Source of the DNA: Pseudomonadota bacterium
Lineage (GTDB): Bacteria > Pseudomonadota > Gammaproteobacteria > Steroidobacterales > Steroidobacteraceae
DNA: 64,000 bases
NCBI GenBank assembly: GCA_021815925.1
Contig: JAKAZL010000002.1
Span: 84,529 to 148,528, forward strand
Reading direction: 5' to 3'
The notes beneath the pieces are model-generated. The model saw only the letters and a program-made list of their open reading frames with translations. It did not search any database and was not told the origin of the DNA. Positions 1-64,000 of this stretch are shown piece by piece; position 1 is the first letter of the stretch; the number at the start of each line of letters is the position of its first letter. Made by a program: the position numbers and the translations under genes.

Positions 1-125
1 CGGACTCCGACGCTGCGCACAGGGTACGCGGGAGTCGTCGATCCGCCCGTCTACGGCCTTCGGGTGCCGCGGTTTGGGCCCCGTGAAGCTCGCGAAACAG
101 CCTGATTCTCGGACCCGAGTACCCC

Positions 126-156
126 TTGCAATGCCAATATGTATAACAGATTATAT
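126..156 (+). promoter_or_regulatory. Putative promoter/operator of the MarR-GNAT gene
   Basis: An AT-rich island stands out in otherwise GC-rich DNA just upstream of the 183 start. A TTGCAA hexamer at 126-131 lies about 18-19 bp before ATTATA/TTATAT-like hexamers at 150-156. The segment 138-156 is an imperfect inverted repeat with TATGTAT and TTATATA arms, as expected for a MarR-type operator. Promoter and autoregulatory roles are inferred. Confidence 0.4.
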
Positions 157-182
157 AGCGCGGTATGCAATGGGGTTGAATC

Positions 183-1172
183 ATGACCGTGTCCCGCGAC
201 ATCGTGAGCGAGCGCGGAGCGCTATTTCTCGGTAGCCGCCTGAAGCGGCTCGCCGACCGCCTGCAGGGAGATGTGGCACGCATCGTCGAGCGAGCCGGAC
301 TGCCGGTGCAGCCGAGCCACTACGCCCCGCTCGCAACCCTGGACCGTTACGGCCCGCTCACCGTGGGTCAGTTGGCCGATGCGATGCAGCTCAGCCAGCC
401 TGCGGTGACGCGTGCGCTGTCTAAGCTCGTTGAGTTGGGGCTGGTCGACTCCACGCGGCAGCATCGCGACCAACGACACAAGACCATATCGCTGACCGCG
501 GCGGGCCGAAGTGTGCTCATCCGCTCGAAGCTGCTGGTCTGGCCCCAGGTCGAGGCGGCCGTCGACGAAGTGATCCAGCAGCTCTCCGGATCGCTGCTCC
601 ATCAGCTTGCGGCCGTCGAATCTCAGCTCGCCGAACGGGCGCTCAACGAGCGGTCACGGGGCGTTGCGCCGCCGGCATTCACGATCCGTGAGTTCTCCGT
701 GGACCTGGCCGGCGCATTTCGCGACATCAGCATCGAATGGATCGAGTCGATGTATCGCCTCGAGCCGGCCGACCTGGACGTGCTGGACCATCCGTACGAG
801 CGCATCGTCGCGCCGGGTGGGGCGATACTGTTCGTGCAGGCCGAGGGCGTCGGTATCATCGGCACCTGCGCGCTGCGCAAAACGGGCGCGCGGGAATTCG
901 AGCTCACCAAGATGGGTGTCCACGAGGCGGCGCGCGGCCTGAGGGCCGGCGAGTTTCTTCTCAACGCCGCCATCGATCGCGCCCGGTCACTGGGGGCGGA
1001 GCTGTTGTATCTGCTCAGTAACCGCAAGTCCGTTGCTGCGATCAAGCTCTATGAAAAACTGGGATTCGTGCATGACGCCGAGATCATGCGACGCTTCGGA
1101 GGGCATTATCAGCGCTGTGACGTCGCGATGCGCTACCGGCCGCCCGAGTCACAGTCGGCTGGACGCGACTGA
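183..1172 (+). CDS. MarR-family regulator fused to GNAT N-acetyltransferase
   Basis: The 329-residue protein has two domains. Residues about 10-150 form a MarR winged-helix domain: the HTH reads LTVGQLADAMQLSQPAVTRA near residue 60 and is followed by a wing rich in Arg/His/Asp. Residues about 165-320 form a GNAT acetyltransferase domain with an RGLRAGEFLL acetyl-CoA loop and the C-terminal KLYEKLGFVH element typical of the fold. This fusion architecture is known in bacteria, but its substrates are mostly unknown. The ATG at 183 follows GGGG-rich sequence and an AT-rich promoter candidate. It is divorced from the convergent TauE gene. Autoregulation is likely but inferred. Confidence 0.9.
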   Translation: MTVSRDIVSERGALFLGSRLKRLADRLQGDVARIVERAGLPVQPSHYAPLATLDRYGPLTVGQLADAMQLSQPAVTRALSKLVELGLVDSTRQHRDQRHKTISLTAAGRSVLIRSKLLVWPQVEAAVDEVIQQLSGSLLHQLAAVESQLAERALNERSRGVAPPAFTIREFSVDLAGAFRDISIEWIESMYRLEPADLDVLDHPYERIVAPGGAILFVQAEGVGIIGTCALRKTGAREFELTKMGVHEAARGLRAGEFLLNAAIDRARSLGAELLYLLSNRKSVAAIKLYEKLGFVHDAEIMRRFGGHYQRCDVAMRYRPPESQSAGRD

Positions 1173-1226
1173 TTCAGCGTTGCGCGCCGCTGCCGGTCGG
1201 CGCCGCCGGCGGCGCGTGCACCCCGC

Positions 1227-2036
1227 TCAGCCGCCAGCGGCAATCAAGCCGCCGACCACCAGCAGGAACAGCGCGAAAACGCGCCTCAGTGCCGTGCTGG
1301 GCAGGGCGTGAGCCGCACGCGTACCCACCGGCGCCAACGTCATCGATCCGGCCGCCGCGACCGCGGCGGCCGGAAGGTACAGGTAGCCCACCGATCCCCA
1401 TGGCAGAGCCTGAGGCGGGGCGTGAACCGATAGCGCGTAGCTCACCGCGCCCGCGATCGCGATCACGAGCCCGCACACCGCGCTGGTGCTGACCGCCTGG
1501 ATCGGCCGCACGCCGAGTGACACCAGCAAGGGCACGGTCATCGAGCCGCCCCCGATGCCCACCATGGCCGAGATCGCGCCGATCCCCGCGCCGGCGCTCA
1601 GCAGCCACGGCGAACGCGGCGCTACGCCGGTCCCTTGGGCGGACGCTGTTGCCTTCCTGCCGAAGGCCATCCGCCACGCGGTCAGCGCGCAGAATGCGGT
1701 GATCCCCCAGCGCAGCGTCCGAGCCGAAAGCAGTTGCGCGAGGTGCGCGCCCACAACACCACCGATTACCATGCCGGGCGCCAGCCAGATCCAGCTCGAC
1801 CAGACCACGGTGCCTCGGCGGATGTGCGCCGTCGCCGAGACCAGCAGGGTCAGCACGATCGTCGCCATCGACGTGGCGACCGACACCCGCATGACCTCCG
1901 CGCCCGGTACGCCCAGTGCCGGCAGCGCCAGACTGAGCGCCGCGACCACGAGCAGACCGCCGCCGATGCCGAGCAGGCCGCTCAGAAAGCCGGCTGCCGC
2001 GCCGGCGAGCAGTAGCACAACAATGGGCAGGAGCAT
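1227..2036 (-). CDS. TauE/SafE family sulfite/sulfonate exporter-like permease
   Basis: This is a 269-residue integral membrane protein of the TauE/SafE (DUF81) family, predicted to have about eight transmembrane helices. Both internal repeats keep the family signature: GLLGIGGG near residue 20 and VGIGGGSMTVPLLVSLG near residue 160. Members move sulfite, sulfoacetate or other small organic anions across the inner membrane, but the substrate cannot be read from sequence. It is convergent with the MarR-GNAT gene and co-directional with the saccharopine-dehydrogenase-like gene 147 bp upstream. The start at 2036 gives a signal-anchor-like first helix. Confidence 0.88.
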   Translation of the reverse strand: MLLPIVVLLLAGAAAGFLSGLLGIGGGLLVVAALSLALPALGVPGAEVMRVSVATSMATIVLTLLVSATAHIRRGTVVWSSWIWLAPGMVIGGVVGAHLAQLLSARTLRWGITAFCALTAWRMAFGRKATASAQGTGVAPRSPWLLSAGAGIGAISAMVGIGGGSMTVPLLVSLGVRPIQAVSTSAVCGLVIAIAGAVSYALSVHAPPQALPWGSVGYLYLPAAAVAAAGSMTLAPVGTRAAHALPSTALRRVFALFLLVVGGLIAAGG

Positions 2037-2183
2037 CGGTACGGCAGGCAGTGCCAGACGAGGAACCCAAGCCTAGCGGATTCCCGCGCGCTCTGCTGCA
2101 GAGGAGCAGTGCGTCCCGGCCGGCCCGCCGTCGAGCGCATCCCGGCGCAGGTGCGGCACGATCATTCCATCTGGGCAACCCCG

Positions 2184-3227
2184 TCAGTCACGGCTCGTCA
2201 ATTCCGGTCGGCCCTGGCGGGAGCGGTCGATTGTCAGATGCGGCGACAACGCCATGAGAAAGTCACTTGGATCGAACAGCTCCGCAGGCGCATACGCACC
2301 GCCGCGCACCGTGTGCATACCAAGCACCCGCAGGCAGCCCTCGACGATGATCGGGGCGGTAACCGCATAGATATCTTGTCCGCTGACGGCGATCTGCCAA
2401 GTATCGTCAGCGGCTTTGGCGTGCACCTCCATCAGGAAGCGTTGTGACGACCGGCCAGCCGGATCGCTTGCGGCCGGTCGTGGCGTCCGCTCGTCGCTCA
2501 GGTCGCGCAGTGGTGTCCGATTCATATAACTGCAGGCTTCGCGGACTGCGATGTGGCGGTGGATCGTGATCATCTCCGACAGCGGCACCGCCACCACCTC
2601 CTGCCGGCCGAATGGCTCGGCGAAGCGCCACTGCCGCACCGGTGCCGGCTGCGCAATGGGCACCAGATGCCCGTCCGTCACGACAAGACGCCGGGCGGTG
2701 TTGCGTTGTCCGGTCCGTCGCGTGCCCTCGGTCGGATGCCAAGAGTCGAGTGCCACGGCGATGTCGAGGGAATCGATGGACCTGAGCCCGCCGCTCAGCT
2801 CAGCGGCGAGCAGATCGGCGAGGCCGCCGTAAAATGCCAGCGCCGGAACGACGACGGTGCCGCCCCGCTCGGCGTCCTGATGGTAGGTCGCCAGCGACTG
2901 GCGGACCGAGCGTTGCTCCGCGGTAACGTCGAAATAGTGGATGCCGCAGCGCAATGCCGCCTCGATCACGGCCGGCGCCGTGTCCAGGAACGGGCCGGCG
3001 CAGTTGATCACCGCCTCGGCGCCGTGCAGAGCCCGATCGAGCGCATCCGGATCGTCACACGAGGCGGTCCGCCACGATCGGTCCGCGCCCACCCTGCCTG
3101 GACTGCTCTGCGGCCCACCGCTGCGGCCGATCGACACCGCCCGGCAGCCACGGCGCTCAAGCTCACGGACCACGAACGCACCCGTATGCCCGTTGGCGCC
3201 ATACACCGCAATGCTGGGGATGCTCAT
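2184..3227 (-). CDS. Saccharopine dehydrogenase-like NAD(P)-binding oxidoreductase
   Basis: The 347-residue protein opens with a Rossmann fold, AVYGANGHTGAFVVREL, followed by INCAGPF and the HYFDVTAEQ segment found in the trans-acting enoyl reductase/saccharopine dehydrogenase NADP-binding family. It is probably cytoplasmic, and the substrate is unknown. The ATG at 3227 is preferred over an upstream in-frame ATG at 3296 because the Rossmann strand starts four residues later and the longer start would run through the palindromic operators at 3242-3279. It is divergent from a TetR gene, which probably represses it. Confidence 0.82.
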   Translation of the reverse strand: MSIPSIAVYGANGHTGAFVVRELERRGCRAVSIGRSGGPQSSPGRVGADRSWRTASCDDPDALDRALHGAEAVINCAGPFLDTAPAVIEAALRCGIHYFDVTAEQRSVRQSLATYHQDAERGGTVVVPALAFYGGLADLLAAELSGGLRSIDSLDIAVALDSWHPTEGTRRTGQRNTARRLVVTDGHLVPIAQPAPVRQWRFAEPFGRQEVVAVPLSEMITIHRHIAVREACSYMNRTPLRDLSDERTPRPAASDPAGRSSQRFLMEVHAKAADDTWQIAVSGQDIYAVTAPIIVEGCLRVLGMHTVRGGAYAPAELFDPSDFLMALSPHLTIDRSRQGRPELTSRD

Positions 3228-3241
3228 CGTCGATCTCCAGA

Positions 3242-3279
3242 CGCTACCGATCGGTAGCGCATGATGATACCGATCGGTA
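3242..3279. promoter_or_regulatory. Twin palindromic operator for the TetR regulator
   Basis: Two palindromes share the core TACCGATCGGTA. The first, CGCTACCGATCGGTAGCG at 3242-3259, is a perfect 18-bp palindrome. The second, at 3268-3279, is perfect over 12 bp. Their centres are 23 bp apart, about two helical turns. They lie 15 nt upstream of the dehydrogenase ATG and about 85 bp before the TetR start, which is the usual layout for a TetR repressor controlling both itself and a divergent gene. Binding is inferred. Confidence 0.8.
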
Positions 3280-3364
3280 GCGAGGTCAAGCCTCAACCCG
3301 GGTGGCGATCTGGCGGCGACCTGTGCATTCTTGAGGCACGGGCCGGCTCATCGGAGCGGGGAAA

Positions 3365-3994
3365 TTGACCACGGCACATGCCGAGGAGCGTGATACTGCA
3401 GCGCGCGTGCTGGCGACAGCATCGCGGCTGTTCTATGCGCACGGCGTCCGAGCCGTCGGCGTCGAATGGATCGTCGCCGAATCCGGCGTGGCCAAGACGA
3501 GCCTGTATCGGCACTTCCACACGAAGGATGACCTCATCGCCGCGTTCCTGGAGCGCGAAGACCGGGAGTTCTGGTCGCAGTGGGATGAGGTGATCAGTGC
3601 GGCCGCCGGCGATGCGATGCGCGAACTCATGGCCGTGCTCGAGTGGGTCGGGCAGCGCGTCAGCCGCGATGGCTACCGCGGCTGCCCGCAGATCAACGTG
3701 TCGGCTGAGTTTTCCGATCCCCATCATCCCGCACGAAAAATCCGCGCCCGCCACAAGGAAGCGATGTTCCAGCGGCTGCGGACGCTGGTGAGCCGGATCG
3801 GTGTGCATCACCCTGAGGATGTCGCGGCCCAGATCGCGCTGCTTCTGGACGGCGCGTTTTCGAGCGACGGGCGTCTGACGGATCGCGGGGCGAGCCGGAT
3901 TCTCCAGTCGGCCGCTCGGGCATTGATCGCTGCGCAGTCGTCACGCGGCGCGGCGGTCTCCGCACGAGCGAGAGCGACGCGTCAGGCGCGCTAG
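3365..3994 (+). CDS. TetR/AcrR family transcriptional regulator
   Basis: The 209-residue protein has a classic N-terminal TetR HTH at about residues 10-55: AARVLATASRLFYAHGVRAV, then VAKTSLYRHFHTKDDLIAAF. A variable helical ligand-binding domain follows. The start is TTG at 3365, preceded by GGAGCGGGGA as a ribosome-binding site. It is divergent from the saccharopine-dehydrogenase-like gene, with two matching palindromes between them that are its likely operators. The inducer is unknown. Whether it also controls the MFS-TmpAB run about 100 bp downstream on the same strand is open, since no copy of the palindrome was seen there. Confidence 0.9.
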   Translation: MTTAHAEERDTAARVLATASRLFYAHGVRAVGVEWIVAESGVAKTSLYRHFHTKDDLIAAFLEREDREFWSQWDEVISAAAGDAMRELMAVLEWVGQRVSRDGYRGCPQINVSAEFSDPHHPARKIRARHKEAMFQRLRTLVSRIGVHHPEDVAAQIALLLDGAFSSDGRLTDRGASRILQSAARALIAAQSSRGAAVSARARATRQAR

Positions 3995-4093
3995 CCGCGT
4001 GGTCTGCCCGGCGCACCGGAGAGGCGCAATTCTCCTGTGACGAATGTCAATTCCCGCTAAGATGACCGCGAACCTGAAACGCACCGAGGCGGC

Positions 4094-5368
4094 TTGGATT
4101 CCACGACCCGAGACCTCGCGCTGGGCAGCGCCGACGCCGCATTGGGCGTCGCCCCGGATCGGGCCACGCCGCAGATCGTCGCGATGGCCGCGACGCTCAC
4201 ATTCCTATCCGGTTACAACAATTTCATTCTCGGGATCGCGCTGCTGCAGCTGCACTCGGTCCTGAACCTGACGCCGGCCGAATCCGGCATCGTCCTCGCG
4301 GCGACATCCATTGGCATGCTGCTCGGCAGCGTGGTGCTCGGGCGCGTGGCGGATCTCATCGGCCGCAAGCGGGCGAGCATCATCGACCTCGGGGTGGTCG
4401 CTATTGCCGCCATTGCGTCGGCGGCGTCTGTTTCCGCGACACAGCTCGTGTTCTGGCGCCTGGTGCTCGGCGTGGGCCTCGGTGGCGGCTATCCCATCAG
4501 CGCCTCGTACGTGGCGGACATCGGGCCTGCCGCCACCCGCGGCGCCCGGCTGACGCTCGCCTCCAGCGGTTGGGGGGTCGGGGTCCTGGCGAGCGGATTC
4601 GTCGGCTGGCTGCTGCTCCGCGCGCCCGCCGCTGCCCTGGGCTGGCGGACGATGCTGGCCAGCGGAGCCATTCCGGCCGTGATCGCGCTCATCGCCCTGG
4701 CCCTGTGGCGCGTGCCCGAAGCGCCCGCCTGGGTTGAGGCGCAGTCGCTGCAGCCGCTGCCGCTGCGCACCCTGTTCACCCGCGAGAACTGGCCCCGGAC
4801 CCTGGTGATGATCGTGCCGTGGTTCCTGGTGGACATCCCGGTGTACGGCGTCGGTCTGCTGACTCCCACACTGCTCGGGCAGTTGCACCTCGGCGGTCTG
4901 CATGCGGTCATCCTGGGCTACTTCGTGGTTGCAGGATTCACCCTGATCGGCTGCCTGATTCCCTATCTGCTTATCGATCCGCTCGGACGGCGTCCTCTGC
5001 AGATCGGCGGATTCCTCGGCACGGCGGTGCTGATGGCCTGGTTGGCGCTCGACGGGCTCACTGCATCCTGGCTGTGGTCACTCGCGGTGTTCGTCGCGAT
5101 TCAGCTGTTCATCAACGCCGGACCCAACACGACCACCTGGATCGTGGCCGCCGAGCTGTTCCCGACCCGGCTGCGGGCGACGGCGCAAGGCGCGGCCACG
5201 TCCATCTCGCGGCTCGGCGCCATCTCCGGGACACTCCTTCTGCCGATCGTCGATGCGCGCGCCGGCCTGCCCACGGTCTTCGGCATCGCCGCCGCCGTCA
5301 GCCTGCTCGGTGCGCTGTTGACCTGGAGGTGGCTGCCGGAGACGGCGAGGGCACCGCTGGAGCCATGA
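4094..5368 (+). CDS. MFS transporter
   Basis: This 424-residue major facilitator protein is predicted to have 12 transmembrane helices. The conserved loop 2-3 motif reads GRVADLIGRKR near residue 80, and a related DPLGRRP motif follows the central loop. The overall pattern is that of the aromatic-acid/sugar-type MFS families with proton symport. The start appears to be TTG at 4094 behind GAGGCGG. It is followed on the same strand by the dioxygenase/HD oxygenase pair, so it may import their substrate or a related quaternary amine or phosphonate. That link rests only on position. Confidence 0.85.
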   Translation: MDSTTRDLALGSADAALGVAPDRATPQIVAMAATLTFLSGYNNFILGIALLQLHSVLNLTPAESGIVLAATSIGMLLGSVVLGRVADLIGRKRASIIDLGVVAIAAIASAASVSATQLVFWRLVLGVGLGGGYPISASYVADIGPAATRGARLTLASSGWGVGVLASGFVGWLLLRAPAAALGWRTMLASGAIPAVIALIALALWRVPEAPAWVEAQSLQPLPLRTLFTRENWPRTLVMIVPWFLVDIPVYGVGLLTPTLLGQLHLGGLHAVILGYFVVAGFTLIGCLIPYLLIDPLGRRPLQIGGFLGTAVLMAWLALDGLTASWLWSLAVFVAIQLFINAGPNTTTWIVAAELFPTRLRATAQGAATSISRLGAISGTLLLPIVDARAGLPTVFGIAAAVSLLGALLTWRWLPETARAPLEP

Positions 5369-5506
5369 ACCGCGAGCCGGCTCCGATGCGCTGCGCGGTG
5401 TTGCGGTCCACTGCCGCCGTCCGTGCGCGGCGAGAAACGCGCCGGCGCGCGCCCGCTATACTTTTCCTCAAGAGCGACCCTGGAGCGCCTCGCGGAGACC
5501 GGCTCA

Positions 5507-6667
5507 ATGCGCAATGATCCTGGGGACTTAAGTGTGAGCATCCGGCGCCTCGACTGGACGCCGACGATGCTCGTGGTCGAGTGGTCGGACGGACGGCGGG
5601 CGGAGTTCGCCAGCATCTGGCTGCGCGACAATGTGCCGGCCGATCGCGATGCGTTCAGCGGTCAGCGCCTGATCGATGTGGCGGATCTGCCTGCCTCGCC
5701 CCGCATCCGCCGCGCCGAGTTGCGCGCCGGGGCTCTCAGCGTCGAGTGGGAGCAGGAGTGCGCGCAAGCCTGCTTCCCGAGTCAGTGGCTGGCGCGACAG
5801 GCGGCGGCGCTCGAGGACCCGAGCGAGCGCTGGCGAGCGAGGCTGTGGCCGGACGGCGCCGCGCGCGATGCGGTGCGAGACTTCGCGTGGGCGACCCCCG
5901 GGACGATGGGCGCAGATCCGGCGACGCTCGCCGACTGGCTGCGGCGCCTGATCGTCGAGGGCATGGCGTTTCTCGCCGACGTGCCGACGGAGCCCGGCAC
6001 GATCGTCTCGGCGCTCTCGCCCATCGGGCAGGTCGCGGCCACGAACTACGGGCTGGTGTTCGACGTCCGCTCGGTCGTCCAACCGGAGAATCTCGCCTAC
6101 TCGGACCGCGGCCTGGGTCTGCATACCGACAATCCCTACCGTGAGCCGGTGCCGGGCTTTCAGGCTCTGCACGTGCTCGTCGCCGCGCCCGACGGTGGGG
6201 AGAGCCTGTTCGCGGACGGTTTCGCGATCGCCGCGGCGCTGCGGCAGGAGTCACCCGGGGACTTCGAGCAGCTGACCCGTACCGCGGTGCCCTTCGCCTA
6301 CCGCTCGCGCGACGCTCTGCTGGAAGCCCGGCGGCCGCTGATCCAGCTGTCCTGCGCCGGTGAAGTGATCGCCGTGCATTACAACAGCCGCTCCATCGCG
6401 CCACTCCCGTTCGCGGCTGCCACGGCAGAGCGGTATTACGGGGCATACCGGCGCTTTGCCGAGATGCTCCGCGACCCCCGCTTCGCGCTGCGCTTCATGA
6501 TGCGCGCAGGCGATCTCGTCGTGTTCGACAATCAGCGCATTCTGCACGGCCGTACCGCATTCATTGCGGCGCGTCATCCGCGGCATCTGCAGGGCTGTTA
6601 CCTCACGCGCGATAGCGTCCGCAGCCGCGCCGCGCTGCTCGCTGCCGGGCCGGAGGGCGGCGCATGA
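5507..6667 (+). CDS. tmpA: Putative TmpA-type Fe(II)/2-oxoglutarate dioxygenase (GBBH-like)
   Basis: The 386-residue protein has a GBBH-type N-terminal domain (DUF971, about residues 8-95, SIWLRDN motif) and a TauD/TfdA dioxygenase domain. The iron triad is visible as His206-x-Asp208 (GLHTDNPYREP) and His347 in NQRILHGR. Such proteins are often called gamma-butyrobetaine dioxygenase. Here the next gene overlaps it by 4 nt and encodes a PhnZ/TmpB-type HD oxygenase, so hydroxylation of the alpha carbon of a 2-(trimethylammonio)ethylphosphonate-like substrate is the better reading. The Cys cluster that binds zinc in classical GBBH N-domains is absent. ATG 5507 is chosen because upstream in-frame codons lack domain sequence. 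Carnitine biosynthesis is the alternative. Confidence 0.75.
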   Translation: MRNDPGDLSVSIRRLDWTPTMLVVEWSDGRRAEFASIWLRDNVPADRDAFSGQRLIDVADLPASPRIRRAELRAGALSVEWEQECAQACFPSQWLARQAAALEDPSERWRARLWPDGAARDAVRDFAWATPGTMGADPATLADWLRRLIVEGMAFLADVPTEPGTIVSALSPIGQVAATNYGLVFDVRSVVQPENLAYSDRGLGLHTDNPYREPVPGFQALHVLVAAPDGGESLFADGFAIAAALRQESPGDFEQLTRTAVPFAYRSRDALLEARRPLIQLSCAGEVIAVHYNSRSIAPLPFAAATAERYYGAYRRFAEMLRDPRFALRFMMRAGDLVVFDNQRILHGRTAFIAARHPRHLQGCYLTRDSVRSRAALLAAGPEGGA

Positions 6668-7215
6668 GCGTGGTCGAGGAGGCGTTTGCGTACTATCGGC
6701 GGCGCGGCGACGCCGCCTACTTCGGCGAGCCCGTCTCGATGACCGAGCATGGCCTACAAGCCGCCCACTTCGCCCAGCTCGCCGGCGCGACTCCCCGTCT
6801 CATCGCCGCGGCACTGCTGCACGATATCGGCCACCTGATCGCCACCGTACCGGATGACATCGAGGACTGGACGGTCGATGCGCGCCACGAGGAAACGGGC
6901 GCCCGGTGGCTCGAGAGGCGCTTCGGCGTCCAGGTGTCCGAGCCGGTCCGGCTCCACGTCCCCGCCAAGCGCTATCTCTGCGCCGTGGATGAGGACTACT
7001 TCGCGCGCCTCAGCCCCGCATCGGTCACGACCCTGAGGCTGCAGGGCGGGCCGATGTCAGCGGCGCAGGTCGCCCGGTTCGAGGCGGAGCCGTTTCATCG
7101 CGACGCGGTCCTGCTGCGCCGCAGTGACGATCAAGGCAAGATCGCCGGTCTGACCACGCGCTCCCTCGAAGACTACCGGGAACTGCTCGAATCGCTTGTG
7201 CTCGGCGATGAGTGA
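6664..7215 (+). CDS. tmpB: Putative TmpB/PhnZ-type HD-domain mixed-valent diiron oxygenase
   Basis: This 183-residue HD-domain protein matches the PhnZ/TmpB family, which cleaves the C-P bond of 1-hydroxy-2-aminoalkylphosphonates using O2 and an Fe(II)/Fe(III) pair. Residues equivalent to the PhnZ set are all present: Tyr19 and Glu22 (gating pair, YFGEPVSMTEH), His29, His53-Asp54 (ALLHDIGH), His75, His98 (LHVPAKRYL) and Asp155, plus the QGGPM motif. The ATG overlaps the dioxygenase stop (ATGA), implying translational coupling. Expected products are phosphate and glycine or glycine betaine, depending on N-methylation of the substrate, which sequence cannot settle. Confidence 0.8.
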   Translation: MSVVEEAFAYYRRRGDAAYFGEPVSMTEHGLQAAHFAQLAGATPRLIAAALLHDIGHLIATVPDDIEDWTVDARHEETGARWLERRFGVQVSEPVRLHVPAKRYLCAVDEDYFARLSPASVTTLRLQGGPMSAAQVARFEAEPFHRDAVLLRRSDDQGKIAGLTTRSLEDYRELLESLVLGDE

Positions 7216-7311
7216 CCCGAGGCGAGTGCGGGGCGCCGCGGCGAACCCGATGGTCGTTGCGCAGGCGCCCGCCGTGCCCGCAGCAACGCAAGATACGGGG
7301 GTTGGCCGCAC

Positions 7312-7776
7312 ATGACTCAACCGTTCCTCATCAGGTCCATCCGCCGCACGGACTACCTGCAATGGCGCCCGCTCTGGAACGGCTATAACGCGTTCTACGG
7401 CCGAAGCGGTCCGACGGCTCTGGCCGAGCCCATCACCGCCGAGACGTGGGAACGATTCTTCCGCCCGGCCGATCCGGTCCATGCGTTGGTCGCCGAGCAA
7501 GTCGGCGAGCTCGTCGGGCTCGCGCACTTCCTCATGCACCGCAGCACGACCCGGATCGACGATGTCTGCTACCTGCAGGATCTGTACACCGTCGAGCGCC
7601 TGCGCGGACTCGGCGTCGGTCGGCGGCTGATCGAAGGGGTATACGCGGCGGCCCGCACCGCGGGATGCGGTCGGGTTTACTGGCAGACGCAGGCTACCAA
7701 CCGCACTGCGCGGGCGCTCTACGACAGGATTGCGGAACACCGCGGGTTCATCGTCTACACGCACGAACTCGATTGA
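7312..7776 (+). CDS. GNAT family N-acetyltransferase
   Basis: This 154-residue single-domain GNAT protein has the acetyl-CoA pyrophosphate loop RLRGLGVGRRLI near residue 97 and the NRTARALYDRIAEHRGF C-terminal element. It lies 96 bp after the HD oxygenase on the same strand and may belong to the same transcription unit, where acetylation of an amino-phosphonate or amine would be plausible. The acceptor cannot be predicted from sequence. ATG 7312 follows GGGGGTTGG-rich sequence. Confidence 0.88.
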   Translation: MTQPFLIRSIRRTDYLQWRPLWNGYNAFYGRSGPTALAEPITAETWERFFRPADPVHALVAEQVGELVGLAHFLMHRSTTRIDDVCYLQDLYTVERLRGLGVGRRLIEGVYAAARTAGCGRVYWQTQATNRTARALYDRIAEHRGFIVYTHELD

Positions 7777-7870
7777 GCGAGCGCCGCTCGCCCGGGCCTG
7801 CGGGGCGCGCAGGAGGGTCATGACGCCTGTGGAGCGCATCGCGGCGGCTCGACCCGGACGGGCCGCCGGG

Positions 7871-8311
7871 TCAGGGGTGCGGCCGAGTGCTCATCGTGGC
7901 GGGTAAGTGCGGCGCCCGTCGCTGCAGCGCGGCCAAAAAGCCGGCGGCGTCCCGCGGCGAGATGAGCAGAACCTGCCCGGCGCCCCAGGTGACCTCGAGC
8001 CGCTCCATCGATAATGCCGGCCCCGAGCGCACGCTGCGCGATGCGCGAACGGCGGAGATGCTCCTCAGCGGGATGCGCCAGGTAAAGGGTCCGGAGTGCG
8101 CGACCAGCAGCTCCTCGGTGATTTCGTAGTACGTCGCGAGCACGATCCAGACGACCAGCACGGCCACGACGGCCGACACGATCGCCAGCGCCAGCGGCAC
8201 GCTCGCGCCGCGTTGTGCGGTGGTGCCGACGGCAATGGCCGCGACGCTGGGCGCGGCGATTGCGGCCACCGCGAGCTTCGCATCGACCCTGGAACGGAAC
8301 CTGACGGTCAT
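7871..8311 (-). CDS. PH domain-containing membrane protein
   Basis: The 146-residue protein begins with two hydrophobic helices (about residues 12-30 and 38-60). A bacterial PH-like domain follows, with YYEITEELLVAHSGPFTWRI, IPLRSISAVRAS and QVLLISPRDAAGFLAAL, as in the bPH/DUF1200-like families. It is likely anchored in the inner membrane with the PH domain in the cytoplasm. Its function is unknown. It is divergent from the PAP2 phosphatase across about 147 bp. Confidence 0.7.
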   Translation of the reverse strand: MTVRFRSRVDAKLAVAAIAAPSVAAIAVGTTAQRGASVPLALAIVSAVVAVLVVWIVLATYYEITEELLVAHSGPFTWRIPLRSISAVRASRSVRSGPALSMERLEVTWGAGQVLLISPRDAAGFLAALQRRAPHLPATMSTRPHP

Positions 8312-8458
8312 GCGCGAGCCTTATACCACTGTGCGTGCAAATCGGCGCGCTGCGCGTGCCTCAGGGTCGATGGGATCCCAGCCGCCGCCGCGCCGTCGAC
8401 CGCCTGGCTCGCCGCGCGGAGGTCGAGGTGCTACCGTGGCAGCGGAGGTATCGAGAAC

Positions 8459-9091
8459 GTGAAACGCTTTTCCTGGGCCCTGGAGATCTGGCTCGCACTG
8501 CTCGTGGCATGCGCGGCGCTCGCGCTGCTGTCCTTCGTGAAGCTGGATGTCCCGCTGGCCGCAACCGTCTGGCGATTCCGCCATGTCCTGCGTCCGTTGA
8601 ACAAGCCTATGGGCGCGCCCATCATCCTGAGCATCGAGGCAATCGTCGCTCTGGCGCTCATCCTGGCGCGGCTGGTGCGCGGGCATCTGTCGCTGCTCGC
8701 CGAAACCGTCGCGCTCGCCTGCCTGGCCTCGATCTGTGCCTACAGCATCAACAGCCACGTGCTCAAGCCGTTTTTCGGAGTGCCGAATCCCTCGGCGGTG
8801 CTGCGCGGCGTGCACCACGCGTTTCGATTCGGAAAAGGATCCGGCCAGAGCAGCTTTCCCTCCGGCCACATGGTGCTCGCCGGTGCGCTCGCCGGGGTGT
8901 TCATGCGGGTCTACCGCGTCAGCATCTGGCCGCTGAGTGCGCTGCTGCTGCTCGCCGCGGTGCTGCTCATCGTGGGCGATTGGCATTTTCTGAGCGATAT
9001 CATCGCCGGCACGTTCATCGGCCTCTCGGCAGGCATGCTCGCCGGACAGGGCTGGGCGGTACACAAGAATCTCTCGCCCTCGGCGGACTGA
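8459..9091 (+). CDS. PAP2 superfamily membrane phosphatase
   Basis: The 210-residue polytopic membrane protein carries the acid phosphatase (PAP2) signatures: the first block around LKPFFGVPNPS, the catalytic SFPSGHMVLAG, and GDWHFLSDIIAG with the active-site His and Asp. These enzymes dephosphorylate lipid phosphates such as phosphatidate or undecaprenyl pyrophosphate at the periplasmic face. The start is taken as GTG 8459 behind GCGGAGG, because further upstream the frame has no membrane-protein character and overlaps the divergent PH-domain gene. Confidence 0.85.
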   Translation: MKRFSWALEIWLALLVACAALALLSFVKLDVPLAATVWRFRHVLRPLNKPMGAPIILSIEAIVALALILARLVRGHLSLLAETVALACLASICAYSINSHVLKPFFGVPNPSAVLRGVHHAFRFGKGSGQSSFPSGHMVLAGALAGVFMRVYRVSIWPLSALLLLAAVLLIVGDWHFLSDIIAGTFIGLSAGMLAGQGWAVHKNLSPSAD

Positions 9092-9444
9092 GCCACCCGT
9101 GCTGCGTAGCCGGGAAGCGAACGCAGGAGCGACCGGCCTCGCGCAACGACGCTGCACCGCAGGCCAAGTGGATTGATTCACCGGTGCGCCGCGCGCATAG
9201 TGCGCCGAAGGCGCCACCGGGCCCCCGGGAGCGGCACGGTGCGGCGGCATGCTGCGGGGGTCAGGGACGGGCCCGGCAGTGACGTCGGCCGCTCGATGAT
9301 CCCGGCTCCCACTGCGGCGGCAGCGCTCATCGCGCACGAGGCGTGGGTTGAATGAACGGTCCTGCTTGGCTACAGTCCAACGTGAGCGGCGTGGTGAGCC
9401 CGGCAGCCTCGTCGCGCGTTCCCGACAGTCAACCGGAGCAGGCC
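9092..9444. other. Intergenic stretch with no supported gene
   Basis: About 350 bp between the PAP2 phosphatase and the methyltransferase. No protein-like frame, RNA gene or convincing terminator was seen. The methyltransferase could start at an in-frame ATG at 9352, which would shorten this gap, but the extra 31 residues look unstructured. Confidence 0.5.
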
Positions 9445-10137
9445 ATGGACATTGCGCGATCCCAGCATTCGGCCGAGCGGCCGCTGCTTCATCCGAGCGC
9501 CCGGGCCCGCGCGGCAGGTCGGCTCCGCATCCCGCTTTTGAAATCCTCCGCCGATGCGCTCACGTTCCTGCGGGCCGGACTGCGTGACCCGCGGCGCGTC
9601 GGTGCGGTCGCCCCCTCGGGGCGGGCGCTCGCTCGGCTGATGACCTCGGAAATCGCCGGGACCGGCGGTCCGGTTATCGAGCTCGGTGCGGGCACCGGCG
9701 TGTTCACGCGCGCGCTGCTCGATCGTGGTGTCCCGGAGCGCCAGCTGGTCCTGATCGAGGCGCATCCGCAGTTCGCTCGATTGCTGCAGAGCCGCTTTCC
9801 GGCGGCCCGGGTGCTCGCCATGGAAGCCGGACATCTGCATCATGTGGACCCGTTCGAAGGACGCGTGGCGGCCTCGGTGGTCAGCGGACTGCCGCTGTTG
9901 TCGATGCCGCGCCGCGAGATCATGCGCATTCTGCGCGGCTCGTTCCGCCGTCTCGGCAGCAACGGAGCGTTCTATCAGTTCACCTACGGACCGTTGTGTC
10001 CGGTCCCGCGCGTGATCCTCAGGCGGCTGGGCCTGCGTGCCAAGCGCATCGGCTGGGTGGCGAATAATCTGCCGCCGGCGTCGGTGTTTCGCATCGAGCG
10101 GACCCACCGGCCCTCGGCACGAGGCCGGCGCACCTGA
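9445..10137 (+). CDS. Class I SAM-dependent methyltransferase, phospholipid N-methyltransferase-like
   Basis: The 230-residue protein has the SAM-binding motif VIELGAGTGVFTRALL and the acidic LIEAHPQFARLL strand-2 end. The upstream FLRAGLRDPRRVGAVAPSGR segment is characteristic of the PmtA/rRNA-adenine-dimethylase-like family that methylates phosphatidylethanolamine. A phospholipid role would suit the neighbouring PAP2 phosphatase but is inferred. ATG 9445 is chosen for its GGAG eight bases upstream. An in-frame ATG at 9352 is possible. Confidence 0.75.
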   Translation: MDIARSQHSAERPLLHPSARARAAGRLRIPLLKSSADALTFLRAGLRDPRRVGAVAPSGRALARLMTSEIAGTGGPVIELGAGTGVFTRALLDRGVPERQLVLIEAHPQFARLLQSRFPAARVLAMEAGHLHHVDPFEGRVAASVVSGLPLLSMPRREIMRILRGSFRRLGSNGAFYQFTYGPLCPVPRVILRRLGLRAKRIGWVANNLPPASVFRIERTHRPSARGRRT

Positions 10138-10170
10138 CCGACCGTTGCCGCGCGGCGGCGGCTGCGACAC

Positions 10171-11235
10171 TCAGTGCTCGTGGCGGTGGTGGATGTCCGG
10201 GAAGTGCGGGTGCGCGTGCGTCAGCGGCTCGTGCGTGTGCTCATGATGGTGGGGCTCGCGCCCATCCCACTCGAAATCATGATCATGCCGGTGATGTGCG
10301 TCATGGCGATGGCTGTGCGCGTGCCGCAGGGGCGGATGCGTGTGCAGGTGGGCATGCGTCTCGGTCAGATGCAGCCAGACGCCAAGGCCCATCAGCGCCG
10401 CAGCGAGCAGCAGCGGCCAGTGCGGCGCCTGGCGGAACACCAGCAGTGAGACGAGCGCGCCGATGAAGGGCGCCGTGGAGAAATACGCGCCGGTCCGGGC
10501 CGCGCCCAGGTGCCGCAGCGCCAGCACGAACAGCGACAGGCTCATCCCGTAACCGAGCAGGCCGAGCACGCCGGCGGCCGCCAGGTGTCCCGGCGCAGGC
10601 CACGGCAGGCCGAAGTAGGCGGACATCGCGAGATTGACCGCGCCGGCGATCAGGCCCTTCAGCGCGGCGATGACCATCGGATCCCCGCTCGACACCTTGC
10701 GCGTCAGGTTGTTGTCGATTGCCCAGCAGGCGCAGGCGCCGGCGATCCACGCGGCACCGCCGCCGAGGGCGAGTCGTGTCGGCCAGGCGAGCACCGCGCC
10801 GCCGAGCACGATCGCGCACAGTCCGAGCAGCACCCGGCGGTCAAAGTTCTCGTGAAACACGAACCAGGCGAGCAGCGCGGTGAACACAGCCTCGAGATTC
10901 AGCAGCAGCGAGGCGCTCGCCGCCGGAATCTGCCGCAGTCCGCTCATCAAGAGGGCCGGGGCGAGGACGCCTCCGGCGAGGATCGCCCCGGCGAGCCAGC
11001 CCATCATGCCGGGGCTCCAGGGGCTGCGGGGGCCTTCGCGTGGCCGCAACGCGATCCAAATGCTCAGGCCGATGCCGCTGCCGGCGTAGAGCAGCCCCGC
11101 GAGCGTCAGCGGCGCGGCATCGCTCAGCAGGAGCTTGGCGAACGGCGTACTGACCCCGAACAGCAGTGCCGCGAGCAACGCCGAGACGATGCCGCGGTTG
11201 GACTCTGCGTCCGGCCTCACAGCGGGCGCTTGCAT
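10171..11235 (-). CDS. EamA/DMT family transporter with His-rich C-terminal tail
   Basis: The 354-residue protein has ten predicted transmembrane helices in two EamA repeats (about residues 14-150 and 158-290). The last roughly 66 residues form a hydrophilic tail holding about 25 His, with HxH runs such as THAHLHTH and DIHHRHEH. DMT proteins export or import metabolites, and a His-rich tail of this kind usually binds divalent metals such as Zn, Ni or Co. The transported substrate is unknown. A TATACT hexamer sits only 8 nt before the ATG, with no Shine-Dalgarno sequence, so the mRNA may be leaderless. Confidence 0.85.
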   Translation of the reverse strand: MQAPAVRPDAESNRGIVSALLAALLFGVSTPFAKLLLSDAAPLTLAGLLYAGSGIGLSIWIALRPREGPRSPWSPGMMGWLAGAILAGGVLAPALLMSGLRQIPAASASLLLNLEAVFTALLAWFVFHENFDRRVLLGLCAIVLGGAVLAWPTRLALGGGAAWIAGACACWAIDNNLTRKVSSGDPMVIAALKGLIAGAVNLAMSAYFGLPWPAPGHLAAAGVLGLLGYGMSLSLFVLALRHLGAARTGAYFSTAPFIGALVSLLVFRQAPHWPLLLAAALMGLGVWLHLTETHAHLHTHPPLRHAHSHRHDAHHRHDHDFEWDGREPHHHEHTHEPLTHAHPHFPDIHHRHEH

Positions 11236-11250
11236 GGGAGGCGAGTATAG

Positions 11251-11280
11251 CGGCGGGGACGCACCGGAGCGTCCCCGCCG
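11251..11280 (-). terminator. Perfect 12-bp hairpin after the S10 peptidase gene
   Basis: CGGCGGGGACGC at 11251-11262 and GCGTCCCCGCCG at 11269-11280 are perfect complements around a 6-base loop. The hairpin lies 8 bp past the S10 peptidase stop on the minus strand and before the EamA gene. No T-run follows, so it is terminator-like rather than a textbook intrinsic terminator. It could also insulate the EamA promoter. Confidence 0.55.
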
Positions 11281-11287
11281 CCGGGCA

Positions 11288-12856
11288 TCACTCGGTCTGA
11301 CGGATGAACTGTGCGATGTTCGCGTGCAGGTGGGCCAGGCCCTGCGGGCGCACGTAGATCATGTGACCGGTGTGATAGAAGCGGAACTCGACGTTTTTCT
11401 GCAGCGCCGGCTGCATCGGCAGCTGGCGCATCTGGTACACGGCCGCGTAGTAAGGCGTCGCCAGATCGAAATATCCGGCGTTGACCAGCACCTTCAGGTC
11501 CGGATCGAGCGTCAGGGTCGTGGCGAGATCCGGCAGCACGTTCGCCGTGATCGGTCCAGCGGCGCTCGCGCCCGGTTGCACGTGCTGCCACTTCCAAGCG
11601 CTGTTCACGCTTCCCGAGAGAAACACGTAGCGGTGCCCGGCGCCGAAGTGCAGGGTGTCGCGCAGATACTGGTTCGCCGCGGAGACATAAGCCGAGCCGA
11701 TGCCGGAGATCAGCGGGTCGTACTCGGCGTATTCGGCCAACGGGTCGAGCGTCGGGCCGGAGAAGCGCGCATCCAGTCGACCGGTGGTCTTGCCCTCGGA
11801 GGCGAGCAGCTCCTGCTCGAACTGCGGGCCGGTCACGCGCAGGTCCGCCTTGAGCAGGTAGGATTCGGGCAGCCCGGTGTACGCGGCCATCTGGGTCGCG
11901 ATCGCCTGCTCCTCGGCACCCGTCAACGCAGCGCCTCGGTTGAGCGCGGCGAGGTACGGACCCATCGCCCACGACTGCACCTGATCGAGCCACGGGTGCA
12001 GCTGCGCCGGGGCCTGCGCCAGGCGCTTGTGGTACCAGGCGACGGCGGCGTAGGTCGGTAGCGCCAGCGCATACGGCAGATTGATGCCCGGGTTGGCGTT
12101 GGCGTAATCGATGCTCGTGTCGAAGTTGAGGATCGTGGACAGCAGCACGACGCCGTTGAGATCGACGTTGTCGGCGTTCTCCAGGATGCCCGCCACCACC
12201 GCCGAGCGGGTCGTGCCGTAGCTCTCGCCGATCAGGTACTTCGGGGAGTTCCAACGGCTGTATTGCGAGAGGAACTGGGTGATGAACTGGGCGAACGCGT
12301 TAGCGTCGGCATCGACGCCGTAGAACATCTTCGGGGTGCCCACTCCGCCGTTCGCCTTGTCGATGATGCGGCTGAAGCCCGTGCCCATCGCATCGACGAA
12401 CACCAGGTCGCTGACATCGAGCAGGCTGTACTGGTTGCTGACCAGCTGGTACGGCGCCGGTGGTGTGTGTGCGTGGCTCTCGGTCACCACGCGCATCGGC
12501 CCGAACGCCCCGATGTGCAGCGGCGCGGAGCACCCGCCCGGTCCGCCGTTGTAGAGAAAGGCGATCGGCCGGTGGTTGGGGTTGGCGCCGTTCTTGAAAT
12601 AGGCGACGTAGAACATCTCGCCGGTGGGCTTGCCGGCCTTGTCGCGCAGGATCAGCGTTCCGGCCTTCGCCGTGTAGTGAACGGCGTGCCCGTCGACGGT
12701 GACGCTGCCCTGGGTGGTGACCGTGTGGGCGGTGGTCCAGAACTGCTCTGGATTGGGGCTCTGTGCCGCGGCGGTCGCCGGCGGTGCAGCGGCGAGTGCA
12801 GCGGGACACCATCCGGCGAGCAGCGCGGAAAGGATCAGTGCGCGAGATGCGGGCAT
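11288..12856 (-). CDS. Secreted S10 family serine carboxypeptidase
   Basis: The 522-residue protein starts with a signal peptide (about residues 1-22, ending ALAA). S10 hallmarks are present: FLYNGGPGGCSAPLHIGAFG for the oxyanion region, nucleophile Ser212 in GESYGTTR, catalytic Asp in NAGYFDLATPY and His in HTGHMIYV. It is an exported peptidase, probably periplasmic or extracellular, releasing C-terminal residues. ATG 12856 is chosen because it gives a clean signal peptide. The frame stays open for 77 codons upstream without signal or domain character. It follows rimO on the same strand with a 164-bp gap. Confidence 0.88.
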   Translation of the reverse strand: MPASRALILSALLAGWCPAALAAAPPATAAAQSPNPEQFWTTAHTVTTQGSVTVDGHAVHYTAKAGTLILRDKAGKPTGEMFYVAYFKNGANPNHRPIAFLYNGGPGGCSAPLHIGAFGPMRVVTESHAHTPPAPYQLVSNQYSLLDVSDLVFVDAMGTGFSRIIDKANGGVGTPKMFYGVDADANAFAQFITQFLSQYSRWNSPKYLIGESYGTTRSAVVAGILENADNVDLNGVVLLSTILNFDTSIDYANANPGINLPYALALPTYAAVAWYHKRLAQAPAQLHPWLDQVQSWAMGPYLAALNRGAALTGAEEQAIATQMAAYTGLPESYLLKADLRVTGPQFEQELLASEGKTTGRLDARFSGPTLDPLAEYAEYDPLISGIGSAYVSAANQYLRDTLHFGAGHRYVFLSGSVNSAWKWQHVQPGASAAGPITANVLPDLATTLTLDPDLKVLVNAGYFDLATPYYAAVYQMRQLPMQPALQKNVEFRFYHTGHMIYVRPQGLAHLHANIAQFIRQTE

Positions 12857-13020
12857 GTGCGTTCTCTTGTGCGGCTGAAGGGGTGGAGGGTACGCACGCG
12901 GCCGGCAGCCTGCGCTCTTCGCGCGTACCGAGTTGCGCGAGCGTAGCAATTCGTGCTGCCCGGTGTTGTCTGCTCGTCGAATTTCCGTCGCGGCTGCGCT
13001 GCGCCCCGCTGCGTCAGTCT

Positions 13021-14373
13021 CTAGCGCGGCAGGGTGCGCGCGTGCAGATCGTACGTGTCGGCCGCCGTGACTTCGACATCGGCCCATTCTCCCGGGGCGA
13101 GCCCGGCCGCGGCCGCAATGCGCACGACACCGTCAATTTCCGGCGCGTCGGCTTCACTGCGCGCGACGGCGCCGTCCGAGCCCACCGTATCGACCAGCAC
13201 GCGCAGGCGTTGCCCGATGCGACGTTGCAGGCGCTGCGCGCTGATCGCCGCCGCGCACTCCATGAAGCGCTCGTAGCGCTCCTGCTGGAGTTCTCCCGGC
13301 ACGTGCGCCGCGATGGTGTTCGCGCTGGCCCCCTCCACGGGGGAGTACTTGAAGCACCCGACACGATCGAGCTGCGCTGCGCGCAGCCACTGCAGCAGCT
13401 CCTCGAACTCCGCGTCGGTCTCCCCCGGAAAGCCGACGATGAACGTGCTGCGCAGCGTCAGGTCGGGGCACTGCCGGCGCCACTGCCGGATGCGCTCGAG
13501 TACGTTCTCGGCATGCGCCGGGCGGCGCATCCGCTTCAGCACCGACGGGCTGCCGTGTTGGAACGGAATGTCCAGATACGGCAGCACGCGCCGCTCGGCC
13601 ATCAGCCCGATGACCTCGTCCACGTGCGGGTAGGGATACACATAGTGCAGCCGCACCCAGACCCCGAGCGTGCCGAGCGCGCGCGCCAGGTCGATGAAGC
13701 GCGACTCGTATGCGTTGCCCCGCCATTCGGCACCGCGGTAGCGGAGGTCCGCGCCGTAGGCACTGGTGTCCTGGGAGATCACCAGTAACTCCTTCACGCC
13801 CGCCGTGACCAGGCGCTCGGCCTCCGTCAGCACCTGATCGATCGGGCGGCTCACGAGCCGCCCGCGCAGCGCCGGAATGATGCAGAAGCTGCACGAGTTG
13901 TTGCAGCCTTCCGCGACCTTCAGGTACGCGTAATGCCGCGGGGTCAGGCGGATGCCCTGCGGTGGCACCAGATCGAGGAACGGATCGTGCTGCGGCGGCA
14001 GATGCTCGTGGATCGCCGCGAGCACCGCGCCGTAGTCGTGCGGGCCGGTCACCTTGAGGACGTGCGGATGGCGCTCGAGGATGCGCTCGGGACGGGCGCC
14101 GAGACAGCCGGTCACGATGACGCGGCCGTTGTGCTCGAGCGCCTCGCCGATGGTCTGCAGCGACTCGTCGATCGCCGCGTCGATGAATCCGCAGGTGTTG
14201 ACCACGACCAGCTCGGCACGCTCGTAGCTGGGGCTGATCTCATAGCCCTCGGCGCGCAGGGTCGTCAGGATGCGTTCGGAGTCCACCAGCGCCTTGGCGC
14301 AGCCGAGGCTGACGAAGCCAATCTTCGGGCTGCGCCGCCGCGCTGCGGCGCGCCGCGGGGTCGGGGAGTTCAT
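13021..14373 (-). CDS. rimO: Ribosomal protein S12 methylthiotransferase RimO
   Basis: The 450-residue protein has three parts: an N-terminal UPF0004 domain ([20 protein letters not shown]) with the first cluster cysteines, a radical SAM domain with [11 protein letters not shown] (CxxxCxxC) near residue 150, and a C-terminal TRAM domain. It methylthiolates Asp88 of ribosomal protein S12 using two 4Fe-4S clusters. The cluster-ligating GLGCAK and VNTCGFID segments separate RimO from MiaB. ATG 14373 is preferred over 14412 because conserved sequence begins soon after. Confidence 0.95.
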
Positions 14374-14466
14374 GGTGCGACGGCTGTGGCTCGAAAAGGA
14401 TGGGACGCGCACTGGCGCGGCGCGCGCAGCCTACCCGCGCCGACCCGCCCGCGCAACCGTGATGGC

Positions 14467-15057
14467 CTAACGGCCGTAGACGACCGTGATCTCGGTCTCG
14501 GCAATGGCTGCGGCGCGCACGGCGGCGGCGACGGCCCCCGGCGGGGCGCTCTTGGCAACCGCCACCCGGGGCGTGCGCAGAGCGTACAGCAGGATGTGAT
14601 AGTGGTGGGCGGGTCCCGGCGGGGGACAGGGCCCGCCGTAGCCCTCCGATCCGTAGTCATTGCGGGTCTGCACCGCGCCGGCGGGCAGTCCGCGCCCGCC
14701 CGGCTCCCCCGCTCCGACCGGCAGCGCGCGCACCTCGGCGGGGATGTCGAGCACCAGCCAATGCCACCAGCCGCCCGGCGCATCGGAGTCGTAGATCAGC
14801 ACCGCGAAGCTGCGCGCCCCGGCCGGCGGGTGCTGCCAGCTGAGGGCGGGTGACAGATTGCGGCCCCGGCAGCCGTTGCGGTGATAGACGTACGCCGGGG
14901 GCACCTCGGCCCCGGCACTCAGATCGGGGCTGCTCAGGGTGAAGCGCCCGCCGCCGGCCGGCAGGGCTGCAGCGGCGGCGGCCGGAACCACCAGCGACAG
15001 CAGTGCGCCGCCCAGAGTCCTCTTTCGCGGGGGCTCGCGCTTCGATCGCGGTCGCAT
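14467..15057 (-). CDS. YbhB/YbcL family (Raf kinase inhibitor-like) protein, exported
   Basis: The 196-residue protein has an N-terminal signal-like helix (GGALLSLVVPAAAAAALPAG) and then a PEBP/YbhB-YbcL fold. Family motifs are PPAYVYHRNGCRGRNLSPAL, the ligand-pocket DSDAPGGWWHWLVLDIP and GYGGPCPPPGPAHHYHI. Bacterial members bind small anions, and their biological role is unsettled. ATG 15057 is chosen over 15075 for the AGGAGCG site just upstream. It is divergent from the SDR gene across about 80 bp. Confidence 0.85.
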   Translation of the reverse strand: MRPRSKREPPRKRTLGGALLSLVVPAAAAAALPAGGGRFTLSSPDLSAGAEVPPAYVYHRNGCRGRNLSPALSWQHPPAGARSFAVLIYDSDAPGGWWHWLVLDIPAEVRALPVGAGEPGGRGLPAGAVQTRNDYGSEGYGGPCPPPGPAHHYHILLYALRTPRVAVAKSAPPGAVAAAVRAAAIAETEITVVYGR

Positions 15058-15135
15058 GGCTCGCTCCTGGTCCAACGAACACTACCGTCGAGGACAGTGT
15101 GCAGCCACACGGGCCATCCGGCAAACTACTCTCGC

Positions 15136-15969
15136 ATGAACACCGCAAAGACCGCGCTCGTCACCGGGTCGACCGACGGACTGGGTCGTGCCGTCGCGCG
15201 TGCGCTCGCAGCGCGGGGGTACCGGGTTTGGTTGCACGGCCGCGACAGCGGCCGGGGCGAGACACTGGTGCGTGAGATCCGCGAGCAGGGCGGCGAGGCG
15301 CACTTCGCGCGCGCCGACTTCGCGTCCCTCGCACAGGTGCGGGCACTGGCCGCGGATGTGCTCGAGGCGCTGCCGCGGCTGGATCTGCTCATCAACAATG
15401 CCGGCATTGGGCCGGCCACCCCGCAGGTGCGCGGCCGCGAGCTGAGCGCCGACGGCTACGAGCTGCGCTTTGCGGTGAACTACCTCGCGGGCTATCTGCT
15501 GACGCGCCAGGTGCTGCCGCTGCTCGAGCGCAGCGCGCCGGCGCGCATCGTCAACGTGTCTTCCGGCGCGCAGTATCCGCTCGACTTCGACAACCTGATG
15601 CTCGAGCGTGCCTACAGCGGGGCGCGCGCCTACGCGCAGAGCAAGCTGGCGCAGATCCTGTTCACGTTCGACCTGGCGCGCGAGCTGCGCGAGCGCGGGG
15701 TCACCGTCACCTGTCTGCATCCGGCCACGTATATGAACACGACAATGGTCCACGCCATGGGGGTCACGCCGCTCAACACAGTCGAGGACGGTGCGACCGC
15801 CGTGCTGCGACTCGCCTGTGCCGCGCAGCTCGCTGCGACCTCCGGCGAATACTTCAACGGCCTCGAGCCGGCACGCGCCCATGCTCAGGCTTACGATGCG
15901 TCGGCCCAGCGTCGCCTCGCCGAGCTGAGCGCGCGTCTCGTCTCAATTGCGCCCGGCGCCGCGACCTGA
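15136..15969 (+). CDS. SDR family NAD(P)-dependent oxidoreductase
   Basis: This 277-residue short-chain dehydrogenase has the cofactor motif TGSTDGLG near residue 10, NNAG near residue 89, Ser in IVNVSSGAQYP and the catalytic YAQSK. Basic residues in HGRDSGRG after strand 2 suggest NADP(H). The substrate is unknown. It is the first gene of a tight same-strand group with a methyltransferase starting 5 bases after its stop and a hypothetical gene after that. Confidence 0.9.
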   Translation: MNTAKTALVTGSTDGLGRAVARALAARGYRVWLHGRDSGRGETLVREIREQGGEAHFARADFASLAQVRALAADVLEALPRLDLLINNAGIGPATPQVRGRELSADGYELRFAVNYLAGYLLTRQVLPLLERSAPARIVNVSSGAQYPLDFDNLMLERAYSGARAYAQSKLAQILFTFDLARELRERGVTVTCLHPATYMNTTMVHAMGVTPLNTVEDGATAVLRLACAAQLAATSGEYFNGLEPARAHAQAYDASAQRRLAELSARLVSIAPGAAT

Positions 15970-15973
15970 TGCG

Positions 15974-16555
15974 ATGGCCTTCGATCAATCGTACTACCAG
16001 CGTTTCTATTACGACCCGCGCACCGCCGTGACCTCCCGTGCGGAGATGCGCGCACGCGCGCGTCTCATCAGCGCGTTCACGACGCACGTCGGTCTGCCCG
16101 TGCGACGTATTCTCGATGCCGGCTGCGGAACAGGAATGCTGCGTGCGCCCTTGCTGCGTGCGCTCCCGAAGGCGACCTACGTGGGGTTGGAGACCAGCGA
16201 GTATCTGTGCCGGCGGCACGGCTGGGTGTACGGGCGCCTGCAGGACTACCGTCCGAGCGCGCCGTTCGATCTGGTGATCTGCTACGACGTGCTGCAGTAT
16301 CTCGAGGCGCGCGAGGCGGCCCGCGCACTGGCCAACTTCGCCCGTGCATGTCGCGGCGTGCTGTATTTCACCGCACTGACCCGCCGCGACTGGCAGCGCA
16401 ACTGCGACCGCAGCCGCACCGACCCGGATGTGCATCTGCGCACCGGGGAGTGGTACCGGACGCGCCTGCGCCGGCAGTTCCGCGAGGTGGGCGCGGGGTT
16501 CTGGCTGCGCCGCGGAGCGCCGCTGGCCACCTGGGAACTGGAAGCGGTCGACTGA
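15974..16555 (+). CDS. Class I SAM-dependent methyltransferase
   Basis: The 193-residue protein has motif I ILDAGCGTGMLRAPLLRAL, the acidic end of strand 2 (GLETSEYL) and FDLVICYDVLQYL as motif IV. The acceptor is not evident. ATG 15974 lies four nucleotides after the SDR stop, implying co-transcription and possible coupling. An in-frame ATG at 15947 would overlap the SDR gene. Confidence 0.85.
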   Translation: MAFDQSYYQRFYYDPRTAVTSRAEMRARARLISAFTTHVGLPVRRILDAGCGTGMLRAPLLRALPKATYVGLETSEYLCRRHGWVYGRLQDYRPSAPFDLVICYDVLQYLEAREAARALANFARACRGVLYFTALTRRDWQRNCDRSRTDPDVHLRTGEWYRTRLRRQFREVGAGFWLRRGAPLATWELEAVD

Positions 16556-16570
16556 CCCCGGAGCCGCCGC

Positions 16571-16981
16571 GTGTCCGAGCCTGCATCCGACCGTCTCGTC
16601 GCCGCCTTCGAGGGCCCGGTGCACTGCACGCGCCACACGGGTGCCTCGCCGGGCCTGACCCTGAGCGGCGTTTCGGCGGGGCACAGTCCCGGGCGGCTCA
16701 TCCTCAGTTTCGTCGGCACCGAGGCGGCCGACATCCCGACGCTCGAGGCGGCGCGAGTGGTGCAGCTCGGTGCCCGGTGCTATCAGGTACGGAGCGCCAC
16801 GGGCACGTGGCTCGTTGAAGCCCGCGCGCTTCACGTGCACCGCGATGTCCGTCAGGTGTTCTTCGGCGCGGTGCCGCCGCGCCCCGTGCCGCTCGGCAAG
16901 CGGCTGTTCTGGCAGGCCCTCCTGCGGCTGGCCCGCCGCCGCGCCGGGTTACGCCTGCTGCGCGCGCTGCGGGGCCGCTGA
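16571..16981 (+). CDS. Conserved-looking hypothetical protein, unknown function
   Basis: This is a 136-residue basic protein with a GTG start at 16571, 15 bases after the methyltransferase stop. The middle is beta-rich (LILSFVGTEAADIPTLEAAR, WLVEARALHVHRDVRQVF). The C-terminus is an Arg/Leu-rich amphipathic stretch (RLFWQALLRLARRRAGLRLL) that could touch a membrane. No family was recognised. Its place behind an SDR and a methyltransferase suggests a shared operon. Confidence 0.6.
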   Translation: MSEPASDRLVAAFEGPVHCTRHTGASPGLTLSGVSAGHSPGRLILSFVGTEAADIPTLEAARVVQLGARCYQVRSATGTWLVEARALHVHRDVRQVFFGAVPPRPVPLGKRLFWQALLRLARRRAGLRLLRALRGR

Positions 16982-16988
16982 GCGGCGC

Positions 16989-18137
16989 TCAGCCGGTCTC
17001 GGCCAACTCCTCCTCCAGCCCGATCGAGGCGCTGCGGCCGGCGAGCAGCGCGCGATAGATGCCGAGCTGACGCTGGAAGATCCTCTGCCACGTGAAGCGC
17101 TGCAGCACGCGCTCGCGGGCGCTGCGCCCCAGTGCGCCCAGATCGCGTTCGTACAGCGCCGCCACCGCATCGGCGAGACTGCGGGCATCGTCCGGCTCGG
17201 CGAGCAACCCGCAGCGCTCGTTGAGCAGCTCGGGCACCGCCCCGGAGCGCACCGCCACGATCGGGCGGCCGCAGGCCATCGCCTCCAGGATCACCAGGCC
17301 GAATGTCTCACGCGTCCCGGCATGCACGAGCGCATCGCTCGAGGCCAGCCACTGCGCCAGCTCCACGCTGTCGCGTCGGTAAGGCAGCAGCGTGACGTTG
17401 GGCGCGAGCCGCCGGGTGCGGTGTCCGCCGATCATGAGCAGGTGGTAGGGCCGCCCCAGGTGCGTAAAGGCCCGCCGCAGCACCGGTACGTTCTTCTCGT
17501 CGGTGAACCGGCCGGCGTACACCAGCACCCGGGTGCAAGCGGGCAGGCCCAGCCGCTCACGCAGCCATGCGCCCCGGCGGCGCGGATGAAAAACCGCCTC
17601 GTCGACCCCGAGCGGCTGATGCATGGTGTTGGCGACCCCGAGCTGCCCGAGCAACTCGACCATGAGACGGCTCGGCGCGAACACCACGTCGAATCGCTCG
17701 TACAACCCGCGCACGTAGTGTTCCGCCAGGCGCTCGCTCAGCCGGCCGCCGAAGCGCCGGCCGAGGATGCGCGGCAGGTCGGAGTGAAAGAACGCCGCGC
17801 ACGGAATGGCTCGCCTGTGTGCCACCCGGCACGCGGCCCAGGCCGGGTGAAAGGCATCTCCGGCCTCGAGCAGGTCGGGCTCGAGCGCATCGAGCAGTCG
17901 CGCCCAGCGACGCGTGCTGAGCGGCAGGCGGTAATTGAACGAACCGGGCACCGGCAGGCCCGCCAGCGTGGAGACCCCGCCCGGCTCCAGGTGCTCGCTG
18001 CGGCCCGGCACGAGCAGCGTGTGCTGCCAGCCCGGCTGGGCGGCGAGCCAGGCGTGCTTGGCCGTCAGGTAGCGGCGCACGCCGCCGCTCGTCGGGGAGT
18101 AGAACAGGGTGGTGTCGACGAGGCGGCACGGGTGCAT
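16989..18137 (-). CDS. Glycosyltransferase family 4 protein
   Basis: The 382-residue GT-B glycosyltransferase has an N-terminal acceptor domain with the glycine-rich SPTSGGVRRYL loop. The C-terminal donor domain carries LVYAGRFTDEKNV and the family EX7E motif in GTRETFGLVILEAMACGRP. It transfers a nucleotide-activated sugar, probably mannose or glucose, to a lipid or polysaccharide acceptor that cannot be inferred. It converges on the hypothetical gene, with their stops 7 bases apart. Confidence 0.9.
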   Translation of the reverse strand: MHPCRLVDTTLFYSPTSGGVRRYLTAKHAWLAAQPGWQHTLLVPGRSEHLEPGGVSTLAGLPVPGSFNYRLPLSTRRWARLLDALEPDLLEAGDAFHPAWAACRVAHRRAIPCAAFFHSDLPRILGRRFGGRLSERLAEHYVRGLYERFDVVFAPSRLMVELLGQLGVANTMHQPLGVDEAVFHPRRRGAWLRERLGLPACTRVLVYAGRFTDEKNVPVLRRAFTHLGRPYHLLMIGGHRTRRLAPNVTLLPYRRDSVELAQWLASSDALVHAGTRETFGLVILEAMACGRPIVAVRSGAVPELLNERCGLLAEPDDARSLADAVAALYERDLGALGRSARERVLQRFTWQRIFQRQLGIYRALLAGRSASIGLEEELAETG

Positions 18138-18226
18138 CGGTCACTCCAGTTCCTCGGGGCCCGTCTCCCCTGGGCGCATTGCACGCCCCCCGTCGTGGAG
18201 TGTCAAGAAGCCGCCGGCGCGGCTGT

Positions 18227-19522
18227 TTACGCGGCCGACTGGGTCCGTCGCCGCGTACCGCTGCGCAGCGCGAGGCAGGCCGAGATCAACTCGTCGGCGC
18301 TGCGGAAACGGCCCTCGCGCTGCTTGGCGAGCAGCCGCGCAAGCAGCGGCGCGTAGCCGCTCACCGCCGGCGGCAGCCGCGGCGGCGTGGCGTTGACGTG
18401 CTGTTGCAGCACCTCCATGGCCGTGTTGCCCACGAACGGCTTGCGGCCGGTCAGCATCTCGTGAAAGATGACACCGAGGCTGTACAGGTCCGAACGCGGA
18501 TCCAACTTCTCGCCGAGCGCCTGCTCGGGGCTCATGTAGTAGGGCGAGCCGCGCAACACGCCGGTGTAGGTGCTGTGGTGGCTGACATCCAACTGTCGGG
18601 CGAGCCCGAAGTCGATCAGCACGATGTTGTCGTTCTCGCGCAGCATGACGTTCGGCGGCTTCAGGTCCCGGTGCAGCAGCCCCGCCCGGTGAACCACGGC
18701 GAGCGCGCCGGCGATCTTCTCCAGGAAACGCAGCGCTTCGGACTCGGTCACCCCGACCTGCATGCGAGCCTTGAGGTCCCCGCGCGGGAAGAACTCCATC
18801 GCCAGGTACTCGTAGCCGTCCTCGATGCCGTGATCGAAGATGCGCACCACGGCCGGATCGTGCACCGCGAGGATCGCCTGGTACTCGCGCTCCAGCGCCT
18901 GCTTGGCGCGGTCCTCGCAGGGCACCTTGCTCACCTTCAGCGCCACGTCGGTGTCGAACTCGCGGCTCTCGGCGAGGTACACGATGGCCTTGTCCGACTC
19001 GCTCAGCCGCCGGATGATCTGATAGCCGCTGATGGTCGGATGAGCCGTGCTGACCGGAGTGGGAGACGATGGGCTGGGCTTGTCCGGTTCGGCCTCGGTC
19101 ACGGCCGGTTCCGGGATGGCGGTTCGCTTGAGCGCCTGGAAGGCGAGATCGAGCGAGACCTGTAGCAGAGCCGGCGTGAGCAGCCGCTTGGGAAGGTAGT
19201 CGATGGCGCCGGCGCGCAGCGCCTGCACCGCGGTGAGCTCGTCACCGCCCTCGGCGAGCACGACCAGGACCGGGGGCGTTTCCCCGCAGCACAGGGCGCG
19301 CGCCTGCTTCAGTCCCTCGGGGGCCTCTTCCTGGCCGCCCGGGCCGAAATCCGCCACCAGGACGAGCACGTCGCAGGGGCGACCCTCGAGCGCGCCGTCC
19401 TGGGTGGGGTCGAGTGTGTCGACGCTGACCTGGGGATAGAGGATACCGAGGTGCAGCCGCAGCCACTCGCGATACTTGGCATCGCGATCGACGATCAACA
19501 GGCGTATCGCTGCGGGATTCAT
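18227..19522 (-). CDS. Receiver-domain/serine-threonine protein kinase fusion
   Basis: The 431-residue cytoplasmic protein has an N-terminal CheY-like receiver (about 5-130; RLLIVDRD and DYLPKRLL retained), a Pro/Ser linker to about 165, and a Hanks-type kinase domain (about 167-425). Kinase motifs are intact: Lys in VALKVSKV, HRDLKPPNVML, IDFGLAR and YMSPEQ. The receiver is atypical: the phospho-acceptor region reads VLVLVADFGPGG, and the usual Ser/Thr after strand 4 is replaced (VVLAEGG). No transmembrane segment is seen. It probably links two-component input to Ser/Thr phosphorylation, with partners unknown. It sits upstream of gspB-gspA in another orientation block. Confidence 0.88.
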   Translation of the reverse strand: MNPAAIRLLIVDRDAKYREWLRLHLGILYPQVSVDTLDPTQDGALEGRPCDVLVLVADFGPGGQEEAPEGLKQARALCCGETPPVLVVLAEGGDELTAVQALRAGAIDYLPKRLLTPALLQVSLDLAFQALKRTAIPEPAVTEAEPDKPSPSSPTPVSTAHPTISGYQIIRRLSESDKAIVYLAESREFDTDVALKVSKVPCEDRAKQALEREYQAILAVHDPAVVRIFDHGIEDGYEYLAMEFFPRGDLKARMQVGVTESEALRFLEKIAGALAVVHRAGLLHRDLKPPNVMLRENDNIVLIDFGLARQLDVSHHSTYTGVLRGSPYYMSPEQALGEKLDPRSDLYSLGVIFHEMLTGRKPFVGNTAMEVLQQHVNATPPRLPPAVSGYAPLLARLLAKQREGRFRSADELISACLALRSGTRRRTQSAA

Positions 19523-19637
19523 GGGTCGGTCTGGGACCTTGGACCAGGCCGGGGTATTTGTCGCGGACTGCGGGGCGATTCTGTGAATCAGGTCATCTGC
19601 CGCCCGGCGTTATGTGATGCGGCGGGCCGGGATCGGC

Positions 19638-20336
19638 TCAGCGCGGCAGCAGGAATTTACGCCCCTGGTACGACAGGACGACCCCGTCGGGCCGGATCTG
19701 CACGACGGTGATGCCGTCGGTCAGCGAATCACCCTGGTGCAGCTTGTGCATGTTGATCATCACGAAGCGCTTGCTGGGGTCTGGATCGTAGACGTGCAGA
19801 TCCATGTGCAGCACCGGCAGCTGAGCGCCGGGGCCCGCCGCGAACTGGGCATAAAGAGGCAGGCCGCCCGCGGCCGGCTCCGTCGCGGCCGGGGGCGATT
19901 GCACCGCCGGCGCCAGGTCCGCGGCAGTGGGGGATGCGGACGGGGAGACAGCCGGTTCGGCAGGGGCCATGGCGGCCGGGACCGGGGATGATGCGGCCGG
20001 CTTGCCCGATGCGATCCCGGTGCCGGGTGGCGATGCGGGTGCGACGGACACCGGTGTGAGCACGCTCGGCTCGAGGGCTGCGGGAACTGTCGGGGCTGCC
20101 GCCGCGGGGCGTGCCGCCGCCCGGACGGTGGCCGGCACCGGGGTGCGCACCGTCGGGCGGCGCAGGAGCATCCAGGTGAGCACAGCCCCATTGGTGAGCA
20201 GCAGGATGCCGATGACGATCGCCCAGATCGGCAGCCCGCGGCGCGGCGGGGTCACCCGCACCTCGAACAGCGCCGGTCCTGCCTGACGCTGGCGGGCGTT
20301 TTCCGACTTCTTCAGTGCATCGAGGATGAATGACAT
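19638..20336 (-). CDS. gspB: General secretion pathway protein B-like (GspB)
   Basis: The 232-residue protein opens with the GspB signature MSFILDALKKSENARQRQ, then one transmembrane helix (about 40-62), a long Ala/Pro-rich periplasmic linker, and a C-terminal domain ending in VVQIRPDGVVLSYQGRKFLL, typical of GspB/type II secretion assembly factors. GspB works with GspA to help insert the GspD secretin through peptidoglycan. The ATG at 20336 begins one base after the gspA stop, so the two are coupled. No other type II secretion genes are in the window. Confidence 0.88.
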   Translation of the reverse strand: MSFILDALKKSENARQRQAGPALFEVRVTPPRRGLPIWAIVIGILLLTNGAVLTWMLLRRPTVRTPVPATVRAAARPAAAAPTVPAALEPSVLTPVSVAPASPPGTGIASGKPAASSPVPAAMAPAEPAVSPSASPTAADLAPAVQSPPAATEPAAGGLPLYAQFAAGPGAQLPVLHMDLHVYDPDPSKRFVMINMHKLHQGDSLTDGITVVQIRPDGVVLSYQGRKFLLPR

Positions 20337-20337
20337 A

Positions 20338-21996
20338 TCAGCCGCCGTTGGCCTGCGCGTCGAGCCGCGGAGTGTGGGGCTGGGCGAGCGCGCCCGATAC
20401 CGCCACCTGAGTCTCGATTCCCGCCACGCCGTCGACCGCCAGGCCGTGCGTGCGCTGGAAGCGTCGAACCAGCCGGACCAGACCGGCATCGTACACGTTG
20501 TTCGCCGGGCCGGTCGGCTGCACGCCCTCGAGGTGCTGCAGGCTGGTGCGCAGCCAGTCAACGCCGGCGCCGCTCATGCCGTCCGACAGGATGCGCAGCG
20601 AGCCGTCGGCCGGGCGCCACAGCAGCACGTATTCACCCACCCAGTCACGCGATAGCGCGCCGAGTCCGACGCGGCTCGGTGCGGGCCCGAGATCCAGTGT
20701 CGCCTGCGTGCGATGCAGCTGTCGCAGGACCACGTGGAAAGTATGTCCCGACGCATCGGCCAGCACCAGGATGGCCGGGCGGTTGTAGAGGCGCAGCTGG
20801 CCCAGCGAGCCCTGGCTCTTCAGACAGGACAGGCCATGCTGTGCGGCCTGCCGGCAGGGATGCTTGCTCCCCGGGTCGGGCAGGCCCCACAGCGCGAACA
20901 GGCGGGCATAGGCCGCCTGGGAGGTTGTATCGGCCCCGTACTGGCTCAGCAGCTGACCGAGCGACTGCGGCCTGTGCACCGGGTGCGCCGCGCGCAGTGC
21001 CGGCGCGGCCGGGTGCGGCGCCGGCGCCGGTGGCGGGATTGGCGCCGTGTGTCCGTGCGCGGCCACCGGGTCATCCGGCGAGAGCCACCCGGCGGGGGCG
21101 AACCGCCACAGCGCAAGACTTCCGCCCGCCAGCAGCAGCACGGCCGCAGCGGCCCCCGACCAGGCGATCCAGGGCCGTGCGGTGTGCCGCCCGAAGACCT
21201 CGGTGCCGGCCTGGCGGACCAGGGAGGTGGTGACGCGGTGCCGGTCGAGCGAGTAGCCGCCGAGCAGCGCCCGGTCGCACAGGATGTTGATCACGCGCGG
21301 CACGCCGCCGGAGAGCCGGTGGATTTTCTGCAGCGCGCGGCGGCTGAAGATCTCGCTGGTCGCGCCGGCCACGCGCAGGCGATGGCGCACGTAGGCCACG
21401 GTTTCGGGCGCCGAGAGCGGATCGAGGTGATAACGGCCGGTGATGCGCTGGGCGAGCTGGCGCAATTCACTGCGGTCGAGCAGCTCGCGCAGTTCCGGCT
21501 GGCCGATGAGGATGATCTGCAGCAGCTTCTGCGTGTTGGTCTCGAGATTGGTCAGCAGCCGCACCTGTTCGAGCACATCGGGGGCGAGGTTCTGCGCCTC
21601 GTCGACCACCAGCACGACGCGCCGTCCCGCCGCGTGCGCGCGCAGCAGGTAGTCGTTCAGGATGTCGACCAGGTCCTTCAGGCTCCCTGCGGCACTGTCC
21701 GGCACGCCGATGCCGAGCTCCTCGCACAGGGTGAGCAGGAATTCCGGCGCGGTCATGCGCGGGTTGAGGATCAGCGCGATCTCGGCGTTCTCCGGGATCT
21801 GCGCGAGCAGCGAGCGCACGATGGTGGTCTTGCCCGTGCCGACCTCGCCGGTGAGCTGGATGAACCCGCCGGCCTCTTTGATGCCGTAGAGCAGATGTGC
21901 CATCGCCTCGGCGTGCCGCTCGCTCAAAAAGAGGTAGCGCGGATCCGGGGTGATCGAGAAGGGCTTCTCGTTGAGGCCGAAGAACGACAGGTACAT
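20338..21996 (-). CDS. gspA: GspA/ExeA-type AAA ATPase with C-terminal peptidoglycan-binding domain
   Basis: The 552-residue protein starts MYLSFFGLNEKPFSITPDPR, the ExeA/GspA signature. An AAA ATPase follows with Walker A GEVGTGKTT (about residue 49) and Walker B VVLVVDEAQN. A transmembrane helix lies near 275-297. The periplasmic part ends in a PG_binding_1-type domain (NNVYDAGLVRLVRRFQRTHG). It hydrolyses ATP in the cytoplasm and binds peptidoglycan outside to place the secretin. It is co-transcribed with gspB, and dinB ends 10 bases upstream of its start. Confidence 0.93.
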   Translation of the reverse strand: MYLSFFGLNEKPFSITPDPRYLFLSERHAEAMAHLLYGIKEAGGFIQLTGEVGTGKTTIVRSLLAQIPENAEIALILNPRMTAPEFLLTLCEELGIGVPDSAAGSLKDLVDILNDYLLRAHAAGRRVVLVVDEAQNLAPDVLEQVRLLTNLETNTQKLLQIILIGQPELRELLDRSELRQLAQRITGRYHLDPLSAPETVAYVRHRLRVAGATSEIFSRRALQKIHRLSGGVPRVINILCDRALLGGYSLDRHRVTTSLVRQAGTEVFGRHTARPWIAWSGAAAAVLLLAGGSLALWRFAPAGWLSPDDPVAAHGHTAPIPPPAPAPHPAAPALRAAHPVHRPQSLGQLLSQYGADTTSQAAYARLFALWGLPDPGSKHPCRQAAQHGLSCLKSQGSLGQLRLYNRPAILVLADASGHTFHVVLRQLHRTQATLDLGPAPSRVGLGALSRDWVGEYVLLWRPADGSLRILSDGMSGAGVDWLRTSLQHLEGVQPTGPANNVYDAGLVRLVRRFQRTHGLAVDGVAGIETQVAVSGALAQPHTPRLDAQANGG

Positions 21997-22006
21997 CGCT
22001 TACCGA

Positions 22007-23164
22007 TCAATCCAGCATGTTGCCACGGCGCAGCGCACGGCTGCCGAAACGCTCGCGCACCTGGTCGAGGGCGGAATCGAGCCGTGTCGTCCCGCCGTTG
22101 CCGGTGCGCTCGAACAGACCGAGCTGCGCCGCCGGCGCCAGCTCGCCCAGCACGACGCCGAGCAGACGCAGTTTCGCACCCCGATGCTCGGCGAGCCAGC
22201 GGGTCAGCAGGTCCCGGGCCACGTCGCGCACCGCGCGACCATCCTGCGTCGGCGGGGCAATGGCGCGCTGGCGCGTAAAGGTGGCGAAATCGTGGCAGCG
22301 GATCTTCACGCCGACCCGGCCGGTCATCAAGCCCTTGGCGCGCAGCCGCTCGCCGGCCTTCTCCGCCAGGCGACACAGATGCCCGTCCAGCTCGCGGGGG
22401 TCGGTGAGGTCGCGGGCAAAGGTGTCCTCGGCACTGAGTGACTTGTCCTCGACCTCGCTCGACACCGGACGCTTGTCGATCCCCGCGGCGCGCTCGCGCA
22501 GGCGCGGGGTATCCCGGCCGAACAGCGGCCACAGGAGCGCATCGGGCGCGGTGCGCAGCTCGCGCAGCGTGCGCAGGCCGGCCGCCTCGACTTTCTCGCC
22601 CAGTTTGCGGCCCAGTCCGGGCAGACGGCGCACGGACAGCGGATCGAGCACCTCGCGGATCCGCTCGGCGGGGACCAACGTCAGCCCGTCCGGCTTGTCC
22701 AGATCGGAGGCGATCTTCGCGACCAGCTTGTTCGGCGCCACGCCCACCGAGGCCGTGAGCCCGGTGCGCGCGCGGATCTGCTCCTTGATGCGCCGGGCAA
22801 TGACCGGCGGCTCGCCGAGCAGCTGCACGCTCGCGGTCACGTCGAGGAACGCCTCATCGAGCGACAGACCCTGCACCAGCGGGGTGATCGCGCGGAAAAT
22901 CTCGAAGACCTGCGCGGACACCTCGCGATAGCGGGCGATGCGCGGCGGCACGCAGATCGCGCTCGGGCACAGCCGCAGCGCGGTACTCATGGGCATCGCC
23001 GAGCGGACCCCGAAGCGGCGGACCTCGTAGCTCGCGGCCGCCACCACGCCGCGCGCGCCGTCATGGCCCACCACCAGGGGCTTGCCGGCGAGCTCGGGGT
23101 GATCATGCTGCTCCACCGAGGCGAAGAACGCGTCCATGTCGACATGGAGGATGGCGCGGTTCAT
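22007..23164 (-). CDS. dinB: DNA polymerase IV (Y-family)
   Basis: The 385-residue translesion polymerase has the DinB motifs HVDMDAFFASVEQ (catalytic Asp), SYEVRRFGVRSAM, SLDEAFLDVT (catalytic Asp-Glu) and the HhH segment LPGLGRKLGEKVEA. The little-finger domain follows. It lacks a recognisable C-terminal beta-clamp pentapeptide of the QLxLF form other than AQLGLF near the end, which fits well. ATG 23164 is the conserved start (MNRAILHVDMDAFF). The gene lies between DUF3667 and gspA on the same strand. Confidence 0.95.
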   Translation of the reverse strand: MNRAILHVDMDAFFASVEQHDHPELAGKPLVVGHDGARGVVAAASYEVRRFGVRSAMPMSTALRLCPSAICVPPRIARYREVSAQVFEIFRAITPLVQGLSLDEAFLDVTASVQLLGEPPVIARRIKEQIRARTGLTASVGVAPNKLVAKIASDLDKPDGLTLVPAERIREVLDPLSVRRLPGLGRKLGEKVEAAGLRTLRELRTAPDALLWPLFGRDTPRLRERAAGIDKRPVSSEVEDKSLSAEDTFARDLTDPRELDGHLCRLAEKAGERLRAKGLMTGRVGVKIRCHDFATFTRQRAIAPPTQDGRAVRDVARDLLTRWLAEHRGAKLRLLGVVLGELAPAAQLGLFERTGNGGTTRLDSALDQVRERFGSRALRRGNMLD

Positions 23165-23189
23165 GGCGGCAGGCGCCGGTCCCTGGCGA

Positions 23190-24170
23190 TCAGAGGGAGA
23201 GGAAACTGTAGGCGACCGTGCTGGCGAGCACGGTCGCACCGATGAGCAGGTAGGCGAGGCCGAGGCCGGTCATCTTGCCGAGGGTCCGCCAGCGGCTCTG
23301 GCCGTACACGCGCCGCAGCGCGAGGTAGTAGTAGACCGGGATGGCGATGGTGACGAAGAAGCTGAGCAGCGCGCTCACGGCCCGTGAGGCGGTGAGCATG
23401 CCGGCGATCTCAACCAGGCCGAACAGCACGAACAGAAACGCGTGGTCGTGCAGCAGGAACAGCAGGTGCTCGACGTAGTAGCGGCGCGGCCTGCGGTACA
23501 GGGGCACCATGGCGAGCGCCAGCAGCGGCAGCAGCAGAAACATCGCCCGCTCGTAGTTGCGTCCGAGCGCGGCGCCGAAGCGCTGTATGCCGCCGGCCGC
23601 GGTCACCGCGAGGCAGCTGTGCTCGAGCCGGTGCGCGAGCCAGGGCGATACCTGCGCGCCGGCGGCCGCGGTGCGGGCGCAGAGCTGATGCGGGTGCGCG
23701 ATCGCCGTGTTCGCCGCCGGCGCAACGGCACGGCGGGCCGGCGGCTGCACGGAGTAGTGGAAGGTCTTGGCGTTGTTCACCACATGAATCGTGGCGTGCG
23801 GGGCGAGCGAGGCCGCCAGCCCGGCGATCAGGAAGAACAGCAGGCTCACCACCAGGTAGAGGCGCACCGGCGGCAGGTATCGCGCCCGCCGCCCGTCGAG
23901 AAATTCCCGGGTGAGCAGTCCGGGGCGCAGCAGCAGCGCATAGAGCGTCCGCCACAACCTCGAGTCCGCGTGAGTGAGATCCTCGGTCGCCTCCTGCATG
24001 AAGTGCCAGAAGGAGTGCACCGGGTGGTCGTGATGGCGCTGACCGCACTCGCTGCAGTACGGCCCGGTGAGCGGCGTGCCGCAGTTGGTGCACAGGTGGC
24101 CCGCCGCGCCCGCGGGCACGATCGGGACCCGCGCATCGGCGAGCGCCGGCGTTGCCACCGGCGTGTTCAT
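23190..24170 (-). CDS. DUF3667 family membrane protein with zinc ribbon
   Basis: This 326-residue protein has an N-terminal zinc ribbon, CTNCGTPLTGPYCSECGQRH near residue 27, and then at least four transmembrane helices. The HADSRLWRTLYALLLRPGLL segment and GRRARYLPPVRLYLVVSLLFF are DUF3667 hallmarks. Function is unknown. The ATG at 24170 overlaps the fadE stop by 4 nt (ATGA), so translation is coupled to fatty acid oxidation. Confidence 0.82.
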   Translation of the reverse strand: MNTPVATPALADARVPIVPAGAAGHLCTNCGTPLTGPYCSECGQRHHDHPVHSFWHFMQEATEDLTHADSRLWRTLYALLLRPGLLTREFLDGRRARYLPPVRLYLVVSLLFFLIAGLAASLAPHATIHVVNNAKTFHYSVQPPARRAVAPAANTAIAHPHQLCARTAAAGAQVSPWLAHRLEHSCLAVTAAGGIQRFGAALGRNYERAMFLLLPLLALAMVPLYRRPRRYYVEHLLFLLHDHAFLFVLFGLVEIAGMLTASRAVSALLSFFVTIAIPVYYYLALRRVYGQSRWRTLGKMTGLGLAYLLIGATVLASTVAYSFLSL

Positions 24171-26710
24171 GCGAGCGCGGTCGCGGCGCCGGCGCGTGCG
24201 GCGTCCGCAAGTGCCTGCGTGCCGAGCTCGTGCGGCGCGAAATCGTCGACGTGCACCAGGTTCATCACCTTGCGGTCGAACGCGCGCAGCGCCTGCGCCT
24301 CCGGGTCGCTGATCAGGCCCGCCGCGAGTGCCTGCTCGATCTGTCCGGGCAGGTCGAGCGCGCTGATCCGGCCGGCCTTCACGCCCTCGATGCGGATCCG
24401 CTTCTCCAGCGGCTCCATCTGCAGCGCCATCGCAAGCGCCTCCTCGAGCAGTCCGAGCGGATTGCCGGGCTCCACGGTGGTATAGATGTACTCCCCGAGC
24501 CGCTGACGCGTCGCCGAGGGCTGCGTGAGCCGCTCGGCGACCTGCCGGCCGAGCCGGTCGGACGGGGCGGAGTAATGCCGGCCGCGCGGAAAGACGATCG
24601 CGCGCATCGCCCCGGCGAGCAGCCGGTTGGGAAAGTTGCGCAGAAATCCGTGCAGCTGCTCCTGGGCATGGTAGAGCAGATTGCGGCAGGCCCACTCCAC
24701 GAGGGGCAGGTCGTCTGCCGGACGGCCCTGATTCTCGTGGTGCTTCAGCACCATCGAGGCGAGGTACATCGCCGAGAGCACATCGCCGAGTCGCGCCGAG
24801 AGGTTTTCCTTTTTCTTCAGATAGCCCCCGAGCGTCAGCATCGCCACGTCCACCGTGAAAGCGAAGGACGCGCTGAAGCGCACGATGTGCTGGTAGTAGC
24901 GTGCGGTCGGCCCGGTCACCGGGGAACGGGTGAGGCGGGCATGCGTCAGCGCCATGATCAGCGAGCGCACCGCGTTGGAAATCGTGAAGCCGATGTGGCC
25001 GAACAGCGCCCGGTCGAACTCCTCGACGCCGCGGGCGTGGTCCGGATCGCGCGCCGCATTCATCTCACGCAGCACGAACGGATGGCAGCGGATCGCGCCC
25101 TGACCGAAGATGATCAGGTTGCGGGTGAGCAGATTGGCGCCCTCGACGGTGATCGCCACGGGCACGACCTGGTAGCTGCGCGCCAGATAGTTCTTCGGGC
25201 CGAGGCAGATGCCCTTGCCGCCGTGCACGTCCATGGCATCGTTGGCGACCTGCCGTCCCATCTCGGTGACGTGATACTTGAGCATCGCCGAGGGGACCGA
25301 GGGCTTCTCGCCGCCGTCGATTGCCCCGGCGGTGACCGAGCGGGCGGCGTCCATGGTGTAGGTGAGGCCGGCCATGCGCGCCAGCACCGCCTCAACGCCC
25401 TCGAAGCGGCCCACCGGCATGTTGAATTGCCGGCGGATACGCGCATAGGCGCCGCTTGCCCACACCCCCGCTTTGGCACCGCCCGTGGCGTTCGAGGGCA
25501 GCGAGATGCACCGCCCGACCGAAAGCTGCTCGACGAGCATGCGCCAGCCAGCGCCGGCCATCTGGGTTCCGCCGATGATGAACTCGAGCGGCACGAACAC
25601 GTCGCGGCCCTGGATGGGGCCGTTCTGGAAGGGGACGTTCACCGGAAAGTGCCGCCGACCGATGGTGATGCCCGGCGTGTCGCGTGGAATCAGCGCACAG
25701 GTAATGCCGATGTCGACGGGGCCGCCGAGCAGCCGCTCGGGATCGAACAGCCGGAACGCCAGTCCGACCACCGTTGCGATCGGCGCGAGCGTGATGTAGC
25801 GCTTGGAGAAATTCAGCCGCATCCCGAGCACTTCGCGTCCCTGCCACGAGCCACGGCAGACGACGCCGGTGTCCGGGATCGAGGCCGCGTCCGAGCCGGC
25901 GCGCGGACCGGTCAGCGCGAAGCACGGCACTTCCTCGCCGCGCGCGAGCCGCGGCAGGTAGTGGTCCTTCTGCTCCTGCGTGCCGTAGTGGTTGAGCAGC
26001 TCAGCGGGCCCCAGCGAGTTCGGCACCGCGATGGTGGAGGAGGCGGTCGCGCTGCGGCTGGCGATCTTGGTCAGCACGCACGAGTGCGCGTAGGCGGAGA
26101 ACTCCAGGCCGCCATAACGCTTGGGGATGATCATGGCGAAGAAGCCGCGCGACTTGATGAACTCCCACACGTGCGGGGGCAGATCGCCGCGCTCGTGCGT
26201 GATGTTCCAGTCATCGAGCATCCGGCACAACTCCTCGCATGGTCCGGCGAGAAACGCCTGCTCCTCGGCGCTGAGCTGCGGCGCGCGTGCCTCGAGCAGC
26301 TTGCTCCAGCGCGGCGCCCCGGTGAACAGCTCCCCGTCCCACCACACCGTGCCGGCCTCGAGCGCCTCGCGTTCCGTCTGCGACATCGGCGGCAGGAGCC
26401 GCCGATAAGCCTTCATGAACGGGCGCGTGATCAGCGCCTTGCGCAGGGGCCGGACGTTGAGCAGCCACAGTCCCGCCAGCGACAGCCAGAGGAAGCCTTT
26501 CCAGGTGGCCGCCGCGGCGTTGTTCTCGCCGAAGTAGCTGTAGGCGAGGAGCAGCACGGTGAACGTCGCGGTGAAGGCGAGCAGCGAGAGGCGGCGGTAA
26601 GCGAGGTACAGCACCGCGACGATGAGGATCAGGGTGATCACGCCGCCCGCCTGGGTCACGGCATAGCCGATGGCCACGGCGGCGATCAACGCCAGGAGTG
26701 CACCCAGCAT
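24167..26710 (-). CDS. fadE: Acyl-CoA dehydrogenase, FadE type
   Basis: The 847-residue protein has an N-terminal pair of hydrophobic helices (about 1-65), a central acyl-CoA dehydrogenase domain with IIPKRYGGLEFSAYAHS, CFALTGPRAGSDAASIPD and DVHGGKGICLGPKNYLAR, and the long C-terminal DUF1974 extension found in FadE (815-820 residues in Escherichia coli). It catalyses the first, FAD-dependent dehydrogenation of acyl-CoA in beta-oxidation at the inner membrane. Its stop overlaps the start of the DUF3667 gene. Confidence 0.95.
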   Translation of the reverse strand: MLGALLALIAAVAIGYAVTQAGGVITLILIVAVLYLAYRRLSLLAFTATFTVLLLAYSYFGENNAAAATWKGFLWLSLAGLWLLNVRPLRKALITRPFMKAYRRLLPPMSQTEREALEAGTVWWDGELFTGAPRWSKLLEARAPQLSAEEQAFLAGPCEELCRMLDDWNITHERGDLPPHVWEFIKSRGFFAMIIPKRYGGLEFSAYAHSCVLTKIASRSATASSTIAVPNSLGPAELLNHYGTQEQKDHYLPRLARGEEVPCFALTGPRAGSDAASIPDTGVVCRGSWQGREVLGMRLNFSKRYITLAPIATVVGLAFRLFDPERLLGGPVDIGITCALIPRDTPGITIGRRHFPVNVPFQNGPIQGRDVFVPLEFIIGGTQMAGAGWRMLVEQLSVGRCISLPSNATGGAKAGVWASGAYARIRRQFNMPVGRFEGVEAVLARMAGLTYTMDAARSVTAGAIDGGEKPSVPSAMLKYHVTEMGRQVANDAMDVHGGKGICLGPKNYLARSYQVVPVAITVEGANLLTRNLIIFGQGAIRCHPFVLREMNAARDPDHARGVEEFDRALFGHIGFTISNAVRSLIMALTHARLTRSPVTGPTARYYQHIVRFSASFAFTVDVAMLTLGGYLKKKENLSARLGDVLSAMYLASMVLKHHENQGRPADDLPLVEWACRNLLYHAQEQLHGFLRNFPNRLLAGAMRAIVFPRGRHYSAPSDRLGRQVAERLTQPSATRQRLGEYIYTTVEPGNPLGLLEEALAMALQMEPLEKRIRIEGVKAGRISALDLPGQIEQALAAGLISDPEAQALRAFDRKVMNLVHVDDFAPHELGTQALADAARAGAATALA

Positions 26711-26805
26711 GGAATCTCCTTCGTGCCGAGAGGGCTTGGGTGGAAACGTCGCGGCCGCACTATAGCGGTTTTCCCGCCGAGGTGGGCGGGCCGGCTCGAG
26801 TCCCC

Positions 26806-26834
26806 GGGCGCCCGCGCAGCCTGCGCGGGCGCCC
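26806..26834 (-). terminator. Perfect 13-bp GC-rich hairpin between mdh and fadE
   Basis: GGGCGCCCGCGCA at 26806-26818 and its exact complement at 26822-26834 surround a 3-base loop. It lies about 58 bp past the mdh stop and upstream of fadE, both on the minus strand. No T-tract follows. It may attenuate or terminate mdh transcripts or stabilise a 3' end. Confidence 0.5.
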
Positions 26835-26892
26835 GTGAACCGGCCATCGGGTCTGGGTCAGCGAGCGTCGTGCGGGCGCTGCCGCCGACCGC

Positions 26893-27873
26893 TCAGCCCA
26901 GCAGAGCCTTCACGCCGTCGCGCTCTTCGTGAAGCTCCGCCAGGGTCGCATCCATGCGCTTGCGGCTGGCGGCCTCGATGCTCAGCCCCTGGACGATCTG
27001 GTACTCCCCGTTGCGGGTGGTCACGGGGTACGAATAGATGACGCCCTCGGGGATGCCATAGCTGCCGTCCGACGGTACCGCCATGCTCACCCAGTCGCCC
27101 TCGGCCGTACCGTGCACCCAGGTGTGGATGTGGTCGATGGCGGCCGAGGCGGCCGAGGCGGCCGAGGAGGCGCCGCGCGCCTTGATGATGGCCGCACCGC
27201 GCTGCTGAACCACCGGGATGAAAGTCTGCTCGACCCAGGACGCATCGACCAGGGAGGTGGCCGGCTTGCCCTCGACCCGGGCGTGCGTGATGTCCGGATA
27301 CTGCGTCGCGGAGTGATTGCCCCAGACGGTCATGCGGCGGATCTGGGTGACGTGAGTGCCGGTCTTCTCCGCCAGCTGCGAGAGCGCGCGGTTGTGATCC
27401 AGGCGGGTCATCGCGGTGAAGTTGCGCGGATTGAGGTCCTTGGCGTTGGCCCGGGCGATCAGGGCGTTGGTATTGGCCGGATTGCCCACCACCAGCACCT
27501 TGACGTTGCGGTCGGCCGCCTCGTTGAGGGCTTTGCCCTGAGCGGAGAAGATCTGCGCATTGGCGAGCAGCAGGTCCTTGCGCTCCATGCCCGGACCCCG
27601 GGGCCGCGCGCCCACCAGCAGCGCGACGTGGCAGTCGCGGAACGCCACCTTGGCCTCATCCGTCGCGACGATCCGGTTCAGGCCGGGGAAGGCGCAATCG
27701 GCGAGCTCCATGACCACCCCGTTCAGCGCCTGCAGCGCCGGGGTGACCTCCAGGAGGTGAAGATTGATCGGCTGATCCGGGCCGAGCAGTGCTCCGGAGG
27801 CGACGCGGAAAGCGAGGGCATAGCCGATCTGGCCGGCGGCGCCGGTGATCGCGACATTCAGTGCGGGTTTCAT
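26893..27873 (-). CDS. mdh: Malate dehydrogenase
   Basis: The 326-residue enzyme belongs to the cytosolic-type (MDH type 2) family. Visible motifs are [14 protein letters not shown] for NAD binding, [16 protein letters not shown] (substrate-loop arginines), [21 protein letters not shown] (catalytic Asp/Arg region) and [12 protein letters not shown] with the catalytic His. It interconverts malate and oxaloacetate in the TCA cycle. A short tandem repeat within the gene encodes Ser-Ala-Ala units in a helix that is Ala-rich in relatives too. Confidence 0.96.
27141..27167. repeat. Three tandem CGGCCGAGG units inside mdh
   Basis: The 9-base unit CGGCCGAGG occurs three times in direct succession. 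It is in frame and encodes Ser-Ala-Ala repeats in the segment before AAIDHIHTW. It could vary by whole codon triplets without breaking the frame. Confidence 0.8.
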
Positions 27874-28049
27874 GGTGTGCGTGATCCGTACGGGGAAAAC
27901 CCGTAATTCTAGCGCCGATCGGCGCCCTTTATCACCCTGCGGCGCCCGGCGTGCGCGTACGAATCAACAGGCCGTGCCGGCAGGAGGTCCCCGCAGCGCG
28001 CGTGCTCGAGGGTCGGCAGGGTCGCTGCGGTGCGTGCGCCGGCGCCAGG

Positions 28050-30113
28050 CTAGGCGGGTCGCTCGAGCGCCCCGGCGCGGCGCAGCAGGTGCCCGAAAGG
28101 CGCGCCGGTGGCGCCCTGACGCTGCAGCGTCGCGAGCAGCTCCTCCGCGGCGCAGGGCTCGCCGAACAGCCGTCCCTGGGCCTGGTCACAGCCGTTCTCC
28201 TCGAGGAACTGCAGCTGGCTCGCGGTCTCGACGCCTTCGGCGACCACGATCATCCCGAGGCTGTGTCCCATCTCGATGATCGTCCGCACCAGGGTCGCGT
28301 TGCCGGCGTTGTGCTCGACGTCGCGCACGAAGGACTGGTCGATCTTCAGCGTCCCGATCGGAAACTGCTGCAGCGCCGAGAGCGAGGAGTAGCCCGTGCC
28401 GAAATCATCGATCGACAGGTGCAGTCCCATTGCGTACAGCTCCTCGAGCAGACGCAGCGTGTTCTTGCTGTCGGCCATGAGGGTGGTCTCGGTGATCTCG
28501 AGCTCGAGCGCCGTGGGCGAGACGCCGTGACGGCGGAACACCGAGCGGCAGCGCAGGATGAAGCTCGCCTGGCGCAGCTGGCGCAGCGAGAGATTCAAAG
28601 AGATGCGGCCCGGCTCCCCGCCGGCGGTCTTCAGCTGGCGGTAGTCCATGCACACCCGGTTCAGCACCCACTCGCCGATGTCCAGGATGAGATTGGTTTC
28701 CTCGGCGAGGGGGATGAAGCGCGATGGCGGGATGTCGCCGTGGCCCGGCAGGCGCCAGCGCAGCAGCGCCTCGGCGCCCACCACCTGTCCGCTGGCGAGC
28801 GCGACTTTCGGCTGGTACCGGATGACCAGCTCGTCGCGCTCGACCGAACGGCGCAGCTTGCTCTTGAGGATCAGGCGCTCGACTGCCGCGGCGTTCATCT
28901 CCGGGGAGTAGAACGTGAAGGTGTTACCGCCGTTCTGCTTGGCGTGGTACATGGCCGCGTCGGCGTTGCGGATCAGGTCGATGACGTTCTCCGCGTCGCG
29001 CGGACAGAAGGCGATGCCGATGCTGGCGGTGAGGAACACCTCCTGCTGATTGAGCTGGAAGGCCCGTGCCACCTCGTTGAGGATGGTGCGCGCCAGCTGT
29101 CCGACCGGCACCCGGTTGTCCGTTTCCGCCGGCAGTCCGTGCACGCACAACGCGAACTCATCGCCAGCCAGCCGCCCGAGGATCGCCGTCTGCGGTACGG
29201 TGCGGATCAGCCGCTCGGCCAGCACCTCCAGCACCCGATCACCGGTGGCGTGGCCGAAGGTGTCGTTGACCTCCTTGAACCGGTCCATGTCGAGGTACAG
29301 CAACGCCACCGTCCGTCCGCTGCGCAGTCCGCGCGCGATCGTCTGCTGCAGCAGGTGCTGGAACTGCATGCGGTTGGCGACTTTGGTGAGCGTGTCGTAG
29401 CGGGCGAGATAGCGAATACGCCGCTCGGCACGCTTGCGCTCGGTGACGTTGCGGGCGACGAAGATGTTGCCCTGGAACTGCGGATCGTCGGTCTCGACGC
29501 GCGAGCCGGCGAGCGACACCGGAATCGTCTGGCCATCACGCGTGCGCACCACGGTCTCGCGCGTGTCCTGGGCGGCCTGCAGCAGATCGAAGTCCGCGCG
29601 CACGCTCGGGTCGAGCAGCGAGACGATGCCGCGGCCGAGCAGCTCCTCCTCGGCGAAGCCGAGCATCTTGCAGGCCGCCGCGTTGGCGGTCTTGACCACC
29701 CCGTCGGGGGAGGTGAGGAATACCGCATCGGTCATGCTGTCGAGGATGCTGCGCAGGTAGTCCTTGTTGATCGTCGACTGGCGCAGCCGCGCGCGCATCC
29801 GCTCCATGGCCTGCTCGAGCTCGCCCATCGAGTCATCGCCGTGCGCCTCGACGGGACGCGCGTAATCGCCCTGGCCGATGCGCAGGGCGCTGCGCGTGAG
29901 GGCATCGGTGGCCTGGTCCAGCGCGCGAGCGTTGCGCCAGCTGCGCACCGCGAGCAGCGTGCTGCCGAGCAGCGCCACGATACCCGCTGCGCTCACGGCC
30001 AAGCTGCCGGGCCAGTGCCCCCACAGCGCCACCGCGCCCGTGGCGAGGGCGACGAACAGTGTCGCTGCGAAGGCCCAGAGCGCAGGACCGATATGTCTGA
30101 AGGTGCGGCTCAC
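28050..30113 (-). CDS. Membrane PAS-GGDEF-EAL cyclic-di-GMP enzyme
   Basis: The 687-residue protein has two N-terminal transmembrane helices (about 10-55), a HAMP-like segment, a PAS domain (about 120-235), a GGDEF domain with RLAGDEFAL (a usually active AGDEF variant), and an EAL domain with GAEALLRW, ELEITETTL and IDDFGTGYSSL. Both catalytic signatures are kept, so it could make or degrade cyclic-di-GMP. Which activity dominates cannot be read from sequence. There is no large periplasmic sensor, so input probably comes through PAS. An HD hydrolase gene lies upstream on the same strand. Confidence 0.93.
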   Translation of the reverse strand: MSRTFRHIGPALWAFAATLFVALATGAVALWGHWPGSLAVSAAGIVALLGSTLLAVRSWRNARALDQATDALTRSALRIGQGDYARPVEAHGDDSMGELEQAMERMRARLRQSTINKDYLRSILDSMTDAVFLTSPDGVVKTANAAACKMLGFAEEELLGRGIVSLLDPSVRADFDLLQAAQDTRETVVRTRDGQTIPVSLAGSRVETDDPQFQGNIFVARNVTERKRAERRIRYLARYDTLTKVANRMQFQHLLQQTIARGLRSGRTVALLYLDMDRFKEVNDTFGHATGDRVLEVLAERLIRTVPQTAILGRLAGDEFALCVHGLPAETDNRVPVGQLARTILNEVARAFQLNQQEVFLTASIGIAFCPRDAENVIDLIRNADAAMYHAKQNGGNTFTFYSPEMNAAAVERLILKSKLRRSVERDELVIRYQPKVALASGQVVGAEALLRWRLPGHGDIPPSRFIPLAEETNLILDIGEWVLNRVCMDYRQLKTAGGEPGRISLNLSLRQLRQASFILRCRSVFRRHGVSPTALELEITETTLMADSKNTLRLLEELYAMGLHLSIDDFGTGYSSLSALQQFPIGTLKIDQSFVRDVEHNAGNATLVRTIIEMGHSLGMIVVAEGVETASQLQFLEENGCDQAQGRLFGEPCAAEELLATLQRQGATGAPFGHLLRRAGALERPA

Positions 30114-30407
30114 CGCTGATGACTCGCTTGGCCGAATTCGACCTGAAAAAGGGACCGTCGCGTCTCCCCTCGCCGGACAACCCCGTCGCGGGACCAGGGC
30201 CTCAGGGGTGACCGTATCGGATCGACGCGCTCGCAGACCGTCGATGTCTGCCCCGGTGCGCCGGGCTCAGCGGTACCCGGCGGCTCGAGCCGCTCTCCAT
30301 GCCCAGGTGCCCAGGCATAGGGGGTCATGGCTGGAGAATAGAGTCCGTCCGGGCGGGCGTCAACGCTGGTGCCGGTGGGCGCCGGCTCGAGGGGAGGCGG
30401 GGCGGGG
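30114..30407. other. Intergenic stretch before the GGDEF-EAL gene
   Basis: About 294 bp between two minus-strand genes. No protein-like frame or RNA gene was recognised. It probably holds the GGDEF-EAL promoter, but no clear hexamers were identified. Confidence 0.4.
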
Positions 30408-31418
30408 CTAGCGAGCGTTCGACCAGACGCGCTTCAGGTAGCCCACCATCAGGCCGCGCATGGTGGACATCGGGTCGGCGGTGGCGGCAAAGATCGGCGG
30501 GCGGCGCCGCAGCAGGCGCCAGTTCTCGCTGCGCAGGACCCGGCGCAGGAAGGCCAGATTGCGCTCGATGGATTCCATGTAGGGGTTGTGCCCCCCGTAG
30601 AGGGTCTCCAGGTACCGGTAGGCGCCGCCGAATTCGCCGTCGAGCCGCTTGGCGCGCACCTCTTCGATGAACTGCGGTGTCTGGCGCAGCAAATCCAGAC
30701 CTGAGGCGTAGCGGACCTCCGGTTGGCCGCTGGCGGAGCTCGGCATGGCCACCCCGCCGAGCACGAACTCCAGATACAGCCGATCGCGGCACTTCTCCAG
30801 GTAACACCGATCGGCCATCTGCGCGATCATGTCCGCAGTGCCGAGCAGGTGCCCGGCGATGACGTCGCGCCGGTCGTGCAGTCGCGCCTCGATCTGCGCC
30901 GCCGGGAACTCGTAGCCGGTGAAATGGATGATGTCACGGGCCACGCTCACCCAGCGCTCCAGGCCGATCTTCGGCAGATACTCCTCGAGGAACCGCGCGC
31001 CCCGCGAGACGTGCACGCGGGTGAACTCCGCGCCGTTGTGCGAGTCGTGATCCTCGCTGCGGCGCAGATAACCGACATCGTGAAACAGCCCGGTGATCAG
31101 CCCGGCGACGGCCCGCTCGCCGCCGAGCCGTGCGGCAGGCTCGGCCTGGCGCTCGAAGCCCACCAGCAGGCGTGCCAGGGCGAGGGTGATGTCCAGAGTG
31201 TGCTGGCGGTCGTGATAGACGGTGTCGACGCCGTGGAAGCCCGGCACATCGCCGGCGAACAGCCGCTCGAAGTGTTCGAAGGCGCGGCGCAGCGGCTCGA
31301 GCGAGGTGCTCGGCCAGGTGGGTGCGAACAACGCCTCGACGGCCGCGAGCACGGCAGCCGGGGAGCTGACCTGCACGGTGTCGGTAACGTCGAAATCGCT
31401 GCGCCGGGCACTGGACAT
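30408..31418 (-). CDS. HD-superfamily (cyclic nucleotide phosphodiesterase-like) hydrolase
   Basis: The 336-residue soluble protein carries a metal-dependent HD fold: YHDRQHTLDI, GLFHDVGYLRRSEDHDSHNG, IIHFTGYEF and LLGTADMIAQMADRCYLEKC in order. The spacing is closer to class I 3',5'-cyclic nucleotide phosphodiesterases than to HD-GYP enzymes, though the substrate is unproven. ATG 31418 (MSSARRSDFDV) is chosen because upstream in-frame sequence is low-complexity and Arg-rich. Its neighbour is a GGDEF-EAL protein, which makes a nucleotide-signalling role plausible. Confidence 0.72.
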   Translation of the reverse strand: MSSARRSDFDVTDTVQVSSPAAVLAAVEALFAPTWPSTSLEPLRRAFEHFERLFAGDVPGFHGVDTVYHDRQHTLDITLALARLLVGFERQAEPAARLGGERAVAGLITGLFHDVGYLRRSEDHDSHNGAEFTRVHVSRGARFLEEYLPKIGLERWVSVARDIIHFTGYEFPAAQIEARLHDRRDVIAGHLLGTADMIAQMADRCYLEKCRDRLYLEFVLGGVAMPSSASGQPEVRYASGLDLLRQTPQFIEEVRAKRLDGEFGGAYRYLETLYGGHNPYMESIERNLAFLRRVLRSENWRLLRRRPPIFAATADPMSTMRGLMVGYLKRVWSNAR

Positions 31419-31552
31419 TCTGCGGGTGTGTGCGCCGGTGCCCCGAGCCACCGGCCTGCGTGGTGTTCGAATGACTCTGGGCCAAAGCCCCCCCTGAATC
31501 CGAGAGCCACTGCTCAGAATCGTCCGATCCGCGCCGCGAACCGCGACCGAGG

Positions 31553-33592
31553 TCACGCTACGGTCTCGGGGGCGATGATGCCGTGCTGTTTCAACAGCGC
31601 ATGCACCTGCGGTGCGCGCCCGCGGAATGCAATGAACGCGGCCAACGGGTCGCAGCTGCCGCCGCGCGACAGGATGGTGTCGAGATAACGCTCGGCGGTC
31701 GCACGGTCGAATGCGCCGCGCTCCTCGAACGCAGAATAGGCGTCTGCCGCCAGAACTTCCGCCCACTTGTAACTGTAATAGCCGGCCGCGTAGCCGCCGG
31801 CGAAGATGTGTCCGAAGCTCATCGGGAAGCGGTTCCAGTCGGGCACCGGGACGACCGCGACCTGACGGCGGACCGCGCCGAGGATCTCGAGCACCCGGCT
31901 GCCGCGCGCCGGGTCGTATTCGGCGTGCAGACGGAAATCAAACAGCGCGAACTCCAGCTGACGCGCCATCTGCAGACCGGCATGAAAGCTGCGCGTATCG
32001 CGCAGCCGTTGCTGGATTTCGGCGGGCAGCGGCGCGCCCGTGAGGTAGTGCCCCGAGATACGCCCGAGCACCTGCGGATGCCAGGCATAGTTCTCCATGA
32101 ACTGACTCGGCAGCTCGACGGCGTCCCAGGCGACACCGTTGATGCCGGCGAGGCTGGGATAGTCGACGCGGGTGAGCAGGTGGTGCAGGCCGTGGCCGAA
32201 CTCGTGGAACAGCGTCAGCACGTCGTCGTGCGTCAACAGCGCCGGGCGATCCTGTCCGGGCGGCAGGACGTTCAGCACCAGGTAGGCCACCGGCAGTGCA
32301 TCCCCGCTTGCCAGGTGCTTGCGTCCGACGCACTCATCCATCCACGCCCCGCTGCGCTTGTGCGGGCGCGCATAGGCGTCGAGGTAAAAGCTGCCGACCG
32401 GCCTGCCGTCGGCGCGGATCTCGAAATAGCGCACATCCGGGTGCCAGACCGGGGCGTCGGAGCGCTCCTCGATGCGCACTGCGAACAGCCGCTCGGCGAC
32501 CTCGAACAGGCCGGCCAGCACGCGCGGCAGCGGGAAGTACGGCCGCAGCTCCTCCTGGGACACGGCGTGGCGCTGCTTCTGCAGTCGCTCGGCGTAAAAG
32601 GCCAGATCCCAGGCCTCGAGCCGGCGCCCCGCGAACGCCTCCAGCTCGGCGAATTCACGCTCGGCGGCGGGTCGGCCCGCGCGCGCGAGCTCCTCGAGGA
32701 ACCCCATGACCTCTCCCCGGGTGCGCGCCATGCGTTTGGCGAGGGCGTAGTCGGCGAAATTCTCGAAGCCGAGGATGCGTGCCGCTTCGTGCCGCTTGGC
32801 GAGGATCTGCTCGATGATCGGGGCATTGTCCCAGCGGCCGGCCTGCGGCCCCTGGTCAGAGGCGCGCGTGGTCCAGGCGCGATAGAACTCGCGGCGCAGT
32901 TCCGGGGCCTCGGCGTCGGTCACCACCGCGACATACGTTGGCTGGTCCAGCGTCAGCAGCCAGCCCGCCAAACCGTTCTCATGCGCGCGGCGCCGGGCCT
33001 GCTCGGCCACGACGTCGTTCAGGCCGCGGATCTGCGCCTGATCGGTGACGTGGTGACTCCACGCGTTGGTGGCGTCGAGCACGTTCTCCTCGAATTTCGC
33101 CTGCAGCTGGGTGAGCTCGAGCATCACCTGCTTGAATTGCTCCTTGCTCGCGCGCGCCAGCCCGACCCCGGCCAGGGTGAACTCCTGGAGCGCGTGCGCG
33201 ATGACGCGCTGGCGCACCGGATCGAGGCTCGCGCCTTCGCGGGCCTCGATGCTGCGGTATGCCTGGTACAGCGACTCGTTCTGGGCGAGGTCGGTCTGGT
33301 AAGCCGACAGCAGCGGCAGACAGGCGTTGTAGGCGGTGCGCAGTGCCTCGGAATTGAGCACGGCGTTGAGGTGACTTACCGGCGACCATGCGCGCGCCAC
33401 CCGATGGTGCAGCTCCTCGAGCGGCTCGACCACCGTGGCGAATGAGGGCGGCTGGCGGGCTGCGATGCCGGCGACTTCGGCGCGCGCCTCGGCGAGCAGC
33501 GCTCGCACACCGGGTTCGACGTCGGCAGCACCGATGCGCGGGAAAGGCGGCAGCGGATCCTGAGTGAGCAGAGGATTGTCCATGTGGCTCAT
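31553..33592 (-). CDS. prlC: M3 family oligopeptidase A
   Basis: The 679-residue cytoplasmic metallopeptidase has the zinc site HEFGHGLHHLL near residue 460 with the third ligand Glu downstream, and GPQAGRWDNAPIIEQILAKR in the M3 fold. Length matches oligopeptidase A (about 680). It cleaves short peptides, including signal-peptide fragments. The start could be ATG 33592 or ATG 33583 (MDNPLLTQ). Neither has a strong ribosome-binding site. Confidence 0.93.
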   Translation of the reverse strand: MSHMDNPLLTQDPLPPFPRIGAADVEPGVRALLAEARAEVAGIAARQPPSFATVVEPLEELHHRVARAWSPVSHLNAVLNSEALRTAYNACLPLLSAYQTDLAQNESLYQAYRSIEAREGASLDPVRQRVIAHALQEFTLAGVGLARASKEQFKQVMLELTQLQAKFEENVLDATNAWSHHVTDQAQIRGLNDVVAEQARRRAHENGLAGWLLTLDQPTYVAVVTDAEAPELRREFYRAWTTRASDQGPQAGRWDNAPIIEQILAKRHEAARILGFENFADYALAKRMARTRGEVMGFLEELARAGRPAAEREFAELEAFAGRRLEAWDLAFYAERLQKQRHAVSQEELRPYFPLPRVLAGLFEVAERLFAVRIEERSDAPVWHPDVRYFEIRADGRPVGSFYLDAYARPHKRSGAWMDECVGRKHLASGDALPVAYLVLNVLPPGQDRPALLTHDDVLTLFHEFGHGLHHLLTRVDYPSLAGINGVAWDAVELPSQFMENYAWHPQVLGRISGHYLTGAPLPAEIQQRLRDTRSFHAGLQMARQLEFALFDFRLHAEYDPARGSRVLEILGAVRRQVAVVPVPDWNRFPMSFGHIFAGGYAAGYYSYKWAEVLAADAYSAFEERGAFDRATAERYLDTILSRGGSCDPLAAFIAFRGRAPQVHALLKQHGIIAPETVA

Positions 33593-33643
33593 TCTGCCCG
33601 AGCGGCGTGCCGGCGCAACTGCTTCGCGCGCTCTGCGGACCGC

Positions 33644-34990
33644 TCAGCGCATCGTGACCAACTCCTCGGCGCTGGTGGGGTGAATGGCCACCGTGTCGTC
33701 GAAATCGGCCTTGGTCGCTCCCATGCGCACCGCCACCGCGAAGCCCTGCATCATCTCGTCCGCACCCGGACCGATGACGTGCACGCCGACCACGCGCCGT
33801 TCGGGCCCGACCGTCACGAGCTTCATATCGCAGCGCGTCTTGTGGTCGGTCATGGCGTGGTACATGGGCACGAAACTCGATTTGAATACCGCGACGTTGC
33901 CATTGCCGTAGTTCTCGCGGGCCGCCTGCTCGGTCAGTCCCACCGTGCCGATCGGCGGATGGCCGAACACCACGGTCGGGATGTTGTGATAATCGAGATG
34001 CCGGTCGGGCTGGCCGCCGAACAAGCGGTCGCTGAGGCGGCGCCCGGCGGCAATCGCCACCGGTGTGAGCTGAGCCCGCCCGGTCACATCGCCGATGGCG
34101 TAGATGCCCGCCGCGCTGGTGAGCTGGTACCGGTCGGTTTGGATGAAGCCCTCCGCGTCACAGGCGACGCCGGCGGCCGGCAGATTCAAGTCCGCGACCG
34201 CGCTGGCCCGGCCGACCGCCCACAGCACGCAGTCGAACGGGCCGAGCCGCCGACCGTCGCGCGTCAGGAGCGTCAACTCGCGCGGCTCACCCTCGAGGGC
34301 GGCCGGTACGGCCTGCTGGTGAATCTCGACGCCCGTCTCGGTGAGGATCTTCAGCATCGACTCCCCGAGCATCGCGTCGAACTGCTTCAGCGCCGTTGCG
34401 GTGCGCAGGACCAGCGCCACGCTCGAGCCGAGCGAGGCGAAAATGCCCGCCAGCTCGACCGCGATGTAGCCGCTGCCGATCACCGCGACCCGCTGCGGCC
34501 TGGCGGTGAGCTCGAAGAATCCGTCCGAGGTGATGCCGTGTGCGGCGCCGGGGATGCCGGGCAGCACGGCGCGTCCGCCGGTGGCGATGATGATGTGCGG
34601 GGCGCTGAGGCGCTCGGCCCCGGCGATCACCGTGCCGCGGTCGGCAAACGCCGCGCGCGCGCGGATGAGCTTCACGCCGCGCTTGGCCAGGTTGGCCGCG
34701 TAGATGCCGTTGAGGCGCTCGATGTACGCGTCGCGCTTGTCCTTGAGCAGCTGCCAGTCGTGACCGTCCGAGCTGAGCGTGAAGCCGTAGCCGCGCGCAT
34801 CGCGCAGGCCTTCGGCCAGGTCGGCCGCGTACCACATGACTTTCTTGGGCACGCACCCGACGTTCACGCACGTGCCGCCGAGGCGGTGCGATTCCAGCAG
34901 CGCCACTTTCGCGCCGTATTCGGCGGCGCGCTGTGCCGCGGCGAGACCGCCGCTGCCGCCGCCGATGACGATGAGGTCGAATGCGCTCAA
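33644..34990 (-). CDS. gor: Glutathione-disulfide reductase
   Basis: The 448-residue flavoenzyme has the FAD motif [15 protein letters not shown], the redox disulfide [17 protein letters not shown], the NADP motif [14 protein letters not shown] and the C-terminal catalytic [11 protein letters not shown]. It reduces oxidised glutathione using NADPH. Length agrees with Escherichia coli Gor (450). It lies just downstream of topA on the same strand, 30 bases after its stop. Confidence 0.95.
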
Positions 34991-35020
34991 GAGCGGCCCG
35001 TCACGAGTGTCGCTCGCGGA

Positions 35021-37600
35021 TCACGGGGCCGGGCGGGTGCGGCGAGCGGGCTTTGCGGCGCTCTTGGGGCTCTTGGCGCGCTTGCCCGGCGCGCGTGCGC
35101 GGGTCTTGGCCGCGCCAGCCGGCGCCGTGGCGCGCACGCGCGCTGCCGGAGCCTTGCGCGCTGGCGCAGCCGCCGGCTCGGTCGGGGCCGGTGCTGCGGC
35201 GGCGGGCGCGTTCCGTCGAGATCCTGCGCCGCGCTTGGCTGCGCCACGCCCGAAGCGGCCGCGGCCGCGTGCCGGTGCGTTCGCGAGCAGCGTGCGGCAC
35301 TCGTCCAGGGTGAGCGACTTCGGATCGCGGTCCTTGGGGATCTTGGCGTTCTTGCTGCCGTCGGTGACATACGGGCCGTACCGGCCGTTGAGCACCTGGA
35401 TGTTGTCGGTGCCGAAGTCGTGGATGATGCGGTTGGCATCCGCTTCCTGTTTCAGGCGAATCACCTCGAGCGCCCGTTCCAGCGTCACCGTGTACGGATC
35501 GTCCTCCTTCAGCGAGACGTACTTGCTGCCGTACTTCACGTAGGGGCCGAAGCGCCCGACGTTCGCGACCACGGTCTCGCCCTCGGCCGTCGTCCCGAGC
35601 GTGCGCGGCAGCTTGAACAGCTCCATCGCCTGCTCGAGGTTGATCGAGTCCATCTTCTGTCCCGGGCGCAAGCCGGCAAACCGCGGCTTCTCGGCGTCAT
35701 CCTTTGTTCCGATCTGCACGAACGGCCCGAAGCGGCCCATACGCACGCTCACCGGTTTGCCGCTCCCGGGGTCGGTGCCGAGTTCGCGCGCCTGCGCGAC
35801 CTGCTCGCGCGTGACGTTCTTCTCCGTCTGCTCCACCTGGTGGATGAACGGCTTCCAGAACTTCTCGAGTGGCGCGGTCCAGGTCTCCTCGCCGCGCGAG
35901 ACGGCGTCGAGCTCGTCCTCCATGGCCGCCGTGAAGCCGTACTCGACGTAGCGGTGGAAGTGATCGGTGAGGAAACGGTTGACGATTTTGCCGATATCGG
36001 TCGGGATGAATCGCCGGTTGTCCATCTCGACGTACTCGCGGTCCTGCAGCGTCGAGATGATGGTTGCATACGTCGAGGGCCGGCCGATGCCGTGCTCCTC
36101 GAGGGCCTTGACGAGTGACGCCTCGCTGTAGCGAGGCGGCGGCTCGGTGAAGTGCTGCGCGGCATTCAACGCCACCAGGTCCACCCGATCGCCCTCGTGC
36201 AGCGGCGGCAGCGCGTGATCCTCCTCGTCGGCCTTGGCGTCGTCGGTGCCTTCCTGGTAGACGGAGATGTAACCCGGTTTGATCAGCGTCGAGCCGGTGG
36301 CCCGCAGCAGGTGGCGCTGCGGTCCGTCCGGACCGGCGAGCATGTCGGCCGCCACGGTGTCGAAGACCGCCACGGCCATCTGCGAGGCGACCGCCCGCTT
36401 CCAGATGAGCGCGTACAGCCGGTACAGATCATGGTCGATCCGGCCCTCGACGTCCGTCGGGGTGATCGCCGCGGAGGTCGGCCGGATAGCCTCGTGCGCT
36501 TCCTGGGCGTTCTTCGACTTGGTCTTGAAGATGCGCGGCTCCTCGGCGACCTCCTCCTTGCCGTACAGTCGCGCGGCCACGGCGCGGATCTCCTGGACCG
36601 CCTCCTGCGCCAGCGACACCGAGTCGGTACGCATGTAGGTGATGAGTCCCACGTTGCCGTCGCCGAGGTCGAGGCCTTCGTAGAGCTGCTGCGCCAGGCG
36701 CATGGTGCGGCGGGCATTGAAGCCGAGCTTGCGCGCCGCCTCCTGTTGCAGCGTCGAGGTGGTGAACGGCGGGGCGGGGCTGCGCCGCCGCTGCTTGCGG
36801 TCCACCGCGAGCACCTGCAGTTGCCCCGGCGTCGCGAAGTGCGCGCTGTCGCCACGCGCGCCGCAGGCCTGCTGCAGGGTGCTCTGGACCTCGCGCGCAG
36901 TGGCTTCGTCGGTGAAGGAGAACTGCTCGACCTTGCGGCCGCGGTATTCGAGGAGCTTCAGCGGAAAGGGAGCGCGGCCGGCCGCGCTCGTGCTGCTCCC
37001 TTCGCCATCGAGCGTCCAGTATTCGCGCGCGACAAAAGCCTCGATCTCCGCTTCGCGCTCGCAGATCATGCGCAGCGCCGGGCTTTGTACCCGGCCGGCC
37101 GAGAGGCCCCGGCGAACCTTCTTCCAGAGCAACGGCGAGAGATTGAAGCCGACGAGGTAATCGAGCGCGCGGCGCGCCTGCTGGGCATTGACCAGGTCGA
37201 GTGACAGCTCGCGCGGCCGTTCCACCGCCTCGCGGATCGCATTGCGTGTGATCTCGTAGAACACGACGCGATGCACGGTCTTGCCGTCCAGCTCGCCGCG
37301 CTCGCGCAGGATCTCCTTCAGATGCCAGGCGATCGCCTCGCCCTCGCGGTCCGGGTCGGTCGCCAGATACAGCGCCTTGGACTTCTTCAGCCCGCGGGCG
37401 ATGCTCTCGACATGACGCTCATTCTTTTCCAGCACCTGGTAGCGCATGGTGTAGCCGTGGTCGGGATCGACCGCGCCTTCCTTGGGCACCAGGTCGCGGA
37501 CGTGCCCATAGGACGCCAGCACCTCGAAATCCTTGCCCAGGTATTTCTTGATGGTCTTTGCCTTGGCGGGCGACTCAACGACGACCAGATTTTCTGCCAT
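35021..37600 (-). CDS. topA: DNA topoisomerase I with basic C-terminal tail
   Basis: The 859-residue type IA topoisomerase has a TOPRIM domain (VVVESPAKAKTIKKYL, DPDREGEAIAWHL) and catalytic Tyr322 in GLITYMRTDS. Instead of the four-Cys zinc ribbons of the enterobacterial enzyme, the C-terminus carries topoisomerase C-terminal repeats (VRMGRFGPFVQIG, VANVGRFGPYVKYG, LNGRYGPYVTDG). It ends in an Ala/Pro/Arg/Lys-rich tail of about 80 residues. It relaxes negative supercoils. ATG 37600 (MAENLVVVESPAKA) is chosen over the upstream ATG at 37642, which overlaps smg. Confidence 0.96.
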   Translation of the reverse strand: MAENLVVVESPAKAKTIKKYLGKDFEVLASYGHVRDLVPKEGAVDPDHGYTMRYQVLEKNERHVESIARGLKKSKALYLATDPDREGEAIAWHLKEILRERGELDGKTVHRVVFYEITRNAIREAVERPRELSLDLVNAQQARRALDYLVGFNLSPLLWKKVRRGLSAGRVQSPALRMICEREAEIEAFVAREYWTLDGEGSSTSAAGRAPFPLKLLEYRGRKVEQFSFTDEATAREVQSTLQQACGARGDSAHFATPGQLQVLAVDRKQRRRSPAPPFTTSTLQQEAARKLGFNARRTMRLAQQLYEGLDLGDGNVGLITYMRTDSVSLAQEAVQEIRAVAARLYGKEEVAEEPRIFKTKSKNAQEAHEAIRPTSAAITPTDVEGRIDHDLYRLYALIWKRAVASQMAVAVFDTVAADMLAGPDGPQRHLLRATGSTLIKPGYISVYQEGTDDAKADEEDHALPPLHEGDRVDLVALNAAQHFTEPPPRYSEASLVKALEEHGIGRPSTYATIISTLQDREYVEMDNRRFIPTDIGKIVNRFLTDHFHRYVEYGFTAAMEDELDAVSRGEETWTAPLEKFWKPFIHQVEQTEKNVTREQVAQARELGTDPGSGKPVSVRMGRFGPFVQIGTKDDAEKPRFAGLRPGQKMDSINLEQAMELFKLPRTLGTTAEGETVVANVGRFGPYVKYGSKYVSLKEDDPYTVTLERALEVIRLKQEADANRIIHDFGTDNIQVLNGRYGPYVTDGSKNAKIPKDRDPKSLTLDECRTLLANAPARGRGRFGRGAAKRGAGSRRNAPAAAAPAPTEPAAAPARKAPAARVRATAPAGAAKTRARAPGKRAKSPKSAAKPARRTRPAP

Positions 37601-37616
37601 GTGATTTCGCGTCCGA

Positions 37617-38102
37617 TCAGTGCCGCACGAGTTGCCGTTCACTTGCCATCAACGCCTCGAAGCGTGCCAGTGCGGCGTCCTCACCGGGCTGCACGGACAG
37701 CGCCAGGAGCACCACCCATTTGAGCTGCTCGAGCGTCGGCTCCACCACATCGAGCGCCAGGGTGCGCTCGATGACCCGCTCGCGCTGCTCGGGCGTGAGT
37801 ACCCCGTCGCGATCCAGCCGGGTGAGGAAGCCTCGGCACTCCTGCGAGAGCCGCCAGAGCTCCCCGTCGGCGAACACTCGCACGGCCCGCTCGCTCGCGG
37901 CCGGCGCGGCCACCGCGGAGCCCTCGGATCCGGCGGCCAGCACTGAGAGCCACTCCATCGCCTCGGCGACCTCCCCGAGCGTGAACCCCTTGCGGGCCAG
38001 CGCCGAGAAAATCTGCCGGCGGGCCGGGACCTCGGCCGGATCCGACATCATGTAATGGTCGTAAACGTAGATCAGTACGTCGAGAACGCAACCGGTTGTC
38101 AT
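37617..38102 (-). CDS. smg: Smg/DUF494 family protein
   Basis: The 161-residue protein matches the Smg family: VLDVLIYVYDHYM at the start, the helical middle, and LDVVEPTLEQLKWVVLLALS near the C-terminus. Its molecular role is unknown. It is usually encoded between dprA and topA in gammaproteobacteria, as here, where topA follows by 16 bases and a dprA remnant precedes it by 27. Confidence 0.92.
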   Translation of the reverse strand: MTTGCVLDVLIYVYDHYMMSDPAEVPARRQIFSALARKGFTLGEVAEAMEWLSVLAAGSEGSAVAAPAASERAVRVFADGELWRLSQECRGFLTRLDRDGVLTPEQRERVIERTLALDVVEPTLEQLKWVVLLALSVQPGEDAALARFEALMASERQLVRH

Positions 38103-38129
38103 TGAATCAAGCAGTCAGTGCGAAGCGCT

Positions 38130-38321
38130 TCAGCCATGGCGGCCGCCGGGGTACGGCGTGACGCGCCCCGGCACCCCGGGCATCGGCAACATCGAGGGCA
38201 TCGCCTCGCCGAACAGGCCTGATCGGACCGCGAGGGTGTCGTGGGTCACGGGTTCAAAACCGAGCGCATCTAACAGCATTTCATATTCCTTGTCCAATCC
38301 GGTCGCGCTCGGATTTTGCAT
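38130..38321 (-). pseudogene. dprA C-terminal remnant
   Basis: This 63-codon frame sits exactly where dprA normally lies, directly upstream of smg. Its sequence MLLDALGFEPVTHDTLAVRS and the ending GRVTPYPGGRHG resemble the C-terminal winged helix of DprA, where relatives read roughly LLDALGxxPVxxDxLxxRxGL and LELxGRVxxxPGGRYxR. The LELEG-like helix now reads PMPGVPG, which puts prolines in a helix and suggests drift. The Rossmann domain that binds single-stranded DNA is absent. It may still be translated from ATG 38321. Confidence 0.6.
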
Positions 38322-38462
38322 AAGTCACTGAATATACTGGGCAAATGTGACCTGTCGCCCGGCGGCGGACGCTGCCGGGCGAGGACGGCTCGTCGGGGCC
38401 TGCCTGCCGCAGGGCCGTGGTCGGTCCGCTGGCGTGCCGCGAGTTTGCTAGTGTGGCCGCAC

Positions 38463-39305
38463 ATGAAGTACCGCCACGCCCATCACGCCGGCAACTTTGC
38501 CGACGTCCACAAGCACGTGACGCTGCTGGCGCTGCTGGCGGCGCTGCAGCGCAAGGAGAAGGGCCTGCTCTACCTCGAGACGCACGCCGGCCGCGGCGTA
38601 TATGACCTCGGCGAGTCGGCGGCCGAGTCGCGCGCCGGAATCGCGCGTCTCGAGGCGGTCGCCTGCGAGGCGCCGGAGCTGCGGCATTACCTCGATCGGG
38701 TCGCGCAGCTGCGGCGCGCGGGCGGCTCGAAGCACCTGTATCCGGGGTCGCCCTGGCTCGCGGCCAGCGCGCTGCGCGCCCAGGACCGCGGCGTGCTCGT
38801 CGAGGCGCTCGCCGAGGAGGCGCGCGCCCTCGAGCGGGCGCTGGGGCCGGTGGCCGGGCGGGTTCGCATCGAGACCGGCGACGGCTTTGCTCGCCTGCGC
38901 GCCGAGCTGCCGCCTGTCGAGCGCCGCGCGCTGATCCTGATCGATCCGCCCTACGAGCAGACCCGCGAGGATTTTGAGCGGGTGAGGATCGGACTCGCCG
39001 AGGCGCTGCGCCGGCTTGCCACCGGGGTCGTGGCGATCTGGTATCCGATCAAACACGCCCGCGACACCGATCGTTGGCTCGAGGCTGTGGCGCGCGAGCT
39101 CGACCGCGAGGCGCTGGTGTCGCAACTTTGGCTGCACCCGTGCGACTCGCGCGTCGCGCTCAACGGCTCTGGGCTGTTGATCGTCAATCCCCCATACCAA
39201 CTCGATGAGCGCATGAGTCAGTGGTTGCCCGAGCTGTACCGTTGCTTGGGCGGCACGGCACAAGGCGGCTGCGCGGTACAGCCGCTCACGCCGGCGCGAG
39301 CGTGA
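38463..39305 (+). CDS. rlmJ: 23S rRNA (adenine(2030)-N6)-methyltransferase RlmJ
   Basis: The 280-residue enzyme opens with the RlmJ signature MKYRHAHHAGNFADVHKHV. It has the SAM region LETHAGRGVYDL and the catalytic N6-adenine motif IDPPYE (DPPY). It methylates A2030 of 23S rRNA, and relatives are also linked to use of extracellular DNA. ATG 38463 is the conserved start. It is divergent from the dprA remnant, and aroE follows 31 bases downstream. Confidence 0.95.
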   Translation: MKYRHAHHAGNFADVHKHVTLLALLAALQRKEKGLLYLETHAGRGVYDLGESAAESRAGIARLEAVACEAPELRHYLDRVAQLRRAGGSKHLYPGSPWLAASALRAQDRGVLVEALAEEARALERALGPVAGRVRIETGDGFARLRAELPPVERRALILIDPPYEQTREDFERVRIGLAEALRRLATGVVAIWYPIKHARDTDRWLEAVARELDREALVSQLWLHPCDSRVALNGSGLLIVNPPYQLDERMSQWLPELYRCLGGTAQGGCAVQPLTPARA

Positions 39306-39336
39306 CAGAGGCACGGGGCACGGGCAGAATCCAGGC

Positions 39337-40191
39337 ATGGAAGGCAGTGCAGATCAGTATGCCGTGGTGGGTCACCCGGTCGCTCACAGCCTCTCGCCTT
39401 TCATCCATTCGCTGTTCGCGCGGCAGACCGAGCAGTCGCTGACCTATCGCCTGATGGATGTCGCGCCGGAGAAGTTCACCGAGCGCGTGCGGGAGTTCTT
39501 TGCCACCGGCGGGCGGGGTGTGAACGTCACCTTGCCGCACAAGACGCGTGCGTTGGCGCTCGCCGATGAGCTGACGGAACGGGCGCGCCTGGCCGGAGCG
39601 GTGAATACCCTCGCGGTCCGCCGCGATGGCACATTGCTCGGCGACAATACCGACGGGGCGGGGCTGGTGCAGGATCTGGCGGTCAACCTGCGTTGGCCGG
39701 TGCGGGATCGCTCCATACTGCTGATCGGCGCCGGCGGTGCCGCACGTGGGGTGATCGCCCCGCTGCTCGCGCTCGCGCCGCGGCGCATCGTGATTGCCAA
39801 CCGTACCGCCGAGCGGGCGGTGGCGCTCGCTGCGGTATTCGCCGGTCTGGGGGCCCTCGAGGGTTGCGGCTTTGGTGAGCTCGGGGAGCAGCGCTTCGAG
39901 CTGATCATCAACGCCACCTCGGCGAGCCTCACCGGCGAGCTGCCTGCGGTGCCCGCGGCGGCGTTCGGCCCCGACACGCTGTGCTACGACATGGCCTACG
40001 GTCGCGGCGATACCCCGTTCACGCGCTGGGCGCGTGAGCTCGGATGCCGCGACGCGGTGCCCGGATGGGGCATGCTGGTCGAGCAGGCTGCGGAGTCGTT
40101 CCGTCTGTGGCGCGGCGTGCGGCCGCTGACCGCCCCGGTGCTCGCGGCGCTCACTGGGCGCACCTCGGTGCCGGGCGGTGCAGCCGGTTAG
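39337..40191 (+). CDS. aroE: Shikimate dehydrogenase
   Basis: The 284-residue enzyme has VVGHPVAHSLSPFIHSLFA (shikimate binding), GVNVTLPHKTRAL (catalytic Lys), DNTDGAGLVQDL and the NADP motif IGAGGAARGVIAPL with the following NRTAERA. It reduces 3-dehydroshikimate to shikimate in aromatic amino acid biosynthesis. It converges on the LysM gene, and the two stop codons overlap at 40188-40191. Confidence 0.96.
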   Translation: MEGSADQYAVVGHPVAHSLSPFIHSLFARQTEQSLTYRLMDVAPEKFTERVREFFATGGRGVNVTLPHKTRALALADELTERARLAGAVNTLAVRRDGTLLGDNTDGAGLVQDLAVNLRWPVRDRSILLIGAGGAARGVIAPLLALAPRRIVIANRTAERAVALAAVFAGLGALEGCGFGELGEQRFELIINATSASLTGELPAVPAAAFGPDTLCYDMAYGRGDTPFTRWARELGCRDAVPGWGMLVEQAAESFRLWRGVRPLTAPVLAALTGRTSVPGGAAG

Positions 40192-41444
40192 GGGTTCTTT
40201 ACGACATCGCCGTTGGCGATGGTGTGCGAGGCGGCGACCACCAGCGCAAACGACAGATCGCGGTAGGTCTTGAAGACCAGCAGCGTACCGGCACGGTAGT
40301 TGGGCAGCTTCACGCGCGGTGCGAATGCGCTGCTGCCCGAGCCCAACGCGTGGAACAGCCACGCAAACGTCCCGTGAGTGTCGTGTACCACCGAGCCATG
40401 ATGATCGACGGCCAGTACGTCCCCGGGGGCAAGCCCGGCGCGGGTGCCGCGATCCACCACCACGATGTCGTATTGTCCGGCCAGGTCGGCCCCGCCGGTG
40501 CCGCCGATCACCCAGAGGATCTTGCCGCGCACGGGCCGTGAGGGCGCGCGCGGCTCCATCGTCAGCGGGATCGGGGCGTCGGTGCTGATCAGCCGATCGC
40601 CCGGGAAGGTCTCGCGCGCCGCATCGGTCAGCCGGGCGGTCCCCGGAGGTCCATCGGCGGTGATGACCGCCGTGGCCGTGTAGGTGCCCAGATAGCCGTA
40701 TACGTGTCCGAAGCCGAGGTCCCCGGGCTCACGCAGCTTCTCGCCGACGTGGATCACGCTGTAGCGCGCGTGCGGATGGCGGCCGAGATCGCTGACGTAG
40801 GTGACCGAGCCGTTGCCGGCGACCTGGTGCTTGCTGCGGAAGGCGATCACGTGCGGGGCCCGGCTCACCTGGCCGGCGCTGAGGACGACCGGACGGGCGA
40901 GGAACGCAGCAATGGCTGTGTACGGGATGGTCGGGATGGCGGCCGTGATGGGCGTACTGTGCAGGCTCGGCTCCAGCCGCACCGTCGGCTCCCCGCCGGC
41001 CGGCGGGCGCAGGGAGCTGGCATGCACGAGGCGGATCGAGGGCTTGCCGCCCTGGCCGTAACTGAGTGCCAGGACGTCACCGGGGTAGATCAGGTGGGGG
41101 TTGTGGATCTGGGGATTGAGGTACCAGACCTCGGGCCAGTCCCACGGGTTGCGCAGGAACATCGAGGCGATGCCCCATAGCGTGTCGCCCCGCTTGACCG
41201 TATAGGTCATCGGCGCGCTGCGGCGGATGATCGGAGCCGATTCATCCACAGCCGCCGCGGCCGGTGGCGGCGCTGCGCTCGCAGCGGCCGGCGGTGGAGG
41301 GGGCGGCGGCGCTGAGGCAGCCGCGACGGTCCGGCTCGTCCCGTGCACGGCGGCGCAGGCCGCCAGGAGGGCCGGAAACCCGCCCGCCAGCAGGAGGCGG
41401 GCACAGCGAATCTGTTTCGACGCCATGGCCGCGTATAATTGCAT
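40188..41444 (-). CDS. LysM domain lipoprotein
   Basis: The roughly 418-residue envelope protein has an N-terminal signal with a lipobox-like LLAAC, a Pro/Ala-rich linker, a LysM domain starting YTVKRGDTLWGIASMFL near residue 83, and a long C-terminal domain with VVDRGTRAGLAPGDVLAVDH. Such genes lie divergent from def in gammaproteobacteria and next to dprA. The start may be ATG 41444, behind GGGGTG, or ATG 41426. Peptidoglycan binding is expected, and the role of the C-terminal half is unknown. Confidence 0.85.
   Translation of the reverse strand: MQLYAAMASKQIRCARLLLAGGFPALLAACAAVHGTSRTVAAASAPPPPPPPAAASAAPPPAAAAVDESAPIIRRSAPMTYTVKRGDTLWGIASMFLRNPWDWPEVWYLNPQIHNPHLIYPGDVLALSYGQGGKPSIRLVHASSLRPPAGGEPTVRLEPSLHSTPITAAIPTIPYTAIAAFLARPVVLSAGQVSRAPHVIAFRSKHQVAGNGSVTYVSDLGRHPHARYSVIHVGEKLREPGDLGFGHVYGYLGTYTATAVITADGPPGTARLTDAARETFPGDRLISTDAPIPLTMEPRAPSRPVRGKILWVIGGTGGADLAGQYDIVVVDRGTRAGLAPGDVLAVDHHGSVVHDTHGTFAWLFHALGSGSSAFAPRVKLPNYRAGTLLVFKTYRDLSFALVVAASHTIANGDVVKNP
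41434..41439 (+). promoter_or_regulatory. Candidate -10 box for the def operon
   Basis: A perfect TATAAT lies between the divergent LysM start codons and def, about 125 bp upstream of the def ATG. No convincing -35 hexamer was found at 16-18 bp. It overlaps the 5' end of the LysM reading frame. Confidence 0.4.
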
Positions 41445-41564
41445 GTCGGCACCCCGTGTACGGCGATTTAATGTCAAGCTGTGCATCCGGTCACGGTCGC
41501 GGGGCGACCGGCGGTCCGGTCGGGCCCCCAGGAACCCGTTCCCCCAATCGCGACTCCAACCTTC

Positions 41565-42101
41565 ATGGCGCTCAAAACGATACTCGAGTTTCCCGACCCG
41601 CGGCTGCGCACGCGGGCTCAGCCCGTCGTTCGCTTCGATGCCAGCCTGCACCGCCTGATCGAGGACATGCTCGAGACCATGTACGCCGCGCCGGGCATTG
41701 GCTTGGCGGCCACGCAGGTCGACGTGCACCAGCGTCTCATTGTCATCGATGTCTCGGAGACGCACAACGAGCCGCTGGTCCTGATCAATCCGCAGATCAT
41801 CGCGCGGGAGGGCGAGGCGAGCACCGAGGAGGGGTGTCTCTCGGTGCCCGGCATTTTCGATGCGGTCATGCGCGCCGCGCGCATCCGCGTGCGTGCCCAG
41901 GACCGTACCGGCCAGGTCTTCGAGCGGGACTGCGATGAGCTGCTGGCGGTGTGCGTCCAGCACGAGATGGACCACCTCGACGGCAAGCTGTTCGTGGACT
42001 ACCTGTCGAACCTCAAGCGTGACCGGATCCGCAAGAAGCTGGAGAAGGAGCGCAAGGGCCGGACGCAGCGCAGCGTCCGCGCGACCTCCGCGGCGCTGTA
42101 A
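41565..42101 (+). CDS. def: Peptide deformylase
   Basis: The 178-residue metalloenzyme has the three deformylase motifs [18 protein letters not shown] (metal Cys) and QHEMDHLDG (metal His pair and catalytic Glu). It removes the formyl group from nascent proteins. A basic C-terminal extension ([14 protein letters not shown]) resembles that of relatives. ATG 41565 ([14 protein letters not shown]) is the conserved start. fmt follows after 12 bases. Confidence 0.97.
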
Positions 42102-42113
42102 CTGGGCGCTGCG

Positions 42114-43103
42114 GTGCTCGAGCCGACTCCCTTGCGGGTGGCGTTCGCCGGAACGCCGCAGTTCGCACTGCCCGTCCTGCTCGAGCTGCTGCATTCGCAC
42201 CATCGTCTGGTTGGCGTCCTGACTCAGCCCGACCGCCCGCAGGGTCGCGGTCGGCAGCTCACCGCCTCGCCGGTCAAGCTCGCGGCTCAGGCAAGTGTCC
42301 CCGTCCACCAGCCCGCCTCGCTGAAGACACCGGCCGACTGGGCCTGCCTGCTCGAGTGGCGGCCGGATGTGCTCGTCGTGGTCGCCTACGGGCTCATTCT
42401 GCCCCAGGCCGTGCTCGATCTGCCGCCGCTCGGATGCCTGAACGTGCATGCCTCGCTGCTGCCCCGCTGGCGCGGTGCGGCGCCGATCGAGCGCGCACTG
42501 CTCGCCGGCGACGCGGAAACCGGTCTGACGGTGATGCGCATGGAGGCCGGCCTCGATACCGGCCCGATCCTGCTGCAGCGGCGGGTGCCGATCGAGCCGC
42601 TCGACACCGGTGGCAGTCTGCGCGACCGCCTGGCGGATCTGTCCGGGCCGCTGCTGCTGGAGGCCCTGGCAGGGTGGGCGGACGGTACGCTGACCGCCCG
42701 GGCGCAGCCGGACGAGGGCGTCACGTACGCGCGCAAGCTCGACAAGCGTGATGCCGAGATCCATTGGGGCGACCCGGCCGAACAGATCGAGCGCCAGATC
42801 CGGGCCTTGCGACCGCGGGCAACGGCCGAAACCGTGCGGCTCGATGCTGACAGCGCTGCCGAGGAGCGGCTGCTGGTGCATGCCGCGCGCCTCGGGCCCC
42901 GGACCGGCCCGGCGGCCGAGCCGGGCGAGATTCTCGCCGTGCACGGCAGTCATCAGGACGGCTACATCCGCGTGCAGTGCGGCAGCGGCAGCCTCGAGCT
43001 GCTCAGGCTGCAGCGGCCCGGCGGCTCGCCGCAGAGCGCCGGGGTGTTCGCGAGTGGCCACCGCCCGCTGCAGCCGCACATGCGGCTGGGTCGGGCGCGT
43101 TGA
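42114..43103 (+). CDS. fmt: Methionyl-tRNA formyltransferase
   Basis: The 329-residue enzyme has RVAFAGTPQFALPVL at the start, the folate-site NVHASLLPRWRGAAPIERAL with catalytic Asn/His, DTGPIL, and a C-terminal OB-like tRNA-binding domain. It formylates Met-tRNA(fMet). The start is GTG 42114. The stop overlaps the TTG start of rsmB, so the two are probably coupled. Confidence 0.95.
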   Translation: MLEPTPLRVAFAGTPQFALPVLLELLHSHHRLVGVLTQPDRPQGRGRQLTASPVKLAAQASVPVHQPASLKTPADWACLLEWRPDVLVVVAYGLILPQAVLDLPPLGCLNVHASLLPRWRGAAPIERALLAGDAETGLTVMRMEAGLDTGPILLQRRVPIEPLDTGGSLRDRLADLSGPLLLEALAGWADGTLTARAQPDEGVTYARKLDKRDAEIHWGDPAEQIERQIRALRPRATAETVRLDADSAAEERLLVHAARLGPRTGPAAEPGEILAVHGSHQDGYIRVQCGSGSLELLRLQRPGGSPQSAGVFASGHRPLQPHMRLGRAR

Positions 43104-44443
43104 CCCGCCCGGAGAATCCGGCCGCCGCCGCGCTGGCCGACGCCGCCCGGGCGGTAGCGGGGGTGCTCGCCGGCCAGTCGGCCGACGCGGCACTCGCTGC
43201 CTTCGAGGGCAGTCCGCGCCGCGCGGTGGTGCGTGCCATCGCCCTGGGGACGATCCGCTGGTCTCTGCGATTGCTGCCGGCGGTCGACAGCCTGCTCGCG
43301 CGCCCCGCTGCCCTCGGGCGCGACGTGCGTGCGCTGCTCGTCACGGCCGCCCACCAGATCGAGTACTCGCGCAACGTGCCCCAGCAGACCGTGCACGCGG
43401 CGGTGGACGCGGCCCGGATCCTGCGCCAGGGGCATGCCTCGGGTCTGGTGAACGCCGTGCTGCGCAAGTTCGTGGCGCAGCGCGAAGTCCTGCTGGCGCG
43501 GGTCGACCAGGACCCGGCCCGCCGCGCCGCGCATCCGCGCTGGCTGTTCGATGCGTTGCGCTCGGCGTGGCCCGCGCAGGTCGAGGCGATCCTGGCGGCA
43601 AATAACGCACACCCGCCCCTGACGGTGCGGCTCAATCCGAACCGGCGCTCCATCGAGCATTATCTGCAGGACCTGGCCGATGCCGGGCTCAGCGGCCGGC
43701 GCTGCGGGAGCGAGGGGGGCGCGGTCGCTGCGACCGCGATCCGGATCGAGCCGCCGGTGGCGGTGGCGGCACTGCCGGGATTTCGCGAGGGGTGGGTGTC
43801 GGTGCAGGACGCGGGCGCACAGCTGGCGGCACCCCTGCTCGATGCGGCCCCCGGCATGCGGGTGCTCGACGCCTGTGCCGCGCCCGGCGGCAAGGCGGCG
43901 CACCTGCTCGAGCGGACCGCGCAGCTCGACCTTTGGGCGCTCGACGTCGATCCGGGGCGCCTGGCGCGCGTGGGGGAGAACCTCGCCCGGCTGGGCCTTG
44001 CTGCCCGCCTGACCGCGGCCGACGTGCGCGCACCGCAGACCTTCTGGGACGCTCGACCCTTCGAGCGCATCCTGGTCGATGCGCCCTGCTCGGGGACCGG
44101 GGTGATCCGCCGGCACCCCGACATCAAGCTGCTGCGTCGGGCGGCGGACCTCGCACCGCTGGCTCAGGCGCAGCTGGAGATTCTGCGTGCGGCATTCCGG
44201 ATGCTTGCCCCCGGCGGGCGGTTGCTCTACGCCACCTGCTCGGTCTTGCCGGCGGAGAACGAGGAGGTGGTGGACAAGTGCCTCGCCGCCGAACCGCTGG
44301 CTTTGGCTCGACCGCTCGAGGCGGAGCAGTTGCCCTCCGGGACGCTCCGCTGCCGCCACGGCGTGCAGCTGTTGGGCGGGGGTGCGGCGGAGACGGACGG
44401 CTTTTATTATGCTTGTCTCGAAAAGACAACGTCGGCAGCCTGA
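43100..44443 (+). CDS. rsmB: 16S rRNA (cytosine(967)-C5)-methyltransferase RsmB
   Basis: The 447-residue protein has an N-terminal NusB-like RNA-binding domain (about 10-140) and a C-terminal methyltransferase domain. Visible motifs are DACAAPGGKAAHLLE (SAM), VDAPCSGTGVIRRHPD and LLYATCSVLPAENEEVV with the two catalytic cysteines. It methylates C967 of 16S rRNA. The likely start is TTG 43100, overlapping the fmt stop by 4 nt (TTGA). Longer upstream frames run through fmt. Confidence 0.93.
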   Translation: MTRPENPAAAALADAARAVAGVLAGQSADAALAAFEGSPRRAVVRAIALGTIRWSLRLLPAVDSLLARPAALGRDVRALLVTAAHQIEYSRNVPQQTVHAAVDAARILRQGHASGLVNAVLRKFVAQREVLLARVDQDPARRAAHPRWLFDALRSAWPAQVEAILAANNAHPPLTVRLNPNRRSIEHYLQDLADAGLSGRRCGSEGGAVAATAIRIEPPVAVAALPGFREGWVSVQDAGAQLAAPLLDAAPGMRVLDACAAPGGKAAHLLERTAQLDLWALDVDPGRLARVGENLARLGLAARLTAADVRAPQTFWDARPFERILVDAPCSGTGVIRRHPDIKLLRRAADLAPLAQAQLEILRAAFRMLAPGGRLLYATCSVLPAENEEVVDKCLAAEPLALARPLEAEQLPSGTLRCRHGVQLLGGGAAETDGFYYACLEKTTSAA

Positions 44444-44452
44444 TTCCATCTG

Positions 44453-45106
44453 ATGCAAGGGGGCTTTACGCGTTCGGTCGTTGCATGGTCGCCACGGGTC
44501 GGCTCGCGATGTCGGCCCGGAGCCGGTTCGGTCCGAGCGCGCAGGCCGGCGCTCGCTGTGACACTGGTGTTGCTGGCACTCGGGGTGCTGCGCGCCGCGG
44601 CGTTCGCTGATGCGCTCGATGGCGCACTGGCGGTGCGGTCGGCGTATGTGAATTTCGATCACGGCGTGATCGAGCTGAACGCCCAGGTGACCTATCCGCT
44701 GAATCCGGCCATCCGCAAGGCGCTGCAGAACGGTGTCACGCTGAGCTTCGACGTGGAGGCGCGTGTCGAGCAGGTGCGGCGCTTCTGGTTCAATGCCACG
44801 GTGATCGACGTGACGCTGCACCGTGAGCTCGCCTACCACGTTCTCACGCGCCGCTACGTGGTGCGGGACGTGCAGAGCGGCGGGGAGCGCAATTTCGCCG
44901 ACGTGCGCCAGGCGCTGCGTTACCTCGAAACGGTGCACAACTGGCCGATCCTGGTGGAATCGCAGCTGTTGAGCGGCCGCTACGTCATCAGTGTTCGCGC
45001 CGACGTGCGCCGCGGCAAGCTGCCGGCCTCCCTGCGCGCGCTGCTGTTCTGGACGGATGACTGGCAGCGCGAGAGTCCGTGGTATTCATGGTCGCTGCCG
45101 GTGTGA
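44453..45106 (+). CDS. DUF4390 domain-containing protein
   Basis: The 217-residue protein has an Arg-rich N-terminus, a signal-type helix (about 33-52) and a DUF4390 domain with VNFDHGVIELNAQVTYPLNP and the C-terminal LLFWTDDWQRESPWYSW. It is probably periplasmic. Function is unknown, but it is constantly found between rsmB and ntrY, suggesting a role with the NtrY sensor. Its 3' end overlaps the start region of ntrY. Confidence 0.87.
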   Translation: MQGGFTRSVVAWSPRVGSRCRPGAGSVRARRPALAVTLVLLALGVLRAAAFADALDGALAVRSAYVNFDHGVIELNAQVTYPLNPAIRKALQNGVTLSFDVEARVEQVRRFWFNATVIDVTLHRELAYHVLTRRYVVRDVQSGGERNFADVRQALRYLETVHNWPILVESQLLSGRYVISVRADVRRGKLPASLRALLFWTDDWQRESPWYSWSLPV

Positions 45107-47316
45107 GCGAAACGCCGCGCCGTTCGCGCGCCATCGCAGCCATCGCGCTGTGGAGCATCATCGGGCTCGCGGCGCTGCTGCTGCTCGCCAAGAGCGCGCA
45201 GAACTCCTCCGAATTCGGTCGCCTGCAGCCGTGGATCGTGCTGCTGAACGTCATCGGCGTATTCGTGCTGATCGTGCTGCTGGCGCGCAAGCTGTGGCAG
45301 CTGGTGCGCGATTTCCGCAACCACGTCCCCGGCTCGCGCCTGACCGCGCGCTCGGTCATGATCTTCGGCGCGCTGGTGATCGCGCCGCTGCTGATCGTGT
45401 ACTTCTCCTCGCTGGAGTTCATCGACCGGGGCATCGACAGCTGGTTTCGGGTCGAGGTCCGCGAGGGACTGAAGGACGCACTGGTGCTGTCACGCTCGGC
45501 TCTGGACCTGCGCGTGCAGGCCGAATCGCGCCGCACCGCGGTGCTCGCCCGTGCGCTCCTTGGGCGCTCGGCGCTGCAGATCCAGGGACAGCTCGATCAG
45601 GCGCGCCGCGCGGACTCCGCCCGGGAGATCGTGCTCTACGGGGCCAACGAGCGGGTGCTCGCCGCGAGCCTCGAGGATCCGCTCGCCGACGTGCCGCTCG
45701 CACCGCCGACCGATCTGGTGCGGACCGTGAGCGAGCGACAGACCTACGTCAGTCTCGAGCCACGGCCGAACGGCCGGTTCGTCATCCGCATCGGTGTGCC
45801 GCTCGCCCAGTCGGCCCGCGGCGCCGGACTGCGCTACCTCATGGCGGTCTACCCGGTGCCCGAGCAGCTCTCGGCGCTCTCGAACGCCGTGCAGCGCTCC
45901 TATTCACGCTACGGCAACCTGACGGCGCTGCGCGAGCCCTTGAAATACAGCTTCCGTCTCACGCTCACCCTGGTGCTGCTGCTGGCGATGCTCGCGGCGA
46001 TCCACGGCGCGATCCTCTCCGCCGAGCGTCTCGCCCGCCCGGTGCAGGACCTGATCGCCGGCACGCGCGCGGTCGGCAAGGGGGACTTCGCCACGCGTCT
46101 TGCCCTGCCGTCGCGCGACGAGATGGGCTACCTGGTGCATTCCTTCAACGACATGACCAAGCGGCTGCGACGCGCGCACGACGAGGCCACGCGCAGCCAG
46201 CAGGCCGTCGAGCGCGAGCGCGAGCGGCTCGCCATCATCTTGGCGCGCCTCTCGACCGGCGTGCTGGCGATCGACCGCAGCCTGGTGGTGCGCATGGCCA
46301 ACCGGGCGGCCGGGGGCATCCTCGGCACCGATCTGTCGGTGGCGACCGGGCGGGCGCTGCCGGATCTGTCGGCCGGCAACGAGCAGCTCGGCCAGTTCGT
46401 GGCGGCGATCGCCGTGCGCTTCGCGCGCGGCCGGGAAGAGTGGCGCGAGCAGATCGACCTGGGCAAGCCGGGGCGGATGGCGACGCTGATGTGCGCCTGC
46501 ACGCCGCTGCCTGGGGAGAGCGGCGACATGGGCTACGTGATCGTCTTCGACGACATCACGGCGCTGCTCGAAGCGCAGCGCGACGCCGCCTGGGGCGAGG
46601 TGGCGCGGCGGCTGGCGCACGAGATCAAGAATCCGCTCACGCCGATCCAGCTGTCCGCCGAGCGGCTGCGGCGGCGGCTGCTGCCGATCCTCGCGCCGCC
46701 GGCGGCCGAGTTCCTCGATCGCTCCACGCATACCATCGTGCAGCAGGTCGAGAGCATGCAGCAGATGGTCAATGCCTTCAGCGAGTACGCCCGGGCGCCG
46801 GAGATGCGCGTCAGCCGCTTCAGCCTGAACGAGCTGGTGACCGAGGTGGCCGACCTGTACCGCTCGCAGGATCCGCGTGCGAACATCGTGCTCGACCTGG
46901 ATGAGCGGCTGAGCGCGATCGAGGCCGATCGCGGCCGGGTCCGCCAGATCCTGAACAACCTGGTGACCAACGCCCTCGAGGCGCTCCAGAGCCATCCGGA
47001 CCCGCAGGTCGAGATCAGCACGCGGTTCGAGGGCGGTGCGACCGCATTCGGACTGATGAGCGTATGTGACAATGGGCCCGGGTTCCAGGCGGACTTGCTC
47101 GGACGGATCTTCGATCCGTATGTCACGAGCAAGCCCAAGGGCACCGGGCTGGGTCTGGCGATCGTGAAGAAGATCGTCGAGGAGCATGGGGGCCGGATCG
47201 ACGCGGACAATCGTCCCGAGGGGGGCGCCCGAATCCGGGTGGCCCTGCCGGTGGCGTTCGGCAAGCGTTCCGGGGCGAAAGAAGAACGACAGTCATTGCG
47301 GAGCGAGCAAGCATGA
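45088..47316 (+). CDS. ntrY: NtrY-type sensor histidine kinase
   Basis: The roughly 742-residue membrane kinase has two N-terminal helices, a third at about 90-110, a periplasmic sensor loop, a fourth near 290, HAMP (about 315-365), PAS, HisKA with phospho-acceptor His in RRLAHEIKNPLTPIQLS, and an HATPase with NNLVTNALEALQ and GTGLGLAIVKKIV. NtrY phosphorylates NtrX and is linked to nitrogen metabolism, redox or envelope control in other proteobacteria. Starts at ATG 45088 or GTG 45103 are both possible. It overlaps DUF4390 and, by 4 nt, ntrX. Confidence 0.93.
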   Translation: MVAAGVSETPRRSRAIAAIALWSIIGLAALLLLAKSAQNSSEFGRLQPWIVLLNVIGVFVLIVLLARKLWQLVRDFRNHVPGSRLTARSVMIFGALVIAPLLIVYFSSLEFIDRGIDSWFRVEVREGLKDALVLSRSALDLRVQAESRRTAVLARALLGRSALQIQGQLDQARRADSAREIVLYGANERVLAASLEDPLADVPLAPPTDLVRTVSERQTYVSLEPRPNGRFVIRIGVPLAQSARGAGLRYLMAVYPVPEQLSALSNAVQRSYSRYGNLTALREPLKYSFRLTLTLVLLLAMLAAIHGAILSAERLARPVQDLIAGTRAVGKGDFATRLALPSRDEMGYLVHSFNDMTKRLRRAHDEATRSQQAVERERERLAIILARLSTGVLAIDRSLVVRMANRAAGGILGTDLSVATGRALPDLSAGNEQLGQFVAAIAVRFARGREEWREQIDLGKPGRMATLMCACTPLPGESGDMGYVIVFDDITALLEAQRDAAWGEVARRLAHEIKNPLTPIQLSAERLRRRLLPILAPPAAEFLDRSTHTIVQQVESMQQMVNAFSEYARAPEMRVSRFSLNELVTEVADLYRSQDPRANIVLDLDERLSAIEADRGRVRQILNNLVTNALEALQSHPDPQVEISTRFEGGATAFGLMSVCDNGPGFQADLLGRIFDPYVTSKPKGTGLGLAIVKKIVEEHGGRIDADNRPEGGARIRVALPVAFGKRSGAKEERQSLRSEQA

Positions 47317-48674
47317 GTGCGGCACACATACTGGTGGTCGATGACGAGGCGGACATCCGTGGCCTGCTGAAGGAGATCCTCTCCGAGGAAGGCTACCTGG
47401 TGGAGGTCGCGGCCAACGCGGCGCAGGCGCGCGCAGCGCGCGCGCGGCAGACACCCGACCTGGTGCTGCTCGACATCTGGATGCCCGACGTCGATGGCAT
47501 CACGCTGCTGCGCGAATGGTCGAGCACTGCCGCCGACGGCTGCCCGGTCGTGATGATGTCGGGCCACGGCACCGTCGAGACGGCGGTGGAGGCGACGCGC
47601 CTCGGCGCGTTCGACTTCGTGGAAAAGCCGTTGTCGCTCGCCAAGCTGCTGCGCACGGTGGAGCGCGCGCTCGATGCGGGTCGGCGCAAGCGTCAGGCCG
47701 GCAAGCTGTTCGTCCCCGATCTGATGGTGCCGGCGGGCAAGAGCAAGTTGATGCAGCAGCTGCGCGCCGAGCTGCAGCAGATCGCCACGCACACCTCCGC
47801 GGTGCTGCTGATCGGCGAGCCGGGTTCGGGGCGGGAGCTGTTCGCCCGTTATCTGCACGGACGCGGCCCGCGCGCCGGTGCGCCGTTCGTCACGCTGGTG
47901 GCGAGCAGCCTGCGCGACGCCGATGCCGAGAGCCGCCTGTTCGGCTCGGTCGACACCGGCGCGCGCCGGCCCGGTCTGCTCGAGCAGGCCGCCGATGGCA
48001 CGCTGTTCGTGCAGGAACTCGAGGATCTGCCGCCGGCGGCACAGCGCCTGCTGGTCGGGGCGCTCGAATCCGGGCGCTTCACCCCGGTCGGCGGCGGCGA
48101 ACCGATCGAGCTGCGCGCACGGCTGGTCTCATCGGCGCAGCCCGGTGTCGAGAACCGCGCCGGCTCGGCGCTGCGCCGCGATCTGCTCGGCCACCTCAAC
48201 ACGCTGATCGTGCGCGTGCCGCCGCTGCGCGATTACGCGGAGGACGTGCCGGAACTGCTGCGCCATCACGTCGATCGCCTGGTGGACTCCGAGGGGCTGC
48301 CGCTGCGCCATTTCAGCGTGGCGGCCCAGAACCGCCTGCGCAACTACCCCTGGCCGGACAACGTGCGCGAGCTTAAGAACCTCGTGCACCGACTGCTGAT
48401 CCAGGGCGGTGGCGAGGAGATCGGGCTGGAGGAGGTCGAGCGCGAGCTCGCCGTGCAGGCGCCGGCCGGCGAGCCGCTCGTCAAGCAGGACCTGTTGGCG
48501 CTGCCGCTGCGCGAGGCGCGCGAGCAGTTCGAGCGCGCCTACCTGCAGCAGCAGCTCCTGCTCTGCAACGGCAAGGTCGGGCAGCTCGCCAAGCGCGTTG
48601 GGATGGAGCGCACGCACCTGTACCGCAAGCTGCGCTCGCTGGGGCTGGATTTCCGCTCGGTCGGCGAGGATTGA
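47313..48674 (+). CDS. ntrX: NtrX-type response regulator with degenerate sigma-54 AAA domain
   Basis: The 453-residue protein has an intact receiver (ILVVDDEADIRG, Asp54 in LVLLDIWMP), an AAA+ domain and a Fis-type HTH (KVGQLAKRVGMERTHLYRKL). The AAA domain is eroded: Walker A reads GEPGSGRE with Arg for Lys, Walker B reads GTLFVQELED without the Asp, and the sigma-54 contact GAFTGA is missing (SVDTGARRPG). It therefore probably does not activate sigma-54 by ATP hydrolysis and may act as a DNA-binding repressor or activator of sigma-70 promoters. It is encoded directly after ntrY with a 4-nt overlap. Confidence 0.92.
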   Translation: MSAAHILVVDDEADIRGLLKEILSEEGYLVEVAANAAQARAARARQTPDLVLLDIWMPDVDGITLLREWSSTAADGCPVVMMSGHGTVETAVEATRLGAFDFVEKPLSLAKLLRTVERALDAGRRKRQAGKLFVPDLMVPAGKSKLMQQLRAELQQIATHTSAVLLIGEPGSGRELFARYLHGRGPRAGAPFVTLVASSLRDADAESRLFGSVDTGARRPGLLEQAADGTLFVQELEDLPPAAQRLLVGALESGRFTPVGGGEPIELRARLVSSAQPGVENRAGSALRRDLLGHLNTLIVRVPPLRDYAEDVPELLRHHVDRLVDSEGLPLRHFSVAAQNRLRNYPWPDNVRELKNLVHRLLIQGGGEEIGLEEVERELAVQAPAGEPLVKQDLLALPLREAREQFERAYLQQQLLLCNGKVGQLAKRVGMERTHLYRKLRSLGLDFRSVGED

Positions 48675-48710
48675 GGTGGGTGCGGCGCGGCGCCTCGCCC
48701 GGAGCGCGCC

Positions 48711-49424
48711 TCAGCGCGCGCCCGCCGGCATGACGATCGCCGGCAGGCGGACTGATTTCAATACCCCGCGGATGCGATTGAGTTCCGCCGGATCGGTGAG
48801 CGGACCGATCCGCACGCGATGCAGGGTGGTCCGCCCGTCCGGCACCGTGTCGATGTGCGCGATGATTCCGAGGCTGTCGAGCTCGGCGACGATGCGTTGC
48901 GCCTGCGCCGCGTCCCGGTACGAACCGACCTGCAGGATGTAACCGCTGGCGCTGCTGCGTCCCCCGGCGGCCGCTGCTGCGCCGGCGCCGCTCGGGTGCG
49001 GCACGGTGACCTTCAGGTTCGGCAGCATCTGATAGAAATCGTATTGTGACTGCGCCGGCGCCGCCGCGCCCTGCGCGGCCGGGCTGGCGCTGCCCGTGCG
49101 CGCAAGTTGCGGGCCGCTGCCGGCGTGAGCCTCCTTGGCGTGGGTCCGTCCGGGCGGCGCTGCGGGGCCCGGGGAGTGGGCCGGGCGCGCTGCGCGGTGA
49201 TGCGCCGGCGGACCGGAGGGGGGCGGCGCTGCTGCGTCGCTCGTCGCAGTGACTGGCGTGCAGGACGTCGCCGCCGAGCGGTGCGCGTGGCGTATCACCA
49301 GCGCCGTGCCCACGCCGGCGAGCAGCGCGCCGGCGAGAGCCCCGAGGAGAAACTCCTTCAGTCCGGCGGGCGGGCCCGCACGGCGGCCGGCCCCCTTGTA
49401 GTCGCGGGTGGTGAGCTGCGACAT
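48711..49424 (-). CDS. SPOR domain-containing protein
   Basis: The 237-residue bitopic membrane protein has a cytoplasmic N-terminus, a helix at about 25-45, a long Pro/Ala/His linker and a C-terminal SPOR domain (SGYILQVGSYRDAAQAQRIV, HRVRIGPLTDPAELNRIR). SPOR domains bind denuded glycan strands of septal peptidoglycan, so it probably acts in division as FtsN-like proteins do. It sits 4 bases downstream of argS, as in related genomes. Confidence 0.9.
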   Translation of the reverse strand: MSQLTTRDYKGAGRRAGPPAGLKEFLLGALAGALLAGVGTALVIRHAHRSAATSCTPVTATSDAAAPPPSGPPAHHRAARPAHSPGPAAPPGRTHAKEAHAGSGPQLARTGSASPAAQGAAAPAQSQYDFYQMLPNLKVTVPHPSGAGAAAAAGGRSSASGYILQVGSYRDAAQAQRIVAELDSLGIIAHIDTVPDGRTTLHRVRIGPLTDPAELNRIRGVLKSVRLPAIVMPAGAR

Positions 49425-49428
49425 CGGC

Positions 49429-51183
49429 TCACATGCTCTCGGGCGCGCTCACGCCGAGCAGGGCGAGCCCGTTGCGCAGCACCTGCTGCATGCCGCTCAC
49501 CAGGGCGAGACGCGCATTGCGGACCTTGGAATCCTCCACGAGGAACTGCTCGGCGTTGTAATACGTGTGCAGCGCGTTGGCGAGCTCCCGCAGGTAGTGC
49601 ACCAACGTATGCGGCGTGCGGTTTACGGCGGCCTGCTCGAGCACCTCCGGGAAACGCGTGACACACGCGAGCGCGGCCTGCTCGTGCGTGCCGGTCAGCA
49701 ACGCGGTGCTCGCCAGACCCTCGGTACGGTCGAACAGCAGGCCGCGGGCCGTCATCTGCTTCAGGACGCTGGCCACACGCGCGTGCGCGTACTGGATGTA
49801 GTACACGGGGTTCTCGTTGGTGCGCGACTTTGCCAGCTCCAGATCGAAGTCGAGCGGCTGATCGTGGCTGCGCATCAGGTAGAAGAGGCGGCAGGCGTCG
49901 CTGCCCACCTCATCGCGCAGCTGGCGCAGCGTCACGAACTGCGCTTCACGCTTGCCCATCGGAATCTTCTCGCCGCCCCGGAACAGGCTGACGAACTGGA
50001 TCAGGATCACCTCCAGGCTCTCGCCCGGCTCGCCCATCGCGCTGAGCCCGGCGCGCACGCGCGCCACGTAGCCGTGGTGGTCCGCGCCCAGCACATCGAT
50101 GAGCCGTTGAAATCCGCGCTCGCGCTTCTCGAGGTGATAGGCGATGTCGGAAGCGAAGTAGGTCTTCTGGCCGTTCTCGCGCACCACGACCCGGTCCTTC
50201 TCGTCGCCGAATTCCGTCGCGCGGAACCAGGTGGCGCCCTGCTCGCGATACAACCGCCCCTCGCGCTCCAGGCGCTCGAGCGCCCGCTCGATCGCTCCGC
50301 TGCGCTCCAGCTCGCGCTCGGAGTACCAGCGATCGAAGCGCACGCCGAACTGCTCGAGGTCCGCGCGGATGTCCACGAGCATCTGCTCCAGCGAGCGCTC
50401 CAGCACGCGCGCGAACACCTGCGGTCCGAGCAGCTCCCGTGCCCGCGCGATCAGCGCATCGATGTAGACCTCCTTGTCGCCTGCCGGGGCATCCGGCGGC
50501 AGACCGGCGAGCACGCGCTCTGCCGGGTGGCGCAGGCTCTCCCCCTCGCTCGCGCGCAGTTGCGCGGCGATCGGCTGCACGTACTCGCCCCGATAGCCGT
50601 TTTCCGGAAACGGCAGCGCTTCGCCGCAGGCCTGCAGGTAGCGTACCCAGACGCTGACGGCGAGGATGTCGACCTGGCGGCCGGCATCGTTGATGTAGTA
50701 CTCACTCGCAACGCTGAAGCCGACGGCCGAGAGGATGTTGGCCAGTGTCGCCCCGTAGGCCGCCTGGCGGCCGTGTCCGACGTGCAGCGGGCCGGTGGGA
50801 TTGGCCGACACGAACTCGAGCAGCACCCGTTCGCCGCGGCCAAGAGCGCTGTGCCCGTAGCGCTCGGCCTGCGCGTGGATCGCGGCGAGTTCCTGCCCGT
50901 ACGCTGCCGGTGACAGAAAGAAATTGATGAACCCGGCGCCGGCGATTTCGGTGCGCTGCACCAGCGGGTTCGCGGGCAGCGCCGCGATGATGCGCTGCGC
51001 CAGCTCGCGCGGATTGCTGCGCGCGGCCTTCGCCAGGCGCAGCGCGATGTTAGTCGCGAAGTCGCCGTGACGCGGATCGCGGCTGCGCTCGACCGTGACG
51101 GTCGCGGCCGCGGGCGGCTCGCTCAGCGACTCCCCGAGGGTGGCGAGGGCGCTGGTGAGGAGTTGCTCGAGTTGCTGCTTCAA
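49429..51183 (-). CDS. argS: Arginyl-tRNA synthetase
   Basis: The 584-residue class I synthetase has the Arg-specific N-terminal domain, the HIGH-type SANPTGPLHVGHGRQAAYG, the KMSKS-equivalent IPMGKREAQFV and a C-terminal DALR domain ending LLGVSAPESM. The likely start is TTG 51183, where LKQQLEQLLTSAL aligns with the usual N-terminus. The frame stays open upstream into priA but is not protein-like. It lies 44 bases after the priA stop. Confidence 0.94.
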   Translation of the reverse strand: MKQQLEQLLTSALATLGESLSEPPAAATVTVERSRDPRHGDFATNIALRLAKAARSNPRELAQRIIAALPANPLVQRTEIAGAGFINFFLSPAAYGQELAAIHAQAERYGHSALGRGERVLLEFVSANPTGPLHVGHGRQAAYGATLANILSAVGFSVASEYYINDAGRQVDILAVSVWVRYLQACGEALPFPENGYRGEYVQPIAAQLRASEGESLRHPAERVLAGLPPDAPAGDKEVYIDALIARARELLGPQVFARVLERSLEQMLVDIRADLEQFGVRFDRWYSERELERSGAIERALERLEREGRLYREQGATWFRATEFGDEKDRVVVRENGQKTYFASDIAYHLEKRERGFQRLIDVLGADHHGYVARVRAGLSAMGEPGESLEVILIQFVSLFRGGEKIPMGKREAQFVTLRQLRDEVGSDACRLFYLMRSHDQPLDFDLELAKSRTNENPVYYIQYAHARVASVLKQMTARGLLFDRTEGLASTALLTGTHEQAALACVTRFPEVLEQAAVNRTPHTLVHYLRELANALHTYYNAEQFLVEDSKVRNARLALVSGMQQVLRNGLALLGVSAPESM

Positions 51184-51226
51184 GGAAATGGGGTCCGAAC
51201 CGGGGGAAACCGTAAATTCTACCCGA

Positions 51227-53419
51227 TTAAAACAGCTCCATCGGATCGACATCGAGCGCCCAGCGGACCCGGCGCGCGCTCGGCAGTTCCTCGAGCCGCG
51301 GCAGCCACGCCTCGAGGAACTGGTGCAGGCCCCCGCGTCCGGGGCTCTCGAGCAGCAACTGCGCGTGGAAGCGGCCGGCGCGCTTGGCCATCGCGGCCGG
51401 CACCGGTCCGAGCAGACGAATGCCGCGTGCGCCGCCCGCGAGCGCCCGTGCGTCGGTGAGGAATTGCAGGGCTGCCTCTGCCGTGCGCGCCGAGTCGCGC
51501 ACGGCGGCGAGGCGGGTGAACGGTGGCCAGGCCGCCTGCTGCCGCTCCGCCAGCGCGGTGCGCGCGAACCCCTCGTAGCCCTCGCCGAGCAGTCCGGTGA
51601 GCAGCGGGTGATCCGGGAATTCGGTCTGGATGAGCACCTCCCCGGGCCGCGTCCCGCGCCCGGCACGGCCGGCAACCTGCACGATCGTCTGCGCGAGTCG
51701 CTCCGGGGCGCGAAAGTCGGTGCTGAACAGCCCCTGGTCCGCGTTGAGCACCACCACCAGCGTCACGTTGGGGAAGTCGTGTCCCTTGGTGACCATCTGG
51801 GTCCCGACCAGGATGCGGCCCTCGCCGGAGACGACGCGCTGCACGGCCGCCTCGAGATCGCCGCGGCGGCGAACCACGTCCCGGTCGAGCCGCACGCACG
51901 GCACGCCGGCAAATCGCTGCGCGAGGGCCTCCTCCAGACGCTCGGTGCCCTGGCCGACCGGCTTGACCGCGAATCCGCACTGCGGGCAGCGCTCGGGCAG
52001 CGGCGCGTGCGCACCGCAGTGATGGCAGCGCAACTCGCGCGCACCGAGGTGCACCGTGAGCCGTGCATCGCAGTCACGGCACGGGGCGATCCAGCCGCAC
52101 GCGGTGCACAGCAGCGTCGGGGCGTACCCGCGCCGGTTGAGAAACACCAGGGCCTGACCGCCGGCGCCGAGATGGCGCTCGATGGCCTGGGCGGCCGGCG
52201 TCGACAGTCCCGCGGTGTGGGCATGGGCGCGCAGGTCGATCAGCGCGATCCGCGGCGGTGCGGCTTCGGCGGCGCGACGGGTGAGCGCGAGGCGCGTGTA
52301 GCGGCCTGCCGCGACGTTGTGCAGCGTCTCCAGCGCTGGCGTGGCCGAGCCGAGCACGACCGGCACCGCCGCGCCCCGCGCGCGCATCACCGCCAGGTCC
52401 CGCGCCGAGTAGCGGAAGCCGCCGTCGTGCTGCTTGTACGAGGCATCGTGCTCCTCGTCGGCGATGATGACGCCCAGGTCGGCTACCGGTGCGAACACCG
52501 CCGAGCGTGTACCGAGCACCACACGCGCGTGACCCGTGAAGGCCGCGCGCCAGGCGAGCAGCCGCTCCGGGTCGGTCAGTCCGGAGTGCAGCACCGCGAG
52601 CGGGACGCCGAAACGTTCGCGGAACCGGCCGACGAGCTGTGGCGTGAGTCCGATCTCCGGTACCAGCACCAGCGCGCCACGGCCGAGGGCCAGGGCCTGC
52701 TCGGTCACCCGCAGGTAGACCTCGGTCTTGCCGCTGCCGGTTACGCCCTGCAGGACGAATGCGTCGAACCGTCCCAGCGAGGCCTGGATACGCTCGGTGG
52801 CCGCGCGCTGCTCCTCGTTGAGCGCGGGGCCGCGGCCCGGCGGCCCGGACTGTGCCGGCGGCGGCCCGCAGGGCACCTGGGCCGACTCGATCCAGCCGCG
52901 CTCCGCGAGCGGCCGGGTGGCGGCCCGCCAGGACTCCCCGAGCTGCTCGCGCAGCTCGGCCGCGGTGCGCTCGGTTCCGAGCAGCGCGGCAAGCAGCGCC
53001 TGACGGCGCGGCGAGCGCTTCGGCTCGCCGGCGAGGTGCGCCGCACGTCCCGCCGGGGTGATGTGCCAGCGCTCCTCCCAGGCGCTCACGCTCGCGCCGA
53101 GCCGCAGCGCCTTCGGCAGCGCCGCCGCCACGACCTCGCCGATGGGATGGTGGTAATAGCCGGCCGCCCACCGCAGCAGCTCGAGCAGCCCCGCATCGAA
53201 CACCGGGCGGTCATCGAGCGGCTGGAGCACCGCTTTGAGCCGCTCCGCGGGCACATCGGTCGTTTCGGCGGTGGCCATGACCACCCCGACCAGCCGCTGG
53301 CGGCCGAAGGGCACGCGCACGCGCATGCCCGGGCGCATCGGATGCCCCGGATTGCGGTAGTCGAACAGCTGGCGCAGGGGCGTCGGCAGCGCGACGCGAA
53401 GGATCGGGGCGGGAGGCAT
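51227..53419 (-). CDS. priA: Primosomal protein N' (replication restart helicase)
   Basis: The 730-residue protein has an N-terminal 3'-DNA-binding domain, Walker A LQGVTGSGKTEVYLR, the DEEH box IIADEEHDASYKQ, helicase motif DRAP-like VAGRAGRGTRPGEVL, and eight cysteines of the zinc-binding insert (LCTACGW, CRDCDA, CHHCGA, CPQCGF). It restarts stalled replication forks. ATG 53419 follows GGGAGG on the minus strand. Confidence 0.96.
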   Translation of the reverse strand: MPPAPILRVALPTPLRQLFDYRNPGHPMRPGMRVRVPFGRQRLVGVVMATAETTDVPAERLKAVLQPLDDRPVFDAGLLELLRWAAGYYHHPIGEVVAAALPKALRLGASVSAWEERWHITPAGRAAHLAGEPKRSPRRQALLAALLGTERTAAELREQLGESWRAATRPLAERGWIESAQVPCGPPPAQSGPPGRGPALNEEQRAATERIQASLGRFDAFVLQGVTGSGKTEVYLRVTEQALALGRGALVLVPEIGLTPQLVGRFRERFGVPLAVLHSGLTDPERLLAWRAAFTGHARVVLGTRSAVFAPVADLGVIIADEEHDASYKQHDGGFRYSARDLAVMRARGAAVPVVLGSATPALETLHNVAAGRYTRLALTRRAAEAAPPRIALIDLRAHAHTAGLSTPAAQAIERHLGAGGQALVFLNRRGYAPTLLCTACGWIAPCRDCDARLTVHLGARELRCHHCGAHAPLPERCPQCGFAVKPVGQGTERLEEALAQRFAGVPCVRLDRDVVRRRGDLEAAVQRVVSGEGRILVGTQMVTKGHDFPNVTLVVVLNADQGLFSTDFRAPERLAQTIVQVAGRAGRGTRPGEVLIQTEFPDHPLLTGLLGEGYEGFARTALAERQQAAWPPFTRLAAVRDSARTAEAALQFLTDARALAGGARGIRLLGPVPAAMAKRAGRFHAQLLLESPGRGGLHQFLEAWLPRLEELPSARRVRWALDVDPMELF

Positions 53420-53508
53420 GCGAGGTTATTGAAAAATCAGCGGAAAAATCGGCCGGTCGCGCTCGTCGTCGCCGTCAACCGACACGATGGGGCCGCGTTA
53501 TACGGGCT

Positions 53509-54129
53509 ATGCCAGACTCTGCTACGCTCGCCTCGCCTTATAGCATGCCGGCTGCCTTACGCGGCGACGTGGATCGGTCACCTTCGAATGCTCACACTGC
53601 ACAGCACGCGCTCGGCCAGTTCCTGGCGAGCGTCGAACTGAAGGCATTTCGCATCGCGCAGGCGGCGCTGCGACACGAGGACGACGCGCTCGATGCGGTG
53701 CAGGACGCGATGCTGCAGTTGGCGCGCGCCTACGCCGATCGGCCGGCGGAGGAATGGAAGCCGCTTTTTTACCGGATCCTGGAGAATCGCATCCGCGATC
53801 TGCAGCGGCGGCGCAGCGTGCGCGACCGGGTGATGGCTTGGCTGCCGTTTGCGACCGACGCCGAGGAGGCGAACGACCCGATCGCGATGGCCGAGAGTCC
53901 GGAGCTGCCGGCGCCGCGGCGCCTCGAGCTCGATGAGACGATGGCGGCGTTGCAGCGAGCGCTCACCGCGCTGCCCCGCCGGCAACAGCAGGTGTTCCTG
54001 CTGCGCACCCTGGAGGGTCTGGACGTGGCACAGACCGCGCGGGCCATGGGGTGCTCGCAGGGCAGCGTGAAGACTCACTATTTCCGTGCGCTGCGCGCGC
54101 TGCGCGCGCAGCTGGGTGAGCTGATATGA
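53509..54129 (+). CDS. RNA polymerase sigma-70 family (ECF-like) factor
   Basis: The roughly 206-residue protein has region 2 (ALDAVQDAMLQLARAYADRP, FYRILENRIRDLQRRRSVRD) and region 4 (ALTALPRRQQQVFLLRTLEG, MGCSQGSVKTHYFRALRALR), with no region 1 or 3. It is an ECF-type sigma. The start may be ATG 53509, ATG 53545 or GTG 53569, the last two giving shorter N-termini. Its stop overlaps the DUF3619 start by 4 nt, so the downstream gene may encode its regulator. Confidence 0.9.
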   Translation: MPDSATLASPYSMPAALRGDVDRSPSNAHTAQHALGQFLASVELKAFRIAQAALRHEDDALDAVQDAMLQLARAYADRPAEEWKPLFYRILENRIRDLQRRRSVRDRVMAWLPFATDAEEANDPIAMAESPELPAPRRLELDETMAALQRALTALPRRQQQVFLLRTLEGLDVAQTARAMGCSQGSVKTHYFRALRALRAQLGELI

Positions 54130-54548
54130 GCGCATCCGAAGATCCGGCGTTGTTCGAGCGGCGGCTGCGCGGGCTGCTGCAGCAGCATGCAGATGCCTGC
54201 AGCGGTCGGGTGCGCTCGCGGCTGACCCAGGCTCGCCACGCCGCGCTCGCCCGAGCGGTCGAGGGGCGTAGCCGCACGGGGCGACGTCTTTGGCTGCCGG
54301 CCGCCGGGGTGCTCGCCGCGGCCGCCGTGTGGGCGATGATCCTCGTGCCCCATCGGGCTGCCGAAGCGCCGCCGACGGGCGGTGGCGCGCTCGTGCGGGC
54401 GCAGGACATGGCGCTGCTGACGGATCGGGACGGACTGGCACTGGTCGAGAGCGACGATGGGCAGTTCTACGAGTGGGCGGCCGCGCAGGCGGGCAGCGCG
54501 ACGGGCTCGGCAGCCACCGCTGACGGGTCGGACCAGAATGGCGGCTGA
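54126..54548 (+). CDS. DUF3619-like single-pass membrane protein, candidate anti-sigma factor
   Basis: The 140-residue protein has a helical cytoplasmic part (RRLRGLLQQHADACSGRVRS), one transmembrane helix (about 56-72) and an acidic extracytoplasmic tail with LLTDRDGLALVESDDGQFYEW. It matches the DUF3619 pattern. It overlaps the sigma factor (ATGA) and has anti-sigma topology, but no zinc-binding HxxxCxxC motif. An anti-sigma role is inferred from position and topology. Confidence 0.75.
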   Translation: MSASEDPALFERRLRGLLQQHADACSGRVRSRLTQARHAALARAVEGRSRTGRRLWLPAAGVLAAAAVWAMILVPHRAAEAPPTGGGALVRAQDMALLTDRDGLALVESDDGQFYEWAAAQAGSATGSAATADGSDQNGG

Positions 54549-54822
54549 CCGATGCCACGGCGCAACGGCAGCGATGCTCCTGGCCGCGGCGCTCGTGCCA
54601 CCGGTGCGGGCAGCCGCTCCGCCGCCGGCGCGCCAGCCCGTGCAGATGAGCCTGCTGGAGTTTCTCGGCCAGAGCGACCCGACGGGCCATTCATCCCGTG
54701 CCGAGGGCGGACAGTGGCTCTCCTTTCTCTCGGACCTGAACCTCCCGCCGCCGGCACCCGTGAGCGCACCGCCCAAGGCCCCGGCAGGCTCCGCGCCGGC
54801 CAAGCAGAAGGGGCACGGGTGA
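54538..54822 (+). CDS. Small exported hypothetical protein
   Basis: The 94-residue protein has a signal-peptide-like start (ATG 54538, cleavage near PVRA-A) and then a short Pro/Ala-rich body with MSLLEFLGQSDPTG. Its ATG overlaps the DUF3619 frame by 11 bases, and its stop shares a base with the next start. No family was recognised. It is periplasmic or lipoprotein-like in look, though it lacks a Cys. Confidence 0.6.
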   Translation: MAADRCHGATAAMLLAAALVPPVRAAAPPPARQPVQMSLLEFLGQSDPTGHSSRAEGGQWLSFLSDLNLPPPAPVSAPPKAPAGSAPAKQKGHG

Positions 54823-55436
54823 TGGCCGGGCGCTGGCGTATCGCGCTGCTCACCGTGCTGCTCGCCGCTGCCCCGGCCTGGGCGGCGGGGCCGCCGGCGC
54901 CCCTTGCCTGGTCCTCGCTCTCGCCGGCCCAGCAGCAGCTGCTCACCCCGCTGCAGAGTCGCTGGGCGAGTTTGCCGCCGGCCCGGCAGCGGGCGCTGGC
55001 GCGCGGCAGCCGGATCTGGCTGCACCTCACCCCCGCCGAGCGGCACAAGGCGCGGCAACGCTTTGCCAAATGGCAGCAGATGTCGCCCCGCCAGCGCGCG
55101 CTGCTGCGTCGCCGCTGGCAGCAGTTCCGGGCGCTGCCGCCGGCGCAGCGCGCCTCGATCCGCCACAGCTTCCGCGCCTTCGAGCGGCTGCCGCCGTGGC
55201 GCCGGGCGATGCTGCGCGAGCGCTGGCACAACGCCACGCCGGCCGAGCGGCACGCGATGATCGAGCGGGTGCAGCGACAGATGATGCGGCGGCAGATGCT
55301 GCGGCGAGAACGGATGATGCAGCGGCGGATGCTGCACCAGCACCTGCTGCCGCGGATCGGACCGCGCTTCGGTCCAGGGCAGGGCCGCCTGGGCGGACTA
55401 CCGTTGCAACGCGGCGGGCGCCCCCCGCTTCGCTAG
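54822..55436 (+). CDS. DUF3106 family periplasmic protein with Arg/Trp helical repeats
   Basis: The 204-residue protein has a clear signal peptide (about 1-21, ending AWAA). Helical repeats of roughly 20-22 residues with the core LPPxQR or LSPxQR follow: SLPPARQRALARG, HLTPAERHKARQR, QMSPRQRALLRRR, ALPPAQRASIRHS, RLPPWRRAMLRER and NATPAERHAMIER. The C-terminus is Met/Arg-rich. DUF3106 has no known activity. The repeat, charge and location recall Spy/CpxP-type periplasmic chaperones, but no sequence link was seen. It is the last gene of the sigma operon (TGATG junction). Confidence 0.85.
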   Translation: MAGRWRIALLTVLLAAAPAWAAGPPAPLAWSSLSPAQQQLLTPLQSRWASLPPARQRALARGSRIWLHLTPAERHKARQRFAKWQQMSPRQRALLRRRWQQFRALPPAQRASIRHSFRAFERLPPWRRAMLRERWHNATPAERHAMIERVQRQMMRRQMLRRERMMQRRMLHQHLLPRIGPRFGPGQGRLGGLPLQRGGRPPLR

Positions 55437-55446
55437 GGCGCGCGCT

Positions 55447-56847
55447 CTAGCCGAGCGCTTTGATGGCCGCGATCAGTTCGGCGCCGGCCTTCTGCGCATC
55501 GCCGTAGAGCATGCGTGTGTTCTCGAGGTAGAACAGCGCGTTTTCGATCCCCGAGAACCCCGCGCCCTTGCCGCGCTTGATGACGATGACGTTGCGGGCG
55601 CGGTCGGCGTTGAGGATCGGCATGCCGTAGATCGGGCTCGACTTGTCGGTGCGGGCCACGGGATTGACCACGTCGTTGGCGCCGATGATGAGCGCGACGT
55701 CGGCGGTCTCGAACTCGCCGTTGATTTCATCGAGATCGCCGATGAGGTCGTAGGGTACGCCGGCCTCGGCGAGCAGTACGTTCATGTGTCCGGGCATGCG
55801 CCCGGCGACCGGGTGAATGGCGAAGCGCACCGTGACGCCGCGCTCGATCAGCAGCTGGCACAGCTCCCAGATCTTGTGCTGGGCCTGTGCGACCGCCATG
55901 CCGTAGCCGGGAACGACGATGACCTTCTGCGCGAAGGCCAGCATCACCCCGACGTCGGAGGCCTCGATGGGCTTGAGGCTGCCGGTGACCTCGCCCGTGG
56001 CCTCCCCGCCGCTCTCGCCGAAGCCGGAGAACAGCACGTTGCCGAGCGAGCGGTTCATGGCCCTGGCCATCAGCTGCGTGAGCAGCGTGCCCGCCGAGCC
56101 GACCACCGTGCCGGCGATGATCATCGCGGCGTTGTGCAGGGCAAAGCCCTCGAAGCCGACCGCGAGCCCGGTGAGCGCGTTGTAGAGCGAAATTACGACC
56201 GGCATGTCTGCCCCGCCGATCGGCAGCGTCATGGCGAGGCCCAGCAGCAGCGCGAAGACGAGCAGCCCGGTGACGTAGGTCGGCGAGCCTCCCGGATGCG
56301 CCACCTCGAACACCCCGTGCAGCAGTGCTGCCGCCAGCAGCAGCAGGCTCACGATCTGCTGGCCCCGGAATCGGATGCTGCGCTTGATCAGTCCCTGCAG
56401 TTTCGCGAACGCGATGGCGCTGCCGCTGAAGGAGACCGCGCCGATCAGCCCGCCGGCCACCGCGAGCGTCGTGGTGACTGCGCTTCCGCCGCCGCTACGG
56501 TACAGCTCCACCGCCGCGATCGAGGCCGCCGCGCCGCCGCCCATGCCGTTGTAGAGCGCGATCATCTGCGGCATGTTGGTCATCGCGACGCGCTTGCCGC
56601 TCCACCAGGCGAGCACCGCGCCGATCAGGATCGCCGCGCCGATCAGCGGGTAGTTGCTCATGTCCGGATAGGCGAAGGTCACCAGCGTCGCCACCAGCAT
56701 GCCGGCGCCGGCCCATACGATGCCGCTGCGGGCGGTCACCGGGGAGCTCATGCGCTTCAGCCCGGTGATGAACAGGACGGCGGTGAGGAAGTAGCTCGCC
56801 TGGATCAGCGAGCTCGCGCTCCACAGCGCGGCGGAGGCGGTCGGCAT
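55447..56847 (-). CDS. pntB: NAD(P)(+) transhydrogenase, beta subunit
   Basis: The 466-residue membrane protein has about nine N-terminal helices (dII) and a C-terminal NADP-binding domain III with VVPGYGMAVAQAQHKI, FAIHPVAGRMPGHMNVLLAEA, IGANDVVNP and GKGAGFSGIENALFY. With pntA1 and pntA2 it forms the inner-membrane pump that reduces NADP with NADH using the proton gradient. The gene directly follows pntA2. Confidence 0.96.
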   Translation of the reverse strand: MPTASAALWSASSLIQASYFLTAVLFITGLKRMSSPVTARSGIVWAGAGMLVATLVTFAYPDMSNYPLIGAAILIGAVLAWWSGKRVAMTNMPQMIALYNGMGGGAAASIAAVELYRSGGGSAVTTTLAVAGGLIGAVSFSGSAIAFAKLQGLIKRSIRFRGQQIVSLLLLAAALLHGVFEVAHPGGSPTYVTGLLVFALLLGLAMTLPIGGADMPVVISLYNALTGLAVGFEGFALHNAAMIIAGTVVGSAGTLLTQLMARAMNRSLGNVLFSGFGESGGEATGEVTGSLKPIEASDVGVMLAFAQKVIVVPGYGMAVAQAQHKIWELCQLLIERGVTVRFAIHPVAGRMPGHMNVLLAEAGVPYDLIGDLDEINGEFETADVALIIGANDVVNPVARTDKSSPIYGMPILNADRARNVIVIKRGKGAGFSGIENALFYLENTRMLYGDAQKAGAELIAAIKALG

Positions 56848-57153
56848 CTAGCGCTCCTCGCGAGCGCCGCCGCGCGTCTTGCTCGACTTGAACATCTCGA
56901 GCATGCGCTCGGTGACGACGTAGCCGCCGACGGCATTGCCCGCCGCGAGCAGTACGCCGATGAAGCCGATGGTCTTCTCGAGCGGGGTGTGCGCATTGCC
57001 GAGCGCGACCATGGCGCCCACCAGCACGATGCCGTGCACGAAATTCGAGCCCGACATCAGTGGCGTGTGCAGGATCACCGGCACACGGGAGATCACCTCG
57101 TAGCCGGTGAAGGCGGCGAGCATGAAGATATAAAGCGCAACGATTCCGGTCAT
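56848..57153 (-). CDS. pntA2: NAD(P)(+) transhydrogenase alpha subunit, membrane part
   Basis: The 101-residue protein covers the short domain II portion of the alpha subunit, with three helices and the conserved VISRVPVILHTPLMSGSNFV and GNAVGGYVVTERML. It is a separate polypeptide, as in three-gene transhydrogenase loci. ATG 57153 (MTGIVALYIFMLA) is the conserved start. It abuts pntB directly. Confidence 0.95.
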   Translation of the reverse strand: MTGIVALYIFMLAAFTGYEVISRVPVILHTPLMSGSNFVHGIVLVGAMVALGNAHTPLEKTIGFIGVLLAAGNAVGGYVVTERMLEMFKSSKTRGGAREER

Positions 57154-57172
57154 GGCCGTTCCCCCGCGTGCC

Positions 57173-58294
57173 TCAGCCCGATACTGCCTGACGTGTCGGT
57201 TCGTGACGGATCTCGCCACCGTGCGTCAGGCACGCCCGGGCGAAGACTTCATCGTCCCAATCGATGGTGAACTCGCCCTGCTTGAGCGCCGGCGAGAGGA
57301 AATTCAGCAGGTTGCGCGCGTACATCTCACTGGCGTTGTAGGCGAGTTCGGCCGGCAGATTCACCGGGCCGAGCACCTGCACGCCCTGGTGGAGGACCGT
57401 TTCCCCGGCGCGGGTCAGCTCGCAGTTGCCGCCCTGCTCGGCGGCGGTGTCGACGATGACCGAGCCCGGCCGCATGCGCTCGACGACCCCGCGCAGAATG
57501 ATCTTCGGCGCCGGCCGGCCGGGCACCGCCGCGGTGCTGATCACCGCATCGGCGGCGGCGATGCGCGCATCGAGCACTTCCTGCTGCTTGTGCTTCTCCT
57601 CCGGGGTGAGCTCGCGTGCGTACCCGCCGGCGCCTTCGGCGCTGACACCGGTATCGACGAAGCGGGCCCCGAGGGAGCGGACCTGCTCGCGCGTCGCGCC
57701 GCGCACGTCGTATGCCTCCACGACCGCGCCGAGCCGCTTGGCCGTGGCGATCGCCTGCAGCCCGGCCACGCCGGCGCCGATGACCAGCACCTGGGCCGGG
57801 CGGATGGTGCCCGCCGCGGTGGTGAGCATGGGCAGGAACTTCTGCAGGTGGCTGGCGGCCAGCAGCACCGCCTTGTAGCCGGCGATCGAGGCCTGCGAGG
57901 ACAACGCATCCATCGACTGGGCGCGCGAGATCCGCGGCACCAGTTCCATGGCGAAGCTGGTGATGCCCCGCGCCTTCAGCCTCAGCACTTCGTCCCGCCG
58001 CGCGTACGGCTGCAGGAACCCGGCGAGCACCGTACCCGCCTTGAGCTGATCGATCTGTGCGACGGTGAGCGGCTGGACCGTGAGCAGCACCTGCGCGCGC
58101 GCGAGTACACCCGCGGCATCGGTCCACTCGACTCCCCGGTAGGCCGAATCGGGGAACTGGGCGCGCTCGCCGGCGCCGCGCTCGAGCAGGATGCCGGCGC
58201 CCGCCCGGACGAATTTCTCGGCCACTTCAGGCACCAGGCTGACGCGCGTCTCGCGCGCGGCGCTCTCGCGCAGCGCGCCGATTGTGATTGGCAT
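57173..58294 (-). CDS. pntA1: NAD(P)(+) transhydrogenase alpha subunit, NAD-binding part
   Basis: The 373-residue soluble domain I has the NAD motif VIGAGVAGLQAIATAKRLGA, the RQD-type loop SMDALSSQASIAGYKAVL, and GSVIVDTAAEQGGNCELT. It binds NAD(H) on the cytoplasmic side of the transhydrogenase. ATG 58294 (MPITIGALRESA) is the conserved start. It is divergent from the HNH gene and leads the pntA1-pntA2-pntB operon. Confidence 0.95.
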   Translation of the reverse strand: MPITIGALRESAARETRVSLVPEVAEKFVRAGAGILLERGAGERAQFPDSAYRGVEWTDAAGVLARAQVLLTVQPLTVAQIDQLKAGTVLAGFLQPYARRDEVLRLKARGITSFAMELVPRISRAQSMDALSSQASIAGYKAVLLAASHLQKFLPMLTTAAGTIRPAQVLVIGAGVAGLQAIATAKRLGAVVEAYDVRGATREQVRSLGARFVDTGVSAEGAGGYARELTPEEKHKQQEVLDARIAAADAVISTAAVPGRPAPKIILRGVVERMRPGSVIVDTAAEQGGNCELTRAGETVLHQGVQVLGPVNLPAELAYNASEMYARNLLNFLSPALKQGEFTIDWDDEVFARACLTHGGEIRHEPTRQAVSG

Positions 58295-58411
58295 TGATCG
58301 CCCTTTCAGAGCGGCGTCCGCCCCGGACACCGGTTCCCCGTCTTTTTGCAGTCTACCCTACACGTTGTCACGTTGAACTCAAGCACATTCTTGCCTTATC
58401 TTAAACCCGTC

Positions 58412-59086
58412 ATGATGGGCATAGACTTCGAGCGGGCCGACTCCGGCTTCAGCGATGACCTGCGGATCGCCGCGACGGGAGCGGTGCGCGGGCTCTCCCA
58501 ACTCGTGCTGCGCGCGGACGTTTCCGGCATGCCGCTCGAGTGGATCGACTACAAGGAAGCCGCCCGGCTCTATACCCAGGAGCAGGTTGCCTACACCTGC
58601 GGTACCCGCCTGTACACGCTGGTCGGCGGCGTGAACGCACTCAGCGGCCGGCGCACGGTGCTGGAGATCAATTCCATCGTCGCCACCGTCGGGCACACCG
58701 GCAATCCCGGCAGCACGCGCCACGATTACGTGCCGCCGTTGAATAACCAGACCCTGTTCCGGCGTGATGCGCACATCTGCCTGTATTGCGGGCTGCGCTT
58801 CGCTACCCGCGAGCTGTCCCGGGATCACGTCCGGCCGTTCAGCCAGGGGGGCCTGGACACCTGGACCAATGTGGTGACCGCCTGCCGGCGGTGCAACAAC
58901 CAGAAGGCCTCGCGTACCCCCGAGCAGGCGCGGATGCAGCTGGTCGCGGTGCCCTTCACGCCGACCTACGCCGAGTACATCTTTCTGAAAGGGCGGCGCG
59001 TGCTCGCGGATCAGATGGAGTACCTGTTGGCGCACTTCCCACGCTCGAGCCCCCTGCACGCTCGCATTCAGCGCTGGCTGAGCTGA
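58412..59086 (+). CDS. HNH endonuclease family protein
   Basis: The roughly 224-residue protein has a C-terminal HNH domain: zinc pairs CLYCG and CRRCNNQKASR flank the catalytic LSRDHVRPFSQGGLDTWTN. The N-terminal part has VSGMPLEWIDYKEAARLY, seen in chromosomal HNH proteins of unknown role. ATG 58412 is chosen, but an earlier TTG at 58346 is possible. A 5'-3' exonuclease gene follows about 50 bases later. Confidence 0.88.
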   Translation: MMGIDFERADSGFSDDLRIAATGAVRGLSQLVLRADVSGMPLEWIDYKEAARLYTQEQVAYTCGTRLYTLVGGVNALSGRRTVLEINSIVATVGHTGNPGSTRHDYVPPLNNQTLFRRDAHICLYCGLRFATRELSRDHVRPFSQGGLDTWTNVVTACRRCNNQKASRTPEQARMQLVAVPFTPTYAEYIFLKGRRVLADQMEYLLAHFPRSSPLHARIQRWLS

Positions 59087-59134
59087 GCGCGCGCGGGGCA
59101 GACCCGCCGTGCGCGCAAGACGGAACCGCGAACT

Positions 59135-60058
59135 TTGCTGTACCTCATCGACGCCTCGGTTTACGTTTTCCGCGCCTACCACTCGCCCCTGCCCGAGATG
59201 CTCGATGCCGAGCAGCGGCCGGTGCACGCGGTGTTCGGCTTCGCGCGCTTCATCGGCGATCTGCTCGAGCGGACCCGGCCGCAGTTCGTGGCCGTGGCAT
59301 TCGACCGGCGTCTCTCGCGCTCCTATCGCAGCGAGATTTATCCGCCGTACAAGGCTCACCGCGAGCCGGCTCCGCCGGATCTGGCGGTGCAGTTCGATTA
59401 CTGCCGGGAGCTGTGCGAGCGGCTGGGGCTGGCGGTATTCGTCGATTCCTATTACGAGGCCGACGATCTGATCGGCACGCTGGCTGAGCGTATGCGCGGC
59501 CACGGCGTGCGATCGGCGTTCATCACCCGCGACAAGGATCTCGCTCAGCTGGTGCGTGACGGCGATCTGTACTGGGACTTCGGGGCCCGCGGGCAGCTCG
59601 GGTACCGCGACGTCGAGCGACTGTTCGGCGTTGCACCGGAGCGGTTTGCCGACTACCTGGCCCTCACCGGTGATACCTCGGACAACATCCCCGGGGTGCC
59701 GGGGGTCGGTCCGAAGACCGCCGCGGCCCTGATGCGCGCGTTCGGCTCGATCGATGCGCTGTACGCGGGGCTCGGCCGCGTTCCCGAGCTCGGGTTGCGT
59801 GGCGGGCGGGACTTGCGCGAGCGGTTGCGCGAACATCGCGACGCGGTATACCTGGCGCGCCGTCTGACGCGCATCGTGTGCGACATGCCCCTGACGGCGG
59901 GACCGGCGGAGCTCACTCCAGGCGTCCCGGACCGAGAGGCGCTCGGCGCGCTGTATGACCGTCTGGGTTTCGGCCCGCTGCTGCGTCGGCAGGGCGAGCG
60001 CCTGGCCGCGCTGGCCGGCGGCGGACGAGGTGGGACGGCCGGCACGGCTCTGGCATGA
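59135..60058 (+). CDS. Stand-alone 5'-3' exonuclease (PolA N-terminal/Xni-like)
   Basis: The 307-residue protein contains only the 5' nuclease fold: [61 protein letters not shown] and the HhH region [20 protein letters not shown]. Acidic metal ligands are kept. It lacks the polymerase domain of PolA. It probably removes flaps or RNA primers. The start is TTG 59135. Its place behind an HNH gene suggests a DNA-processing pair. Confidence 0.9.
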
Positions 60059-60116
60059 TGCTGCGCGCGCCGGCGGCGCCCGGCGTCGGGTGAGATGGGA
60101 ATTGATGGGGGCTTCC

Positions 60117-62483
<2,367 letters not shown>

Positions 62484-62501
62484 GGGGGTGGCCCGGCGGG
62501 C

Positions 62502-62798
62502 TCAACGCGGGTGCTGCTCGAGCGGCACGTAGCGTCGCTCGCCCGTAAGCGGATCGTAGAGAACCTCCATCGGCTGACCGGTGGCAGGATCCTCGAATCG
62601 CTCGCCGGTCGGCTGCCAGCGGGCCGACGGCGGCAGCCGCTTGCGGTAGCGCCACTGCTCAAAGACCGTCGCGAGGAGCACGAGCACGCCGCCGGCGAGC
62701 AGCTGCACGCCGGGCTGCGCTCGCCCCGCCCACAGCGTGCCCGCCCCGATCAGGGCGAGGAGCGTCGCCAGCGCCATGATCGCCGTGCGCAGCCTCAA
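62502..62798 (-). CDS. Small membrane protein, unknown function
   Basis: The roughly 98-residue protein has two short hydrophobic stretches in residues about 8-45 (ALATLLALIGAGTLWAG, VQLLAGGVLVLLATVFEQW). A polar C-terminus with EVLYDPLTGERRYVPLEQH follows. A TTG start at 62798 overlaps the YbjQ stop as TTGA. ATG 62777 is the alternative and would remove the basic N-terminus. No family was recognised. Confidence 0.65.
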   Translation of the reverse strand: MRLRTAIMALATLLALIGAGTLWAGRAQPGVQLLAGGVLVLLATVFEQWRYRKRLPPSARWQPTGERFEDPATGQPMEVLYDPLTGERRYVPLEQHPR

Positions 62799-63118
62799 GC
62801 GGTCGGCTCGATGACGACGGCCGTGCCATAGGCCACGATTTCGCTCATGGTCTGGCCGATTTCCGAGGAGTCGAAGCGCATCATGACCACGGCGTTGGCC
62901 TGCATGAGGGCCGCGTTCTTGACCATGCGGTCGACCGCGTGACGGCGCGCCTCCTCGAGCAGCTGCGTGTACTCGGAGATCTCCCCGCCGGCCAGCGAAC
63001 GCAGGCCGGCCATCAGGTTCCCGGCAAGGCCGCGGCTGCGCACCACGACTCCGTAAACCTGACCCTTGACGGAGCTCACTCGATAGCCCGGTACATTCTC
63101 GGTCGTGACGATCAGCAT
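62795..63118 (-). CDS. YbjQ/UPF0145 family protein
   Basis: The 107-residue cytoplasmic protein matches YbjQ/UPF0145: MLIVTTENVPGYRVSSVKG, VVVRSRGLAGNLMAGLRSLA, GGEISEYTQLLEEARRHAVD and AVVMMRFDSSEIG. Members form pentamers with a putative heavy-metal-binding fold. Function is unproven. A small membrane protein gene overlaps its stop and may be its partner. Confidence 0.88.
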   Translation of the reverse strand: MLIVTTENVPGYRVSSVKGQVYGVVVRSRGLAGNLMAGLRSLAGGEISEYTQLLEEARRHAVDRMVKNAALMQANAVVMMRFDSSEIGQTMSEIVAYGTAVVIEPTA

Positions 63119-63347
63119 GGGTCGACTCCCCGGTGTGCGGTGAAGGACGTGTCCCGCCGGACGATTGCGCGCCTCGTGATGGTAACACCGTGCCGTTGCC
63201 GCCAGCGCCAGCCGAGAAATTGCACGTTCGCGCCGCACATGTCCCCTCCTGCCGCACGCGGCCATGGCGCTACGCTGGCAACGGCCCTCGCGGGGCGACC
63301 GGCCGGTCGGCACGGGCGAGTGCATACGGAACGAGGGGACGGCACGC

Positions 63348-63707
63348 ATGGGCGAGATCATCGAGGTCACATCAGGACCTGATCGCGACTGGGAGCACGC
63401 GCGACGCGAGTGGGCCGAGAATCTGGCCGCCGTGGGCGCGCTGTTCGGCGATGACGAAGCGCTGATGCGTGCCAAGGCCAACTGCCTGTACGAGGTACTG
63501 CGGCGGATCGTGGAGGAGGTTCCGCCGCTGCGCGTGACGGCCGGCGTGCCGCAGGATCTGACAGCCGAGCATGCGGCGTGTCTGCGCGTCGCGCTGCGCG
63601 CCGCGGCACTGAAGGGAATCGAGGCCAGCATGTGTCATACGGTGCGGGTGCTGACCGAGGCGATCTATGACCTGTGCACCTCGAAGCTGCGGGGCAGACC
63701 CTCATGA
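63348..63707 (+). CDS. Hypothetical protein, predicted helical
   Basis: The 119-residue protein has an ATG at 63348 behind GAGGGGA. The sequence is mostly helical (AEHAACLRVALRAAALKGIE, RAKANCLYEVLRRIVEEVPP) with scattered Cys and no signal or membrane segment. No family was recognised. It is divergent from the YbjQ pair across about 230 bp. Confidence 0.55.
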   Translation: MGEIIEVTSGPDRDWEHARREWAENLAAVGALFGDDEALMRAKANCLYEVLRRIVEEVPPLRVTAGVPQDLTAEHAACLRVALRAAALKGIEASMCHTVRVLTEAIYDLCTSKLRGRPS

Positions 63708-63888
63708 GGTTCGGCGGACCGGGCCATGCCGTGCGATCGTGGCGCTGACCGACGGTCTTCGCGCGAGTCAGCGCATCGCCCCGTCGGCAACCGGTGCCAA
63801 CACTGTGCTTGCAGCTTGAGCGACTGGATGCCGCCGCTGTGCGGTACCGTCAGCGCAGGCACGGCGGACGCACGGAACTTCGGGCTCG

Positions 63889-64000
63889 TCAGCCCGCCGC
63901 GCTCGTCATATCCAGCGCGAATCGCACGGTGACCGCATTGCCGAGCCACTCGGTGGCGCGCCATTGACCCTGGCCGACGCCGAAATCGAGCCGGCGGATC
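63889..64000 (-). CDS. YceI family protein, C-terminal part (truncated by window end)
   Basis: The last 36 codons of a minus-strand gene read DFGVGQGQWRATEWLGNAVT followed by VRFALDM, a match to the YceI lipocalin-like family ending. The 5' part lies beyond 64000. Members are periplasmic and bind isoprenoid-type lipids. The region 63708-63888 between it and the hypothetical gene holds no supported feature. Confidence 0.6.
   Translation of the reverse strand, partial: IRRLDFGVGQGQWRATEWLGNAVTVRFALDMTSAAG

Follow-up and report, generated by a model that had tools for sequence, protein, structure and literature searches.

Cleavage of the C-P bond by a TmpA/TmpB-type system is already known from marine bacteria. 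Among related systems, PhnZ works with PhnY*, a dioxygenase that is not known to be GBBH-like, and the dioxygenase partner of GmPhnZ1 is likewise, as far as is known, different from the one described below. TmpA/TmpB chemistry consists of an alpha-hydroxylation followed by oxidative cleavage at the diiron site of an HD-domain enzyme (PMC8177086, PMC10574752), and both enzymes of Leisingera caerulea have been structurally characterized (PDB 6npb-6npd and 6npa; Rajakovich 2019, cited in PMC8177086). HD oxygenases of several different specificities are known (PMC10574752), including those of PhnY*/PhnZ (PDB 4mlm, 4n6w) for 2-aminoethylphosphonate (2-AEP) and of GmPhnY*/GmPhnZ1 from Gimesia maris for methylphosphonate. 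A characterized permease for 2-AEP, AepP, is related to GlpT (PMC8316502).

We analysed a 64,000-nt stretch of DNA (the window) from a member of the Steroidobacteraceae (Gammaproteobacteria), which corresponds to positions 84,529-148,528 (forward) of contig JAKAZL010000002.1 in assembly GCA_021815925.1, a 2.73-Mb draft genome of 143 contigs with a completeness of 93.8%. A preliminary description had noted an overlapping gene pair at 5507-7215 and proposed that it cleaves C-P bonds oxidatively. Indeed, both reading frames are open throughout, from ATG at 5507 to TGA at 6665-6667 and from ATG at 6664 to TGA at 7213-7215:

5507..6667, + strand: TmpA-type Fe(II)/2-oxoglutarate (2OG) dioxygenase, GBBH-like_N + TauD, 386 aa (NCBIfam, Pfam, phmmer, tree, active-site table)
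6664..7215, + strand: TmpB/PhnZ-type HD-domain mixed-valent diiron oxygenase, 183 aa (NCBIfam, phmmer, AlphaFold + Foldseek)
6664..6667, + strand: 4-bp ATGA overlap of the HD gene start codon with the dioxygenase stop codon (reading of the ORFs)

Translational coupling of the two genes through the overlap is likely; a GTG farther upstream is a possible alternative start of the dioxygenase. Like the Leisingera proteins, which were the best structural matches, the pair combines a GBBH-like Fe/2OG dioxygenase with an HD diiron oxygenase. Unlike them, it stays under the curated cut-offs (with about 37-42% identity to the Leisingera pair), its dioxygenase belongs to a deep, separate clade, and its relatives carry a linked permease of the OPA family. 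With PhnZ, the HD protein shares the oxygenase chemistry expected of the family, the metal ligands and the YxxE gate; it differs in being only about 34% identical, and 2-AEP has no trimethylammonium group.

The dioxygenase and its active site

The top NCBIfam family for the dioxygenase was TmpA (NF049936), with 355.2 bits against a curated cut-off of 400. The gamma-butyrobetaine dioxygenase model TIGR02409 gave 306 bits, under its cut-off of 414.75 and below the TmpA score of the same protein. A phmmer search against solved structures returned TmpA 6npb as the best match (E=7e-74) and human gamma-butyrobetaine hydroxylase (GBBH, also BBOX) at 4e-35. The AlphaFold model was of moderate confidence (pLDDT 80.8) and its global rmsd to TmpA was large; it served for fold ranking only, in which TmpA came first, followed by GBBH and DfmD. 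In the phylogenetic tree, one clade (92% SH-aLRT) contained TmpA, the enzyme of the window and all HD-adjacent GBBH-like sequences except that of a Pseudomonas plasmid (L152), which fell into a third clade outside it; the main clade also included one sequence not scored as paired (L071). Judged by this tree, the enzyme groups with HD-paired TmpA and not with GBBH. The preliminary description had named action on gamma-butyrobetaine alone as an outcome that would contradict its reading; in silico, both the position in the tree and the presence of the residue equivalent to TmpA Arg288 point the other way. Within the main clade, the family of the window formed a sister group (support 100) on a stem of 1.35 changes per column, and because this stem is long, the substrate specificity of the clade may have shifted.

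Active-site positions were compared in a column table made from an alignment of 82 dioxygenases:

6047..6100, + strand: codons of the aromatic-cage residues Tyr181, Phe185 and Tyr198 (column table; identical to Leisingera TmpA)
6089-6091, + strand: Asn195, equivalent to TmpA Asn187 (column table)
6122..6130, + strand: His206-x-Asp208, iron ligands (invariant in the dioxygenase alignment and in every group of the residue table)
6383..6391, + strand: Asn293-Ser294-Arg295, TmpA positions 286-287-288 (Arg288 kept, Asn287 replaced by Ser)
6545-6547, + strand: His347, third iron ligand (invariant in the dioxygenase alignment)
6581-6583, + strand: Arg359, 2OG-binding (invariant in the dioxygenase alignment)
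6599-6601, + strand: Tyr365, fourth cage residue (column table; identical to Leisingera TmpA)

The His-x-Asp/His site reported as intact in the preliminary description was thus found complete, together with Arg359. An aromatic cage for the trimethylammonium group is common to TmpA and human GBBH (PMC9296572; for the roles of the cage residues and of Asn187, also PMC4736438), and its four residues are the same in the window as in Leisingera TmpA. The two enzymes differ in how the opposite end of the substrate is held: TmpA contacts the phosphonate through Asn187, Asn287 and Arg288, whereas human GBBH uses two asparagines (PMC9296572). The enzyme of the window has the equivalents of Asn187 and Arg288, with serine in place of Asn287. 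It resembles BBOX in fold, Fe/2OG site and quaternary-ammonium cage, but BBOX binds a carboxylate, has no arginine at position 288 (alanine in human GBBH) and has no HD partner. Arg288 was present throughout the window's clade (27/27), the classic TmpA group (25/25) and the third, mostly unpaired clade (11/11), but in only one of the 16 other GBBH-like sequences. Serine at the Asn287 position occurs in the window, in five other members of its clade and in 2/25 classic TmpA-pair sequences.

The third TmpA-like clade (L131-L137, L139, L140, L152 and L039 5120-6346) is mostly not HD-adjacent. It keeps Arg288, but Asn187 is replaced by Asp, Asn286 by Ser and Asn287 mostly by Pro, and on these replacements its substrate is probably different.

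The HD-domain protein

The HD protein scored 203.9 bits with TIGR03276, the model for phosphonate-degradation HD oxygenases, just under its cut-off of 214.6, which the homologue of one relative (L002) exceeded with 216.2 bits. Scores with the TmpB model NF049941 (186.5 bits) and the PhnZ1 model NF052439 (174.1 bits) were below the cut-off of 300 in both cases. GmPhnZ1 is a member of the same HD oxygenase family, and the score with its model is far under the curated level. Against solved structures, phmmer found TmpB (6npa, E=3e-39) and PhnZ (1e-26), and otherwise one spurious match (E=0.35). The AlphaFold model was confident (pLDDT 92.9), and all ten Foldseek matches at E<0.001 were TmpB or PhnZ, with TmpB the best; a tRNA-processing enzyme followed at E=0.06, and HD hydrolases of the alarmone, c-di-AMP and SAMHD1 types appeared only at E>0.1. 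In a poorly resolved HD tree, the family of the window formed its own group outside the TmpB clade, and an AU test on a 48-row tree did not reject a joint clade of this family with TmpB (p-AU 0.585), a value that is uninformative. Clustering with nucleotide phosphohydrolases, which would have spoken against the preliminary description, was not seen: by phmmer, tree and Foldseek the protein goes with TmpB and PhnZ.

The motifs H...HD...H...H...D (metal ligands), the fifth histidine and YxxE have been defined for this group (PMC8177086, PMC11203657). Every one of the PhnZ iron ligands and the gating pair claimed for the protein is present (H29, H53-D54, H57, H75, H98, D155, Tyr19 and Glu22), as in TmpB:

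6718..6729, + strand: Tyr19-x-x-Glu22 gate, equivalent to PhnZ Y24/E27 and TmpB Y30/E33 (alignments; role from PMC8177086)

Tyr19, H29, H53-D54, H75, H98 and D155 were invariant in a diverse alignment of 19 HD sequences, with E22 and H57 conserved in at least 90%; ligands, fifth histidine and gate were all invariant across 33 family members. TmpB and PhnZ also have the same residues at K102, S120 and R152, which do not vary within the window's HD family. In the known gate, the tyrosine leaves the iron while the glutamate turns toward the ammonium of the substrate (PMC8177086). According to the alignment, YxxE is no hallmark of TmpB alone, being common to most HD oxygenases of the group. In six HD oxygenases with no TmpA neighbour, serine occupies the position of the gating glutamate.

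Genomic context and distribution

Among 296 genomes of the order, 29 encode the HD oxygenase, 56 a TmpA-like protein and 27 both; the co-occurrence in 27/29 TmpB-positive genomes corresponds to a Fisher p of 1.7e-20 when the kinship of the genomes is ignored. In 23 of the order's other genomes, the two genes are again neighbours. Given this recurrence, the co-occurrence and the phmmer E-values to TmpA and TmpB, the pair is not a chance finding. The clade of the window very probably represents a divergent, deep branch of the known system whose two genes have stayed paired in one family of gammaproteobacteria. This would add a family of uncultured gammaproteobacteria to the organisms with oxidative phosphonate use of the TmpA/TmpB type; among its named relatives are bins from bog and other environmental metagenomes. 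Since the curated TmpA and TmpB models miss this clade, it may be under-represented in surveys of phosphonate degradation; by comparison, a rhizobial pair (L067) exceeds both cut-offs, with 550 (TmpA) and 321 (TmpB) bits. The preliminary expectation that automatic annotation would yield a carnitine biosynthesis enzyme and a phosphohydrolase is dated, as TmpA, TmpB and the phosphonate-degradation HD oxygenase are by now covered by NCBIfam models, and applies only in part: related plasmid genes are mostly annotated as 'TauD/TfdA family dioxygenase' and 'HD domain-containing protein', while the names butyrobetaine dioxygenase or phosphohydrolase are given only occasionally.

We surveyed the neighbourhood in 20 relatives (up to 18 kb each, two of them on shorter contigs). 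In 17/20, including 15/15 adjacent-pair members of the window's clade, a member of one gene cluster adjoins the HD gene or the pair, and the two cluster members that were scanned are OPA-family permeases (TIGR00881, GlpT/UhpC-like), the transporter class of AepP. A second OPA paralogue is found in several relatives, next to PhnX-PhnW or next to PhnW and a phosphonoacetaldehyde dehydrogenase. Because of this permease linkage, the kinship with AepP and the PhnW-linked paralogues, a role of the pair's neighbourhood in organophosphonate use is very likely, independently of the enzyme families. While the chemistry itself is unsurprising, the link to a GlpT/AepP-like permease is informative.

The arrangement varies among relatives. 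In the closest one (genome G213, L039 5120-9413), a second TmpA-like gene, an OPA permease, TmpA and TmpB follow each other, giving two GBBH-like dioxygenases. In genomes G237 and G281 (L031, L033), the HD oxygenase directly follows the permease with no TmpA between them, and those TmpA-like genes that were examined at other loci of the two genomes belong to the third clade or are more distant. The permease-HD link is broader than the pairing with TmpA, since planctomycete and acidobacterial loci (L059, L088, L096) have the HD oxygenase after the OPA permease with no TmpA detected. L031, L033, L045, L048 and L049 share, upstream of the permease or pair, a gene from a cluster whose L031 member was identified as a CehA/McbA-family metallohydrolase, and L050 also has one; the encoded protein is possibly an ester hydrolase feeding the pathway. 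On plasmid pNsp_b of Nostoc sp. ATCC 53789 (L160), an HD phosphonate oxygenase gene is part of a C-P lyase operon, between the gene for a triphosphate diphosphatase (phnM-like) and phnJ.

The window itself has a different neighbourhood:

3365..3994, + strand: TetR-family regulator (NCBIfam, Pfam; link to the pair putative)
4094..5368, + strand: MFS transporter, upstream with a 138-bp gap (Pfam MFS_1/Sugar_tr; best NCBIfam models TIGR00895 and TIGR00887, both far under cut-off)
7312..7776, + strand: GNAT acetyltransferase, downstream (Acetyltransf_1; link to the pair putative)

The MFS protein is a possible uptake system of the pair and may have replaced the carrier of the relatives. At the thresholds used, 21 further genomes of the genus yielded no homologue, nor did 368 further genomes of the class at E<=1e-60; the best plasmid match was 33% identical. 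The GNAT protein matched the aminoalkylphosphonate acetyltransferase model weakly (20.2/142 bits). Linkage of the MFS, TetR and GNAT genes by conservation was dismissed, as none of them turned up next to the pair in relatives from the family. As for a putative regulation, four Pho-box matches with up to three mismatches in the window compare with 9.8 expected by chance and were discarded; a promoter scan gave no promoter-like site, and a terminator scan a single terminator-like site, at chance rate and inside the MFS gene. OPA permease, PhnW, PhnJ and PhnD had no match in the window's genome, where absences may be gaps of the 93.8% complete draft, and PhnW is present in 6/7 sampled congeners. 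Among the routes tested, the pair is the only phosphonate route found in this genome.

Proposed reaction and alternative readings

Oxidative C-P bond cleavage by a TmpA/TmpB-type pair, with a TmpB/PhnZ-like HD protein and a TmpA-like dioxygenase carrying Arg288, is the best-supported reading of the locus; we put its probability at about 0.87. The term 'TmpA/TmpB-type' is appropriate for the proposed mechanism and not for strict family membership, as the NCBIfam scores are 355/400 and 186/300 bits, and for this reason the substrate is inferred. Of the substrates suggested in the preliminary description, 2-trimethylammonioethylphosphonate (TMAEP) stands as the best candidate, and we consider it reasonably probable that it is the main substrate; 2-AEP is less likely because the quaternary-ammonium cage is intact. 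The two genes would form a two-enzyme oxidative phosphonate-degradation operon. Using Fe(II), 2-oxoglutarate and O2, the dioxygenase would hydroxylate the carbon adjoining the phosphorus in a choline-like, quaternary-ammonium substrate such as a 2-(trimethylammonio)alkylphosphonate, most likely TMAEP; the Tyr/Phe/Tyr/Tyr cage would grip the cation, while Asn195 and Arg295 would hold the phosphonate. The (R)-alpha-hydroxyphosphonate would then be bound by the HD protein at a mixed-valent Fe(II)/Fe(III) pair, whereupon Tyr19 would swing off one iron and Glu22 toward the ammonium, allowing O2 to bind. A four-electron oxidation of the C-P bond would yield phosphate and a carboxylate, which from TMAEP would be glycine betaine.

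The natural substrate of the same two-step cleavage could instead be a 2-aminoethylphosphonate with fewer methyl groups, or some other zwitterionic phosphonate, if the specificity of the clade has shifted. This is a refinement of the reading above, and the confidences in the two overlap; we regard it as possible, with the odds clearly against it. The deep, separate dioxygenase clade with its long stem, the replacement of Asn287 by Ser shared with five other clade members, the closer match of the HD protein to the general TIGR03276 model than to TmpB and the range of specificities among HD oxygenases speak for such a shift, but cage, Asn187 and Arg288 are identical to TmpA. To our knowledge, the 2-AEP and methylphosphonate hydroxylases belong to another 2OG subfamily that is not GBBH-like, which also counts against it. 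In a more novel reading, which we consider unlikely, the clade would be a functionally separate oxidative phosphonate pair with its own substrate, the OPA permease of the relatives would exchange phosphonate for phosphate, and the lineage of the window would have swapped in an unrelated MFS carrier.

Two further explanations were weighed. The pair would be a decaying remnant, no longer useful after loss of its transporter, if the absence from this genome of PhnW and of the OPA permease adjacent in 15/15 flanked clade relatives is taken at face value; given that both reading frames, all catalytic residues and the 4-bp overlap are intact, that an unrelated MFS gene is present upstream in the same orientation and that the genome is a draft, we judge this very improbable. 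We give still less credence to a gamma-butyrobetaine hydroxylase of carnitine synthesis lying incidentally beside a phosphohydrolase. The dioxygenase does have the fold and family of GBBH in common, with 306 bits for TIGR02409, but TmpA is its best match, a phosphonate-binding arginine replaces the alanine of human GBBH, the pair is conserved across a family and the HD fold is that of TmpB/PhnZ, HD hydrolases appearing at E>0.05 only. In a separate case, the TmpA-like/HD pair on the Pseudomonas aeruginosa plasmid pF045_1 (L152) lies next to genes for a choline-binding transporter protein and choline dehydrogenase, a context consistent with a quaternary-ammonium substrate.
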